This document shows, piece after piece, positions 1-64,000 of a DNA stretch of 64,000 bases. The stretch is from Archilochus colubris (taxonomy: Eukaryota; Chordata; Aves; Apodiformes; Trochilidae). Within the stretch, counting starts at the first letter, position 1. Each line of letters opens with the position of its first letter. The stretch spans positions 3,780,519 to 3,844,518 of the forward strand of contig CM041090.1 of the NCBI GenBank assembly GCA_023079485.1, read 5' to 3'. A program made the position numbers and the translations under genes. The notes beneath the pieces are model-generated. The model did no database searches. It was not told the DNA's origin and was given only the letters and a program-made list of their open reading frames with translations.

Positions 1-673
1 CTGAAACATACCAGTTATTCCTGTACAAGGGAAGTGCCTGAGTCTGTGTAGGGCTTTGTTTCTTATTTCTATGTAAGTTGTTTGGTTTTGTTTGTTTGTT
101 TGAAAAAAAAACACCACAAAATATTCTCAGGCAATCACTGTCTTGGACATATAGGTTTGAATTTCTCTCTTTCCATCACTAGAATTCAAAGTTCTTACTC
201 CTAAGAACAAACACCTCCATTAAGCAGACCAATTCCAGTAATGTAGGGCATTTTGTCCAAAGGGGGGAGGGGGGGGCAAGATGAATTGGGAATAAAAGAA
301 GTGATATTTTAGGTGGTGTAGGGTCCTTTACCATTTTGCTCAGAGGTCCTATGCAAATAATGACATAATGGAACAAATGCCTCAGTCCTTTGTCAGAGGA
401 CATCTCTTTATGAAAAATGTATATTGCCATTGTAATGCAGTGTTGAAGGCTGGACTTTTCTAAAGTAAGCTCTCTGTTGTTTTGCAGAGAAGATATCTTT
501 GTCATAATTCCTAATACATCATTTACTTCTCAGACTGAAGTCATAGATTTTATTGACTCAAATGGAAAAAGTCAATACTCATGCATTACTAAGTTTATAC
601 AGTGTTACTAAAAAAAAAAAAAAACAAAACCGAGAGAGAGAACATACATAAACCAGTGTAGGGTTTTGTATTT
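1..673. other. Unique non-coding DNA
   Basis: AT-rich sequence with no ORF that resembles a gene. It holds a G-rich run (six G, one A, eight G at 262-276) and a poly(A) run near 610-624. The 108-codon minus-strand ORF at 179-505 has no recognisable domain and is treated as chance. Confidence 0.6.
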
Positions 674-1420
674 AGAATCATAGAATCATAGAATTGGCTG
701 GGTTGGAAGGGACCTCAGAGATCATCAAGTCCAACCCTTGATCCACTTCCCCCGTGGTTCCCAGCCCATGGCACTGAGTGCCACATCCAGTCTCTTTTGA
801 AATATCTCCAGGGATGGAGAATCCACTACTTCCCTGGGCAGCCCATTCTGGGTGCCATGTCTGATCACCCTCTCCGTAAAGAAATTCTCTCTAATATCCA
901 ACCTAAACTTCCCCTGGCACAACTTGAGACCGTGCCCTCTTGTCTTGCTGAGAGTTGTCTGGGAAAAGAGACCAACCCCCCCCCCTGGCTCCAACCTCCT
1001 TTCAGGGAGTTGTAGAGAGTGATGGGGTCTCCCCTGAGCCTCCTCTTCTCCATCCTGAACACCCACAGCTCCCTCAGCCCTTCCTCACAGGACTTGTGCT
1101 GGATCCCTTCACAGCCTCCTTGCTCTTCTCTGGACCTGCTCCAGGACCTCAATCTCCTTCCTGAGCTGAGGGCCCAGAACTGGACACAGGACTCAAGCTG
1201 TGGCCTCACCAGGGCTGAGCACAGGGGCAGAATCCCTTCCCTGGACCTGCTGGCCACGCTGTTCCTGATCCAGGCCAGGATGCCATTGGCCTTCTTGGCT
1301 ACCTGGGCACACTGCTGGCTCATGTTCAGCTTCCTGGCAATCCAGACTCCCAGGTCCCTTTCTGCCTGGCTGCTCTCCAACTACTCTGTCCCCAGCCTGT
1401 AGCGTTGCATGGGGTTGTTG
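674..1420 (-). mobile_element. CR1 LINE 3' fragment
   Basis: The left edge is the reverse complement of the CR1 3' tail (two copies of an AGAATCAT-like octamer), followed by the conserved stretch containing GGTTGGAAGGGACCTCAGAGATCATC. Read on the minus strand, the fragment encodes the end of CR1 ORF2 and then the 3' UTR. It is 5'-truncated, as most avian CR1 copies are. It is well preserved, so it belongs to a moderately young CR1 subfamily. The right limit (about 1420) is where similarity fades and is approximate. Confidence 0.95.
865..1380 (-). pseudogene. CR1 ORF2 (reverse transcriptase) C-terminal relic
   Basis: The minus-strand reading frame carries the typical CR1 ORF2 C-terminus: DLGVWIARKLNMSQQC near the start, then KKANGILAWIRNSVASRSRE and [20 protein letters not shown], then KRRLRGDPITLYNSLKGG. 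The match then slips frame; the next conserved piece (RENFFTERVIRHGTQNGLP) is in another minus-strand frame at 725-1066. It is therefore a dead, 5'-truncated fragment. It lacks the catalytic reverse transcriptase core and the endonuclease and is not a host gene. Confidence 0.85.
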
Positions 1421-4376
1421 TGGCCTGTTTTCAACAGAAGGCAACCAAGAGACAAAATACACTGGAAGGATTCATTAGCAGAGTAAATGTGCATGTGGAA
1501 TAGCATTTAGAATCCATCCAAAAGCTCACCTTACTATAGGGGCAAAGTTTAATTTTGTATTTTATTGCTTTGTTTATTTGGCTTTTGCAGTCAGCATGCT
1601 GTCAGTGACCAGGAGCTGAGCTGGCTTAGCTGTGGCTGGTTAGAAATGTTATGTAGCACACCCAGATTCTCATGCCTGCCATCAGGATGAGCTCTGATCC
1701 ACAGGCAGTCTTGTATCTGTGTAAAGCAGATGGATTCTAAGTGCCTTAATTTCAATTAAAAGCAACTAAACTTCTTTTTAGAGGGAGACAAGTGTAAATA
1801 ATAAAGGCTTTGGCAAAGTATCAAGGGGCATATGGTCAAAAGAGAAGCAACTTTGCCTCTCAGGGGATGAGGAGGTTGCTTAATATGCTGGGGCAGAAAG
1901 GGGGGGAGGGAAGGCAGATGATGAGCAGGAGAAGTGATTGTGCATGTAGTTCCTGAGTACCAAAAAAACCCTGAGCTTCTTACAGCACAGATATGGTCAG
2001 GAATTGGGAACTGATCCATGAGTCTAAGATCAGGATGGATTTGCTCCTTCTTTCTCCATTAGGAGCTGCAAGATTTTCTCACTCTCTTTCTTTGAAAATA
2101 GAAGGCGTGAGAGATGCCTCTCCTGTTTCATCTCTTCTTTTTTTTTTCTTTCCAGGAATCTGGGAATTGGCTATAAGGACTCTCACAAAGAGAAACACCA
2201 CGTTGGAAAGGAAAGTGTTCCCAGTGTATAGCCTGGAGCTGCTGAGGTGCCTCTCCAATTGCTGATACCCCTCTTCCTCCTGAAAGCAACACCTATTGTA
2301 ACCAACCGTGCCACAACAGCTCCTGTCCTGCCTGATGTGATGAAAGGGAGTATTTCTGTAAGTTTCTGAGCAATCATTGGTTAGGTGGGGATGGTGGCTT
2401 GAGAAGTGTCCCTCTGTGTATGTTTGGCTGCTTTTATCCTTTGGGTGCTCATAACTAAGTTAGAATAAGATTTTAAAGTTAAAATAAGTTAGAAATTGTT
2501 ACAGGTGCAACACAGCAAAGATCTGACTACATCTTTTCTTGTTTAGGAGCTCACACGTCCAGGCACTCACATGCACGACTGTACCAAGGCAAAATTAGAG
2601 TGAAATATTTCACCTACTTAATAAATCACATGAAAAACTGTTTTTTTTCAGTATGAAAATGGGAGCAGTAACTTTATAGTTACTTTAGTAAATAAAGTTA
2701 CTATAGTAACTTTATAGTTACTGCTATACTAAGATTTGTACTAAAATTTCCACTGATGATTCAAATCCTTTTTTTTTCATACTTGCAGAAAATTGACTAA
2801 AAATTTATTAGATCTTGAAGTGTGGCACAATAATTCTCTTGTAGGCATTTGGACTATCTGGGTAGCATTTTAGATGAAAAATTTCTATGAAAAAATATTT
2901 AAAATACTGTCACAATAATACATGCCCCAAAGTGGCCTTTTTTCCTCTTATCCCTATATGTTACCTTTGGAATAAAAAGCTGTGGTTTATCCCATCATTT
3001 CTTATATCTAACTCAGCAACTCCTATACTTGAAGAAAAGTCTACATCAGTATCATGTGTGTCAGAGATGTCATGTTACTGCTTCTTCTTTTTCCAAATTA
3101 GAAATAATTTATAGAATTATAATTTATAGTATTTATAGAATTTACAGAAGATAATGAAGAAACTACAGAGCTTTTAATCCCTGGCTCAGTGCATTTTTCC
3201 TCTTGTCAGTGCCCTAGGAGAATTCTGAGGAAACAAAGAGTTGCGTGGTGATGATGTTGCAGCAGATTTTGTTGAAAGGAGCTGCTTTTCCAGTAACCTT
3301 TAATTATTTAGCAAAATACATCCTCAGTGGAATGCCCTTTATGTAATCATAATAAAGTCACCATGACCAGCAATACACATGCATCCTGCTGCAAAGCTCA
3401 TGTTTCTTGATACTTTAAAGTCACACAAAAAGCTAAGGAAGCTCATGAGGAAAAGTTTGAAAGAGTTACGTGTGCATAAAATAACTTTAAACTGTAAAAG
3501 CAAAAGTAGGAAATCTGCCTGTGAATATGGAGGGGCAGTGTGAAAGGGAGGAAAAGTATTGCTTGTGAATACAGAAAAGAGAATATCTATTAAACAAAGA
3601 AAGGGGAAAGTAAAGCTGAAAGGCTAGAATTATTTGCCAAATAGAGAGACTAATTATAGCCTTATCAACATCTTAATGGAACCATTGGAAATCCCTTCAC
3701 TAGAGCTGTTCAAATTTGGGCTTTGGCAAAGAATCAGTTGATGTTCTGCAAAGAACAATGCCTCTCTGGTGAGGTGAATAGGCTGGAGAGCAGCTGATAA
3801 AGCACCAGTATTAGCATGGTGCAGTGCTGTACAGGAAACACAGAAAATGCTGAAAGAGAAAGTAAGCACTGTTTGAAAAGGGCATAGGCAATTACTGGTG
3901 CTTGAAGGTAGAAATTCTTGCTGACATTCTGCATGGTTAAAGACACTGGAATCTTTTAGAGCTTTCCTGTGTTGCCTTTAGAATAACCCTTTTTGGTTCA
4001 TTATGACCAACTGATTTAATAGTCAACTCATCTTTCTTAATGACCACAGACTGTGAAGCATTACAAAGAACAGAGCTCCCCACCCTAAAAATTCATTCCA
4101 TACAATTAAAAACACCATTTCTCTGAAATGCAGGCAGTCTGGTTACTGGGATGTGGTAAGAGCTGCCTCATTTTCTCACAGATTCTCTCAAGACCATGGG
4201 TGGATTTAAAGATTTAGGGAAATTACAGTAACACAGGGCTTCTTGAGTCTCTCTTCTTCTGCATCCATTGTGAGTACATTGGCACAACCATATCTTTTTC
4301 TTATTTTCCTTGCCTGTGCCTCTCCCTATGCAGTTATCTGTCTCCTTCAAGATTCTGCAGACATTTGAGGATGTCT
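1421..4376. other. Unique non-coding DNA
   Basis: No gene or recognisable transposon. ORFs here are at most 90 codons and look random. The stretch contains several poly(T) runs (for example near 2140 and 2640), the palindrome at 2665-2724, and otherwise AT-rich sequence. Confidence 0.5.
2665..2724. repeat. Palindrome / inverted repeat cluster
   Basis: A 24-bp perfect palindrome lies at 2692-2715, centred on CTATAG with AAAGTTA arms. It sits in a larger imperfect inverted repeat whose arms both contain AGTAACTTTATAGTTACT or a near match (2665-2724). Such a site can form a hairpin or cruciform. No coding or transposon context explains it. Confidence 0.8.
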
Positions 4377-5202
4377 GCATATGTCAGGGTTTAACACTGG
4401 CCTGGCAATTAAACCAAGTAACAGACACTCTCTATTAATCTCTCTCTCCTCCCTGATAAAGAAAGTAGAGAGAATAAGGGAGAGAGACTGACGGGTTGGA
4501 AACTAAACCACACAACTTTAATGAAACAGTAATGATAAATAGGAAAAATTACTGAATATTTACAAATATACAGGAAAATGGATACCACGTTCCTCCCCCC
4601 TCTCCCCCCAGTAACTCTCACGTCACCACCGAGGCTGCAGGGCAGCCCTGGGAAAGTCCAGGCTGGAATCCTGGAGTCAGGAGCAGTTGGGAGCTGGAGG
4701 CAGGAACACACAGATATGGGCTGGGATGGATCAGGAGCACAGGCAGAGGAATGGATGGAATCCTCCCAGGATGTCAGGTGAAGGAAGGGAAGCAGGAAAG
4801 GCAGGAAGGGCAGGCAGCTGGAAACTGGAAGCAGGAAATCTGGCTTGGCCCTTGTAATCCCTCAAATTTATCCTGAGTATGAGGTGTATGGGATGGAATA
4901 CTCTGTTTGGTCAATTCTGGCATCTATCTTGTCCGTTCCTCCCCAAAGGAGGCTGCAGGTGGGAGCTCTTTCTTCCTTCTGGAGGGTAAAATGTTCCTCA
5001 GAGCTGAGCAGTGCCCTTGGCTCTGCACACCAGTCTCTAGCAGTAACTATAAACATCGAGTGTTATCAGTCCTAGAAGCACACACTGTCTGAGAAACTTG
5101 CTGTTAATTTCAGCAAGTGCAGCTACTTACAAGAGACTTAGCTAGAAGCAAAAGTACAAGACAGAAAATCACCTTTATCCTGGCCCAAACCAGGACAGCA
5201 TA
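4377..5202. repeat. 5-bp target site duplication around solo LTR
   Basis: GCATA at 4377-4381 is repeated exactly at 5198-5202, immediately flanking the LTR termini. This shows a single integration event with a 5-bp staggered cut. That length is typical of ERVL-class and some other retroviral integrases. Confidence 0.9.
4382..5197 (-). mobile_element. Solo LTR of ERVL-like endogenous retrovirus
   Basis: The element is about 816 bp. In minus orientation it starts TGTCCTGGTTT and ends AAACCCTGACA, giving the expected TG...CA termini. It aligns over its whole length with the proviral LTR at 57481-58256. The solo copy is more decayed at CpG sites and carries roughly 35-40 extra bp of AGGAAGGCAGG-like repeats near 4785-4845. 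There is no internal sequence, so it is the product of LTR-LTR recombination. An ATTAAA signal on the minus strand near 4520 and an AT-rich TATA-like stretch near 4555-4570 are retained. Confidence 0.95.
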
Positions 5203-7665
5203 CCAGTTTGCATTAAAGATAGAAAGGTAAAGAGGTAGCTGGACTGGGAGGTCTGCAGCTAAAATCTAGTGATATCCCATTAAAATATCTGTAGAGTTAG
5301 ATTTCTAGGGAAAGGGATGTGGATTAGAGAGGTAGCCATTTCAACAACTTTTGTTTACCAAGGGCTTTCCTTACCTGTTTGTGATTTCAAAGGTCATAAT
5401 GAATTCAGAAAAGAAATATTGTGGTAACACATCCCTGCATGACCACTATTTTTACCACAGAAATACAGTAACCATGCTAAAGTGACAGAATAGCCTTGGT
5501 CTTCAGATTATTCCATGACTTGCAGAGTTTACCACTGGAACACTGAAAGCCTTTTTTAATATACAAGAAACAGCTTTAGTAATAATCTACTGCTTTGTTC
5601 CACGGTGTGTGTGTCTGAGGCAAGTGAGCTGCCAGAGTTATCTTTGGGTATGGTGCATGCATAAACCAGCTTTAGAAGGAGATAAAACACAGAAATCACA
5701 AGCCCAGATAGTGAATGTGTATTCAGGTTATTTGCTTCTGAAGAAAGTGGATCCCAACAAAGAGAATGACAACTTTTATGTAAGACAGCACCCCTGCTCT
5801 ACCTCTGTCAATTTATTAATCTTGTATTTATGAGGCTTATCCAGAAGAATGATCAGGGAATGAATGACTGCAAAATACTTTCTGCATTCGGTCTTTTTTG
5901 AAGAAGTCTTTCTCTAAGACTTGCTAAACCAGTGGGCCAGTTTCATTCCTAATGTGCAGCCAGGTGGTGGATTTGGCTCCAGATGATAAAGAGTAAGCAA
6001 AAAACCCATGATTCAGACATTGATCTTCTCATTCTTTATTCTTCTATTCGTTCTTTGGGTGTTCCCAAACATATTGCAAACTTTATAGCAATCCACAGTA
6101 GGCTGGGAATGAGGAAAGTATCTAAGAGTGGCAAAAATATATGTTAAAATGTAATGCACATACACAGAAGTTTCTTCATCTATTTATCTAATTAGGAAGA
6201 TGCCCAGTTAAATGCAGCCTGTCTCATTTAATGCCTTTCTGCTAGGAATGAAAGCATTTGGCTATTGTCCAATTCTATTCAGTATATTTTACCAGGCTCC
6301 AGCATATTATATCCCATTTAATCTCCTCTCCTCTTCCTGAAGAACCCCAGGATCTCCCTGTGGTAATGGTGTTGCAGATACAGACAGTCAGTGCCAGATC
6401 AAATACTCACAGCCAAGCAGATTTCCTCCCAAATCTGAGGAGATTGCTTAAAACTGTGTAATTAAAATACAAGGGGGAACCAGGAGTAGGGAGGAGAGGG
6501 GTGGGCCAGGGACAGGACAGAGGCAGGAGCTGTTTGATTGCTGTCCAAATTCATCTATTCTCATACTGTCTTCATTCCCCCCTTGTTCACATTTAAGCTG
6601 TCTCCCTCTGGGCTGAGTTCTCCCTCTTGCTGCAGCAAACAGAGAGCAGGGAGTTGGCATATTGAAGGTCATGCAGAAAAGAAACATTTCAGTTAGGCTT
6701 TTCTGCTGAAAATGAACCAAAATGAGTTCCCAAATACACGTGCAAACACTCTGGGTGCTGAACTTTTGTCTACCAAAATAGCAGGATTCAGGGATCCAGC
6801 ATCAGTACTGCTCACCTCCCCTCTGGCCACTCTCTACATTTGAAAAGTATGAGTCTCACTGATAGATCATGTCCCTTTTTATTCTTGAATAGCGCTTTGA
6901 AGGTTAAACATGTGCAGATAACAAAAGAAAACTGCAATTTGGAGGGCTCAGCTGATTCCCTGCTCTAAGGGGAAAGGGCAATTGTGGACATTTCAACCCT
7001 TAGCTATGCTTATTCCCACTCTCCAGGCAGGTTTCCCCAGGTACCCTATCCTGCCCTTTGGCTCAAATACCAGGCTATAGAAAACTGGCACAAACCTCTT
7101 GAAATCAGCAGGCATCCTGCAGGCAGCACTGACCACCAGGCAATTAAATGTAAATTTCACATGAGGAACAGAGGAGCTGTAGAAGAAATAAATGATTTGT
7201 TTTGACTCCAGTGCCTATACTACAAATTTACCAGAGGCAGCTAAGGGTCAAGTATAAATGTTCACCTTTTGTAGTGCTCCTAGGTGTTCACAATTCACAA
7301 TTTTGTTCACTTGAAAATTCACATGGCCAAGCATTTACATACCCATATGCTGAAATATAGCTGTTTAGAGTTAATATTGCATGCCAAGCTAGAAGTTATG
7401 GGAAATAAATGAGCTGCATAGAAGTCACACATGAGCATTTACCTGGTTCTGCTGCTGAAGCCAGGACTGTCCTGTGGGCATGCTGCAGATCCTAGAAGTT
7501 AAATGCATATTTCTTTTTTTGGCCATCATTCTCAGCAGTAATGTCACCACACTTGGGGGCTGGCAATAAGAAGAAAGTGAATGCAGAGCTGTGGGTTAAA
7601 TGCAGCTGCTGATTGCCGAGTCCTGGAATGCATCCTTAACATTCAAAGGACTCCAGGTGGGTGGT
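5203..7665. other. Unique non-coding DNA
   Basis: No gene, RNA gene or transposon recognised. The largest ORF is 90 codons (6448-6720, minus) with no domain. Composition is ordinary AT-rich avian intergenic or intronic sequence. Confidence 0.5.
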
Positions 7666-7723
7666 TGCTGAGTCAGCACATCTGGATCCCTCTCTGCTGA
7701 GTCAGCACATCTGCATCTCTCTG
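7666..7723. promoter_or_regulatory. Tandem 29-bp duplication with two perfect T-MARE sites
   Basis: Two units (7666-7694 and 7695-7723) match at 26 of 29 positions. Each begins with TGCTGAGTCAGCA, the exact 13-bp Maf recognition element of the TPA-responsive type bound by Maf homodimers and by small Maf with NF-E2 or Nrf factors. Each core also contains the AP-1 site TGAGTCA. The motifs are seen directly; enhancer activity is inference. No gene is visible nearby to name a target. Confidence 0.6.
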
Positions 7724-7889
7724 TGGCTCTTCTGTTCCTCTCTGTGCACTGCATGGGCATGGAAGGCTCAAGGCTGTCTCACCAGCAGGTTAGCAATGTA
7801 CACCCAGTATTTCCAGAAGAAACTCTGCTACTTATTTCACAGAGCAGCACTGGATATATTTGCCCTTATTTCCTTCATGACAGTGATTA

Positions 7890-8000
7890 AAGTGTTGAAG
7901 GGGCTTGGAGCAACCTGGTGGAAGGTGTCCTTGCCCAGAGCAGGGAGGTTGGAATGAGATGATAGTTATGGTCCTAAACTATTCTGTGATTCCATGAAAC
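7890..8000 (+). mobile_element. CR1 LINE 3' end fragment
   Basis: The sequence GGGCTTGGAGCAACCTGGTGGAAGGTGTCC, followed by a diverged GGTTGGAATGAGATGAT and ATTCTGTGATTCCATGA, matches the last ~110 bp of CR1 in sense orientation, including the 3' tail. It is old and degraded. Confidence 0.85.
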
Positions 8001-10199
8001 AGGAAAGATAAAAGCAAAGGACAAGGGACAACTGATACTTTTTGTCCAGAGGACTCATTTGATTAGCAAGACCCTGTTAAAACAAGGTGCCAGAGAGCTG
8101 TGAGAGCCTGGACATTTTATGATTCCTTTCTCCATGATCAAAACAAGTATCCACAAAATCCTGGCCAGTGGGTGAATTAGCTCTCTCCTGCCTGAATTTC
8201 TCTCCAGTGTCACCCCCCAATCCTTATATCTGATTTGCAGTAAATATCCTTGGAGACAGGTCACCTTTGAAGAGAGACATAAAGGGAGAGAAGAAAGAGA
8301 AGAGCTCTTTGTGCTCTGACCGACCCTCTTAACTTTCCAGAAGCATTTCCTGAAAATGCATTTCTTTCTACAGACACCTTTGTGACAGCCAGCCTGCAGC
8401 TGGTAACTTCATTTCCTCATCCTTATCCAAAGGATGCACTATTCCTTGTCATCTTGGACTCAAAATAATTCTATCTTCTCTCCCCTTCTCTCTGTCCTTT
8501 TCCAAAAATCCCTGCTCTGTAAGTTTTATCAGGACACACAAAACTCCTCCTGATCAACATGCAGCAAGGTCTCTCAGGCTGGTATTGATCTCAGTCAATG
8601 GAGAGCTGTAAATTGAGCATACTGTCTTTCTTAGCTGATTCATCTGTATCCCTCAAACTATGAGAATCACAATAACTGTTTGGGTAACATATAGACTTTT
8701 GGGCTGGGCTATTGGACATTTGAAATGAGTAGATTGTATAATGTCTGCTGGAGACACTGCAGTGGAAAATCATTGACAGCAATCTTGCATGTTGCTGCAA
8801 GAGTGAAATGTGAGATGAGAGAGATTAATCATACCCACTGCATCTGGGCTCTCAGGGTTCATCATCTATCAATCATTTTCCAAAGTATTGTGAGTATCCT
8901 CACACTCTAAATCACCAGTTTTCCTTTTGTCAGTACTTCAAAAGTTAAGCAAAGTGGGAAAACGAAATTTTCCAGAGGAAAACTAAACCTATTCTTGCTC
9001 TCAGCCTACTGTCTTTGTTGCTCAAGATTTCTAAAGATACACTGTGATCTGAAGTGGAATGTCATCAGGCCTTAAAAGAGGTAAAAATTGGAGCAATTGC
9101 TCTTGGAAGCACTGCTACAGCTTCTGATGAGGCAGGTGTTAGAACAGTCATGATGCAAAAAGTTGCTTGACTCCTCCCTGCTAAACACAAACATGCTAAC
9201 AGACTCTTCTCCTCTGCTATTAACAAACAGCTCATCCTGTGAAGACAACAGAGGAAAAATATTCCAGTTTGGAACATGAGAAAAGGATATTTTTTTACAT
9301 TTCCTGAATTCTTTTAAGAGAGAGGGAAATATTGCAGAGCTGCTGCTCTCCAGCATGATTCTCTCTGGGTTTCAAAGGCAAGATTTCTTTGTTTGTTAAG
9401 AATGTTTTGATTGGCACATGAGAGTCTCAGAGCATCCAAGGCCTCTGCCAGCTGTGAAAAACCAAGAGAAGCCAAGTGAATCAGGCTGTAACACTGAGCA
9501 GCAGTGGGACAGCCTCTGAATGAACAGGGATCTCTCTCCTTTTTTGTCTGTGTGTCTCTCTGATTCATTGGATGAGCTTGCTAAGCACTGCAATAATAAC
9601 CTGTGTGAGCTGGGATTTTTGGCTTCTGATAGCTCCATGTTCTAAAAGGGCCCAGAGGTATTACACAGAGAGCAAGAATGATAGAATGTTCTCCTTGCAA
9701 GGTTTCTGTGTGTGTGCTAAGCAGAAAACAACCCTTGATTTAGATTCCAGATGGGTTGGTTTATTTTCTGTTTTGTCCCCTTATATTTTTACAGGATTTC
9801 CAGAAGCATCATTGCCTGCCTGTCTTGCAGATCTTTACCTGACCCTTGTGACTTTGCAGCTACCACACAGCCTGCTAAGATTCATCACCAGAGGAGAGGA
9901 AGGAAAACGCAGCCCAGTGGTGTGGCATGGTGGGCAGCAAAGGAAGGCTGGATTCAAATGTCAGAGTTAAGGATGTGGGTTTGGGGGGTATTTTTTTGAG
10001 CTAGTGACTCTTGGGTAGTGAAACACACTCTTGCTGAAGTGTTTACAGTGGATATTTCACAAAGAGGTTTTCTGTTAACTTTACATTTCACAGTAGTACA
10101 TATAAAAAAATGTGTGTATTTTTATTTGCTGCTCTGGGATAAGAATTATCTTTAAATGCAGCAATGGATGCATCTCCTGACAAGCAGGAGAGAGGCAGT
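8001..10199. other. Unique non-coding DNA
   Basis: No supported gene or element. The 132-codon ORF at 9572-9970 has no recognisable domain and no sign of codon selection visible by eye. The remaining ORFs are shorter. Confidence 0.5.
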
Positions 10200-10975
10200 G
10201 ACAGTGCTCAGCTGTGGTAGCAGTCAGGAATAGGAGAGGATGTGGGGGAATGGATGGAGGTCCCTGGAGAGTGTCCCCTCCAGGCCTTTAAGAACAGGGA
10301 TGGGGCTCTGGTGATAGAGAACCAGGCAAATGAGGATGCTGTGGAAGCCCCGTCCAGGGTGTTGCCAAGGCAGCCAGCTCCACCCATTAAAACTGCTCCT
10401 GTGAAGGGCAAGAGGAGGGTGATAGTTGTAGGAAATTCTCTTCTGAGGGTCTCATATGCCAGCCAGACACTTCCCACAGGGGGTTCTGCTGCCTCCCAGG
10501 GGCCTAGGTTAGGGATGAAACCAGGACACTTCCTGTGCTGATATGGCCCTCAGGCTACTGCCCTCTTTTGAGCTTTCAGGTGAGCAGTGATGAGGTAGAG
10601 AGAAATCTGAAGGTGATGAAGAAAGATTTCAGGGCCTTGGGGACAACTGGTCAAGGGGTGGGGAGGACAAGTTGTGTTCTCTTCTGTCCCTCCAGTCCTG
10701 GGGAATGATGAATGGGTGAACAAGAAGACCAGGCAGATAAATGCCTGACCCCAAAACTGGTGCTACCAGCAGGACTTTGGTGTTTTTTGATCATGGTTTG
10801 ATTTACAGGACACCAGGTCTGCTCCCAACAGATGGGAAAACCCTGTCCTGCAGGGGGAAAAGGGTACCAGGGCAAGAGTTAGCATGCCTCATGGACAGGG
10901 CTTTAAGCCAGGCTTGAAGGGGGAAAAAAGGGATAAAATCCAGCCCAGCAGTAATGAGCCTGGGGGTAAAGCCTG
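10200..10975 (+). mobile_element. CR1 LINE ORF1 (esterase domain) fragment
   Basis: In the plus frame near 10395-10450 the peptide GKRRVIVVGNSLLR matches the first block of the SGNH-type esterase domain in CR1 ORF1. The serine motif reads GNS where GDS is usual. Further on, a region near 10670-10880 in a shifted frame reads LGNDEWVNKKTRQINA and later FGVFDHGLIY, consistent with the end of the same domain (Asp and His block). The sense frame is broken by stops and shifts, so it is dead. It is unusual because most genomic CR1 copies keep only the 3' end, while here ORF1 is present without adjacent ORF2 or 3' tail. Confidence 0.75.
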
Positions 10976-13900
10976 TAATTTAATTTAGTGTATTATAATG
11001 TAAGATTTGGGATGTAATAATTTAAAAGCAGCAGTTGTGTGTGAAGTGGTGAGTGAAAGTTGAATGAGCCACCTTATTTTTGGCATTCATGTCTTCTCCA
11101 GTGCCTCAGGATTCAGCACCAATGTTTTCTTCATGTGGTATTTAAATAGTTACACAGTGGAATCAGGCTATGAAATAGAAGAGAAAACCAAACAGTTTAG
11201 TAGTAGAACTAACAAACACTGAAGTTAATATTCCTAGACTTACAAAACATCGTGGGGTTTTTGTCTGTTCAGAACCATGGCTTTCCATTTCATTTCAAAG
11301 AGGTTATTTCAGGTGCTGCCTCCAGTGGAACTTATTGGGATTCCACTCTAGAGCTGGTGAGCTGTCAAGTCATCAATATTATTTTCCATATTACCCTATT
11401 TTTCTGGGAGTGTTGCCCTAATCAGATACATGGTCAGGCCAAATCCTAATACACTGTGATTCTAGCAGAACTCTCATACTCAGAGATGAGCTAGAAGATT
11501 TTGGGAGAGTAGAACAGTTTTACTAGTCCTGGGAAGCCAATATTAATAATTGTAGCCTAACCAAAACGAAAGCAGTTGTCATATTGACAACTTTACTTCT
11601 GGATTACACTATTATTATCCTCAATCTGTTAGAGTTACTGGTACTCCCTTTGAATGACAATGTTCTTGTAGTAAAAAAAAAAGTCTAAATTCATGCATGC
11701 ATTTGAACAGCACTTCATGCACTGAGCTATGGCTATGCAGAAGATTTATAATTTTTTTTAAATTCACCCTTTAAAACAGACTCACCCCCTAAGATGTAAG
11801 TCAGTGCTTCTTGGGGACAGAATGAGGAATTGAAGACTCCTGCAGTTTTGGTCCAGGGTGTTAGGTTCTCAAGACAAAGAGATAAGGGTCACAGCTGAAT
11901 GGCATTGATTTCTCTTAAAGAAAATGTGAAGCCAAATGTTGTTGTCATTCTATATAAATATTCAGCATGTGTGTAGTTCCTCTCAGGAAAGTTCTTTTTC
12001 CTCTCTGTTTCAGGGCATTGGCTTGAGTTAAATTTCTTAACAGAAAAATAAAATCAAAAAGAAAAAAAAAAGAAGGAATTATATAAATGGCTCCATTGCA
12101 TATTCCCACTTGTACCAGCTGAAGACTTAATGGTGTTCACTTAACAATTATTCACTGAGGTTAAATTCACAATACTGCTGCTGCTACAAGACAAGCTCTG
12201 TCTGATATTCTAATTATGTTGGTTTAGTGTAGGAGCTTTCACTGCATTTTAAGAAAAAGATCAGACATAAAGGAACAGAACCCAATAGCAGCACACACAA
12301 AGCCTCAGTGAAACCACAGCCTACCCTGCGTAAGGATGCTTCTCATCACTTAAATGATCTGGTTCTGCAGGATTCCAGCTTCTCATCTCCCAAAGCAGAA
12401 GTGGTGAAGGTGGCACAGCACAGAGACCACAGCTGGAACATTAACCCTCTGCTCTGTGCCCTGCACACCCACACACTTGGCCCTTCACAATGAGGAGAGA
12501 AACCTCAACTGTGACATGTATCCTGCTTCTTGAAAGGCAAAGTTTCTTTTCATTTTGACAAGTAACACTTCTCTTTGTTTCACCTCAATATTCCTCCAGG
12601 AATATTCCAGGAACCACTTCCTAAGGTCACAGCTCCAGTGCCAACAGCAGTCCAATGATGAAAAATCTATGTGTTCCTTACAGAAACTTGCAGGGTGTAT
12701 TCCCAGACTTTCTCTCCAACATGGATGGGCATCACTGCATTTAGTGGTCCTCATGCCTTCTGCCTTGGGCACTGATATTCTGGACCCCTGGGCATCCAAC
12801 ATCCCAGTCCTACCTGATGGATATGCCAGCTTCCAGGACAACTTGCTGATTCCCATATATGTGGAGATGATTTGTGCACAGTGAGAAAGTTCAGCACTGA
12901 TGCAGTCTGTATTTCCTCTTAGTGTTATTTGGTGGCCAGTTCATATCAAACAACATAACAGATGGTTTAAGTTTGTAGTTTAAGATAAGTTGGTAAAGTT
13001 TTTATATTGGTCATTTGCAATGCCACCCATGCTGAGGTACATTCCCATCCTAAGGGAGCTAAAGATGTGAGAGGAGAAAATTAAAGCAAGTCAGTGAGCA
13101 TTTCTCTCACCTTTCTCAGTCTACATTTCTAGAGCCACTTCTCATCAACAACAAAGACCTCAGCTTTGGCATATGAAGTAATCCAGTTGTTGTTAAGCAC
13201 TTTTAAAGGTTAATAATCATGCAGCCCCACCCATCCAGATGCAACCTTAACCATTCCGTGTGCTGCTTTTTACCTACAGCCTTTTTTGTCTTTTCCTTTA
13301 CAGCCCGAACCTGCAGTTTGTAGTTCCACCATAAGATGGCATTCTCAGTTCCTGCCTTTGTTCCACTCTCCTGGTGTGGGCTGGAGCCAACGTTGCAGCT
13401 GGTGGAAAAAGTGGTGTATGGGAGCTCTTACCCCACCCCAGACGCGTGGAGCTGCTGGAATCACTGCAGGAGGAGTGCAGTGAGAATGTGAAAAGAGACA
13501 AATTCGGCAAAGCCTCTCCAAGCAGGTGTCAGGTACAAAGATATGTTCTTTAGTGATTAATGTAAAGGTCAGAAAGAAAAATCTGTTCCCAGAGAGACTG
13601 ATCCTCTGGAAGTGATACCAAGAGCAATTTTAGTTTAAAGTACTCGAGAATATGCACAAAAAAACCAAACCAAAACAAAAAAAAACCCAAAAGAAACAAA
13701 AGCAAAAAAAAAGCAACACCAAACCAAAATGAGAATCTGACATTTTATAAAGGGCACCAGCAAGGCATTTTTCATGTTACTCAAAATGATGGGCCTGATC
13801 CTCAATTAGAGCTGAAAAATGGTCAGGACAGCTAAGAGCTGGGTGTTGAATGTAGCAGTTGCCTGTTGTGAGTTCATCCCCCAAAGCAGATCAGAACCAC

Positions 13901-14970
13901 CACAGCACTGTTACATGCTAATGGGCAGTTCTGAGTCACAGTTGTGTGACAGTCCAAGCTCACCTCATAAATGCCCCAGCCATGTCCCTTCTCCCTGCCA
14001 GCTGAAGGAGATGGTTGAACATAAGGCCCTAGACTACCAAGAAGTCCTAAGCTCATCCCTTTCTCTGGAGTCTGAATTACTTACAGGAAAAGGATCCAAG
14101 CATAAGCTTAACATCATCCTTCCTGCTTATTAAAAGAGCAGTGGGCTTTCAGGTCAATCAGTGGCCTTGGAACAAAGGATCAGGAATTGTTTGTCCTGAC
14201 TATTATGCAGACTACTTGAATCTTAATGCTTGAGTGTCTGTGTCCCCTGTGCTGCCTGTCCTGACTTCTCAAGGCTGTCTCTGTGTCTCTCACCTTGTGC
14301 CGTTTGCAAGCACCTTTTTGAATTATCTGCAAAATGCTGACTCTCAGCTAAAAGACTTTTATTAGGTTTGTTTTTCTTCTTTCTTGTATTTTTGTGCCTG
14401 TAGCTTGATTCTGAATGTCTTTAGCTGTCTTGGGCTCTCTGTAGCATCACCTTCTGTTCTCCAGCACAAGTTTTTATCCTAGTGTGCTCTGTGGCAATAG
14501 CACAGCCCAACTGATTGATCCCAGTGGGAGGTTTCGCATGATTAAGGTCATTCCTTAGCTTCCATGTTTGGCTGAACTGAAGTTTTTGGGCATTACATTC
14601 ATCTTGAACATTTGCATAAAGTTGAATACACACTCCTGCTTCCCTTGGTAAGACAAATAAGCTGATTAGAGCATTTTCTTTGTTCCTTAGCCCCTTCACC
14701 TTACTCCAGATTCACCTGGGACTGTTTCTGAGAGACAAAGCTTTCAGCTGTGATATATGGGTCTTGAGGCTTTAGCATAAGATACACACCAGTACCTACA
14801 TTCCTGGCAGCTCACAAAATTAACATTTATTCCTGAGAATCAAAAAAGAAGGAAGCGAACAAAAATATAGTTATGTTGCTGCCCTCCTACCCGTCCTCTC
14901 TTTAATTTAGAAATGCTTTTTTCATTTTGCCTTGTCTCATTAACCAGTGATAGGGATGTGAAAACAGTAT
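10976..14970. other. Unique non-coding DNA
   Basis: No gene supported. It includes an A-rich low-complexity run of CAAA and CCAAA units at 13656-13730 and an A-run near 12053-12072. The overlapping 109- and 123-codon ORFs at 12485-12884 on opposite strands have no recognisable domain. Confidence 0.5.
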
Positions 14971-15002
14971 GCACATATGTACATATATATATATATATAT
15001 GT
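14971..15002. repeat. (AT)n microsatellite
   Basis: An alternating AT run with a CATATGTACATA prefix. It lies 100 bp upstream of the large pyrimidine tract. Confidence 0.9.
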
Positions 15003-15105
15003 AATTTTCCCCCAATTCCCCTCATAAACCCCTGCTTCGCAACAGTGGACATGGCATTCATCACGATCTTTGGTAGGAGGGTGGAAAAGGGAAAGATTTG
15101 TTCAG

Positions 15106-15621
15106 TTTCCTTTCCTTTCCTTTCCTTTCCTTTCCTTTCCTTTCCTTTCCTTTCCTTTCCTTTCCTTTCCTTTCCTTTCCTTTCCTTTCCTTTCCTCTCC
15201 TTTCCTTTCCTCTCCTTTCCTTTCCTCTCCTTTCCTTTCCTCTCCTTTCCTTTCCTCTCCTTTCCTCTCCTTTCCTCCTTCCTTCTCCTCTTCCTTCTCC
15301 TCTTCCTTCTCTTCTCTTCTCTTCCTTCTCTTCTCTTCTCTTCTCTTCTCTTCTCTTCTCTTCTCTTCTCTTCTCTCTCCTCTCCTCTCCCTCTCCTCTC
15401 CTCTCCTCTCCTCTCCTCTCCTCTCCTCTCCTCTCCTCTCCTCTCCTCTCCTCTCCTCTCCTCTCCTCTCCTCTCCTTTTCTTTACTTTTCTTTCCTTCC
15501 CTTCCTTAACCTTCCTTCCTTTCCTTCCTTTCTTTCCTTTCCTTCCTCCCTTTCCTCCCTCCCTCCCTTCCTCTCTCCCTTTCCTCCTTTCCCTCCTTTC
15601 CTTCCCTTCCTTCCCTTCTCC
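15106..15621. repeat. 516-bp homopyrimidine satellite-like tract (TTTCC/TCTCC/TTCTC)n
   Basis: The plus strand is entirely C and T apart from three A residues (15485, 15508, 15509). It begins as a (TTTCC)n array to about 15194. It then becomes a higher-order array of 15-bp units, TTTCC TTTCC TCTCC, repeated about four times and followed by 10-bp TTTCC TCTCC units. Next come (TTCTC)n at about 15309-15375 and (TCTCC)n at about 15376-15476, then irregular C/T sequence. The tract is a strong candidate for triplex (H-DNA) formation. The long ORFs across it on both strands are translation of the repeat and are not genes. Confidence 0.95.
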
Positions 15622-18600
15622 ATGAAGGATTCTCCCCCTCCTGTACACAAGTGACAATTAATTGTGTTATGTGAAGTAACAAGGGCAAAGCAGGGAATGG
15701 GAACTTCTTGGAAATGGTTACAAGAGAGAGCAAATCACTTGTCACTCATTAAAAAGTCACAGTACAATCTCAACCAGAGTCATTGTTTAGATAAAAAGAA
15801 AGTGTACACAAGTTATTGTGAAGTGTAATCAGCATGTTGTTTTATTCTGTATCAATCAATGACTTTATTGTTGATTCTGACAATCAGCTACCCTTGTATC
15901 TTGGGAAATCAATGAGAAGCTTCAGTATATTTCACAGTGGTACTTCAGGTGGTCAGATAGTGTATTTTTTTAGTCTACCTTTATTTCAGATAACACAGTA
16001 TTACCTAAGAACCCTTTCCTTTGATAAATCTTCAGGGTTGCCAGAGAGAGTTCTGGGATGCAATTTCAGTGCTTTATCCATTTTAGGTCTGAAAGTAATT
16101 TGTTAAAATACCTGAGTGCAGTATATTGAGTTTCAGAGTCCATCTTTCTAGCTGCATTTCCTCCTGTTACATTATCTCTGATGAGTGCAGTGCAGAATTC
16201 TCATTCAAGATGTCACCATCCATAAGTCAAATCCTACAGATGATAGGTACACACTAAATTAATTAATCTGTCATTGCTTTTGTCAGATTTGGATGGATCA
16301 ATCTAGGAGCATATCCATTAAAAGCCCTTTCCCCCCTTAATGATCTTCTTACATTTATTAGACTTTAGTGCAGGTTATGAAATTAAATTAGAAGCTTGTT
16401 CAAGTTTTTCTGAATCCACTCTTTTTTGAAAAAGACAGACACATTTTCTACCTCAAGATGTTTTCATCTGGGATAACAGAATATATTAGCTGCATATAAT
16501 TGTTTGTTTTCTAGAGAAATGTTAATCACCTTGGAAAAATCATTTGCTGAATTGCTTTATCCACCAAACAGGATGCTACACACTATAGAGAAGTGCTGAG
16601 AAGGTGCAGTTTTAATGCATTTTTTCACTGGCAGCAGGAGAATCCAGAGGTAGGCAGACCATTCTTTTTTCACTTTCTATTTTAGCAGCCCGACAGGAGA
16701 GTTCAAGAACACACTTGACTGGCAAACCTACCCCACCATGTTTCTGTAATTACAGGAAGATGTAATCCCTGCAGCCTGTGGGTGCCAAAAAAAAAAAACA
16801 AAAAACCCACAACCAAAAAAAAAGAAAGGACATCCTGAGTTGAAAATATTTTCTTTCAGCATTTTTAAAAATGCATCCTATGCAATTCTATGATTCTTTG
16901 ATTCTATGATCCACTTTCCCAGCCCCTATTTTTGTGCTTTAAGAAATACAGAATATTCACTTCAGTCATATTTATTAAAAGAAATCCTGATTTTCTGTGT
17001 TTCTCCATTCCTCTTCAAGGACAAAGGCCGTTAATAAAACTTCAATCCAAATGGGGTACCAAATCCATAAATAATGTCTAATATTTTTAAGGTTCTTTTA
17101 AATGCTTATTATTTTTAACTCTTGACATCTTGTAATATAAAATCTTTGTTATTCATGCAGAATTTCTGTTTAGGAGCTCCTGAAGTTACAAATCCCTCAT
17201 TTGCTAATGTGGTCATCTTCAGTGAGTGTTCCAGCACTGCTTTCAGGTAATGAATGCATCAAAGGACTGCCCTGGCTTTATCCAACAAGCAGCCCTGTCA
17301 CTCAGACATCTTATTAGTATTGTAGTACTCATGTTTTTATGACTCTTTTCCCCACTGTGCAAGGCTTAGATTGAGCTGCTCATCTTCAGGCAGTCTCAGA
17401 GAGGAGGATGAATAGGGCAAAACCTCTTAGGACCATTAGTTGCTTCTCTAGCACTGATGTTTAGCCCCCATCTGCAGAAACTGACTGCTACAACAGCACA
17501 ACTCCTGTCAGACTGTTTGAATGCATTGCTGCTTGGCTGGGGTCAGGGAAAATGGCACTCAGGGTCAAGTGGTTCATTTTGTGTTTATCCCAAGATAATC
17601 ACTTGTGCTTTTCCAGCCTGTGTTTGTCCTGCTTTCACTGAGCATTCAAAGCAAAAGAAAAGCACGTGCAGAACAGTTTGCAGTGTGAACCATGTTCTTA
17701 ATCTGTACTGAATTAAAAGGAATTTTTTTCAAGCTAGGAACAGGACAGAAAACGTGGCTCTTCATGTGGAATGTCTAATACATTGCCAAGTTCTTATAAT
17801 GTTTAAGATATTTCATCCTAAATTTAATGACTCTTTTCTTTTTGATAAAAAATTTGTAACTTCAGTCACATTCAGCCATGAGAGCACAGTGGACATTGCC
17901 TTGTGGTGGTTTAAATACCAAATATTGATAAATAGATTAACTTGTCTTTACCTGAATTATTCAAAATTCAAAAACAAAAGAGAGAACTAGGAAAATAGGA
18001 TAATTCATCAGAGAAACCTTCAGTTTCCTATAAAACCTAGGAAACCAAAATAAGTACCAGGACATTAACCCCCAGGTCCCATCCTTCTTACCCCCAGAAC
18101 TATTAAATACAATTCCCCCTCATCTTTCTACAGCTGAATAACATTAGATTTATTATTTCCATAACATAACTATATAAAATGCCAGACCACAGGTGCAGTA
18201 CTATACAACACTACAGGAACTGTTCTGTAGAGTAAGTACCTGGCCTGACAAATTTAAATCAAATAACTTATGTAGTGAAAACACAAATAGTTCTAATTTT
18301 AAGTTTTCTCTTTGGTTATGACTCCCACCTTACCCTCAGAACCTGCAGGTAGGTTTTATACTTCTGCTTGTCTGGAATAAAGGAATTACTGATTAAGTAA
18401 TTTTGAAATCCTTCCTGTTCATCTGGGTTTTCTCTTGCTCATGCTAAGAGGTAGCAAGAGAATTGTTTCTGTTTAACTGCCAGCTTCAAAAGCCAACACA
18501 AGATTTCTTTCAAATATCTATTTGGTTTTTCAGTTGTTTACCTAAGAAACTCTTGCCTTGACTGGTTAAATATAGAACAGTGTCATGATTATGAAGCTCA

Positions 18601-21600
18601 GATATTTCTAATAAAAACCCCTTGACTGTGGAATCCCAGAACTGAGAAAGCTGTATTTCCTATAGATCAATACCCTGTGGTAAATTAAATTTCATCACTA
18701 AAAGACTGTAAGCAGCCTCTCCTAGAGATGTTGCAGAAGTGTCTCTCCTACATGGACTGTCTGGTGTCTAATAACAGGTAATTTTGCAGCTCTCCAGAAC
18801 ATTAATACTTTTATAACATTTTTAGTATCCTGATTACATTTGTGCCATTTATTCTTCTCTTTAGTTTGGCTAAAATCAGCCAGGTGGTTCCAGAGTTATT
18901 GGAGGAAGACCACTCATAGCTTGATTGCATAAGCTTTGTTTCTAAGGGGGAAAAAAAAAATCAAAAAAGACTCAAAATCTTGTCTGTGGGTGTATGTTGC
19001 TGTCAGGAGGTGCAGCATGATGCCTCAACAGCCTCAGTGGTAGATTTCTGACTCCAAGGACACTCATGGTGTCACAGCAAATTTGCTCTGAAGCCCACAT
19101 TCAGCTCAGCCTGGTTGAACAGAACTGTGCTGGGGCCAGCTGCACAGGGGTTAAAAATTAATGGATTTCACCATTAGGTGAAATTGCAAGCAGGTGTTGC
19201 CAGATTCCCCTTGGAACAAAAAAAAGGGGGCAGGTGGTGCCCTCCTCAGCACCAGGAGTGGGAACAGGGGTAGCTGATTATCTAATCAGTGAGGGACAGA
19301 AAACAAAACCAGGTACTTTTGGTACTTTTCAGTTTAAAGCTGGACAGAGGAATGTTAAGTTTTGTTCTTTCTCCCTTTTTCGAGCTAGGGATGAAGCAAG
19401 CCTACACCAGCCAGCCTTGGAGCCTCAAACTGTGAGTAGTTTCCTCTTTATTTCAGTTTGACTGGGTTTTTTGAACCATTTTGACCATGACTGAGCAGCA
19501 ATCCAATTCAGAGCATGCAGCCTATGGGTAACCTAAAGGGATTTTGTACTGAGAGCTGCCTGTTGCCTCTCATGGGCAATTGCTCTCAAAAAAATATATT
19601 TTCAATCAGAAAGCCAATTCATAATATGTTCTGATCAAATGTTACAAATCATAGGATATTCCTCACTAACCATATCATGATTACCCTTATTATAGGACAA
19701 CCCTGGTTGCACAGTATAGGAAATCGTTAGACATTAAGTAAAAACATTCATGGTTTTCCTCTGAAGAAAGATTGGTGTGTGGCTAATGGGACTCTGAATG
19801 CTCTTATTATGTGCTTGCAGTGTAGTAAAACCTAAAAGCTTTAATAAAGTTTATTGTTGCACTAACCACTGACCAGCTTTAGAATAAAGGAATGTTCTCT
19901 GCTTGAAGAAGTTGCACTTTGTGATCAGAGCGTAGATTTGAATAAAAGAGAAAGAGGGATAAGGGCAAGACTTTGTTGTCAGGTATGCAAGGTACAGAGT
20001 CAGCCTGGATTCAGTGATTTTTAGCCCTTTTTAGAGAAAAACAAAGTTGTGCCTACAACTATCTCCAGGTAAGGAGCTTGGGTTTGTTTTTGGTTTTTTT
20101 TTCACACGTGTATTTTTGGCTTGAATTATATAAAAGTGTTACTCCAGGATCACAGTTCTCTATCAAAGACCATATTTTTCGTGTCACAGTTGCTGTCTAC
20201 CCCAGTTCAGAATAACTTAAAGATGTCTGTGGGTGATGGTGACAACCCTGGGCATCTGATGTCTGCTGAGCAGGAGTTGGTTGTTGTTCAGCATTCCACA
20301 GGGAGGTGAAGGTACAACTGAAGTTAAAGAGAAATTTGGCTAAGGAGGAACCTGGTTGAAAGATCTCATGTAGTGGGATTTGTGGCTTTCCTGGCAGTTA
20401 TTTTTGGCTCTGCAAGTGGTGCCAAGGAAGTCTCCTACAGGCAACAGGAGAGACACTTTTCAAATAACCAAATGGTTGTGTGTAAATATAGTCCAGAAAG
20501 AAATCTGAAGTCGTGAGGAATATATGATGCTTTCTGATTTCCCAAAGATCAAGGAAATAGCCTCTTGCATGCTGTAAATGGTTTTCTTTGCACAAATCTT
20601 TTAATGTGACAGATACAGGTTTTATCCTGACCTATTTGGGGGATTGTTTAAAGGTCAGTTTGTACATCTCAGATGAGTGGTTAAGAAATTAAGTGCACTG
20701 CAACCCTGCATGGCTATATCTCAGCCTGCTCACTGCACTGGTGGTTGTGAATGTTGATTTGATTTATAAATTACACTGTATCCCAAATCCTGTCTGGGTG
20801 TTTCTCCCAGCTGGATTGTATGGTGCTAAATTGGAACACAGAGCCTGGTTTCCTAGCCTTGACTGGCAATTCAGCTCCAGCCTCTCTCTGAGGAGATTTA
20901 GGAGTTCAGGTGGGCTGCAGCCAAACACAAATATTGAGTGGCTTGTGCTGGGGGTGGGAGGAAAGGTCACTAAATGGGGCTGAAACTTTACAGGAAGGGA
21001 ACTTCAATAATAAACATCTAAGAGAAATGAGGAGGCTTGGGCGGGGAAGTGAGGGAAGAGCTAAAGGAATGAAAAAACTGGCTAAAATAGATAACACACT
21101 GAAAGGCAGTTATGGTGTTGTACTTATTTCATAATTCTGATGAATATTATGTGTGCAGTGTGATTTATATTAGGAGTGCCACTATATTCACTGTATAATT
21201 TTAGAAGTGCCATAAATATTCTCCAAAAAATTCTCACTTCAGCTCTTGTATCCTTTTTAATTGGTGAGAAGCTAAGCCCCAAAATTTAGAATCTGGGGTA
21301 GCATGCTCCTTAGAAGGCTCTGGAAGAATGGCAGTGTTCTGTGGACAGGGGCTGCCAGGCTGTAGAATCCTCTCATTTTCAGTATAGAGAAAAAGTGAGA
21401 GTATCAGATTTCCAAAATGCAAGATGGGAAGTGCAGAGCTTGTGAGATACCATTGGAATCTTTGCTCCTTGCAGCTGAAGGGCAGGAGATAACCAGAGAA
21501 AGTAGATTATTGCTGAAATCAGGTGAGGATCTCAGTGGGGTGCCCACCAGGGCTGTAGAAGTTTTGCTCCTGTACAAAGCCACCTCCCAGTTTTGCTCTC

Positions 21601-24439
21601 CACAGAGAAAAGATTTTGTTCCCTCCTCATTAAGGAAACATTAATTCTGCATGGGTGCATAGGATGTTTTTTTCTTCCATTTCTGCTAATAGGCAGGTGT
21701 TCTAAAGTAGCTCCTATGGCACACTGAATACAATCTGATCTATTATATTCTATATATTCTATTTAATGTATGTCTGGTGGACTCCACAATTGCAGACCCT
21801 GAGAGATGCTGTGTGGTTTCTGATCTGAGCAGCCACTCTGTACAGACAGGGAACTGATGTCTCCTGCTGCTGCAGCTCACAGGAACTGCAAAAGCATCAT
21901 GTAGGATGTCACAGGTGGTACTAAGGCATCTTTTTTATGTGGTTTTTCACAGCTATCAGTGACCAGCACCTACTTACACTTCCGTTTATAACTGTTATTA
22001 AAGTCTTAAATGTTTTTTTCCTACTGGTTTTTGTGACCTCATAACTAAAAGAAGTAAAAAAGATGAAAAGCCAAAGTGTAAGGCTAGGTTTCTGGAATTT
22101 TTGAGTTCTCTGATCTGTATAAATGACAACAACCTCCTGAAAAATATTCACTCTTGTTTGGGTGGGGTTTTTTGTCCTGTTTCCTTAATTAATATTCTTT
22201 TAAATATCTCTGTTTCTGGTATAAGTTCTCTGAATTTCTATAGGAAAGTGGAAACTGTCTGGTTGAAGTGCTCTTTACACAGGATAAATATTTTGTGTGT
22301 AGACTGTATTTGTGTTTATGTTGTGTGCCATTTATCAAACATGTAAAAAATTCTTCCTTCCAGTGTGCCTTTCATCAAAAAAAAGGACTTTTACCTTGTT
22401 TCTCTGGCTCTGCTTGACTTTGGGATGGTTTTCTTAAAGTCTTTGACACTGGTGAGAGCCATTTGAGAAGTTCCCCTTGGCCAGGCCAATTCTGCACTCC
22501 CAAGCACAATTCCATTTTTTCAGCTGGAATTTATTACAGCAAGCAGCTTTACTCAGCTGCATAGCAGGAATGTTTAACCAGGAACAAGACAAACTTCTGT
22601 AAGCTGCTTAATTCTGACTTGGGAATGTTCCTTCATATCAATTGATACTGAAATAATTACTTCTCAGAATCTGGAGAGAAAAATGATGTAGAAAGAAAAT
22701 TGAAATCTAATTAAATGGAGGTAGAAAGCAATGTCTGAGCAGACAAATCTTAAGCCTCGGCAAATTTTCAAAGGTTATATTATCCTTTTTGTCCCTTAGA
22801 AATATTTCTTTTTACTCTTCTTCCCTCTTCTTGCACTGTAATAGTCTTTTTTTCAAGTAACAGAAGTAGCTTAAGAAAAAAAAAATATATGTAATTTTAT
22901 ATACCATTCATACATATCAATATTTGTATATATACTTACAATTTTTCTTTTTTTTTAATCTGCATATAAACCATGATCCAACACAATTGGCTGAGCTTCC
23001 TTGACAAAGTCAATGTCTTGAAGAGGAGAAAACTATAATTGCTCTTTTCCCAAGAGAAGGGGGTCTTTCTTTGTGATATTTGCAGCCAAATTTCAGCCTA
23101 GGAACTGTTGTTCTTCTGATTCCCTCTTTATAAATTGTGTGGTTTTTTAACCCCTTCACTATTAAACTGTAGGGCTACCTTAGAAATTCACTGTGCTGGA
23201 TGAAATATTTCATGCTTTGTATGGTCTGAGCTCTCTTCCCCATTTGATTAATTCCATATTAGTTGAACTCCTCACCTCTATGGGGTTCAAATATTGGAGC
23301 ATAGAACTCCTGATATTTGTGGGGTGGGGGGAAATGAAAAAGGCCCCACTGAGTTTTAATTTTTTTAATATAAGAATAAATATACTTACAAAAAGAGTTT
23401 TGCTTTGTCTTGAGGATGGAGAGTTATGTTTAAAGTAGGGCTGGTGTTCATTTTGAAGAATATGAAACAGCTGAAGTATGGAAACTTACTTTTTTCTTTC
23501 TGTGGAAGTCTAGATTGAAAGTGTGGATTACTGAAGTGCCCTCCTCCTGGGAGACATCCAGAGGAAAAGAAAGGAGAAGAGAAAGGGGTTTATTTTGGTG
23601 TCAGGGTATTGAAAAGCAGTTCTCTGAATTGAATTAGTTAATCCCTGATACACAAGTACTAAGGAAGAACATGTACAAGGCTCAACACACGTGGTCTCTC
23701 CAAACCTTCTGCTTTTCTCAGTCCAGAGAACTTCCCAGTACTGCTGTGCTTTGCCTGGGAACATCCACTGGATCTCACCTCTGAGCATTTGTCCCTTCTT
23801 TCCTTGAACCCATGCAAATTTTTTTTTTTTTATTTTTTTTTGTGCTCAAAACTTCCATGGCTAAAGTATTCCAGGGCTGAGCTACCCTCTGCTTTCCTGG
23901 TTAGTTTGAACGTGGGTTCTTCCAGTTTCATTCACTGGGTATCCTTGAAATAACCATTTATCCCTATCCAGCCTTTCCATGTGTCACCAATGATTTTGCA
24001 CCCCTGTTCCATCCCTGCCACAAGCTGAAATGTTTTGCCTGCTTGTGGTCCCTCCTAAGAATCCACTCCTTGCTTTTGAATGTCCCCATCACTGCCTTCT
24101 GAAGGTTTTTGGGTTTCCTAATAATGGATGTTTTCCAAGCCAAAGGGTTCAGCAGTGCATGTCCTGTTCATTTGGAAACAGATGTTCGTTAAGGTGACCT
24201 CTCAGCTGAAGCTGTGGCATAGGAACCTCTTCTGTTCTTCAGGCTTTCCAACTCCAAATATTTCCTTGGTTTTTTCACTGTTACTGAGCACTACCTGGTT
24301 ACTCTGGAACCAACTCTTGGGACCTCCAGTTCTTGCTCTGCTAATAGCCAGCTCTGAGCCATCATTTCATATTTAAAGCTAAGATTATTTTTCTTTTTGT
24401 GCATTGCTTTATGCTGATTTGTACTGGGTTTCACATGTC
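15622..24439. other. Unique non-coding DNA with low-complexity islands
   Basis: No gene supported. A-rich runs occur at 16786-16828, 18950-18967 and 22876-22885. A short CR1-tail-like string lies at 16883-16912. Sequence around 17905-18950 has a faint look of old retroviral DNA but nothing I can name. ORFs are at most 96 codons. Confidence 0.5.
16883..16912 (+). repeat. CR1 3'-tail octamer run
   Basis: Three ATTCTATG/ATTCTTTG-like octamers match the 3' tail of CR1 in sense orientation. No recognisable CR1 body precedes them. This is either a very short 5'-truncated insertion or the remains of an older copy. Confidence 0.5.
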
Positions 24440-24640
24440 ATTTTATGGAACAATTTGGGAACATCCTTCAGGTTCCACACTCCAGTGTCATCCTCTGACA
24501 GGACTTCGTATCACTGGCATACTTCCTTCCCTTCCCACTCACACCTTTTTCAATGTTATGAATGAATAAAATGAACAGCACAAACCCAACAGATTCCACT
24601 AATTAATTCCTTCCACTGCAAGTACTGAGCAGTTATCCAT
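24440..24640 (-). mobile_element. Possible very old CR1 fragment
   Basis: The order of short matches (AATGAATAAAATGAACAGCAC, CCAACAGATTCCACTAATTA, then CTTCCACTGCAAGTACTGAGCAG) resembles the antisense of the CR1 ORF2 end, but decay is heavy. This is a weak call by eye only. Confidence 0.3.
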
Positions 24641-24677
24641 ACCCCACTCCCTGTGCCTTTCATCCTCAGCCCTGGAC

Positions 24678-24799
24678 CTTAGAGTTGTTTAGGTTGGAAA
24701 GAACCTTAAAGATCATCTTTTTTCCAACCCCCTGCATGGGCAGGGACACCTCCCACTAGACCAGGTTGCTCCAAGCCCCATCCAACCTGGCCTTGGACA
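24678..24799 (-). mobile_element. Outer CR1 fragment, part 1 (interrupted)
   Basis: The reverse complement of a CR1 3' end: GGTTGGAAAGAACCTTAAAGATCATC, then TGCATGGGCAGGGACACCTCCCACTAGACCAGGTTGCTCCAAGCCCCATCCAACCTGGCCTTGGACA. It stops abruptly where a plus-strand CR1 begins and resumes after it. Confidence 0.9.
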
Positions 24800-25064
24800 G
24801 CCCCTTCTCACTTCTGCCCTGAGATAGGATGTGGGGCAATGGATTCAAGATAGAGCACAGGAAGTTCCACCTCAACATGAGGAAGAATTTCTTTACTGTA
24901 AGTGTTGGAGAGCCCTGGAACAGAGAAGCTGAGGAGTCTCCTTCTCTGGAGACCTTCAAGACCTGGCTGGATGCATTTTGGAGTGACCTGCCTTGGTTTT
25001 GGTCCTGCCTGGCAGGGGGTTGGACTTGATGATCTTCAGAGGTCTCTTCCAACCCCTGTGACCT
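24800..25064 (+). mobile_element. Inner CR1 3' end nested in an older CR1
   Basis: The sense CR1 3' region reads HRKFHLNMRKNFFT in the plus frame (24829-25029) and ends with GGGTTGGACTTGATGATCTTCAGAGGTC, the subfamily with a short 3' end. It lies between the two halves of a minus-strand CR1, so it inserted later. Boundaries are accurate to about 10 bp. Confidence 0.85.
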
Positions 25065-25140
25065 GAACACTGTGGAGGGGGCATCCACAACTTCCCTGGT
25101 AAACTGTTCCAGAGCTTCACCTTCTCACTTACTCCACTGT
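25065..25140 (-). mobile_element. Outer CR1 fragment, part 2
   Basis: The sequence resumes the outer element in order: GAACACTGTGGAGGGGGCATCCACAACTTCCCTGG, then AAACTGTTCCAGAGCTTCACC. This is the stretch that should follow CCTTGGACA in an uninterrupted antisense CR1. The match decays after about 25140. Confidence 0.8.
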
Positions 25141-27546
25141 GGCTTAGTTTTCTTGGAAACCCATGGTGAGGGAGTCTAAAAACCCCACCTTTTGGGTGCA
25201 TCAGCTGCTTGCTGTTCTTGTTGATTTTTTCAAATACTTGAAATCATTTGAAAGACAAGGCTTCCCACTGCAGAGCCTGTGATGCCCAGATCTGAGGAGT
25301 TTGCATTTTTGGAGTTGCCAATCCTACCTAGTGAAAATTGCTTTCTGTTTCTGATTTGATTTTTCATTCTCTGACCTATCATTTACACAGTTTTCCTACT
25401 GCCATGCAAAGAAACACAACTCCAAACTGTGTGTTCTGCACCCATTTGGCTTTTTCTCACTCCTCAGTTTTGATGTTCCCTCACAATCTTTGTTTCAATG
25501 CCTACAGTTTCAATGCCTTTACAGTTCAGATGGATTCCTTCCCTCTTGTGCAGGCTTCTTCCAGGTGTGTATCTTGGTATTTTTATAAATTGAAGACAAC
25601 AGCCTGTTAGAGTGTGATCTTGAAAATAAATTTGTACTGGCTTCATGTTCCATTTACATCAGATAGACTTGTCCTAAGAAAAGACACAGTTTAATCAGAA
25701 AAATAGTAGCTTTTGCTTTAATGTTAAGAAGCATTTTCACAGTTGAACACATTTTTAATTGGGTTTTGTGCTTAATACTTTACTAAAGAGGTCATAGAGC
25801 AAATTCATCCTCAATTCTATCCTGATTTGTTTAATTTTGCATATTTTTCCCCCCTCCAAAATAGTTTTATAATGGAGTAACAATTTGGAAGTTCTGCTTC
25901 CAAATATTCCAACCATGAATGTCTGTGTTGTGCTGATGATGGGGTTATGGATGGGGTTATGGATGCGTTGTAGAAGTGTTAAAGTTTCATGTAGTCCTGC
26001 TCCACTCACTGGGTGTATTATGGATAATTTAAATAATCTGTAGGGGAAGCAAAGCAGGGGCTGTGAAGGAGAATGTGGCACATGATCCCCCTGGGCCATG
26101 GAGCACTCCATGTGCTGGAACAGCTCCTGACTCCTCTTTAGTGGGCAGCTAGTGGAAAATAAAATTGCTTCACCCAATTGAGAATCTTATTCTGCATTAT
26201 TAATGTCTGCAGTCAGGGTGGAGAATAGGGTAAACTAACTCCATTTGTACTACAGGAGGGAAACTTGAGGAAAGGAGCAAGATCTTCTTTTAGCAAGAGT
26301 TCTTTTGGATGGGGTTGGGTTTTGGTTGAGGAACTGATGGTTCTGTAGATGTGGCAGGTAGGATACCTGTTCCTGCCTCTAGAGTCAGTGACATCTGGTA
26401 TCTAATGGTCACCCACAAGTGACTTGGTGACCAAGATGTTAATTCCTGGTTTATAAAAAACCAAAAGTAACAGAAGAGCTTTTTCTGTTTTTTAAGATGA
26501 ACAGTTCACACCCTGGTAGCTGGCTGAGTTCACCACAGTCTGCTGAAATCCTCTGGGGTAATGATAGCATGGATTTTGTGTGCTAGCAAATGATGGGATT
26601 AACAGGGTACATTTCCACTGAGGAAATCTGAAAGCTTTCACATTCTCAGAGTTTTTTGGTTTGTTGGTTGGTTTGGGGTTTTTTGGCTGGTTGTATTTTG
26701 GTTTTAGTTTTATTGCTTTTTTTTTTTATAGTAAGGAAGATAAAAAAAAGCAAGCTTCAAGGTATTCAGATGAAATGTTACTATCTATATAACTTGGATC
26801 CAGAGGAACTTGTTGATCTGGGGAATTCACCTGTCCATTTCTGCCTAAACCTTTCACAGACACTTGTGCTATTGTTAAATATGGTGGTGAGAGGAAAAAC
26901 CAGAGGGTGATGTATGGAAGAGAATAAAGTCTAGCAGGGATGGGGAAGGAGTCTGGCAGGAAAACTTTTCTTCCAAGTTCCCTCCTTGCTAGCCCTGGAG
27001 GAGACTTTCATTTCTTATAAAGTAGATTTCACCTGTGAACTGCCTGCCTTTGGGTGCAGAAATGAATTTTTTGGTGACTCTCCAGTGTTGTCAGCAGGGT
27101 TGCTATGATGATCTTGCTTGGAGGAAATTTTTCTTTCCTTTCCCACTCCAAGTCAGTGTCAGCTCCTTTCTCAGGGTGCCCCCTGCTCTCCTGGATGTTG
27201 CAAATGTGCAGTGTTTAACTGAGTCTGTCTTTGCCTGGAAAAATCTTTCAGCTTGTGAGCAGCCTTCCCTCCTGCTGCCTCCCACTTCTTGCCCAGACTG
27301 AACAGGAGACTCTATGACTCAATCAGGAAATTAAAACCAGAGTGACTTAGAAGATGTGAATGGGTGTGGGTGAACTGCCTGACATGGATACACCCTGATA
27401 ACCTTAGTCAGTGCTTATTTCTTTGCCAGACAAACCACTCTTCAGTCCCAGTGCTTGTGGCTATTTTTTTGTTTGCAAAACAGCACCCATCTTGTGGGGC
27501 AGATGTGCCACCCCAGACAGACTCCAAAGTTTTGCAGAATCAACAG

Positions 27547-27548
<2 letters not shown>
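25141..27548. other. Unique non-coding DNA
   Basis: No gene supported. A short imperfect tandem of GGGGTTATGGAT lies at about 25939-25965. A T/G-rich stretch at 26650-26730 creates a chance hydrophobic ORF. Confidence 0.5.

Positions 27549-27599
<51 letters not shown>
27549..27599. repeat. 51-nt poly(T) homopolymer
   Basis: An uninterrupted T run. No LINE, SINE or processed gene is seen next to it. Its exact length should be distrusted because long homopolymers are often misassembled. Confidence 0.95.
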
Positions 27600-27600
<1 letters not shown>

Positions 27601-28837
27601 AGATCTTGTTGATCATCATGTCTGGAATGGATGCACAGCTACCAAATGCTGGGTTTGATTCTATGGGATTAATTTTTACTTTTAATAAAGTGGGTTGTGC
27701 AGACATGTGCACAGTTGTTGAAGCTGAAATTCCTGTTGGCAAATGGAGAGCTGGAAAACATGAGAAAAGACAGTTCAGCAGTAAATCTGAGGCAGCAGTC
27801 TGTATGTTGGGATTGCTGAGAAGCAGCAACTTCTATTAACATCCTGAATGGGTTTGTCTGTGTGAACAAGAAAGGGGAAGAAGATGAGAACAACACTACA
27901 TCCAAAAGCTATCAAGAAAAAATAATTAAATGTCAAGTGAGATAACAACAACATGTCATGACGAGAGCTTTTCTTTTTGGCTTCTCACTATTTCAGTTCT
28001 GAAGGATCATGTGTCCACAGGCAGTGGGTATCAGACAAATGTCTAATTATGAAGCCAACAGTAACTGACACAATTTTCTCCCTTCAAACCTTGCCACAAC
28101 AGAGGTAAGGCTCTACTCTGCTAGCTGTTTATTCCTCTGCCAAATTTTCCCTCCATCTTCCAAGCACTGGCATGTGGCAATGCTGTGTGACCAGTCAGAT
28201 AAAGGTGGACTGAGAATTCTCAGGATGGTAACAAAAGGAGCAGCCAGAGCTAATGGGAGTTCAATAAAAAACTAATTCACTCTCTGCTGATAAGGTTTAC
28301 TTAATTCTTTTCTTCAGGGAAAAATTGATCCCTGATGTTCTTGGTGCCACTATGTCTTAAGCATCAGGATGGTGTGAATGTGCTGCTCAATGCTAATGAA
28401 CAGGGTGGCTGTGTGGGCACTGACTGCTCCATGTCCCTGATTTGCTGGGAGAGCAGGGGCAGGATTGCTGCTGCTTGGCAAATAGAGAACCTCTTTCAAA
28501 GATTAATGCTGAACCTTACATTAGGAATAGGTCTCCAGGCCTCTTCAGATTGGTTATGTGGCCTGTAATGTAGCTGCAATCATGGCTAAAAGTCAAGATG
28601 AAGAAACAGGACACAAATTCACCTGGTAATGGTGGAGGATAGTTGGCTGGGCCAGCCCTTTCAGCCATAAATCTCTCTGGGGCCTTTCTGACAAGAGAGG
28701 CTTCTGCCTGTCCCCAGAACCAGCCTTGAGAACCCACAAGAGGCATCATGTACAATGTGCTGAAGAATAGGCAAGAAACAATCTGGTTATTGGGTTTTTT
28801 TTAGCTTTCATTTTCTAAGTTAACTTTACAAAGAAGT
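27600..28837. other. Unique non-coding DNA
   Basis: No gene or element recognised. The 122- and 142-codon ORFs that run through the neighbouring poly(T) are artefacts of poly-Phe or poly-Lys translation. Confidence 0.5.
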
Positions 28838-28972
28838 GTTGGGTTTGATTTTTTTGTTTGTTTGTTTGGGGGTTTTTTGTTGGGTTTTTTTTTTGTGTGG
28901 GTGTTTTTTTTTGGTTTTGGGGTTGTTTTTTGTGTTGTGTTGGGTTTTTTTGTTTTTTATTTTCTTTTTTTA
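28838..28972. repeat. T/G-only low-complexity tract
   Basis: About 135 bp of nearly pure T and G on the plus strand, made of TTTG, GGGTTTTTT and GTGTTG units. Several GGG and GGGG runs give modest quadruplex potential. It probably arose by slippage. Confidence 0.85.
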
Positions 28973-29085
28973 GAAAAAAATTAGAGCTGAGGTTCTTCAT
29001 TAAACTCATAAATTCCAAACTCAGTGTTAGATGGGCCTTTGATGGCCAAAGAGCACCTTTATTTACCTTGAGTACCTCTTTCTTC

Positions 29086-29700
29086 TGACAGAATCGTTGA
29101 GGTTGGAACAAACCCCTTCAGATGGAATAGTCCAACATCCTTCACTCAAGCAGTCAGCTTGAGGAGGTTGCCCAGGATGATGTGCAGTCAGGTTAGGAAT
29201 ATCTCCAGGGATATTTACAGCCTTTCTGGGCAATCTTTGCACTCTGGGCAATCTCTGGACACCTCTGCAGTAAAAAAAAAAAATAAAAATTTTTCTGTGT
29301 ACATATGGAATTTCTTATACTTCAGTTTTGCCCTTTGTCTTCTCTCACTGCATCACTGGGACAAATCCTTTGCATCTTTTGCTGCATCTTTTTTTAAGCC
29401 CTCCCTTCCAGCATTCATACACATATTTCCCACCTCACCTGAGCCTTTTTTTCTTGAGGCTGAAGAGTCCCAGTCCTTTCAGCCTCTCCTTGTATGAGGT
29501 GCTCCAGTCCCTCTGCCACCTTAGAGAACTTTTGCTGGACTTTCCCAAGGAACTCCAGCACATCTGGTGATGGAGCACCCAGAATTAGGGACAGCACCTC
29601 AGAGGAGACCTAACCGGTGCTGAGCAGAGAGATGACCTTGCTCAACCTTCTTGTAGTGCAGCCCAGGATACCATTTTCTCTCTCTTTGTGGCAGCTGAAC
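29086..29700 (-). mobile_element. Old CR1 LINE fragment
   Basis: The left part (29086-29260) has antisense 3' end features (GAATCGTTGAGGTTGGAACAAACCCC..., then GTTGCCCAGGATGATGTGCAGTCAGG). The right part (29430-29700) matches antisense ORF2 end sequence such as CCTTTCAGCCTCTCCTTGTATGAGGTGCTCCAGTCCCTC. The middle (29270-29400) is poorly matched and A-rich, so there may be an internal insertion or loss. It is diverged and older than the copy at 674-1420. Confidence 0.85.
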
Positions 29701-32700
29701 AAATCTAATTTCTAATCTTATAAACAGGGAATGCTTGAGTGTTAATATAAAAAGATTTTCAACACTAAATAGCACTTACCCTTATGGATTAAGAGAAAAA
29801 TATTTAAGCAGCTGTACAATCACCATGTCAGTAATGCTTAACAAGACATGACTTCTGTAATGTTTTATGTCCTATTCCATGTTGAAATCATTGGGTAAAA
29901 GAAAAATTGTGACAAAATGAGTTAAAATTACATTTCTCCCTCCTTGCCTCCATCCTTTTTTTTATATTTTTTTAAGCTAAAATGAGCATTTCAATAAAAA
30001 CAGAACTTTCATTTCAGTAAAACCAGAATATTTACTATTCTGATTGATTGGAAAACCACCAGGTGAAGTCTCCAGCATTCATCATTTAGAAACCCAGATC
30101 TAAATCTCTGAGCAGCAAGACCTGGTTCACCAGCTGAGGAGATGTGTGCATCCTTTGAAAGGTGGGGGTGAAAATGGGCTGCTCCTGGGGTGCTCTGTGA
30201 AAATGTGGTGTACAACGTGGTGTGAAAATTGTCATGCCAGGACAGAGGGCAACATGTAGTGCTGAAACTTAAAATTGTCCATCTCAGACCTGAGCTTATA
30301 TTGGGCACTGATAACCTCAGACAGACTCCTTAGGATTTCTCAAAGGGAGATCATGGAAGAGGGGACTTCTTTGTCAGAATTTAAAGACCCTTCCTTGAGA
30401 TGCTGGTAAATCTCCAGTCAGCCTACAAACTCTTTATCTAAGTACAAATTTTCTTTGTATTCCTTGTGGAATACTGTGAAATGAAAACCACTCTAATTTC
30501 CCTTGATTCTAGCCCACCTTGAAACTTATCCTGAGGACTGGAGGGTTGTCCTTTTCCATGACATCTGCTCCCACAGCAAAGGTTCAGGATGTGGATACAG
30601 GTGCACAAAATCCAACTACAGAGAAGCAAGGCACAAAGACTGATTTGTTTTGGTTTGTTTTTCTTGAAGCATGGTAATTATGATTTGTGTGCACACTTGG
30701 TTTTTGTTGTTTAAATAATACCTAAGAACAACTGCTCTGAGGTAGGAATTTCCCTCCTGGGTAGGAACCAACTCTCTGACTCTGTCTGCAGGGTGGGATG
30801 TGCAGTCTGCTTGTTAGCAAGAACAGTTCTGTCCTTACAGGATGATCATACAGAAAAATTATGCAGGAACAATTCCAGGCAGAGTCCTGGTACAGTGCAG
30901 CACTCCCACCTCAGTCTCTTAAGCTCTTAGACACAAAATATCACCACTGTAACAACAAAAGCAGCACAGAGCATTTCTTCAGAATATTATCCTCTAGGAG
31001 AGCCTTGCTGAAGGCAGGGAATAGCCAAGAGGCCTTGCCTGGATGATCTGTTACTTTTAGGCAGAAAGCAGCAACCAATCCACTGGGCTTTATGGCTCTA
31101 TTTAAATGAGATGTATGCAGGCAGTGCATTATTTATAAGCAAAAGCATGAATAATTCAAGATGCCCACTCTTAGCAAGTATCCAGCTTGTGCTAGCAGCC
31201 TGCACTAGATGTTTGCTGTCAGGACCTGGAAGACCCCATCAGATAACTCTGGTTTGTTTCTGTGCTCCACTTTGCTCTATCTGCTCTTCCTTTTGTATCT
31301 TTCCAGCTTGGCTCTGTCTTTTATCCAGGGGAGGAGAAGAGGCAATGTATTCTCTACATTATTCCCTTCATCTGGAGATCCTGCACTCTGTCCAAAACAA
31401 ATTATGTAAATCCCTTTTTAGGATCAATGCAACAATTTCATTCCTGTCTCATTGTGATTGAGGCAGGGAGCAATGTTCAAGACAAGGTACTTAAAGGCAG
31501 CATGGCAAAGGGACAGGACAAAGCCTGACAAATCTACTCTGCTATGCTCCACTGCACAGCCTGGGCTCAGCTCTCTGCTCAGGATAGTTGTGGCCCACAA
31601 GTCTTGCTGGAAAGTTTGTGTTGCAGTGCACTTACGAGCAAAAAATTGGTAAAAATTGGTCAAAAGCAGCTCAGCCTGCTTGCTGGATCAGCAGGGGGGG
31701 TGTGCATGGAGATTTGGACACCTGATGTGAGAATAATCTGTGGGCAGGTTACCAGCTGAATGGTGCCCACAAGAAAAAAAAACCCTGGCAGGCAGACCAC
31801 TGTACTATATAGCCAGTTGTCAGCTCAAAGTCAACCAAAATGCAGTTCTTCCAACACAATTTTGCCAATCATCCCTTCCCTTCAGTCCCACCTAAAATCC
31901 AGAGGCTAGAAAAAGACTTCAGGCTTCCTGCTCTCTGGCCTCTTACAACCAGTAACCTGAGTTAGGGTTTGCTAGAAGGAGGTTTTCTGCTGCTTGTCCT
32001 CTGGAATTTGGACACCAATACAGTACAATCCTGAATCCTTGCTCTGAGTTTGAGCATCTCTGAGTGACCTTACTATATGATTACTTACTTCCCTCCAAGC
32101 CCAGAGTAACCAGTTAATTGCAGTCATACTTGCAAACAACATCATGAAGAGTTTTGGAAAGAAGAAATGATTCTTCAGAACCCAGGACATGCAGGCTTGT
32201 TCCACACAGAAATAAACGCAGCAGAGATGTCCAGGTTCCCTGCATCTGAAAACAGATTGGAAGTGCTCTGGCTGTCAACACCATTAGAAAATCCCTCCTT
32301 GAGTTTTGCTGAATATTGCCATGTGCTGTGCTGGGAGCTGAGAACATGTATTCAAGTTCTATATCTATATGGCTACAAATAGTTCCTTATTTTCTGTTGC
32401 TCAGCTTCTCATCTGTTTGTCTGCATAAGAACAGCTCCATAAGCAGCAGTAATATGAAATGTACCCAAGGTACTGAGACACCTGAGTATCATGGTTTGGG
32501 AGGAAAGTGGAGTTAGCCAAATATAGGACTAATAAAAAATAAATATAGGACTTCTGCAACAGCTCCAGAGAGATCACTTCTGTGGTCACTGAAATACAGC
32601 AAGTGGGGTGAAATACAGTTAATTTATGAGTGGATAACAACATTACACAAGTTTAGGTACAAACCAAACACCCTGCAAAGGTGATGCACAGAACTGAGAG

Positions 32701-35700
32701 GCCAAATGATTCTAACACCTCTGGGTGGAAAATGGCAAGTGTTCAAGAGCTTGAGGTGTGTCATAGGATCTCCAACAACAGAACATCTTAGTGAAGTGTT
32801 TGACTGAATAAAGCTCTTGGGTGTTGCTTCAGGACTAGGGAAAAGAGAAAACATGCTGTGTTTTCTTCTGACCTTCCTCCCCCACTCACAACAACTCTTC
32901 TCAAAACACTGACCTTAGTGAAGTGGCTTAAGAGAAAAAAAATAGAACAGAATCACAGAAGCAGTAGAAAGTCCATCTAGGAAAAGAAGGTGTATTCTCT
33001 GCCACACTTAGTTGGCAATAAGCAGCAAGATTTATTTCAAATCCCATGTTACAAATCCAAACCAGTGTGAATTCATGATGCATTTTTACTGTTTTGGTAT
33101 TTTAATGACTGCTTATAAATCCCCTGTGGATGTGCAGTCAGTCAGTCAATGCCAGAATCATCTCACAATCTCCCATTTCTTTTTCTACATCAGCAAAGAT
33201 GGGTTCTGCCCTCCAGGGTGAGGATTAAGTTCATTGTGGCAAAAGCACCCAGAAGATAAAAGCCTCACAGAGCTGCCTTCCAGTCTCTAGATGTTTCCAT
33301 TCTTCTTGATGGAGGTATTGGGCTGGGAAGGGTAAATTCCTCCAAGGTATGGCAAATGATCAAAGAACTTAATGCACTTCATAGTGTGTGACCTGAAGCT
33401 GAGATGGAACATAAAGTTTTTTGATGGAATGAGAAGGGGCTGATGTAACATACAACTTCTATTTCTCACCAAGGGACCTCCGAGGTCCTACCAGTAGTTT
33501 TACTGCAAAATCCTCTTTTGTCCTACAAGATGGGCCAATAAGGGGGGAAATTCTAGTCCAACAAGGGCTTGTTAAGGGAATTTACCATCTGGAAAGCAGA
33601 ATTTGAAAGTCTTCTCAGGGGAGGCGGGCAGGAGCTTTCGTGAAACCTTGTTACAAATTCAGGATCAAGACAGTCACAGCTGAAACATGGACGTGAGATT
33701 CTCTGCTGAGATAGATCTTGTGCTGATTGATGAGCTCTGGCATTCACATCTCTGGTAACTCCAAACTTAATTTCCATCTGCTGCTTATTTTCTTCTAAGG
33801 TACTCCCAGAAAACATAAACTATAAATCACACACAAGTGATGAAGGAACTCGAGCCCTAAAAACTGTTTTGTTTGCTGCTATTCTCCACGAACTTTACTG
33901 TCTGCATCATGGCCAGTGCCTGTCAATACCTGCTTGTAATGGAGAAACAGCTTTCCTCAACACTGAACTGACAAAATATTTATTGCTCCAACTCCTACAT
34001 CTTATAGGGATTCAGGCCCCAGTAGCATGCTGGGGTGTATTTATATGTCAACATTGCACCATACATCCAGATTGAATTTATTTAAATATATAAGAAGGGG
34101 AGAAATAGTGAGGAAATTAGGTGTGTGTGTGTGCAATGGTTTGATTTCGGCTATGTACATTTAGCACTCTGATTACTACAGAACCAAAACGGTTATTAAA
34201 TAATGGGGCATTTATTCCCACCAAAGCCAACCTGCAACAGTGAGAGAGTGCTCCTCTTCTTATCTGGGGAGCTGAAGCATAGCAAGATTAATGCAGAATT
34301 TCATTGGATGGAAAGAGCCTGTTTTTAACATGTGTTTCCAGGACAGGCTTTGTGAAGGTATCTTGAAGGCATTGCAGAGAGAGATCTGTTTTGGGCCCAG
34401 TAAAAATCAGGCTCCCACTTGTGCAATTCCTGTTGCACAAGCTGGAAGGCACGAATGTGTAAATGGGAATGACAGGGGAAGTGGATGTAGATGAATAACT
34501 TTAAATGAATTCATGTTCCATGACTATAACACCACCAATCTGAGAGAGATTGGCTCAAACTGAGGAGGGAAAACCATAAGTAAGCTCTCCAAAGGGCTCC
34601 TATCAGTTGTGCAGCATTAAATTGTGCATCCAAGGACAAAACTCTGCAGCTCAGAGGAGACACTCACAACCCTTGGTGCACATCAGTGACGCTTGGTTGG
34701 GCACAGAGTTTATGGGCACTTTGCTGACCTCCTTGCATCTGTTGCTTCCTCCACATGCCATCAGGCCCAGTTATTTCCACCTCAAAATGAAAACATCTCA
34801 GATCTAAGGATCTAACATAATGTCTTCAATACTGGGGAGTGCCAGCAATAATTTCCTTGAGGGCTCAGAAAATAGAGCAAGATAGAGAAAGGGGTTTTAT
34901 TCATTGAATTTAACATGGCTGTTGATCTGTAGCTTGCAGGAGAACATCTTAGATTCTGCATTTTGACTTAAAAACTTGCTGGGCTTGAAGGCAGCAGCTG
35001 TGGTTTGGAGCCAGAGCAAGGCCACCCACTGCCCTCTGCCCCCAGTGCAGCTCTGGGAATACCAGTAATGAAGTGCATCCCTGTCTGATGGCTCTTTGGG
35101 GGAATAGCTACAATAATTCAGTTTCTAGTAGAGAAGTACCCTGATGAGAACAAAAAGCTGGCTCAGCAAACATTTGCTGACAGATGCCACAGAGGTCGAG
35201 TTCCTTCTTCAGCCTTAGATATCCTCCACCTTCAGCCTCAAAAGCAGCGTAGGCAGTCTGCAATTACTCTGGTTCTGGCATATTTTCCTCTGGGATAGAG
35301 ACCTTCATTCCTCAGGGTTATCCATTTGGCAACTTTTTACCCACCACTACATTTCCTGAAGGCTGCCAGGCATAGTAGCTGGATTTATGTATGGACTCTT
35401 TCTTGTGAGAGGTGTGCTTTCTGAATAACATTCTGTCTAGGAAATAAATTACACGAAAATGTTGCAATCCTGCAGCACGTCAAGGATGATCCTGTGGTGT
35501 AAAATCTCCCTTTCTGTGTGCACAGACCAGAGCAGCTCTTACCTTGGGCAGTGACACAGAGCTTCAGCTTTCATGTTGTCCTCCCTAACTTCCATACCCA
35601 CCCATGCCCAATACATATTCCTTGCTGGTTTTCACCTGTTTCTTGCTGGCTCTCACCTGACCACTACTTTTCAATCATTGTGATGCTTCAAGGCTCAACT

Positions 35701-38700
35701 TTCAAGCTGTCTCAGTCAGACCAGGGCAATCTCTGAGCCTTTCTCACACTCACTGCAGTTTGCCCTGGGTCCTTCCCCAGAGCACAGTGTTCAGCCAAGC
35801 TGCTGCATCAGTTTTCTTTGATGAGCAGAACTGAGCTGCATATTATGGCTTGAGAGAGCCAGAGATTTGAGATATTACCCTATGAGAAACTTGTGTATTG
35901 AACTGTTCTTCAGACTGATTTGTTTGAAGTTCTTGAATTAAAAAAAAAATCTAAAGCCAAGTATCAGCTGAAGTAAAATATTTTATTTAAACTTTAACCG
36001 CTTTGATTTCAAAGTAATCACTCTGAACCAAAGAAAGAGGATTCTTTATTTTTCAGAATGTCAGAACAAAGTGTTTGGGTGGCTTTGAAATGCTTTCAGG
36101 ATGCAAATTTGAAAAACATTGAAACTCAGCCTTCCTCACTTGCTGTCCTCACTTCCCCCTCTGATGCTGGACCAGTCCAACCATCTTCCCTTCAGCTGTG
36201 CCAGGTTCATTCCATTCTGCATCTCTGTGGCTGAAGCCTCTTGGGTGCAGGGAGGAGCCCAGCAGAGCTCCCTGTGGGAGCTGCAATTCCAGCAGGATGG
36301 CTGTGCCTGGCTGTGCTCTGCCTGCTGACACAGGAAGGATGCTGCTGGTACCCCAGCTGGGATGTTTCTAACCCAGCACTCAGCACTGGGACTCAGGAAA
36401 TCTTTTCTCTGTCCAGTGGGACACAGCTGAGCTGTAACTTTGTAAGGTTTGTGGGTATGATGAGCAAAATCTGAACTGAAAGCAGCTCTGGCCTCTCCTG
36501 TTTCAAGAGGTATTCTGTGCAGCACACTTCAAATGACTTTACATACCAGGCAGAAGGGAAAATTCTCTTTCGTTGTTTTCCAAAGTCCTGTGTGTGCTTG
36601 CAGTGCAGTGCCAGTCCCACTGAGGTCCTTGTACACCAGGAATCACTCTCCAGCTTTCAGAGGTGTGCTGGGGAATCACCGCCTGGGAGGCTGCAGGGAC
36701 CAAGCAGAACAGCACAGAACATTTTTCCTAAGCAGCAAAAGAGAAATTTCCCACTGCCTGCAGGACAAAAGCCATGCAGACCCAGCACTGGCTCCTTGGA
36801 GGAGTGGAGTCCACCAGGACAGTGGCCATTTGCAGAAGGGTTTGTGGTGTCAGAATGAAGTGCAGCAGACTGCAGTGAAACACATTTTTTGGTGTGGATT
36901 GAATTCAGATTGGACTCCCAAAGTGTAGTGTTATTTTCCTGTGTTTACCCAAGACAAGGCTGCAGCTCACTTTTCAAATTGCCTTGAATTTGAATTGCCT
37001 GTCTGCTGGCAGATTCTATCAAGAGCTGAAATGGCTCAAAAAGGGAACTGATGAATAAAAATTGTCCAGTTGTGTCACTGCTCAGTGGCTCAACAGCCTC
37101 CTTGCTCAAATCTCACCAAATGACCAAAAATGAGGAAGGCAACAGACTGGAGACACAACCATGGTCTGAGTGTTTCACAGGGGGGGCATGGAATTGTTGG
37201 AGGCCACAAAAAGGTGACTTAAAGCTACTGCCAACACCCAGTTCTTTGCAGCAGGAGTGCTTCTCTACTCCAGACACCTTTGTTGACTGGAGTTTGGGCT
37301 GTTTTGTTTGGATTTTTTTGTTATGTTGTGGTGCCAAACAGCTTTGGGCTGCGCAGAACCTCTGGATTCTGGTGTGTGGTTTTCTGTGTGAAATAAGGTG
37401 GGAGAATGGGGGTAAAGGAGAAAGGAATAATCTTGAAATAGTTTCAGAGCTGACCTAAAAAACCTTAGATCCTGTTTTGATACATTTCCCTCACTCCCCT
37501 CCCTTCCCTCCTGCATTCTGTAATTTTCTGTATTCTGAATCTGGTTTGTTCACAATTCTGAAGTGGCTCAAACTGAGGTTTTCCTCTTTGTATGCAAAGC
37601 TTCTTTGCTTGATAGAAAGACTTTGGCACAGGGAGGCTGACTCTTGCCAATATTGTCTTTAAGGTAATCCGAATACCTGCAGCTCCTTGGTATTTTCTGG
37701 CACCAGAGTGAATTTTTTCTATGTATTAGACCCAATAGTGCAACAGCTGGGTCCTCAGGACACTGGCACTGGATCCAAATGACCAAAGCTCTGGTGGGAC
37801 AGAGTTAGTAACACAAATTTATCACATCCCTTTCTCTGCTACCATAGCTCTGATTTCATTGAGGTATGTACAGAATTAGGTGGTGGAAGGGGAGAGATGA
37901 AAGCAAACAGAGGTGAAAATGGGGAAAATTACTGAGTTTCCTTCTGTGTTTCCTGGTCACTGTTTGTTTCCCAAGCTTTATTCCTGCTGCCAGCACAAGT
38001 CAGAAGGGAGAAAACCCTGAGCCCTGCTTAAAAGGCTCACATAACAAATGTGGTTTGTTTTTTCAAGCTTCCTTCAGTCCCTTTAACCCATGGCTCCTAG
38101 GTGCTCTGGCACCTCTCTCCTGGCTTTCCATCCTGATGCTCTTGAGATAAGCAGTACCCTGGTCCTTAATTTCCAGCCATGGGAACAGTGATGATGGACA
38201 GGGCAGTGCTGGCTGGGGATGTCACTTTACATTTGCTCTTGTTCCAGAAATGCACAACCAACCATTTGCATCAGCTCCTCCAAGAGGCACTGCTGAGTCA
38301 GGCTCTGAGCTCTCACCCAGCTCTGTAATAGCCTTGGGTTCCCCAGAGTATAATTAAGACCAATTCTTGGAGGGAAAAGCCAAAGAACTCAGGAAAGATT
38401 GGTATTGTCAATCCCAATTTAAGCTTATGCTGGAAATAGAAAGCTGGAATATAGCACTGAATAACTGGAAGGGAAAAGCCAATCTGTCTCAGGGAGCTCA
38501 GGACTCCAGTCCTGACTTCAGGTTCTGTCTGTACCCAAGTGCCCTGGAAGGAAGGACTTAATAGGGTAGGAATGGAAATCAGTCATAGCTTCATTAATTA
38601 ATTTTGGGGAGTGAGAGAGGAAGCTTTTATCAAAACAACCAGAAGGAGAAAATGCTAAATAACCTGTGCAAGAGCTTAGGCCAAATAATTCTGTAAGAGG

Positions 38701-39857
38701 CAGCAGGCAGTACAAGGAGAGCTGAATCAGAACAAGTTTTTGAAGGATTTGTCTGCAGCTTTGGACAATGAGGAGTGTTCAGTGGCTTCAAAAAAAAGTG
38801 TGTAGGGCAGGTGTTGGGCATGGTGGATCCTACACCTACTTTTTTACAGGATTAAGAAGGCATAGGAGCAGTGTTTGTTTGGGTTCATTTAATCTGGGTG
38901 CTTTCCAGAAGCCTGAACAGCTGAGAGGAGGAGGGTGTCAGAGGGGAAGAGCAAGCTGAGTCCTTCTGAGCTGAAATGGAGGAAATCTGGACAAGGTTGT
39001 TCAGTTTTGCAGAGAGATCCCAATGGTTTGGGGAGGTGGAGAGCGTTGGTTGGATCCTTTTGATCCCTTGTCATTGAGCAAACTGATTTTGGACTCAATC
39101 CAGCTGTGGTTTTTCTAACCCCTCTTGCTTCACCTGCCTTTTTACTTTACATAGTTGCAAAGGTTACTGGGAATTCTGAAAGTGGTCTCACCATTCAGTT
39201 TTCTGGCAAATTAGTTCCATTTTCTTAGTGCTGTGTTTTGCTGATTGCTTGCTTTGGTTTGGGAGTGTAAAAAGCATCTATATAAAACAATTGCACAGGT
39301 TATGATTATTGTGTATATAGAAATTGTGTAATATAGAAAAATACTTCTATTTTTCTATCTTAAACAAAAAACTGAGGGGGTTGAGCAACACTGGATTGTG
39401 GGTTTATAAACCTTTTCCTTTAGTAATCCATCAGCCAGTTAAGAACATGAATTTTCCTGGGGAAATTAAAATTTTATTGCAGAATCTTCCAAAAGTGTAG
39501 TTGAAACAGACTAGACAGTTGGAGTGGTTCTCGCTGAAGCCTGCAAAACCTGAATAAATTTATTTTTGAGACTTGTGGTCCCATGCCTGGGCCTTTTTAT
39601 GCCAGCAACCACTACTTTAGTTTCACTTACACCTACAGACTGTCCAACCTAATTCTTTCTGGAACCAGAAAACCCCAAATACCATCACAAAGTGTTACCT
39701 TGACAGAACTGCCAACTTTTAGCCAGAGACTTACCTATGAAGTTTGAGATGTTTAAACCAATTGAGAGTCCCAAAAATTGAGATTCTAAGGCTGAGTGTT
39801 CTAAAAACATACAGAGCAGTTACTGGCAGTCATCTCTTTCTGTCTTAAAATACTGAG
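29701..39857. other. Unique non-coding DNA
   Basis: About 10 kb with no gene, RNA or transposon I can support. The largest ORFs (113-135 codons near 36136-37458) overlap on both strands and carry no recognisable domain. A GT run of five units sits near 34122-34131. Confidence 0.5.
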
Positions 39858-40372
39858 TCACAGAATCAGGTAATGGTTTGGGTTGGAAGGGCCCTTAAAG
39901 CTCCCCCAGTGCCAACCCCTGCATGGGCAGGGACACCTCCCACCAGCCCAGGTTGCTCCAAGCCCCATCCAACCTGACCTGAGACACTGCCAGGGATGGG
40001 GCAGCCACAGCTTCCCTGGGAAACCTGGGACACCCTCACAGGAAAGAATTTCTTCCCCATGTCCAACCTAAATCTCGCCTCTTCTAGCTCAAAACCAATA
40101 CCCCTGTCCCTGTCACTATGTGTCTTTATCGTAGGTATCCCTCAGGGACTGAGGCTGCCGCAAGGAGCCTCCTCTTCCTCAGACTGAGCAACCCCAACTC
40201 TCTCCTCACAGGAGGTCATCTCCATGGCCCTCCTCTGGTTCCACTCCACCATCTCCATGTCCTTTCTCTGTTGGGGACTCCAGAATTGGACACAGAGCTC
40301 CAGGTGGGGTCTGACAAGAGCAGAGCAGAGGGGGAGAATCCCCTCCCTGCAGCCCCCACATTGCCACCACCC
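39858..40372 (-). mobile_element. CR1 LINE 3' fragment
   Basis: It starts with antisense ACAGAATCAGGTAATGGTTTGGGTTGGAAGGGCCC. It continues through the usual CR1 3' UTR (CATGGGCAGGGACACCTCCCACC, then GAAAGAATTTCTTCCCCATGTCCAACCTAAA) into ORF2. On the minus strand it encodes [22 protein letters not shown], the conserved CR1 ORF2 C-terminal block (within 40142-40483). It is 5'-truncated just beyond that block. There is no catalytic domain. Confidence 0.92.
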
Positions 40373-43300
40373 AGCACGGGCAGTCCAAGAGCTCCAAGTT
40401 TCCTTAGAACCCCTGAAGACACAATGCTGTTCAAAACTCTTCTTCATTCCTGTTGCAGTCTTTTCCTCTCCCAACTCCAGCATAAGAAGCAGCTCATGTG
40501 TTTCCCATTCATTTTATATTTAAAAGTTACCAGAGACATTTCTTTTGCAGTTTCATTTAGATGCCCTTTCATGGAAGAACTTTGGACTCAGCAAAGGGAA
40601 GATGTGACTTGTGACACAGTGACCCTTCAGTAAGAGGAAAGTCAGTGATCAGGGTGTCTGCTAAAACCCTTCCTAGGTATCTGCATTACACAGCTGCTTT
40701 ATTGGGCAGGTTTTCAGCACTTTGTTGCAGGATGAGTTTAATTTGTCTCTCCTGCTATTTCTTTTAACTCTGCACTTTGTTTTTAAAAACCATTCATTTA
40801 TCTAAACCCTTGAGTAGCATTCGATTGCTCTCTTAGTTTATGGAGAGCTTCTAATAAGTTTGGAGTGGCTTTTGGGCTTTGAATTCAGACAAGAAGTGGC
40901 CTTAATGAGCAAATCCTGGGAATGGGTAAATGCCTTGGGAATACTGACTGCTGTCAGCAAAGTGATAAAACCCTCACCCTCCTTGCAGTGGCTCCCACCT
41001 GAGAGAAGGCTGAGAGGGCAGCAGGATGTCCTGTAGAAATGTCCTGTAGGATGCTGGAAATGCTGCAAGCTTCATCTCATCATCCCAAACATGCTCAGAG
41101 GATGGTGGTGTGTGCCCTCTTCTTGTAGTCTTCTGGATCTTATATATACTTTTTCTTAAATTTATAGATTTTTTTCCCTTCCATTCATTTTCACATGAGG
41201 TGACTGATTTATGTACTTTGCTTACAGGCAAAAAACCCACAAACATCTTTTTCACTCTTAGGTTTATTTCATGCTGTGAGCAAGCTGCCTGGTGATCCCA
41301 CATGCCACGTTTTGATCTGTCTGTGAACTGGGGTAGGTGACCACGGGCTAAATCTTGAGCAGGGTTTTGCTGGGGTAAAAATATCAGCTCCTTGCTCCAC
41401 AGAGCTTGAACTGCAGGTTCAGGTTTACATTAAGACAGCCTCATAGATTTAATCCTGCAGGAGGATAAAAGACTTCTCACCCAGGGCCCTCACATAAATG
41501 TCTCCCTAGCTGGGGCTGAAATACAAAGCACCATTTTCCATTTGGAAAACCCTGCAATAAGAAACAATTCCTGTTCAGACACTGGATATAAAATAGCTTT
41601 ATCCATGTTGTAATGGACAGCAGGATGCAGAGAAGCTGCACTGCTATGTGTAAAAAGGCAGTGAGCACCTTACAGATTTTCTCTCGTGTCTCATTTTGGG
41701 AAGTCTTCTCTTTGGGAAGTGAGAAGGTTCTGGAAGCCCACCAGAGACAGACAAGATGTGCAGTTAAAGTGGTTAAGGTACCAACAGCCTTCTTGTAGCT
41801 AAAAAATTGGACTACAGATCAAGATCAGAGGCCAAACCAGTGACATAGGACAAGGGACTTTGAATTCCCTATCTAGAACTACATTTGAATAGTATATATC
41901 ATAGTATACTATATAGTATATACTATAGTATATAAACTATAGTATCCTATATAGGATTCCAATATATTGGAATGACTAATCCAGCAAAAGGCTGGAATTA
42001 CTCTTAGCAAGAACATATGCCACGAACATGGGTAATGAGTGAAAAATGGACCCTAAATCATGTGTGCCTTGGTAAAAATGTTCCTGTCTCACTGCCACAT
42101 TCCTCATTTTTATAGTGTGAAACCAGAGGGATTAAGAATTTTAAGCCAACAGAGAAAGGAATGGTTGACTTTGTTAGTGCAAACTCATTTAAAAGCAAAA
42201 TCTTCTGCTATTCTGCTTGCTTCCCAGTTTGATTTAATCATTTCCTTGAGACAAAGAACTCAAACTGGTTTTAAGAGGGGAGGGGGACACAGGCCATGAA
42301 TTATCTGCGTGTCCAAGAGGTAACAAAAATGTTCTGTTTGGGAGGGGAGCAAGGATCTGATTAAAAGCAGGTGTGTTTGTGGAGGGTGAGGAAAAAAATG
42401 CACCACAGATGAGGGCAGAATTGCTGAGTTTGTTTCTAAAGAAGATCTGGACATGTAGAGCTCCTCGGGGCTGTTTGTAAATCTAGGCAGCTGTCGGCAT
42501 TTTGTATGAGATTGTTTTTGTGTGGAACACTGTTCCTCATGTGCTTTGTCAGATCTGAGATAGGTTTTGAAAAGATACAGAGCAGTGTACGTTCAGATAA
42601 ATCTGGCTGCTTCTCACTTGAAGTTCCCAGCACAGTGCTCAGAAATGGAGGAATTCTATGGGTCAGCACTGTTCAGGTGTTGGTGGAGTCATGCAGTGGG
42701 ATTTTTAGGAAATTTAGAGGAAAAGAAAGCTGTGGGTTTATGCTCCATCTGCAGTCTAAGATGAAACTGGGTTTTAAATGTGCTGAGACATCCAAGATCT
42801 GGAGGGGTCTTCCTTGAGGATGATTCCTTCAGGATGGAAGGTGGGAATGTACAGTATGGAGAGTACTGAAACCCAGAGGAAAGAATAGCAGTGCAGAGGC
42901 TCAGATGGCAGCAATGAGTGTGCCCTGCAGAGGGGCAGGGCTGCCTCACACTTACTGAGGATTTTTGAGCTACAAATGATTTTTTATTTTGAAACAAATA
43001 TTCTTCCTTCAAAATATTCTTCCTCAGATGTCAAGTTCAGTTCTTCTTCAGGTCAGATAAGAACTTCAAAACTGAGTTCTTCCCATATTCTTTGGCTGCT
43101 AAGCTTGCAAAGCAACTTTAAATAATAAAAGTGACCAAAGCTGAACCAAATGAATTTGCTACAAATCCAGATGATATTCTTTATTATGGAAAAATAAAAT
43201 CAGGATTTTAATTGTTTTCTTTGTTATTTACTTATAGTTTGCATAGAAAAATACAAATGTTGGGAAACACCTGGTTTGCACAGCTTTATCATGAGGATAA

Positions 43301-43455
43301 TAATACACAGTAACCTGGCTGTATTTTTACAGTGACTGTGTCACCTTTATTTTTTTAATTCTAGCTCAATTAGAGCTTGGGGTATTTTCCCACAGCATTC
43401 CATAGGTAGGCAGCAGCCTGCAGAAAAGCTGGGGAATGACTTGTTACATGGATGT
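40373..43455. other. Unique non-coding DNA
   Basis: No gene supported. It contains the AT-rich palindrome cluster at 41890-41973. ORFs of 103-109 codons have no visible domain. Confidence 0.5.
41890..41973. repeat. Cluster of perfect AT-rich palindromes
   Basis: Three separate perfect palindromes lie within 70 bp: 16 bp at 41905-41920 (TATACTATATAGTATA), 14 bp at 41944-41957 (ATCCTATATAGGAT) and 18 bp at 41956-41973 (ATTCCAATATATTGGAAT). Repeated TATAGTAT units link them. This is a cruciform-prone, fragile-site-like sequence. Confidence 0.85.
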
Positions 43456-43745
43456 TTAGTGGTAGGACAAGGAGTAATGGTTTGAAGCGGGAAGAGGGGA
43501 GATTTAGTTTGGACATGAGGAAGAAATTCTTCCTTGTGATGGTGCTGAGCCCCTGTGCCAGGTTTCCCAGGGCAGCTGTGGCTGCCCCATCCCTGGCAGT
43601 GTCTCAGGTCAGGTTGGATGGGGCTTGGAGATGTAGTGGGAAGTGTTCCTGCCCGCGACTTGTTTTTTGGGGAGGGGGGGGTCTGGAACCACATGATCTT
43701 TAAGGTCCCTTCCAACACAAACCATTCTAGGATGATTCCATGATG
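43456..43745 (+). mobile_element. CR1 LINE 3' end fragment
   Basis: Sense CR1: AGGACAAGGAGTAATGGTTTGAAGCGGGAAGAGGGGAGATTTAG, then GGACATGAGGAAGAAATTCTTCC, ending with TTTAAGGTCCCTTCCAACACAAACCATTCTAGGATGATTCCATGAT. The plus frame reads FSLDMRKKFFLVMV. It is severely 5'-truncated. Confidence 0.92.
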
Positions 43746-46700
43746 GGATTCACACAAACCAGAGAATTCACCAGGAACCTTTCTCAACATGTTTTCTTAA
43801 ACTGTTTCTTTCCAGAACTGGGCTCTTGCTTCTGTCTTCAGAGAAATACTCCACCCAACTTCATAGCTGTGAGGTCCCTTCTAAACTTATTTCAGTGAAA
43901 AAACCAGCAAAACAGCCATGTTAGACTGAACAGCTAAGACCTAAAGCATATATATGGTTGGTGAGAGATTAAAATGATTTTCTTTTTTCTCTGCCTAATT
44001 CCATGCAAAGCTTGCATTGCTCAGGAGATGGTGTCCTACTCCAGAATGTCTTGGAGTCACTTTTAAAGTCTCTGCCTCTCTAGTTTGATTTTAAAGGGTT
44101 CAACAAGTCAAGACCATTACTCTCCAGTGTGGTTGTTGGAAGGCCGGTTAGGAAGACTCTGTTGTTTGTCAGTCTCAGTTTCAGTGTTTTATGACAGGAC
44201 TTGTACAAGAGGTACTGAGATTCCACTGAATATCCTGGAACTTTGTACCTGGAGTACCTTGGGAGGAGGGCTGGATTCACATCTTGACTTGGGATTGGGC
44301 AGGTTTGACCTTGTTTCTCCTTCATGGAGAAGGAAAATGTTGTCTCTGTTTCAGTCTGTAGTTTAAGGTGGGACACCTTATTCTGGGAGAGGAATCTGTG
44401 TGGTCTGAAAATGCCAGGTTGCAGAAAGTGTGACACAATTTGCACTCCTGCCAGAGCTGTAGCAGGAAGCTGGGACACTCTCAGCTGGTGTCAGGCTGAG
44501 TGGCTGCTTGTAAAAAGAAAGAAAATGGGGTACCAAGGACACACAGGATCAGTGAAAAAGAAAACTACAGTGTTCCCTAACATAACAGCTTGCTCCATTT
44601 GCAACCAGAATCCTTTGTGCCTTTCCTCTTCTCTCTTCTTTTTCTGTGGATATCTAAAAAGGGATATTTGGGTTGTATTTTAAATTACTAGACCAGTTTG
44701 TACTGTGAAGTGTTGATAGCATCGTGTTTTGTGGGTTGAGAACTGGCACTGGGGTGTGCAGCTGAGAGGTGCAGTGGTTACAAAACCCCAATGTTTCAGC
44801 TTCTATCTGGAAAACTAAAAACCCCAACAAGTTCCTATTATTTGTACTTCACTTGAAGTGTAGTAACAGTACCAAGGCTATAAGTGAAGCCTGTGTTTGG
44901 GGAGGGACCTGTCCATATATGCTGTACTTTTGAGTATTTTGTGGCTATAACATACTCTCTGATACTTCAGTTTTACTCTTAGATTGGGTTCATTTAATGG
45001 AAAGAAAAAAATTAATTTCTAAATGATTGTCTGTTGGGGTTCACCAGGTACCAAATGCAAAGCTTTGGAAATGAACTTTAACTCAAAATTACCTCAGTTA
45101 CTCTGTATTAACATGCTCAGCAAAGGGCCAGCTCTGAGACAACTACAAAAATAAATAAAATGAATGATAATAAAAGAGAAAAAAGGAGAGGTCTGGACTT
45201 ATGAGACTGCTGTACTAATCAGGAGTTCAGACTCCTTCCCAGCCATACCTGTGCTTTTCACCTGATGGACTTTGAGCCCATACTTAGCAAGATTCACATC
45301 TTATAAGACAAAAAAACCTGCATCTGTGCTCAGAGCCCTCTGCTCCTCATTTCCCTGGCAATTCCTCAGGAAGGGCTCTGGCTGAGCTGTGGCACAGAGC
45401 ACATCCCCCTGGTGATGGCAGATTTGTGTGTGTGCAACCTGAACTGATCCATCCAGTCAGAATTCAGGATTCTCTTCTCAGACCTTCTTAAACAAGTGGC
45501 TTTTCTTAACCTGCAGTTCAGAGGTTGCTGGTCCAAGAGCCCTGTTGTAATTGCAGAGCTATTTGGGAACACTCCAATCTTTTTTTTGAAGTGAAAAAAC
45601 ACCCATCAAGGACCAGACTAAGAAAGCAATTTCTTTGAAGTCAGAGAGGCAGGTGACTGACTGAGATTGTTGGTGTGGTTTCAGTAGTTTTGGGTCTTTC
45701 TGATGAGCATTGAGGCTAGAGGGAAGTTGATTTGGTTTGGTTGGTTGGTTTTATTTTGGTTTCTGTTTTTTTTTTAATGAGCTCCAGGCTGTGAGCCATC
45801 TCCTCTCAAGTTCATACAGCAGCCAACTTGAAGCATGCAAGGCCCATAGCACCTTTTATACAAAGTGCAGGAGATCTCAACATTAAGATAGTTCAGCAAG
45901 TGTTGCTCACTGTTATCCACCATTTCATGTCTCTTTTGAAAGTCAGGAAAACACTGAAAAAGAGCTTGCATGCTGATGAGAGATGATTTCTGTGTTGGTA
46001 GAAGTTTGAGATCAGTGTTACAGCTGATGGGTGGTTTGAAATGGAGTTCAGGCCACTGGTGAATACAACTTCTGTGAAGTTTCGTTCTGAACTACAGTTT
46101 CCAGTTCATAATTTTTTTTTTCCTAGCATCTGAGAATAAATTTGTGGTTTACTCTTAGAAGTACTGAGGTCAGCCCACAGACTTGCACCAAAAACATCAT
46201 AAAACTGTGGGGCTTATTGTGAGGATTTTTTCTTAAACCCAAACCATTTCTTTTTCTGCTGAGTTTTGCTTTCAGATTTGGTTCATTTGGAACCAAAACT
46301 AGAATGAGTAATTCAGGAGAGGACATTTAAGAAAACTGCTCCTGGTGTGAGGATGGCAGCTTAAAAACCACAACAAAAAAATGCACAGGAGGGAAAATGC
46401 TCCATAAACATCCTTTAATGTGAGGTTTATCCTGTAAAAAAGAAAAGCAATGAACTGCAAATTCAGTAATAGAAATACAGAATATTAGTCAATTAAGTTG
46501 TGGGTTTACTGCACTGGTTCTGTTTTTGGGGTTTGGTTTGTTGGTTGTTGTTTTCCAGTATAGTTCTGTCTGGTTTCATCTGAGCTGCTCCTGATCTGGG
46601 AACACAAGGAGGGTTTGTGTGCTGGATGTGGACATGGACACAGCCATGGAAAACTGTAACAGGAACACATCAGCCCTATTAATAATTTATTCTGATTTAG

Positions 46701-49700
46701 TCACTGTGCTGCTACAATTATGATAATCAAGTTGACAATGTAAATTCATGATTAACATTGGGGGTTACTAATAATTAATGGTAAAGGTTATCAGTAATAA
46801 ACTTGTTTTCTTCTAGCTGTCCAAGTCCTGTCAGTCATCAGCTACACAGTATTTTTGAAATACGGTAGCCCAGGCCAGACTCAGCCCAGTTCTCATGAGC
46901 AAAACCAAGCAGAGCAGACTCTCTAAAGACCAAGGTTACAAAACCTGTCAAAGCTGTCAGCAGGGACTTTCCAGAACAAAGCAGAAGGAGCTGCATGTCC
47001 TTACTGACTCCTAGCATTTATTTTTGCTTGTATTTCACCCCAGCTCACACTCCTGCATGCCTTAGAAGACCTGTAATCCAGGCAGGGAACCAGACCCAGC
47101 TGCACCACTCCTCACTGCCCCAGCTACAATGTTCATTTATCAGTGTGGGTAATTCACCTAAAAACCTGGGCTGAGAGGGTCTGACCCATCTATTTGTTCC
47201 AGAATTTTTAACCAGATTAGCAAGTGAGACTCATGGAGTGTGGTTCTCCAGTAAAACTCTTGGTGATGATGCTGATACACACAAGATGAGAAGATAAAAT
47301 GAAATTACCTCAGGTGAGATTGGGACAAAACCCCAAATTACTGTGGGTGTCCTGAATCAGGAGCAGAGTTCTGCTTCCTGAGGGCAGCTCTGCAACAGTG
47401 TCACCTACACAGCCATCATCGCCAGGCAGAGTGTTCCTGACTTCAAGGGTGATGACTCTACTCATCTCCTCTTCCCATGGAGTGACTCCCTGCCTGACTT
47501 TTTATGTCTCTGCTGGTTTGGTTTTCCTTTCCTAGTGCCTCAGCATCTCATCTGAATCAGCTGTGGGAGGAGAGGACTGAAGATAAAGAAGTGCTTTTTA
47601 TTATTCAGGGTTGTCATTAATTGCTGCACTCAGTTCTCAATATTTAAATGAAATATTCACACAGTTGGGGCAGTTGTATTTCAATCAGGAGCCCATCCAA
47701 CTGCCCTGAGGGACCCCATCAGGGCTTCTCACACAGCAAGAAAGAATTTTAATTAGAAATTTGAAATAAGCTCTCCTCCAGTATTGCCAGAAACAAAATG
47801 GGCTGGTGCTTTGTGCCTTCACGTGGGGAATTCAAGCCTTTGCAAGAAAAAAAAAAAAAAAAAAAAAAAGAAAGGTACTTAAAGACTTAAAGAAACATCT
47901 AAAATTTAAGATTGTGATAATTGAGTCTATATTTGCACTTTTTTTGTAGATTCTAGTGAAGAATCTGAATGTTTTGTGAACACTTGTGTGCTTTGCACAA
48001 CACCTCTTCTGCTGTATTTTTAAAAATTTTATCCCATAAGAAAAATGATGAATGATTTAGGTTCACACAAAGCTGTCTTTGAAGATGCAGCTAATAAGCA
48101 AAAAGAGACAGAGAGCAATGAGAATGGGAAACTCCTGATCAAGGAATTCAGATGGGTCACACAGTGTGAGCCCTGCTGGAGCAATTCCAGGATGAACTTT
48201 GCTCCAACCCCGGGCAAGAGGTGGAGCAATGGGCTCAGTTCTCATCATTCAGGATTCACAATTCTTAAACCAGTCACTAATTTTGAGGTGTAAGATTCAG
48301 CTGTGACTTAGGGGAAGGCTGGAAGGAGGGAGTTATTTGCCTCTGCATCAAACTGCTGTGGAGTTAAGTCAGTCAGGCTTTCTGTTCTTCATTAACTTTG
48401 GCAGCTGGGAACTTCCAGAACAAACCCAGTTTTGACACTTGTGCAGCATTTGGCACCTGTTGTAAATTGTGAGTAGAGTGCAAGGGCTCCTAGGGACTCC
48501 TGAGCTAGAGCAACACAGTCCTTAGGTGGTGGAGCAGTAGCAAATTGTGGTGCTTTGGTTTTCTTTGGTTGATTTGTTGCTTCTTTTTGTGGCTTTTAGG
48601 CTGGGCTGGGTTTGGGGATGTTATTTCGGTTGGGTTGTTTGGGGATTTTTGCTTTGGTGTTGTTCTTGGTTTGATTTATCTGTTTAAACAGAGCTTGGAG
48701 GGAAATGAAATAGCCACTCACCTCAGACTGCTTTGCTGCTTCCCTTCTGCCCTCACCTTGCTTTCCATCTGCTGATTTCCTTAAAGACTCCTTTACAAGA
48801 GAAGTCTTTCCCTCATCTTAAAACGTAATGGCTTAAAATTGACACTTGGAGACTAGAACCCAGCTCATTTTTGTCATGTTTTTCCTAGCTTTGCTACCTT
48901 GGAATCCCAGTGCTTTGAGAAAAAGCACCATTTACACGTAAGGAGAGTGACAAGCACAGCAGATCCCATTTTGGAGCCTTCCCCAGGCTGTCTGCTGCTG
49001 GCAGTTCAGTTTGCCAGTGATACACAGGATTTGCACATCACTTGTTCTAACTTCCAAAGCAGATGATTGCTTCAGACCCTACAGAAAGCCAGATGGGAAA
49101 TAAAAATACAGAATTGTAGGCTGGATTCTTAACTAAACTAAAGTGGCAGAGGCTCTGTTGATGAGCCTTAGACTCCCAGCTGGTGATCTCTGCATGGAAG
49201 GACTGTCCTGATGGCCAAGCCTTACCCATAAGTGTCTTTTCAGAACTGTCTGAAAGCAAACTTCTACTTTGAACATTTTTCTTCTGCTTTAGGATCCCCA
49301 GAGCTCAAAGAGGGATGAGGCAGACTGCATGCAGGGTAAACCTGTACATCCAGCTAAAACAAAGAGGCAGTTCTGTACTCTGGTTCAGCATAACTCATGT
49401 CAAAAGTTTTCCTGGTGTGTTTTTGGTGTGAGTTGGGTTTTTCCCCCCCCCTCTTCTCCAGGCACATGTCTCAAACCCATGCTCACTTAGAGCAAATCAG
49501 GAGCAAGGTTTTGTGATAAAGCATCTGTTACCGTGTTTAAAGAATTTGTCTTGTTTTCATGTTTAGAAGAGAATTTTCCAGTATAATCAGGTAATGAATT
49601 GAGCTGTGTGTGACATAAAGCCTGGATTTTCTGACCAGAATTGTCATTTCACAAGGATTATGGATCTTGGTTTTGCATGGAAACAGAATTAGCTAGAAGA

Positions 49701-49786
49701 GAGGTCATTTTTTCACAGAGGAAATGAACATAATTTTGGGGCAACTGCATCTATTAAGAAAATAACTTTTTTTCAGGGCTATCTCA
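43746..49786. other. Unique non-coding DNA
   Basis: No gene supported. A 23-nt poly(A) run lies at 47847-47869, with T/G-rich stretches at 45728-45777 and 46528-46556. The 132- and 119-codon ORFs at 44080-44683 lack recognisable domains. Confidence 0.5.
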
Positions 49787-49868
49787 CACAGAACCACAGA
49801 ATGTCAGGGGTTGGAAATGACCTCTGAGGATCACCCAGTCCAATCCCCTTGCCAGAGCAGGACCTTCC
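49787..49868 (-). mobile_element. Short CR1 LINE 3' fragment
   Basis: CACAGAACCACAGAATGTCAGGGGTTGGAAATGACCTCTGAGGATCACCCAGTCCAA is the antisense end of a CR1 subfamily. Only about 80 bp remain. Confidence 0.85.
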
Positions 49869-52800
49869 TCTTCTGAAACTTGGTGGCAGTTCCTGCATCC
49901 CCCACTGCTTACAAAGAGTTTCACATTTGGTTCAAGTTCTTTGGAGCATGGTATCTCAGCTCACAGAAAAATGAGTGCAAGTTCTGCTTGAAAATTGCCC
50001 TGTTTTGTTCTCCCCATTTCAGGAGCTTTGGGATTATGTTTAAACTGCAGTTAAAAGTGTGACATTGTTCATGGCACTCTGAACTCCAGCAGGTGCCCCA
50101 GTTCAGTATACAGAGCAGGAGATGAGGCTGTAATCACTGTTATACTCCACAGGTTGGTTTTAATTAACAAGAGCAAAGTGATTTTAATGAAAAGGGGAAG
50201 GTTTATTTAAACAAAAGCTCTGCCTCTAAAAAGAGTTCAGCCATTATAATCCCAAGGGAGCTCTGCTTAAAGATTCTTAAGGAAATAATGAGGAGAGAAT
50301 AAAAGTTTGAGGGTTTAAGGAAATTTTCTATTGAAATTTAACACTTAGCAGAGGAAGTGACAGTCATGTCACTGCCTGTTCTCCCTTGGTCTGGATCTGG
50401 ATCTCTTTTGCTGTGTTCTCTACCAAGCATTTCTGTTTCCTGCAGGGGCTCTCTGGATTGTGTAGAAGGGGACTGATTTATCATAGTCTGACATCAGAAC
50501 AGTTGGTCCCTGTCACACAGAGTGGTGACTTAAGGAATAAAATAATCCTTACAAACGATCTCTGACTAAGGGAATTAAATACTTCCACGTAAGTTGTCCT
50601 TGATTTAGCTAACTGAAAGGAAGAGTTTGGGTCATTTTTCCTTAATGCTTTTATCTACAGTTCAAAATGGTATAACAAAATGCTGCAGTGAAAAGCCCTA
50701 GGTGTGATGCATCCATTTGCTCTCCATCCTCAAGTATCAATGGCAGTTCATTCCCATAAAGAGGGTGGAGCTGGTATTTAGCTTTTATATATGAAGCTAC
50801 AAGATAGAACTACAAAAAAGGTAAACATTACCCCTTTTGGATCACTGCTTATCTCCAGCTAACATGGTAGGACATGTATTTCTTTCATATGCTGAGAAAA
50901 TGCTGTTTAAACTTCTCAAGACCATGCTAATTCTGGACTGGACATCTGTTGCAGTAGCAAAACCACTTTGTAGGCTGAATATGAAACCTTTTCTCCTGTC
51001 TGCTTAAGGAAGCTTAAGCAGGGAGTGAGTTGTCAGGTTCCTACTTTTCTCAATCTGTGTAAAGTAATAATAGGGATGTGCCTGGAGGTGATACTCACAC
51101 CAAGTGTTCTTTGGGAGCAGCTGCACCAAAACCACAGCAAGTGCCCAAGCAAGGCTGTGGGGCTGGATCTGTGGACAGAGAAATTAATCTCTGCTGCTGC
51201 CCAGCTCACCCAGCAGCTCTCAGGCCACGTGTGAGCACCTCTCTCAGTCCAAAGAGGCACTGAAATGTCAGACAAAAGATGCACGCTATGTATGGGCTTG
51301 TCATCTGTTACTTTTTTCCCTTCCTCTTCCTCCTAAGCTCTCAGCAAGCCTGTTCCTTCAGCTCTATCTTAGCTCTGCATGTCAATGCAAACTTCCAGCT
51401 CACTGAAGTGGCCCCCTGGTGCTTTCTTACAACCTGCAGGATACATTTACTGGTGAAGTTTCTGTTATTTTATTGCTACTTCATTTTTTCCCTAGGTTTT
51501 TTTTTTTTTTTCCTCTGTCACTGGCAAAGTGTGGCCTGCATGGACGTACCCAAACAGCAGCAAACATGGAACATGTTGAGTAGATCTCCAAATCCAGGCT
51601 ATAGATGAGTGCCAAGTATTTCTTTTTCTGGTTACACTGTAGTTACTTACCCCTCTGCCTCTTTGCACAACACCGCCTGATGCAGGGACCAGAGCAGGAC
51701 TGGGATAACTTTTCTGAGCTCTGAAACCACCACAGCTGCCCAGTGCTGGGCTTTACATGACCCTGCAGTTAGTCTTCTGTCTATTTCACTCCCAGGAACT
51801 GTCTCTGCATGCTGACTGCTTTGAATCACTCTGGCCCTTGGCCTGGGTCATCACTGTGAATTCAGAGTGGGCCAACCTGAAATAGCTCACCTGAAAGACA
51901 GGCACAGGAAGCTCTCTCTTTGTCATTGAAAAGGGATGGGTATTATTCTTTGCATTTTGAATTCCAGAAGTACCTTCAGTATCCTGTTTTCTCTGCACTT
52001 GGGAGGAAAGGCAGTGAGGAGGATCAAGAAGAGAATGGAATCAGAATAATTTTCTGATTTCACAGAGCCACTGGCCCTGTAAAGCTGCTGCTCTCAGTTA
52101 CTGCTAGGGAGCAGATTTGTAATGCAGAATAAAAGCAGCAGATCTCCCACACTGAAATACCTCCTGTCTTCTCCATATCCCATGTTTCCTAAAAAAATTA
52201 AAGGCAGTGAGTCTCTGTATGAGGAAATTTCCAAGTTGTGACCCTCCTTTTCCTGGAGCCAGTCTGGTATCTCCCAAAAGATGGAAGAAACCTTCTGGCT
52301 TTCTGAAGGAATTAAGAGTTTCATTTAGCTCAGCAATATAACATTTAACTGTAAGAGAACTCTGGATTGTCCTGGGTATTGCAAAGGTTTGGAAGCAAGG
52401 ACCAAAAATTCAGCATGAAATGTGTTAAGCTGCACCTTCCCTAGCTAGTATATGACTTTTAAGATAGCTTTTTGGGGTTTTGGTGACATCTTTGATTATT
52501 CACAGGTGACAGTTACTTTAACAATGATAGTTGATGCCATGTGCACCAGGAAAACTTCTTCATCTTGGACAAAACTCGTTGATCTTGGACAAAATTAGCC
52601 TTAATTAAGTTATACATCCATACAAAGTCACTTTTTTCAGCTTCAGCTTGTTACTGGGGATGCCTGATCTCTGCCCGTGGACTTGTGAAGCCCTCGCCAG
52701 GGCTGAGGAATTTGTTTCAGGAAGGTTCTCATTGAACAGGCTCAGAATACTCTGTACTTATGCTGAGCAGTTTAGCCATGGGCCATACTCCCAGAATGCT

Positions 52801-55800
52801 GGATGATTTATCTGCATTAAGCTGGTATCCAAAATTCCAGGCAGACAAATTGACTGCCCTCTCCACTAGACAAAAAAAAAAAAAAATAAAAAAAATTAAG
52901 GTAGATACTCTAACTGATTTCTAGCAACTTTTTACTACAGTCTGATGACCATTCCAGAGGCACTGTATCCTAGAATGTTCTGACCCAAGGGAAGTGCAAG
53001 CCAGGTTCTTGTGCATGACAGCTTTAGCTGTTGCCTGCAGGTTTTTTTCTTATTAAATCAGAACTTCCTGGACTCTCTGGTAGGTAGAAATGCCACATCA
53101 AGGTTTTCATTTTGCTGATTGCTTTATTGATAAGCCAGGTGGACTGCACTTCTGTTCTTGCAGTCCTATTTGGAGGTGGTCTCAGATACTTTAACTCTGT
53201 CTTGCCAGGCAGGAAGAGTGTGAAATGTTCATTGACTTAGGAAACTTTGGAAATTTCTGTAAATTTGCTGAGTTTTCACTTACCTTATCAGTTTGAGGAG
53301 TATCTTGAAGTGATTAAGTTGATGAGAATGAAGCTGCTGATGGACATCTGATCTCCAGAGAAGAGCTCTTCTTCCAACCACAGCTGATTTCAACAAGGAC
53401 AGCAGGAGATGGTGTCTAAAATGACCCCTTGAAGGGAAGGGAACAGACAGGCACTTTGGTAAGCAGAGGGTTACCTCTGGGGGTGAGGATCCCCACCCAG
53501 GCCCTGAGTCCTGCATGTAGTGGGTGTCATAAAACTACAGAGTATTCACAGGCTTGGGGTTCTCCCGAAAAACATTTATTCCCCATCATCTTCCCCTCTG
53601 TAGCACTGTGGGCTCTCTGTAGCTGTGGAGAAGAAAATTCTGGAAATCTTTTCATGGGAGGAAGGTGGAGGGTGTTTGAAGCAAGAGGTTGGAGTTTGGA
53701 TGGGTTTAATGATGTGTCTCATGCACACCACTACTGACAGCCACACCAAGCCATAGGACTGGTTGTGTTCTTCTGTTCTGAATAGATTATACAGACGCAC
53801 CAATTCTGTGACTCAAACACCCAAGTGAAGATCTTGGCCCTCTACAGTGTCCTGAATGTTTTATTAAAAAGTGATAAAAGACATGGCCATCAGAAAAGGC
53901 TTACAGACTATAAGACAGTGCAATGTCTAAAGCAAATACAGCACATTAGAGGGTTCTTCCCTAAACCCAGGAATAAATAGGACATGAAAAATGACAACAA
54001 TTCTTTTTCTGCTGGTGTACTTTCTTCTCCGTCCTGTAAAACTCTGGGTGGGCCTGTCTGGTCATAATTTGACAAGAATGAACTGATTAGCTTGTCAGTT
54101 TTGTGGCTACTAGGTGTGTAAAAGATGTAGGTAATTCCTAGGAACCCAGTTGTTCTGTTTGCCAACAACATTAACAGATAGTTAAACATTACTTCCAACC
54201 AGAGCAGCCTAGAACTGAAGTCCATGGGTTATTGGTTTTTTTTTGTTGTTGTTGTTGTTTTTGTTCCCAGTGACTGAGTGGGTGTTGCTAATTACCCAGT
54301 AAGAACAGGTCCACAAATCCCTCTCTCTTGTATCAGTGAATAAATACAGTGCAGGGACATCTGGGAAGGCAGTGGTGGAACAGAGCTCTCTGCCCAGAGA
54401 AGAGAGACAGAGGTCTGATGACAGGGAACAGAGAGAGAGGGACATGGATGACACAGAAGGGATGCACAAGAGTTCTCAGAGGCTGCCCCAATTCCTGTCC
54501 TCGGGACTCCCTCAGCTGATTTCACTGTCCCTGGAAGCAAACTCAGGGTTCCATTGGCAACTGTCACAGAAATGAGCAAGGCTTGAACCAAACACTGTCT
54601 TAAAACACTGTGGTCAGATCTGTGCTGAAGTCCTTCCCGAGGTTTATGGATTGATCCCGAATCACCTACAACCTCAAGATTTAGAGAAACTCCTCCCTGT
54701 TTCACCTGAAACTTGTTCAGACTATTTTTTTGTTTGTTTTTTTGGTTTGTTTTTTTCAAAAAACTTGATTGTGAAATAGACACAACTAAATTTGCCAAGC
54801 TTTTGACAACACTGCTTGGATCGTCCACTGTATTAAGCCACAGCATCTGCTGCCATTGATTCCTGCACTGGAGAGTCAATTACAGAAGGAAATTAAAAGC
54901 TGGCATAAAGGTCAGAGAGCAGGTGAAGAAGGGAAGAAAAATTCAGAAATTACACAGCTCTTGCGATTAAGGTCTGAGAGTTCTTCTTTTACAGGTCAGA
55001 GGATCTGTGCTGGTTTTGATAAATGTTGTAACTTGTACAACAGACTCATCAAGGAGAGCAATGGCAGAGGAAAAAGTTCCCTTTACAAAATCACAAGAAA
55101 GGAGGCAAAAGGAAGCCTTCAGCTTCCTTAACCTCATTGAGTTTGGGCAATTCAATTGCCCCCTTCAGCCTCCAAGTTCTTGTGCTAGAATCCCTTCTAA
55201 TATTTGCCACACTCCTAACTAAACCTGTGCATATACTATCCCATTTGACAAAGGATTTAAAGTTTCAGATTTCAACATGGATAAGTCTTGATTTAGGAAG
55301 CAAAGTCTTACAAAAATACATCACATTAGCTTTCAACTAGGGCAGATTTAATGAAAGTGGAACCCTATTGAAATTCTAAGCATACTTCATGTTTGAAATC
55401 CCCACACTTTAGTAGTGTGCTCTGTAAAACATTCCATTTTTCATACAAAACTGCTTGGGCTCAACTTAGAAGGGTAAGGTCACACTAAAAGAGAGTTCTG
55501 CTGTGATGGTAAAACCAGGAAGTGAGACCAAAAGCCTTCTAAATTATAAAAAAAAAAAAGAGTTAAAAACAGTAGCAAACTGACAATATGTGGGTGGCCT
55601 TAATAGCCCTGTGTATGGGCTTCATTTGTATTCATATTACTACTGAAAGGAAGTAGCTGCTGCATTATACACCATGGAACTATGGGTTTCCATTATTGCA
55701 AAGCCCCTGACTGAAACAGAACTCTGGAGTTCTCTCTGAATGACAAAAAGAACTGAGGGGTAGAATGAAAGAATTAAAGTTAAATAAATCCTTCCTTGCC

Positions 55801-57480
55801 CTTGTAGCCAAAGAGAGTAATATCTGCGTTTTGTAAGAGCTGTACTCACTTTTTTGTATGAGTGTGTGGAAGATCACCTCCTTAATGTATCAGACAAAAC
55901 TCCAACACAACAAAATGCAGGTCTAGATTATGTGCAAACCAGTTTTCCAAGAAGTTAAAACCCCAAAGCCTGTCAAGCTCAGCTGAAGCATGGAGTGTAC
56001 TGTAAGACAAACAACTAAGGAAAAGATCCTGACTAAAGTGACAAAGACATGCAGAGCTGCAGGAGTAGATTTGTCATCTAGAGGGGAACTCTTCACTAAG
56101 CATCAGAAAGCAGAAGCAGAGGAAAAAATGTTATAAAATGATAGCTAAAAGACTGTAGGAAACAGCAAGGATGAAAGGAAATGGCTGCTTTAAGTAGTTA
56201 AGATTCCTGAACGTGGGAACGAACAAGTAACAACCACTCAGCCTCCAAGAAAAACCTCACAGAACATGAGAAATTGTCCCATACGTAGACCTGGGAGGGG
56301 GACACAACTGAAAAGCTTTGCTGTTTCCAAGCAAAACTGTTTCAGGCAAATAAGAATATGGGAGAAGAGCAGAGTCCATCATCTGCCTACACCTGTCAAG
56401 CCCATTTTCTGTTCATCTCCTGTAGCTGACACCAGGTCAGGATCCAGAAGGCATGACTTCATTAATAATGTATGGCTTTAGGAATATCACAGCCAGTGGA
56501 TACTGTATGCATCTGCCCTTTTTTTCCTGTTCTGATAACCTCCCCCCTGCCACTGTCTTCTGTCTCTGCCCCTCTGCTCCATGCAGGGTTTCCCACAGGG
56601 GAGCACCATGCACATTTCCCACAGGGATTCTGGACTTCCTGCCATCCCAGAACTACATGGATGCACTGATTTTTTCAAAGAGCCTGATGGTTTAAAAACC
56701 TGTTTCAGATCTCTGTGATCCGAGGTGGAAGAACAACTGAGAAGTTTTTTGATGCCTGCCTATAAAGAGCACTCTCCTCTGAAGTAGAGCCTCTGAGCTG
56801 ATTAAGTGCTCTGATTTCTTGAAACAAAACCTGAGAACTCCATTCTCCTCATCCCTCTGTGGTGTTCTGGATGAAGTCTGGAAGGCACAGAGTGCTCATC
56901 TTCAGAAGCAGCTGCCACCTTCAACACCAAAGCATGGAAAAGCTTAAAAGCACTTTATGACTCATTCTCTGTGGAGATTTTTCCTGCTTATTCTAACTTC
57001 TTGCTGTTTTTCTTCCTTGACAGGTAGCATCCAGAGTACCTAAAAGCCTCCTTTCCTTCTCTCACCATCCCTCCCCAGAGCCCTTTCTCCTCAGGAGCAG
57101 GGCTGCAGTTTGCCAAAGCCCTCCAGACCACATCAGGAGGGGGAGATTAAACATACCTGGTGTGTGACAAAGCCAGGGGCTGGAGGAGGGCAGTTTCTGG
57201 CAGTGTGTCCCAGCAAGAGTTCAAAGAGCTCAGAAACAAACCTCCTTATTTCTCTGGGGCTTACAGAGCTATTAACAGCTGCAAACACCTCAGAGCAGAA
57301 GGCACAGCAGTGGAGGTATTGGCTGTAAAAGTTAAATCAGGTCCTAGGGGACAGCTGGGAATTAGTCCAAAAAGGTATTCTAGACCCAAAACAATAACTG
57401 CAAACAGAAAAATCAGGGTGGAGACACAAGAGAATGTGCTGCACAGGCACAGCTGAAATGATGTCAAGGAACTAGGTCAG
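49869..57480. other. Unique non-coding DNA
   Basis: No gene or transposon supported. A-rich runs occur at 52870-52895, and T/G-rich stretches at 54234-54262 and 54726-54757. The 195-codon ORF at 54292-54879 (minus) has no recognisable domain and includes a translated low-complexity segment. Confidence 0.5.
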
Positions 57481-57542
57481 TGTCACGGTTTAACACTGGC
57501 CCGGCGATTAAACCGAATAACAGACGCTCTCTATTAATCTCT

Positions 57543-57570
57543 CTCTCTCCTTGATAGAGAAAGGAGAGAG
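57543..57570 (-). promoter_or_regulatory. LTR U5 hairpin
   Basis: CTCTCTCCTT (57543-57552) and AAGGAGAGAG (57561-57570) form a perfect 10-bp stem with an 8-nt loop. The 5' LTR keeps most of the stem, and the old solo LTR keeps a weaker version. It lies downstream of the predicted polyadenylation signal. A role in RNA folding is inferred. Confidence 0.5.
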
Positions 57571-57614
57571 AATAAGGGAGAGAGACTTATGGGTTGGAAA
57601 CTAAACTACACAAC

Positions 57615-57620
57615 TTTAAT
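57615..57620 (-). terminator. LTR polyadenylation signal (ATTAAA)
   Basis: The minus strand reads ATTAAA about 35 nt downstream of the TATA-like box. Placement fits a short R region. The same hexamer is present in the solo LTR and in the 5' LTR. Confidence 0.5.
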
Positions 57621-57650
57621 GAAACAGTAATGATAAATAGGAAAAATTAC

Positions 57651-57660
57651 TAAATATATA
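57651..57660 (-). promoter_or_regulatory. LTR TATA-like box
   Basis: TATATATTTA on the minus strand is the best TATA match in the LTR, and it is also present in the 5' LTR. Transcription would start roughly 25-30 nt further, near 57625. Inferred from position only. Confidence 0.45.
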
Positions 57661-58256
57661 CAAATATACAGGCAAATGGAAACCACATTCCTCCCCCCTC
57701 TCCCCCAATAACTCTCCCGTCACCACCGAGGCTGTAGGGCAGCCCTGGGAAAGTCCAGGCTGGACTCCTGGAGTCGGCAGCAGTCGGGAACCGGAGGCAG
57801 GAACACACAGATATGGGCTGGCACGGGTCAGGACCACAGGCAGACGAACGGGCAGGATCCTTCCAGGATGCCGGGAAGGAAGGGAAGCAGGAAAAAATCT
57901 GGCTCGGCCCACGTGATGGCTCAAATTATACTGAGTGTGACGTATATGGGATGGAATACTCTGTTTGGTCAATTCTGGCATCTATCTTGTCCGTTCCTCC
58001 CTAAAGGAGGGCTCTGGTGGGACCTCTGTATCCTCCTGGACGGTAAAATGTTTTCCTCAGAGCGGAGGAAAGCAGTGTCCTTGGCCTGCATACCAGTCTC
58101 TAGCAGTAACTATAAACATCAAGTGTTATCAATCCTAAAAACAGACACTGAGAAACTTGCTGTTAGTTTCACAAGTGCAGCTACTTACAAGGGACTTAGC
58201 TAAAAGCAAAAATACAGAAACAGAAAACCACCTTTATCCTGGTCCAAACCAGGACA

Positions 58257-58268
58257 TTCCACCCCTTA
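58257..58268 (-). promoter_or_regulatory. Polypurine tract
   Basis: The minus strand reads TAAGGGGTGGAA directly before the 3' LTR terminus TGTCC. This is the expected position for the plus-strand primer of reverse transcription. One T interrupts the purine run. Confidence 0.75.
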
Positions 58269-58670
58269 TTCCATACCATTTGCGTCATGCTCCAATCATT
58301 ACTAACTCTTATCCCTAAACATATCTATACACAAATTACTACTATCTCTCTGTGCTAAAAATCACTAAGTAATTCAGTCTACAATTGCAGATGTTGATCT
58401 ATTGTAGCAGATTCTCAAAAGAAGGACCAGTCTTCACAGTTCATGTCCATGGTCCACAAGTTGTAGGTTGCAGATGCTAATTTCAAGGAAGTCAGTGGAT
58501 GTCAGCCGATGAACCTAATTCTGGTTTCATCACCACAAAATCATCCTGAAAAACACTCATAGAACACTGTTAGTTTATGCAACAGTTCACATAACAGTAG
58601 TTATGGTGGGATACAAGTTCATGACTCCCAAAGAGTCCATGCATTACTGATTAAATTAAACAAGCAGAAA
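58269..58670 (-). other. Proviral 3' non-coding region, no env
   Basis: About 400 bp lie between the end of the pol frame and the polypurine tract. There is no ORF on the minus strand of useful length, no transmembrane or surface envelope signature, and no dUTPase. The element therefore has no room for an envelope gene. Confidence 0.8.
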
Positions 58671-58739
58671 TTAGGAATTCTCACCTAGTGTTAGATTCCC
58701 TTGTGGTACACATTGTACTTCTCCATCTTTCATCATCAC

Positions 58740-61088
58740 CTACCAAGTGTGTCCAGGCCCTTGAGCGAAAGCAACCCCACGAATGGGTTTGCCTTTGCCC
58801 GAGGCAGGATAAACCCAAACTGTTTTCCCCAGCAGATTCTTCTCATGCACCACAGGCACTTTGTCCCCATCTACTGTGTGTAGAAGATCTGACTGAGCAG
58901 GACCAGCTCGATTGATGGAACCCCTGGTATTAACTAACCAGGTAGCTTTTGCCAAGTGCTTGTCCCAGTTTTTGAAAGTTCCACCACCCATTGCCTTTAA
59001 GGTAGTTTTTAACAGACCATTGTACCTTTCAATTTTACCTGAGGCTGGTGCATGATAGGGAATATGGTATATCCACTCAATGCCATGTTCTTTGGCCCAG
59101 TTATTTATGAGACTATTTTTGAAATGAGTTCCATTATCTGACTCAATTCTTTCTGGTGTACCATGTCTCCACAAGACTTGTTTCTCTAGGCCCAGGATAG
59201 TGTTCCGGGCTGTGGCATGAGGCACAGGATATGTTTCCAGCCATCCTGTACTTGCCTCCACCATTGTAAGCACATAGCGCTTACCCTGGCGAGTTTGAGG
59301 CAATGTGATGAAGTCGACTTGCCAGGCCTCCCCATACCTATATTTTGACCATCTCCCTTCATACCATAGAGGTTTCAACCTTTTAGCTTGCTTAATTGCA
59401 GCACATATGTCACAATCATGGATAACCTGCGCAATAGAGTCCAAGGATAAATCCACCCCTCGGTCACGAGCCCATCGATATGTTCCATCCCTGCCTTGAT
59501 GACCTGAAGCATTGTGGGCCCATTTGGCCAAAAACAGTTCACCTTTATGGTCCCAGTCCAGATCTATTTGGAACACTTGAGCAGCCTCATCTGCTCGTTG
59601 GTTGTTTCGATGTTCCTCCGTAGCTCGATATGAAGGTACGTGGGCATCTACGTGACGCACTTTTACATCAAGTGTCTCTAACCTAGCAGCAATGTCTTTC
59701 CAGAGTTCAGCAGCCCAGATAGGTTTATCTCTACGTTGCCAGTTGCTTTGCTTCCACTGCTTTAACCAACCCCATAAGGCATTTGCTACCATCCATGAGT
59801 CAGTATAGAGATAAAGTCTCGGCCACTTTTCTTGTTCAGCAATGTCCAAAGCCAATTGGATAGCTTTTACCTCTGCAAATTGACTTGATTCACCATCTCC
59901 TTCATCTGTTTTTGCAACTAGTCGTGTAGGATTCCATACGGCAGCTTTCCACCTTCGATGGCCTCCTACCAGACGACAGGATCCATCAGTGAAAAGAGCA
60001 TATTGTTTCTCACTCTCTGGTAGTTGGTCGTATGGTGGGGCTTCTTCAGCCCGTTTTACCACTTTTCCTGGTGGCATTCCAAAGTGTTTGCCCTCTGGCC
60101 AATGTGTTATTGCTTCTACAATTCCTGGACGATTGAGTCTTCCTATCCTAGCTCTCTGTGAGAGTAAAGCAATCCATTTACTCCAGGTATCATCGGTAGC
60201 ATGATGGGAAGATTCTCTACCTGTGTACATAAAACCCAGTACAGGTAATCGTGGCACTAGGAGGAGCTGTGCTTCAGTACCAATCACTTCTGAAGCAGCT
60301 CTAACTCCTTCGTATGTGGCCAGTATCTCCTTTTCAGCAGCTGTGTAGTTGGCTTCGGAGCCTTTGTAGTTTCGACCCCAAAATCCTAGAGGTCGGCCTC
60401 GAGTCTCTCCTGGAGCTTTCTGCCAGAGGCTCCATGAAGGACCATCACCTCCATCTCCGGTGTAAAGAATATTTTTGATGTCTGGCCCTGTTCGAATTGG
60501 TCCAAGGGCCATTGCCTGTACAATCTCCTGCTTAATATTCTCAAAAGCAGCTTGTTGTTCTGAGCCCCATTTAAAGTCTTTCTTCTTCCGAGTAACCTCG
60601 TAGAGAGGTTTCACAACCTGATTATATAAAGGAATATGCATCCTCCAGAAACCAACAGTTCCTAAGAAGGATTGAGTTTCCTTTTTGGTAGTTGGTGGGG
60701 CCATAGCAGTTATTTTGTTAATCACGTCCATTGGGATGTGGCGACGTCCATCTTGCCACTTAACTCCCAGAAACTGTATCTCTTGCGCAGGTCCCTTGAC
60801 CTTGCTCCTTTTAATAGCAAAACCAGCCTCTAGGAGGATTTCAATTATCTTCTTACCTTTCTCGTAGACTTCCTTTGCTGAGTCACCCCATACAATGATG
60901 TCATCGATGTATTGTAGATGTTCTGGAGCTCCACCCTTTTCCAAGGTATCATGGATCAGTCCATGGCAGATGGTAGGACTATGTTTCCACCCCTGGGGCA
61001 GTCGATTCCAGGTGTACTGGACACCTCTCCAGGTGAAGGCAAACTGTGCTCTGCATTCTGGTGCTATAGGAATAGCAAAAAACGCATT
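58740..61088 (-). pseudogene. ERV pol, RT core to integrase
   Basis: The 782-codon open frame continues RT from a frameshift at 61089-61090. Motifs in order, numbered from a TTG codon at 60944: an LPQGWKHSP block upstream at about 60965-61000, then the YIDD active site at 12-15. RNase H follows with D320, E358, D382 and D452. Integrase has a zinc-binding site (H477, H482, C511, C514) and a D544, D603, E639 catalytic triad with exact D-35-E spacing. All these catalytic residues are intact. The frame ends at a TAG (58740-58742) but stays open for 22 more codons to a TAA at 58671, with peptide that looks like a normal integrase tail. The TAG is therefore probably a TGG-to-TAG nonsense change. 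There is no dUTPase. Confidence 0.92.
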
Positions 61089-61843
61089 ACAATGTCAATA
61101 GTAGCATACCACCTGGCTGCCTTTGACTCCAGCTCATACTGAAGTTCTAATATGTCCGGCACAGCAGCACTTAGTGGCGGTGTAACCTCATTCAGGGCAC
61201 GATAGTCCACTGTCAGCCTCCACTCTCCATTTGGCTTTTTCACTGGCCATACAGGACTGTTGAAGGGTGAATGAGTCTTGCTGATCACTCCTTGGCTCTC
61301 TAGTTGCCGGATCAGCTTGTGAATGGGGACCACAGCATCTCTGTTGACACGATATTGTCTACGATGCACTACTGAAGTAGCAGTTGGCAGCCGCTGGTTT
61401 GTAGTTCTCAGCAATCCCACTACAAAAGATTTATCTGAAAGGCCAAACAAAGTATGCAGCCATTCTGCATTCTCAGTCTTAATAGCTGCAGTACCAAAGG
61501 ACCAGCGGTACCCTTTCGGGTCCTCGAAATCACCTCCCTTGAGGTAGTCTATGCCAAGGATGCATGGAGCATCTGGACCAGTCACTATTGGGTGTTTATG
61601 CCACTTTATTCCAGTGAGGCTCACATCAGCCTTCACAATAGTCAGTTCTTTAGATCCCCCTGTCACTCCAGAAATAGTGACGGAGTCTGTGCCTTTTTGA
61701 TTCGATGGCATTAGGGTGCACTGTGCACCAGTGTCCACCAAGGCTTTATACTTTTGTGGCTCTAATGTGCCAGGCCATCGAATCCACACAATCCAATAGA
61801 TTCGGTTGTCCCTCCCCTCCACCTGGCTGGAGGCAGGGCACCT
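61089..61843 (-). pseudogene. ERV pro and N-terminal pol (protease, start of RT)
   Basis: This frame opens directly after the gag UAG and has no ATG near its start; the first likely codons are non-AUG. It should therefore be made as a Gag-Pol fusion. Numbered from a GTG at 61822, the retroviral aspartic protease motif ALVDTGAQ has its catalytic Asp at 30, a flap-like GVTGG at about 52-56, and CILGIDYL at 87-94. RT begins near 165 with PVWPVKKPNGEWRLTVDYRALN at 190-211, and its first catalytic Asp is at 243. The frame is then lost by an apparent one-base deletion at 61089-61090 and runs into a stop at 61064. RT continues in the next frame. Confidence 0.9.
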
Positions 61844-61846
61844 CTA
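61816..61846 (-). promoter_or_regulatory. Candidate stop-codon readthrough signal (UAG plus hairpin)
   Basis: The gag stop UAG (61844-61846) is in the same frame as pro-pol. Ten nt downstream, CCUCCA (61833-61828) pairs perfectly with UGGAGG (61821-61816) around a 6-nt loop. Gammaretroviruses use UAG readthrough with a structured element about 8 nt downstream, so the layout is similar. The UAG could instead be an inactivating mutation in a continuous Gag-Pol frame. A pseudoknot was not tested. Confidence 0.45.
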
Positions 61847-63676
61847 AGCTTGAGCACATACAGCATTGTCAGTATGTGCATTACTGGAGCTTGCATCCCC
61901 AGTACTCACACCTGATGTGCAGGGGTCTTGAGTCACCAGCATTTTTGGATTGGGTAACTCTACACTGGAGACTTGAGCAGCCATCTTTTTAGAAGGACCT
62001 CCTTTTGCCTTTGGCTTACTCATCAACTCAAACACTCGGTCCTGTAGGGCAGCAGTAGGTTTCTTGTCCCACTTTTTCATTTCCTCTCCATACTCACACA
62101 GGAGTGCCCATAGGGTCCCTCTTGCTGATTTCTGTTTCTCTCTATTCTGTCTCATAGGAGGGCGTCTCCTCTTAATGGCTGCAATGGGGCGTCCTCCGTC
62201 CGTCTGAGGAGAAAGGGGTGAATGCCATTCCTCAGATGCTCTCTTGATAGCTGAGACCCAGGCCCGACAAGGGGCTATGACAGCATCTTCACACTCTCGT
62301 ACAGTTTTAATCACATCACCCACAGTTGTATCTATCTCTGTAGGAACCCATAGCATTACTGATAGTGTATGATTAAAAGGTGGTGGTGCAGCATGCACAA
62401 ACCTTTGCATCATAGGTTTAGGGCATGGTATGTGATAGGGATCTTCAATGTCATCATTATTATAGATCAGATCTCGTACAGCCAATTCTTCGAGATACCT
62501 GATAGCTTTTCCAAGGTTGCGTGCTTTGATCTGTGGGCAGTCTATTTCCTCTTTATAGGGATATCTCTCCTTTACAGCTGACAAGAGTCGTTTCCACAGG
62601 CTGGTAGTTCCAGCCTTTTCCCCAAATGCCCGATCAATACCTGCATCTTTGGCCAGGGATCCCAACTGCCTGGCTTCCTTCTGAGTTAATGTTATGGTAG
62701 CAGCCCCATCATTCCAGCATCGGAGTAACCAAGAGAGAAGTGGTTCACCTGGAAAACGGCTGAAATCTTTTCTCAGAGTACGCAAGTCTCTCATGGAATA
62801 GAGCTGAGCAGATTCTGAGTCTGAGTCCTCATCTGACTCTGCGCTAGCTGCTCTACGAGGAGAGGCAGTATCCTCTATTTCCTCTATCACCTGGTCATCT
62901 TGTTCAGACTTGGAAGGGTTGAGGCTCGCTTCTGATTTCCCTTGTTTTCCTTTTCTCCTAGTTATAGGGTTAACAAGTAACTGTGTGGGCTGAGGGGGAG
63001 AGGCTGAGGCATCTGCAGCAGTGGCAGCAGCAGGGCTTGCTTTCTGAGCAGCAGCAGTGTCTGTGGGAGTAGACACAGCAACTGGAGCTGTAGCAGAAAC
63101 ACTGGCAATGCTGGCCGGCCTTATCTGAGTTGGGCCCTTGCGTGAGGGGGGGCGAGAAGCGGCTGTGGAGGCAGGAGTGGGGGTGCTCTCTGTACGAGGA
63201 GCAACTCTCACTCTCCGAACAGCAACTCTCGGCCTCCGAAAAGGCATACTCAGTCTCATTACTGTGGTTTTTGTGTTACTCCTCACCAATATATGAGAGA
63301 AATTAACAACACCCACCAAAAGATTGAGAAAAGAAATGTTACTGTTACTAAAATCAGGTGGAGTCAGCCCAAAATACGATGGGATGGTATAATTTTCCAA
63401 ATTAAAACTGGGAGTGTAATTACCAACCAAGTTTTTTATCTCTGTATGAAACACTACTGCACCATGCACCATGATATACATCAGTATTGAGGACCCTATT
63501 GCAATGATGGTTCTTAAGCAGCTCTTACGAAAGACAAACCACAAAGTAACAGCAATCCCAGCTGCAAAAATACACATCACATACCCTAAATACCAAAGGT
63601 ACGGCATGATTGGTTTAATCTCCAACCCTGTGAAATTTCCAAAGAACAAGGTCTGATTCCAGCTCAGGAAAGCCAT
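61844..63676 (-). CDS. ERV Gag-like protein with N-terminal membrane domain
   Basis: A 610-codon intact ORF. The start chosen is the first ATG (63674-63676), with a strong context (A at -3, G at +4). The frame is open from a TAA at 63725-63727. From that ATG, residues 1-24 carry sequons at N7 and N14. Hydrophobic segments lie at about 25-49 and 56-76, separated by RKSCLR. Residues 77-113 have sequons at N86, N95 and N113. A third hydrophobic stretch is at about 114-131. An Arg-rich start-like stretch, MPFRRPRVAVRRVRVA, begins at M144 (63247). A Pro/Ala/Ser/Thr-rich linker (about 160-245) and an acidic Ser/Glu/Asp block (about 258-290) follow. A capsid-like region (about 293-475; DLRTLRKDF, then LLSWLLRCWNDGA, then LGSLAKD) resembles avian ERVL Gag. 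A basic patch, KRRRPPMRQ, is near 502-510. There is no CCHC zinc knuckle. If translation began at M144 the leader would have a normal length. Confidence 0.8.
   Translation of the reverse strand: MAFLSWNQTLFFGNFTGLEIKPIMPYLWYLGYVMCIFAAGIAVTLWFVFRKSCLRTIIAIGSSILMYIMVHGAVVFHTEIKNLVGNYTPSFNLENYTIPSYFGLTPPDFSNSNISFLNLLVGVVNFSHILVRSNTKTTVMRLSMPFRRPRVAVRRVRVAPRTESTPTPASTAASRPPSRKGPTQIRPASIASVSATAPVAVSTPTDTAAAQKASPAAATAADASASPPQPTQLLVNPITRRKGKQGKSEASLNPSKSEQDDQVIEEIEDTASPRRAASAESDEDSDSESAQLYSMRDLRTLRKDFSRFPGEPLLSWLLRCWNDGAATITLTQKEARQLGSLAKDAGIDRAFGEKAGTTSLWKRLLSAVKERYPYKEEIDCPQIKARNLGKAIRYLEELAVRDLIYNNDDIEDPYHIPCPKPMMQRFVHAAPPPFNHTLSVMLWVPTEIDTTVGDVIKTVRECEDAVIAPCRAWVSAIKRASEEWHSPLSPQTDGGRPIAAIKRRRPPMRQNREKQKSARGTLWALLCEYGEEMKKWDKKPTAALQDRVFELMSKPKAKGGPSKKMAAQVSSVELPNPKMLVTQDPCTSGVSTGDASSSNAHTDNAVCAQA
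63248..63676 (-). other. Predicted membrane domain encoded in the proviral leader
   Basis: The 143 codons before the Arg-rich M144 contain 6 of the 7 N-X-S/T sequons in the whole ORF. By the positive-inside rule the N-terminus would be lumenal, the RKSCLR loop cytosolic and residues 77-113 lumenal. A third crossing would return the basic Gag body to the cytosol. This resembles in concept the glycosylated Gag of gammaretroviruses or a foamy virus Env leader, but I see no sequence relation to either. The hydrophobic segments and sequons are seen directly; topology and function are inference. Confidence 0.55.
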
Positions 63677-63753
63677 TCTTTCACTGGAGTTGGAATTCAA
63701 ACTGTTAGACAATTTAGTCAAAATTTAAACTGGACTCGAGCCAATTAGCTCGG

Positions 63754-63771
63754 GCCCCACGTTGGGCGCCA
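63754..63771 (-). promoter_or_regulatory. Primer-binding site, tRNA-Lys1,2
   Basis: The minus strand reads TGGCGCCCAACGTGGGGC, an exact 18-nt match to the 3' end complement of tRNA-Lys1,2, the primer used by Mason-Pfizer-type betaretroviruses and foamy viruses. It lies 7 nt from the 5' LTR edge (63779). Confidence 0.92.
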
Positions 63772-63778
63772 ATAAATC

Positions 63779-64000
63779 TGTCACGGTTTAACACTGACCC
63801 GGCAATTAAACCGAATAACAGACGCTCTCTATAATCTCTCTCTCCCCTCGATGAAGAAAGGAGAGAGAATAAGGGAGAGAGACTTATGAGTTGGAAACTA
63901 AACTACACAACTTTAATGAAACAGTAATGGTAAATAGGGAAAAATTACTAAATATATACAAATATACAGGAAAATGGAAACCACATTCCTCCCCCCTCTC
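63779..64000 (-). repeat. 5' LTR of the provirus (truncated by window)
   Basis: It begins (in plus coordinates) TGTCACGGTTTAACACTGACC and parallels the 3' LTR from 57481 through the TATA-like and ATTAAA region. Only the R/U5 end and the start of U3 are inside the window. About 550 bp more is expected beyond 64000. Confidence 0.95.

Follow-up and report, generated by a model that had tools for sequence, protein, structure and literature searches.

A predicted membrane domain at the N-terminus of Gag in an env-less, ERVL-like endogenous retrovirus of Archilochus colubris

The first 143 residues of Gag in an endogenous retrovirus of Archilochus colubris probably form an integral membrane domain, which would replace the myristoylated matrix and place assembly on membranes of the endoplasmic reticulum (ER) or the secretory pathway. 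We give this reading a probability of roughly 0.6. Most of one copy of the element lies on the minus strand of the 64,000 nucleotides analysed here (the window), from position 57481 to the window end. A sequence-only reading of the same DNA had described a leader turned into a membrane domain fused to Gag, and all sequence features on which it was built were found in the window.

All features of the element are encoded on the minus strand. The 5' LTR (63779..64000) is cut by the window end, with about 556 nt more beyond it, and is followed by the primer-binding site TGGCGCCCAACGTGGGGC (63754..63771), presumably of the tRNA-Lys type. The gag ORF of 610 aa (61844..63676) runs from the ATG at 63676 to a TAG at 61844, which is in frame with the pro-pol region (58740..61822) encoding protease, reverse transcriptase (RT), RNase H and integrase; the RT part is broken in the window copy. 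This TAG (61844-61846) was apparently lost in some other copies, which have longer open frames of 884, 1439 and 1685 aa. Alignment of the two LTRs placed the 3' LTR at 57481..58256 and revealed 23 mismatches over 778 aligned sites, three of which precede the TG start. The element is flanked on both sides by a 5-bp target duplication, CTGAC. As had been claimed, env is absent from the window copy, the longest sense frame in the interval from pol to the 3' LTR having 28 codons. Sequence matches of pol in the PDB were RT chains labelled p80 and Pr125Pol and the integrase of PFV. A dUTPase was not found: the pol ORFs gave no Pfam match to one at an E value of 1 or lower, and no later frame has more than 28 codons; because of this the element is called ERVL-like only and is not filed as ERV-L. 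Elsewhere in the window, a TTTCC pentamer repeated about 102 times (15106-15617) gives rise to long chance ORFs on both strands.

The 610-aa Gag contains no zinc knuckle of the form C..C....H....C (CCHC), no myristoylation glycine at position 2 and none of the late-domain motifs PPxY, P[ST]AP and YPxL. A capsid-like region was located at residues 281-560 (61997..62836) by its sequence similarity to 17 relatives and by a structure model with a pLDDT of 74, which gave weak structural matches to retroviral capsids.

The Gag start codon (63674..63676) is the first ATG 3' of the primer-binding site and lies 77 nt past it in a strong context, with A at -3 and G at +4, in agreement with the earlier description. 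Among 94 copies read in the same genome, this ATG was present in 89 and A at -3 in 91; the 80 nt upstream were free of ATGs in 91. The predicted N-terminal membrane domain (residues 1-143, 63248..63676) is supported by comparison of copies, selection and hydrophobicity in the subfamily of the window copy, here called type A. Where two or three hydrophobic segments had been proposed, three were found with Kyte-Doolittle (KD) windows of at least 1.6: predicted TM1 at residues 30-48 (63533..63589; KD 2.15; low-confidence AF2 helix 24-49), predicted TM2 at residues 57-75 (63452..63508; KD 2.07; low-confidence AF2 helix 53-83) and predicted TM3 at residues 113-131 (63284..63340), which is weak in the window copy (KD 1.63) and strong in the second subfamily, type B. 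Residues 144-610 contained no such window. A predicted luminal loop (residues 76-112, 63341..63451) carries the sequons N86 and N95 and is replaced by other sequence in type B; behind TM3 follows a basic, probably cytosolic stretch (residues 132-160, 63197..63283) that includes M144 (63245-63247). Sequons occur at residues 7, 14, 86, 95, 113, 125 and 435, so that six of the seven indeed fall within the first 143 residues. This segment had no Pfam match above the cut-off and no sequence match in the PDB, which bears neither way on whether it could act as a separate protein.

Hydrophobicity was scanned in 86 type A copies, a set that omits five stop-bearing copies and retains two frame-shifted ones; a second scale was also applied. 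Three hydrophobic segments were present in 64 copies, two in 20 and one in two; TM3, reaching the threshold in 64 of 86, is borderline in type A. Base composition gives 143 open codons a probability of 7.5e-5, and shuffling left the frame open in 7 of 200,000 trials. Among 3,000 random stop-free sequences, at least two hydrophobic windows occurred in 25% and at least six sequons in none. The claim that a random leader would rarely stay open and show this pattern holds for the openness and the sequon count, but not for the hydrophobicity.

The distribution of charges agrees with an N-out topology. The TM1-TM2 loop, FRKSCLR, has three K/R and no acidic residue (+3/0), and residues 133-160 after TM3 have eight K/R and no D/E (+8/0). 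N7 and N14 precede TM1, and N86, N95 and N113 lie between TM2 and TM3, N113 at the very edge of TM3. Charges and most sequons would thus fit a protein with a luminal N-terminus, three spans and a cytosolic capsid; N125, inside TM3, would go unused. The AlphaFold model of the domain was poor (pLDDT 50.8, pTM 0.22), with a helix at residues 116-133 in addition to the two given above. Topology prediction, proposed earlier as a check, is favourable in its charges and in its sequons apart from N125, with a structure model of low confidence.

A protein search of the bird's own genome with the 143 residues returned 2092 candidates, of which the best 150, down to 72% identity, were scored. No stop was present inside the match at 134 of the 150 places; some matches were partial, and several lay in a whole open gag frame. 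The 94 copies read are 94 of these 150 places. Eighty-nine were gap-free over the 429 nt, five of them with stops; the remaining five comprised two frame-shifted copies and three from another subfamily. Three further places, L095, L096 and L097, coincide with L028, L073 and L102, and each pair entered the counts once. All 94 were ranked by their likeness to the segment, which inflates their openness; two other samples were ranked without it. Ranking by the capsid of a distant Gag gave 63 places, 47 of them lying in frames open for at least 590 codons, a number that includes one copy in which the start of the domain is lost (L100) and unchecked frames of 1182 and 3739 codons. In L100 a repeated, satellite-like sequence has taken the place of the domain's beginning and stays open into gag. 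Ranking by integrase (eight places read of 150) gave seven in which the segment was open over about 150-160 residues with no stops; the eighth, L106, was off target. The expectation that related copies keep the segment open was thus borne out by seven of eight blind integrase picks.

The sequons are kept to different degrees. N7 was present in 85 of 89 type A and 15 of 15 type B copies, and N14 in 82 of 89 and 13 of 15. Of the loop sequons, N86 occurred in 84 and N95 in 86 of the 89 copies of type A, and neither was present in any of the 15 of type B; N113 was limited to 17 of the 89. In one scoring, 28 of 40 places were located on a single contig of 32 Mb (C32), and other rankings look alike. 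This contig may be the W chromosome, a known refuge of ERVs in birds (PMC8310711). Open frames of 13264, 3739 and 2808 aa surround the matches at C32:5729442-5730041, C13:21805764-21806666 and C32:4482485-4483084, for which runs of N are the likely cause.

Variants were counted in 91 type A copies; L091-L093, which belong to the other subfamily and have different columns, were left out. Singletons, mostly of post-insertion origin, served as the neutral control, and variants found in at least three copies represent the period of replication. In residues 1-143, singletons comprised 143 nonsynonymous and 51 synonymous changes (omega 0.90, 0.71-1.22). Variants in at least three copies comprised 40 and 33 (omega 0.39, 0.26-0.61), a count in which some changes that followed insertion may pass for shared ones because of duplicates on the copy-rich contig, and those in at least five copies 26 and 18 (omega 0.46, 0.25-0.91). 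The difference between singletons and variants in at least three copies was significant (Fisher p 0.005). The gag body had an omega of 1.08 for singletons and 0.69 for shared variants, and its shared N/S ratio did not differ significantly from that of the segment (p 0.09). Estimates for TM1-TM2 alone were noisier, with 0.51 (0.24-1.09) in at least three and 0.83 (0.39-2.79) in at least five copies. For 51 copies that had few private changes, dN/dS calculated pairwise was 0.57 in residues 1-143, 0.76 in residues 144-300 and 0.51 in residues 301-610. In the 15 type B copies, omega was 0.74 (0.44-1.36) for variants shared by at least two and 0.64 for singletons, the two being indistinguishable; L100 was left out of this count. 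These comparisons support the view that the type A segment is coding, conserved and was under purifying selection during replication of the element. The prediction of a dN/dS below 1 from purifying selection stands for type A; the type B comparison speaks neither for nor against it.

The second subfamily bears on the position of the Gag start. Type A and type B are closely alike over residues 1-77. After TM2, type B has a different loop and a stronger TM3 (KD 2.7-3.0 in the five copies scanned), and TM1 fell under the threshold in two of these five (L098 and L101). The N-terminal domain was carried by all 15 type B copies read, and M144 with its Arg-rich stretch by none of them; only in L098 does a separate Met follow directly after TM3. 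Since M144 is absent from type B, Gag of this subfamily cannot start there. As far as the compared copies go, this shows that Gag of the family has no need of M144 and removes an ordinary start at that position, and it leaves the proposal of a leader converted ahead of an ordinary Gag beginning at M144 unsupported. In type B, Gag would presumably start at M1, with further in-frame Mets lying within the domain. Two copies, L092 and L093, combine first halves as in type A with second halves of type B, and such mosaics suggest recombination.

The capsid region matched 17 proteins, to which a profile search added one. An N-terminal hydrophobic window of at least 1.6 ahead of the capsid was present in 12 of these 18 relatives, each with a sequon before or inside the window. 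P0002, P0003, P0005, P0006, P0016 and P0018 had no such window; several of these six look truncated or are gene models, so that their starts may be missing. P0001 from Alca torda has the simplest layout, with about 30 residues and one TM (window 26-44, sequon at 29) ahead of basic residues and Cys. In P0004, sequons at 71 and 114 separate a window at 27-45 from another at 142-160, and the P0007 kind, ten versions of one element, shows a single strong window preceded by a sequon. Over their N-terminal part P0004 and P0007 resemble each other, which leaves two unlike kinds among the 12 relatives. Besides Alca, Aegotheles is a named host. P0004 and P0007 also have a long, coiled-coil-like repeat of differing length between the membrane part and the capsid. 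A predicted membrane segment ahead of the capsid hence appears to recur in the lineage, the sequence likeness of the relatives' N-termini to that of the window being suggestive at best. Because two unlike kinds of relatives have N-terminal hydrophobic segments, a membrane-bound Gag N-terminus may be old in this lineage.

Other explanations for the segment were weighed against these data. A chance read-through of the leader without function could draw on the hydrophobic windows, which are common in T-rich sequence and appear at least twice in a quarter of random stop-free frames, and on the similar omega of shared and singleton variants in type B. It is disfavoured by the openness of the segment in the blind-picked copies, by selection in type A and by the lack of an M144 start in type B, and we consider it very improbable. 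Alternatively, two products could be made as in viruses with glycoGag, a membrane-bound long Gag with an accessory role and a structural Gag initiated at M144 through leaky scanning. M144 persists in 90 of the 91 copies of type A, with A at -3 in the window, and the glyco-gag of gammaretroviruses is an N-terminally extended, glycosylated Gag begun in the leader (PMC3423011). Such a division of labour is nevertheless quite unlikely, given that all 15 type B copies read lack the M144 stretch and that M1 is the first ATG past the primer-binding site and has a strong context. Eight more ATGs, two of them out of frame, follow M1 up to and including M144, and the extra residues of glyco-gag, a type II protein, are cytosolic, opposite to the topology predicted here.

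The domain could also stand in for Env and, exposed on particles or at cell contacts, aid passage from cell to cell by analogy with the FAST-like sORF2 proteins. The window copy indeed has no env ORF, and a short N-outside segment followed by a TM and a basic stretch corresponds to the sORF2/FAST layout (PMC11952523), of which P0001 would be the simplest version. Against this role speak the missing N-myristoylation glycine, the three predicted TMs instead of one and the fusion to Gag instead of a separate protein; we regard it as unlikely. A domain that is cleaved from Gag and functions by itself, perhaps forming a small channel or counteracting a host membrane restriction factor, would be compatible with the hydrophobic hairpin and loop and with a loop/TM3 module that differs strongly between the subfamilies, but our confidence in such a function is low.

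According to the preferred reading of a Gag-fused membrane domain, translation would start at M1 and the first hydrophobic segment would be recognised during translation, leading to insertion into the ER membrane. Since env is missing and a predicted membrane domain stands in front of Gag, co-translational ER insertion would be the simplest account. The N-terminus and the TM2-TM3 loop are predicted to be luminal and likely N-glycosylated, the TM1-TM2 loop and all of Gag past TM3 to be cytosolic. The capsid region would be tethered to ER or secretory membranes on their cytosolic side and assemble there with RNA, joined by Pol through readthrough of the gag TAG. In this env-less element the membrane domain would substitute for a myristoylated matrix and favour an intracellular, retrotransposon-like cycle. 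Cleavage between the domain and the capsid may be expected because membrane association should be transient; according to a foamy virus review, replication may be blocked by a lasting tether to the membrane if the protease does not free the capsid (PMC7828637). A wider scenario, in which a bird ERV lineage swapped myristoylated matrix and Env for multi-span, glycosylated, Gag-fused domains that were exchanged or rebuilt between subfamilies and species, allowing membrane-bound assembly and perhaps envelope-free passage between germ-line cells, is speculative and has a small chance of being right.

Retroviral Gag commonly gets to membranes by way of a fatty acid, of basic patches or of Env. If true, a structural Gag with several membrane spans of its own would represent a different solution and show a way in which an env-less element stays tied to membranes; where particles assemble, and whether they exit the cell, thereby become testable questions. 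The sequence-only reading knew of no description of the arrangement for ERVL-like elements. In agreement, searches of open-licence PMC papers, judged by titles and the beginnings of abstracts, listed no report of a structural Gag anchored in membranes from ERVs of birds or of class III.

Several known systems resemble the window element in part. Glyco-gag (gPr80gag) has a membrane-inserted, glycosylated N-terminal Gag extension encoded in the leader, but there it is an additional, CUG-started form with 88 cytosolic residues (PMC3423011), whereas the window form is apparently the main Gag with a predicted cytosolic capsid. In type II glyco-gag the Gag body is luminal; the basic stretch after TM3 would predict the opposite orientation for the window Gag. 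Env-less insect LTR retrotransposons encode a small TM protein, the FAST-like sORF2, mostly upstream of gag; this is a separate ORF with a single TM and, in four of six cases, a predicted myristoylation motif (PMC11952523). The window domain differs from the FAST layout in being fused to Gag, with three predicted TMs and no Gly2.

Among class III ERVs, XtERV-S/ERV-L share the in-frame gag stop and the 5-bp target duplication (PMC8278194), HERV-L and MuERV-L the lack of a CCHC motif (PMC2717909), and MuERV-L is env-deficient with particles accumulating in the ER (PMC5930517). XtERV-S has a Ser primer-binding site, in contrast to the presumed Lys type of the window element; polybasic stretches are reported for the XtERV-S Gag (PMC8278194), and the available part of that report does not mention a membrane domain. 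The Gag of OVEX1 is described as having no myristylation and a polybasic N-terminal sequence, a membrane segment again going unmentioned in the accessible text (PMC2717909). The Gag of Ty1, too, passes through the ER (PMC3945221). MuERV-L is reported to encode a dUTPase (PMC2717909), which was not found in the window element.

Foamy viruses share a Gag without a myristoylation signal (PMC7828637), and their integrase is related to that of the window element. In the latter, the membrane part sits in Gag itself. Foamy virus Gag, by contrast, relies on Env for envelopment.

The IAP elements of the mouse belong to a different retroviral class from the window element. They are likewise env-less and intracellularised, and changes at the N-terminus of their Gag re-address the particles to the ER membrane, after which env decays (PMC2791754). 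In both cases a Gag N-terminus would set the ER address in an element that lacks env; for the window Gag this direction is a prediction, and its N-terminus differs from that of IAP in forming a predicted multi-span domain with sequons.
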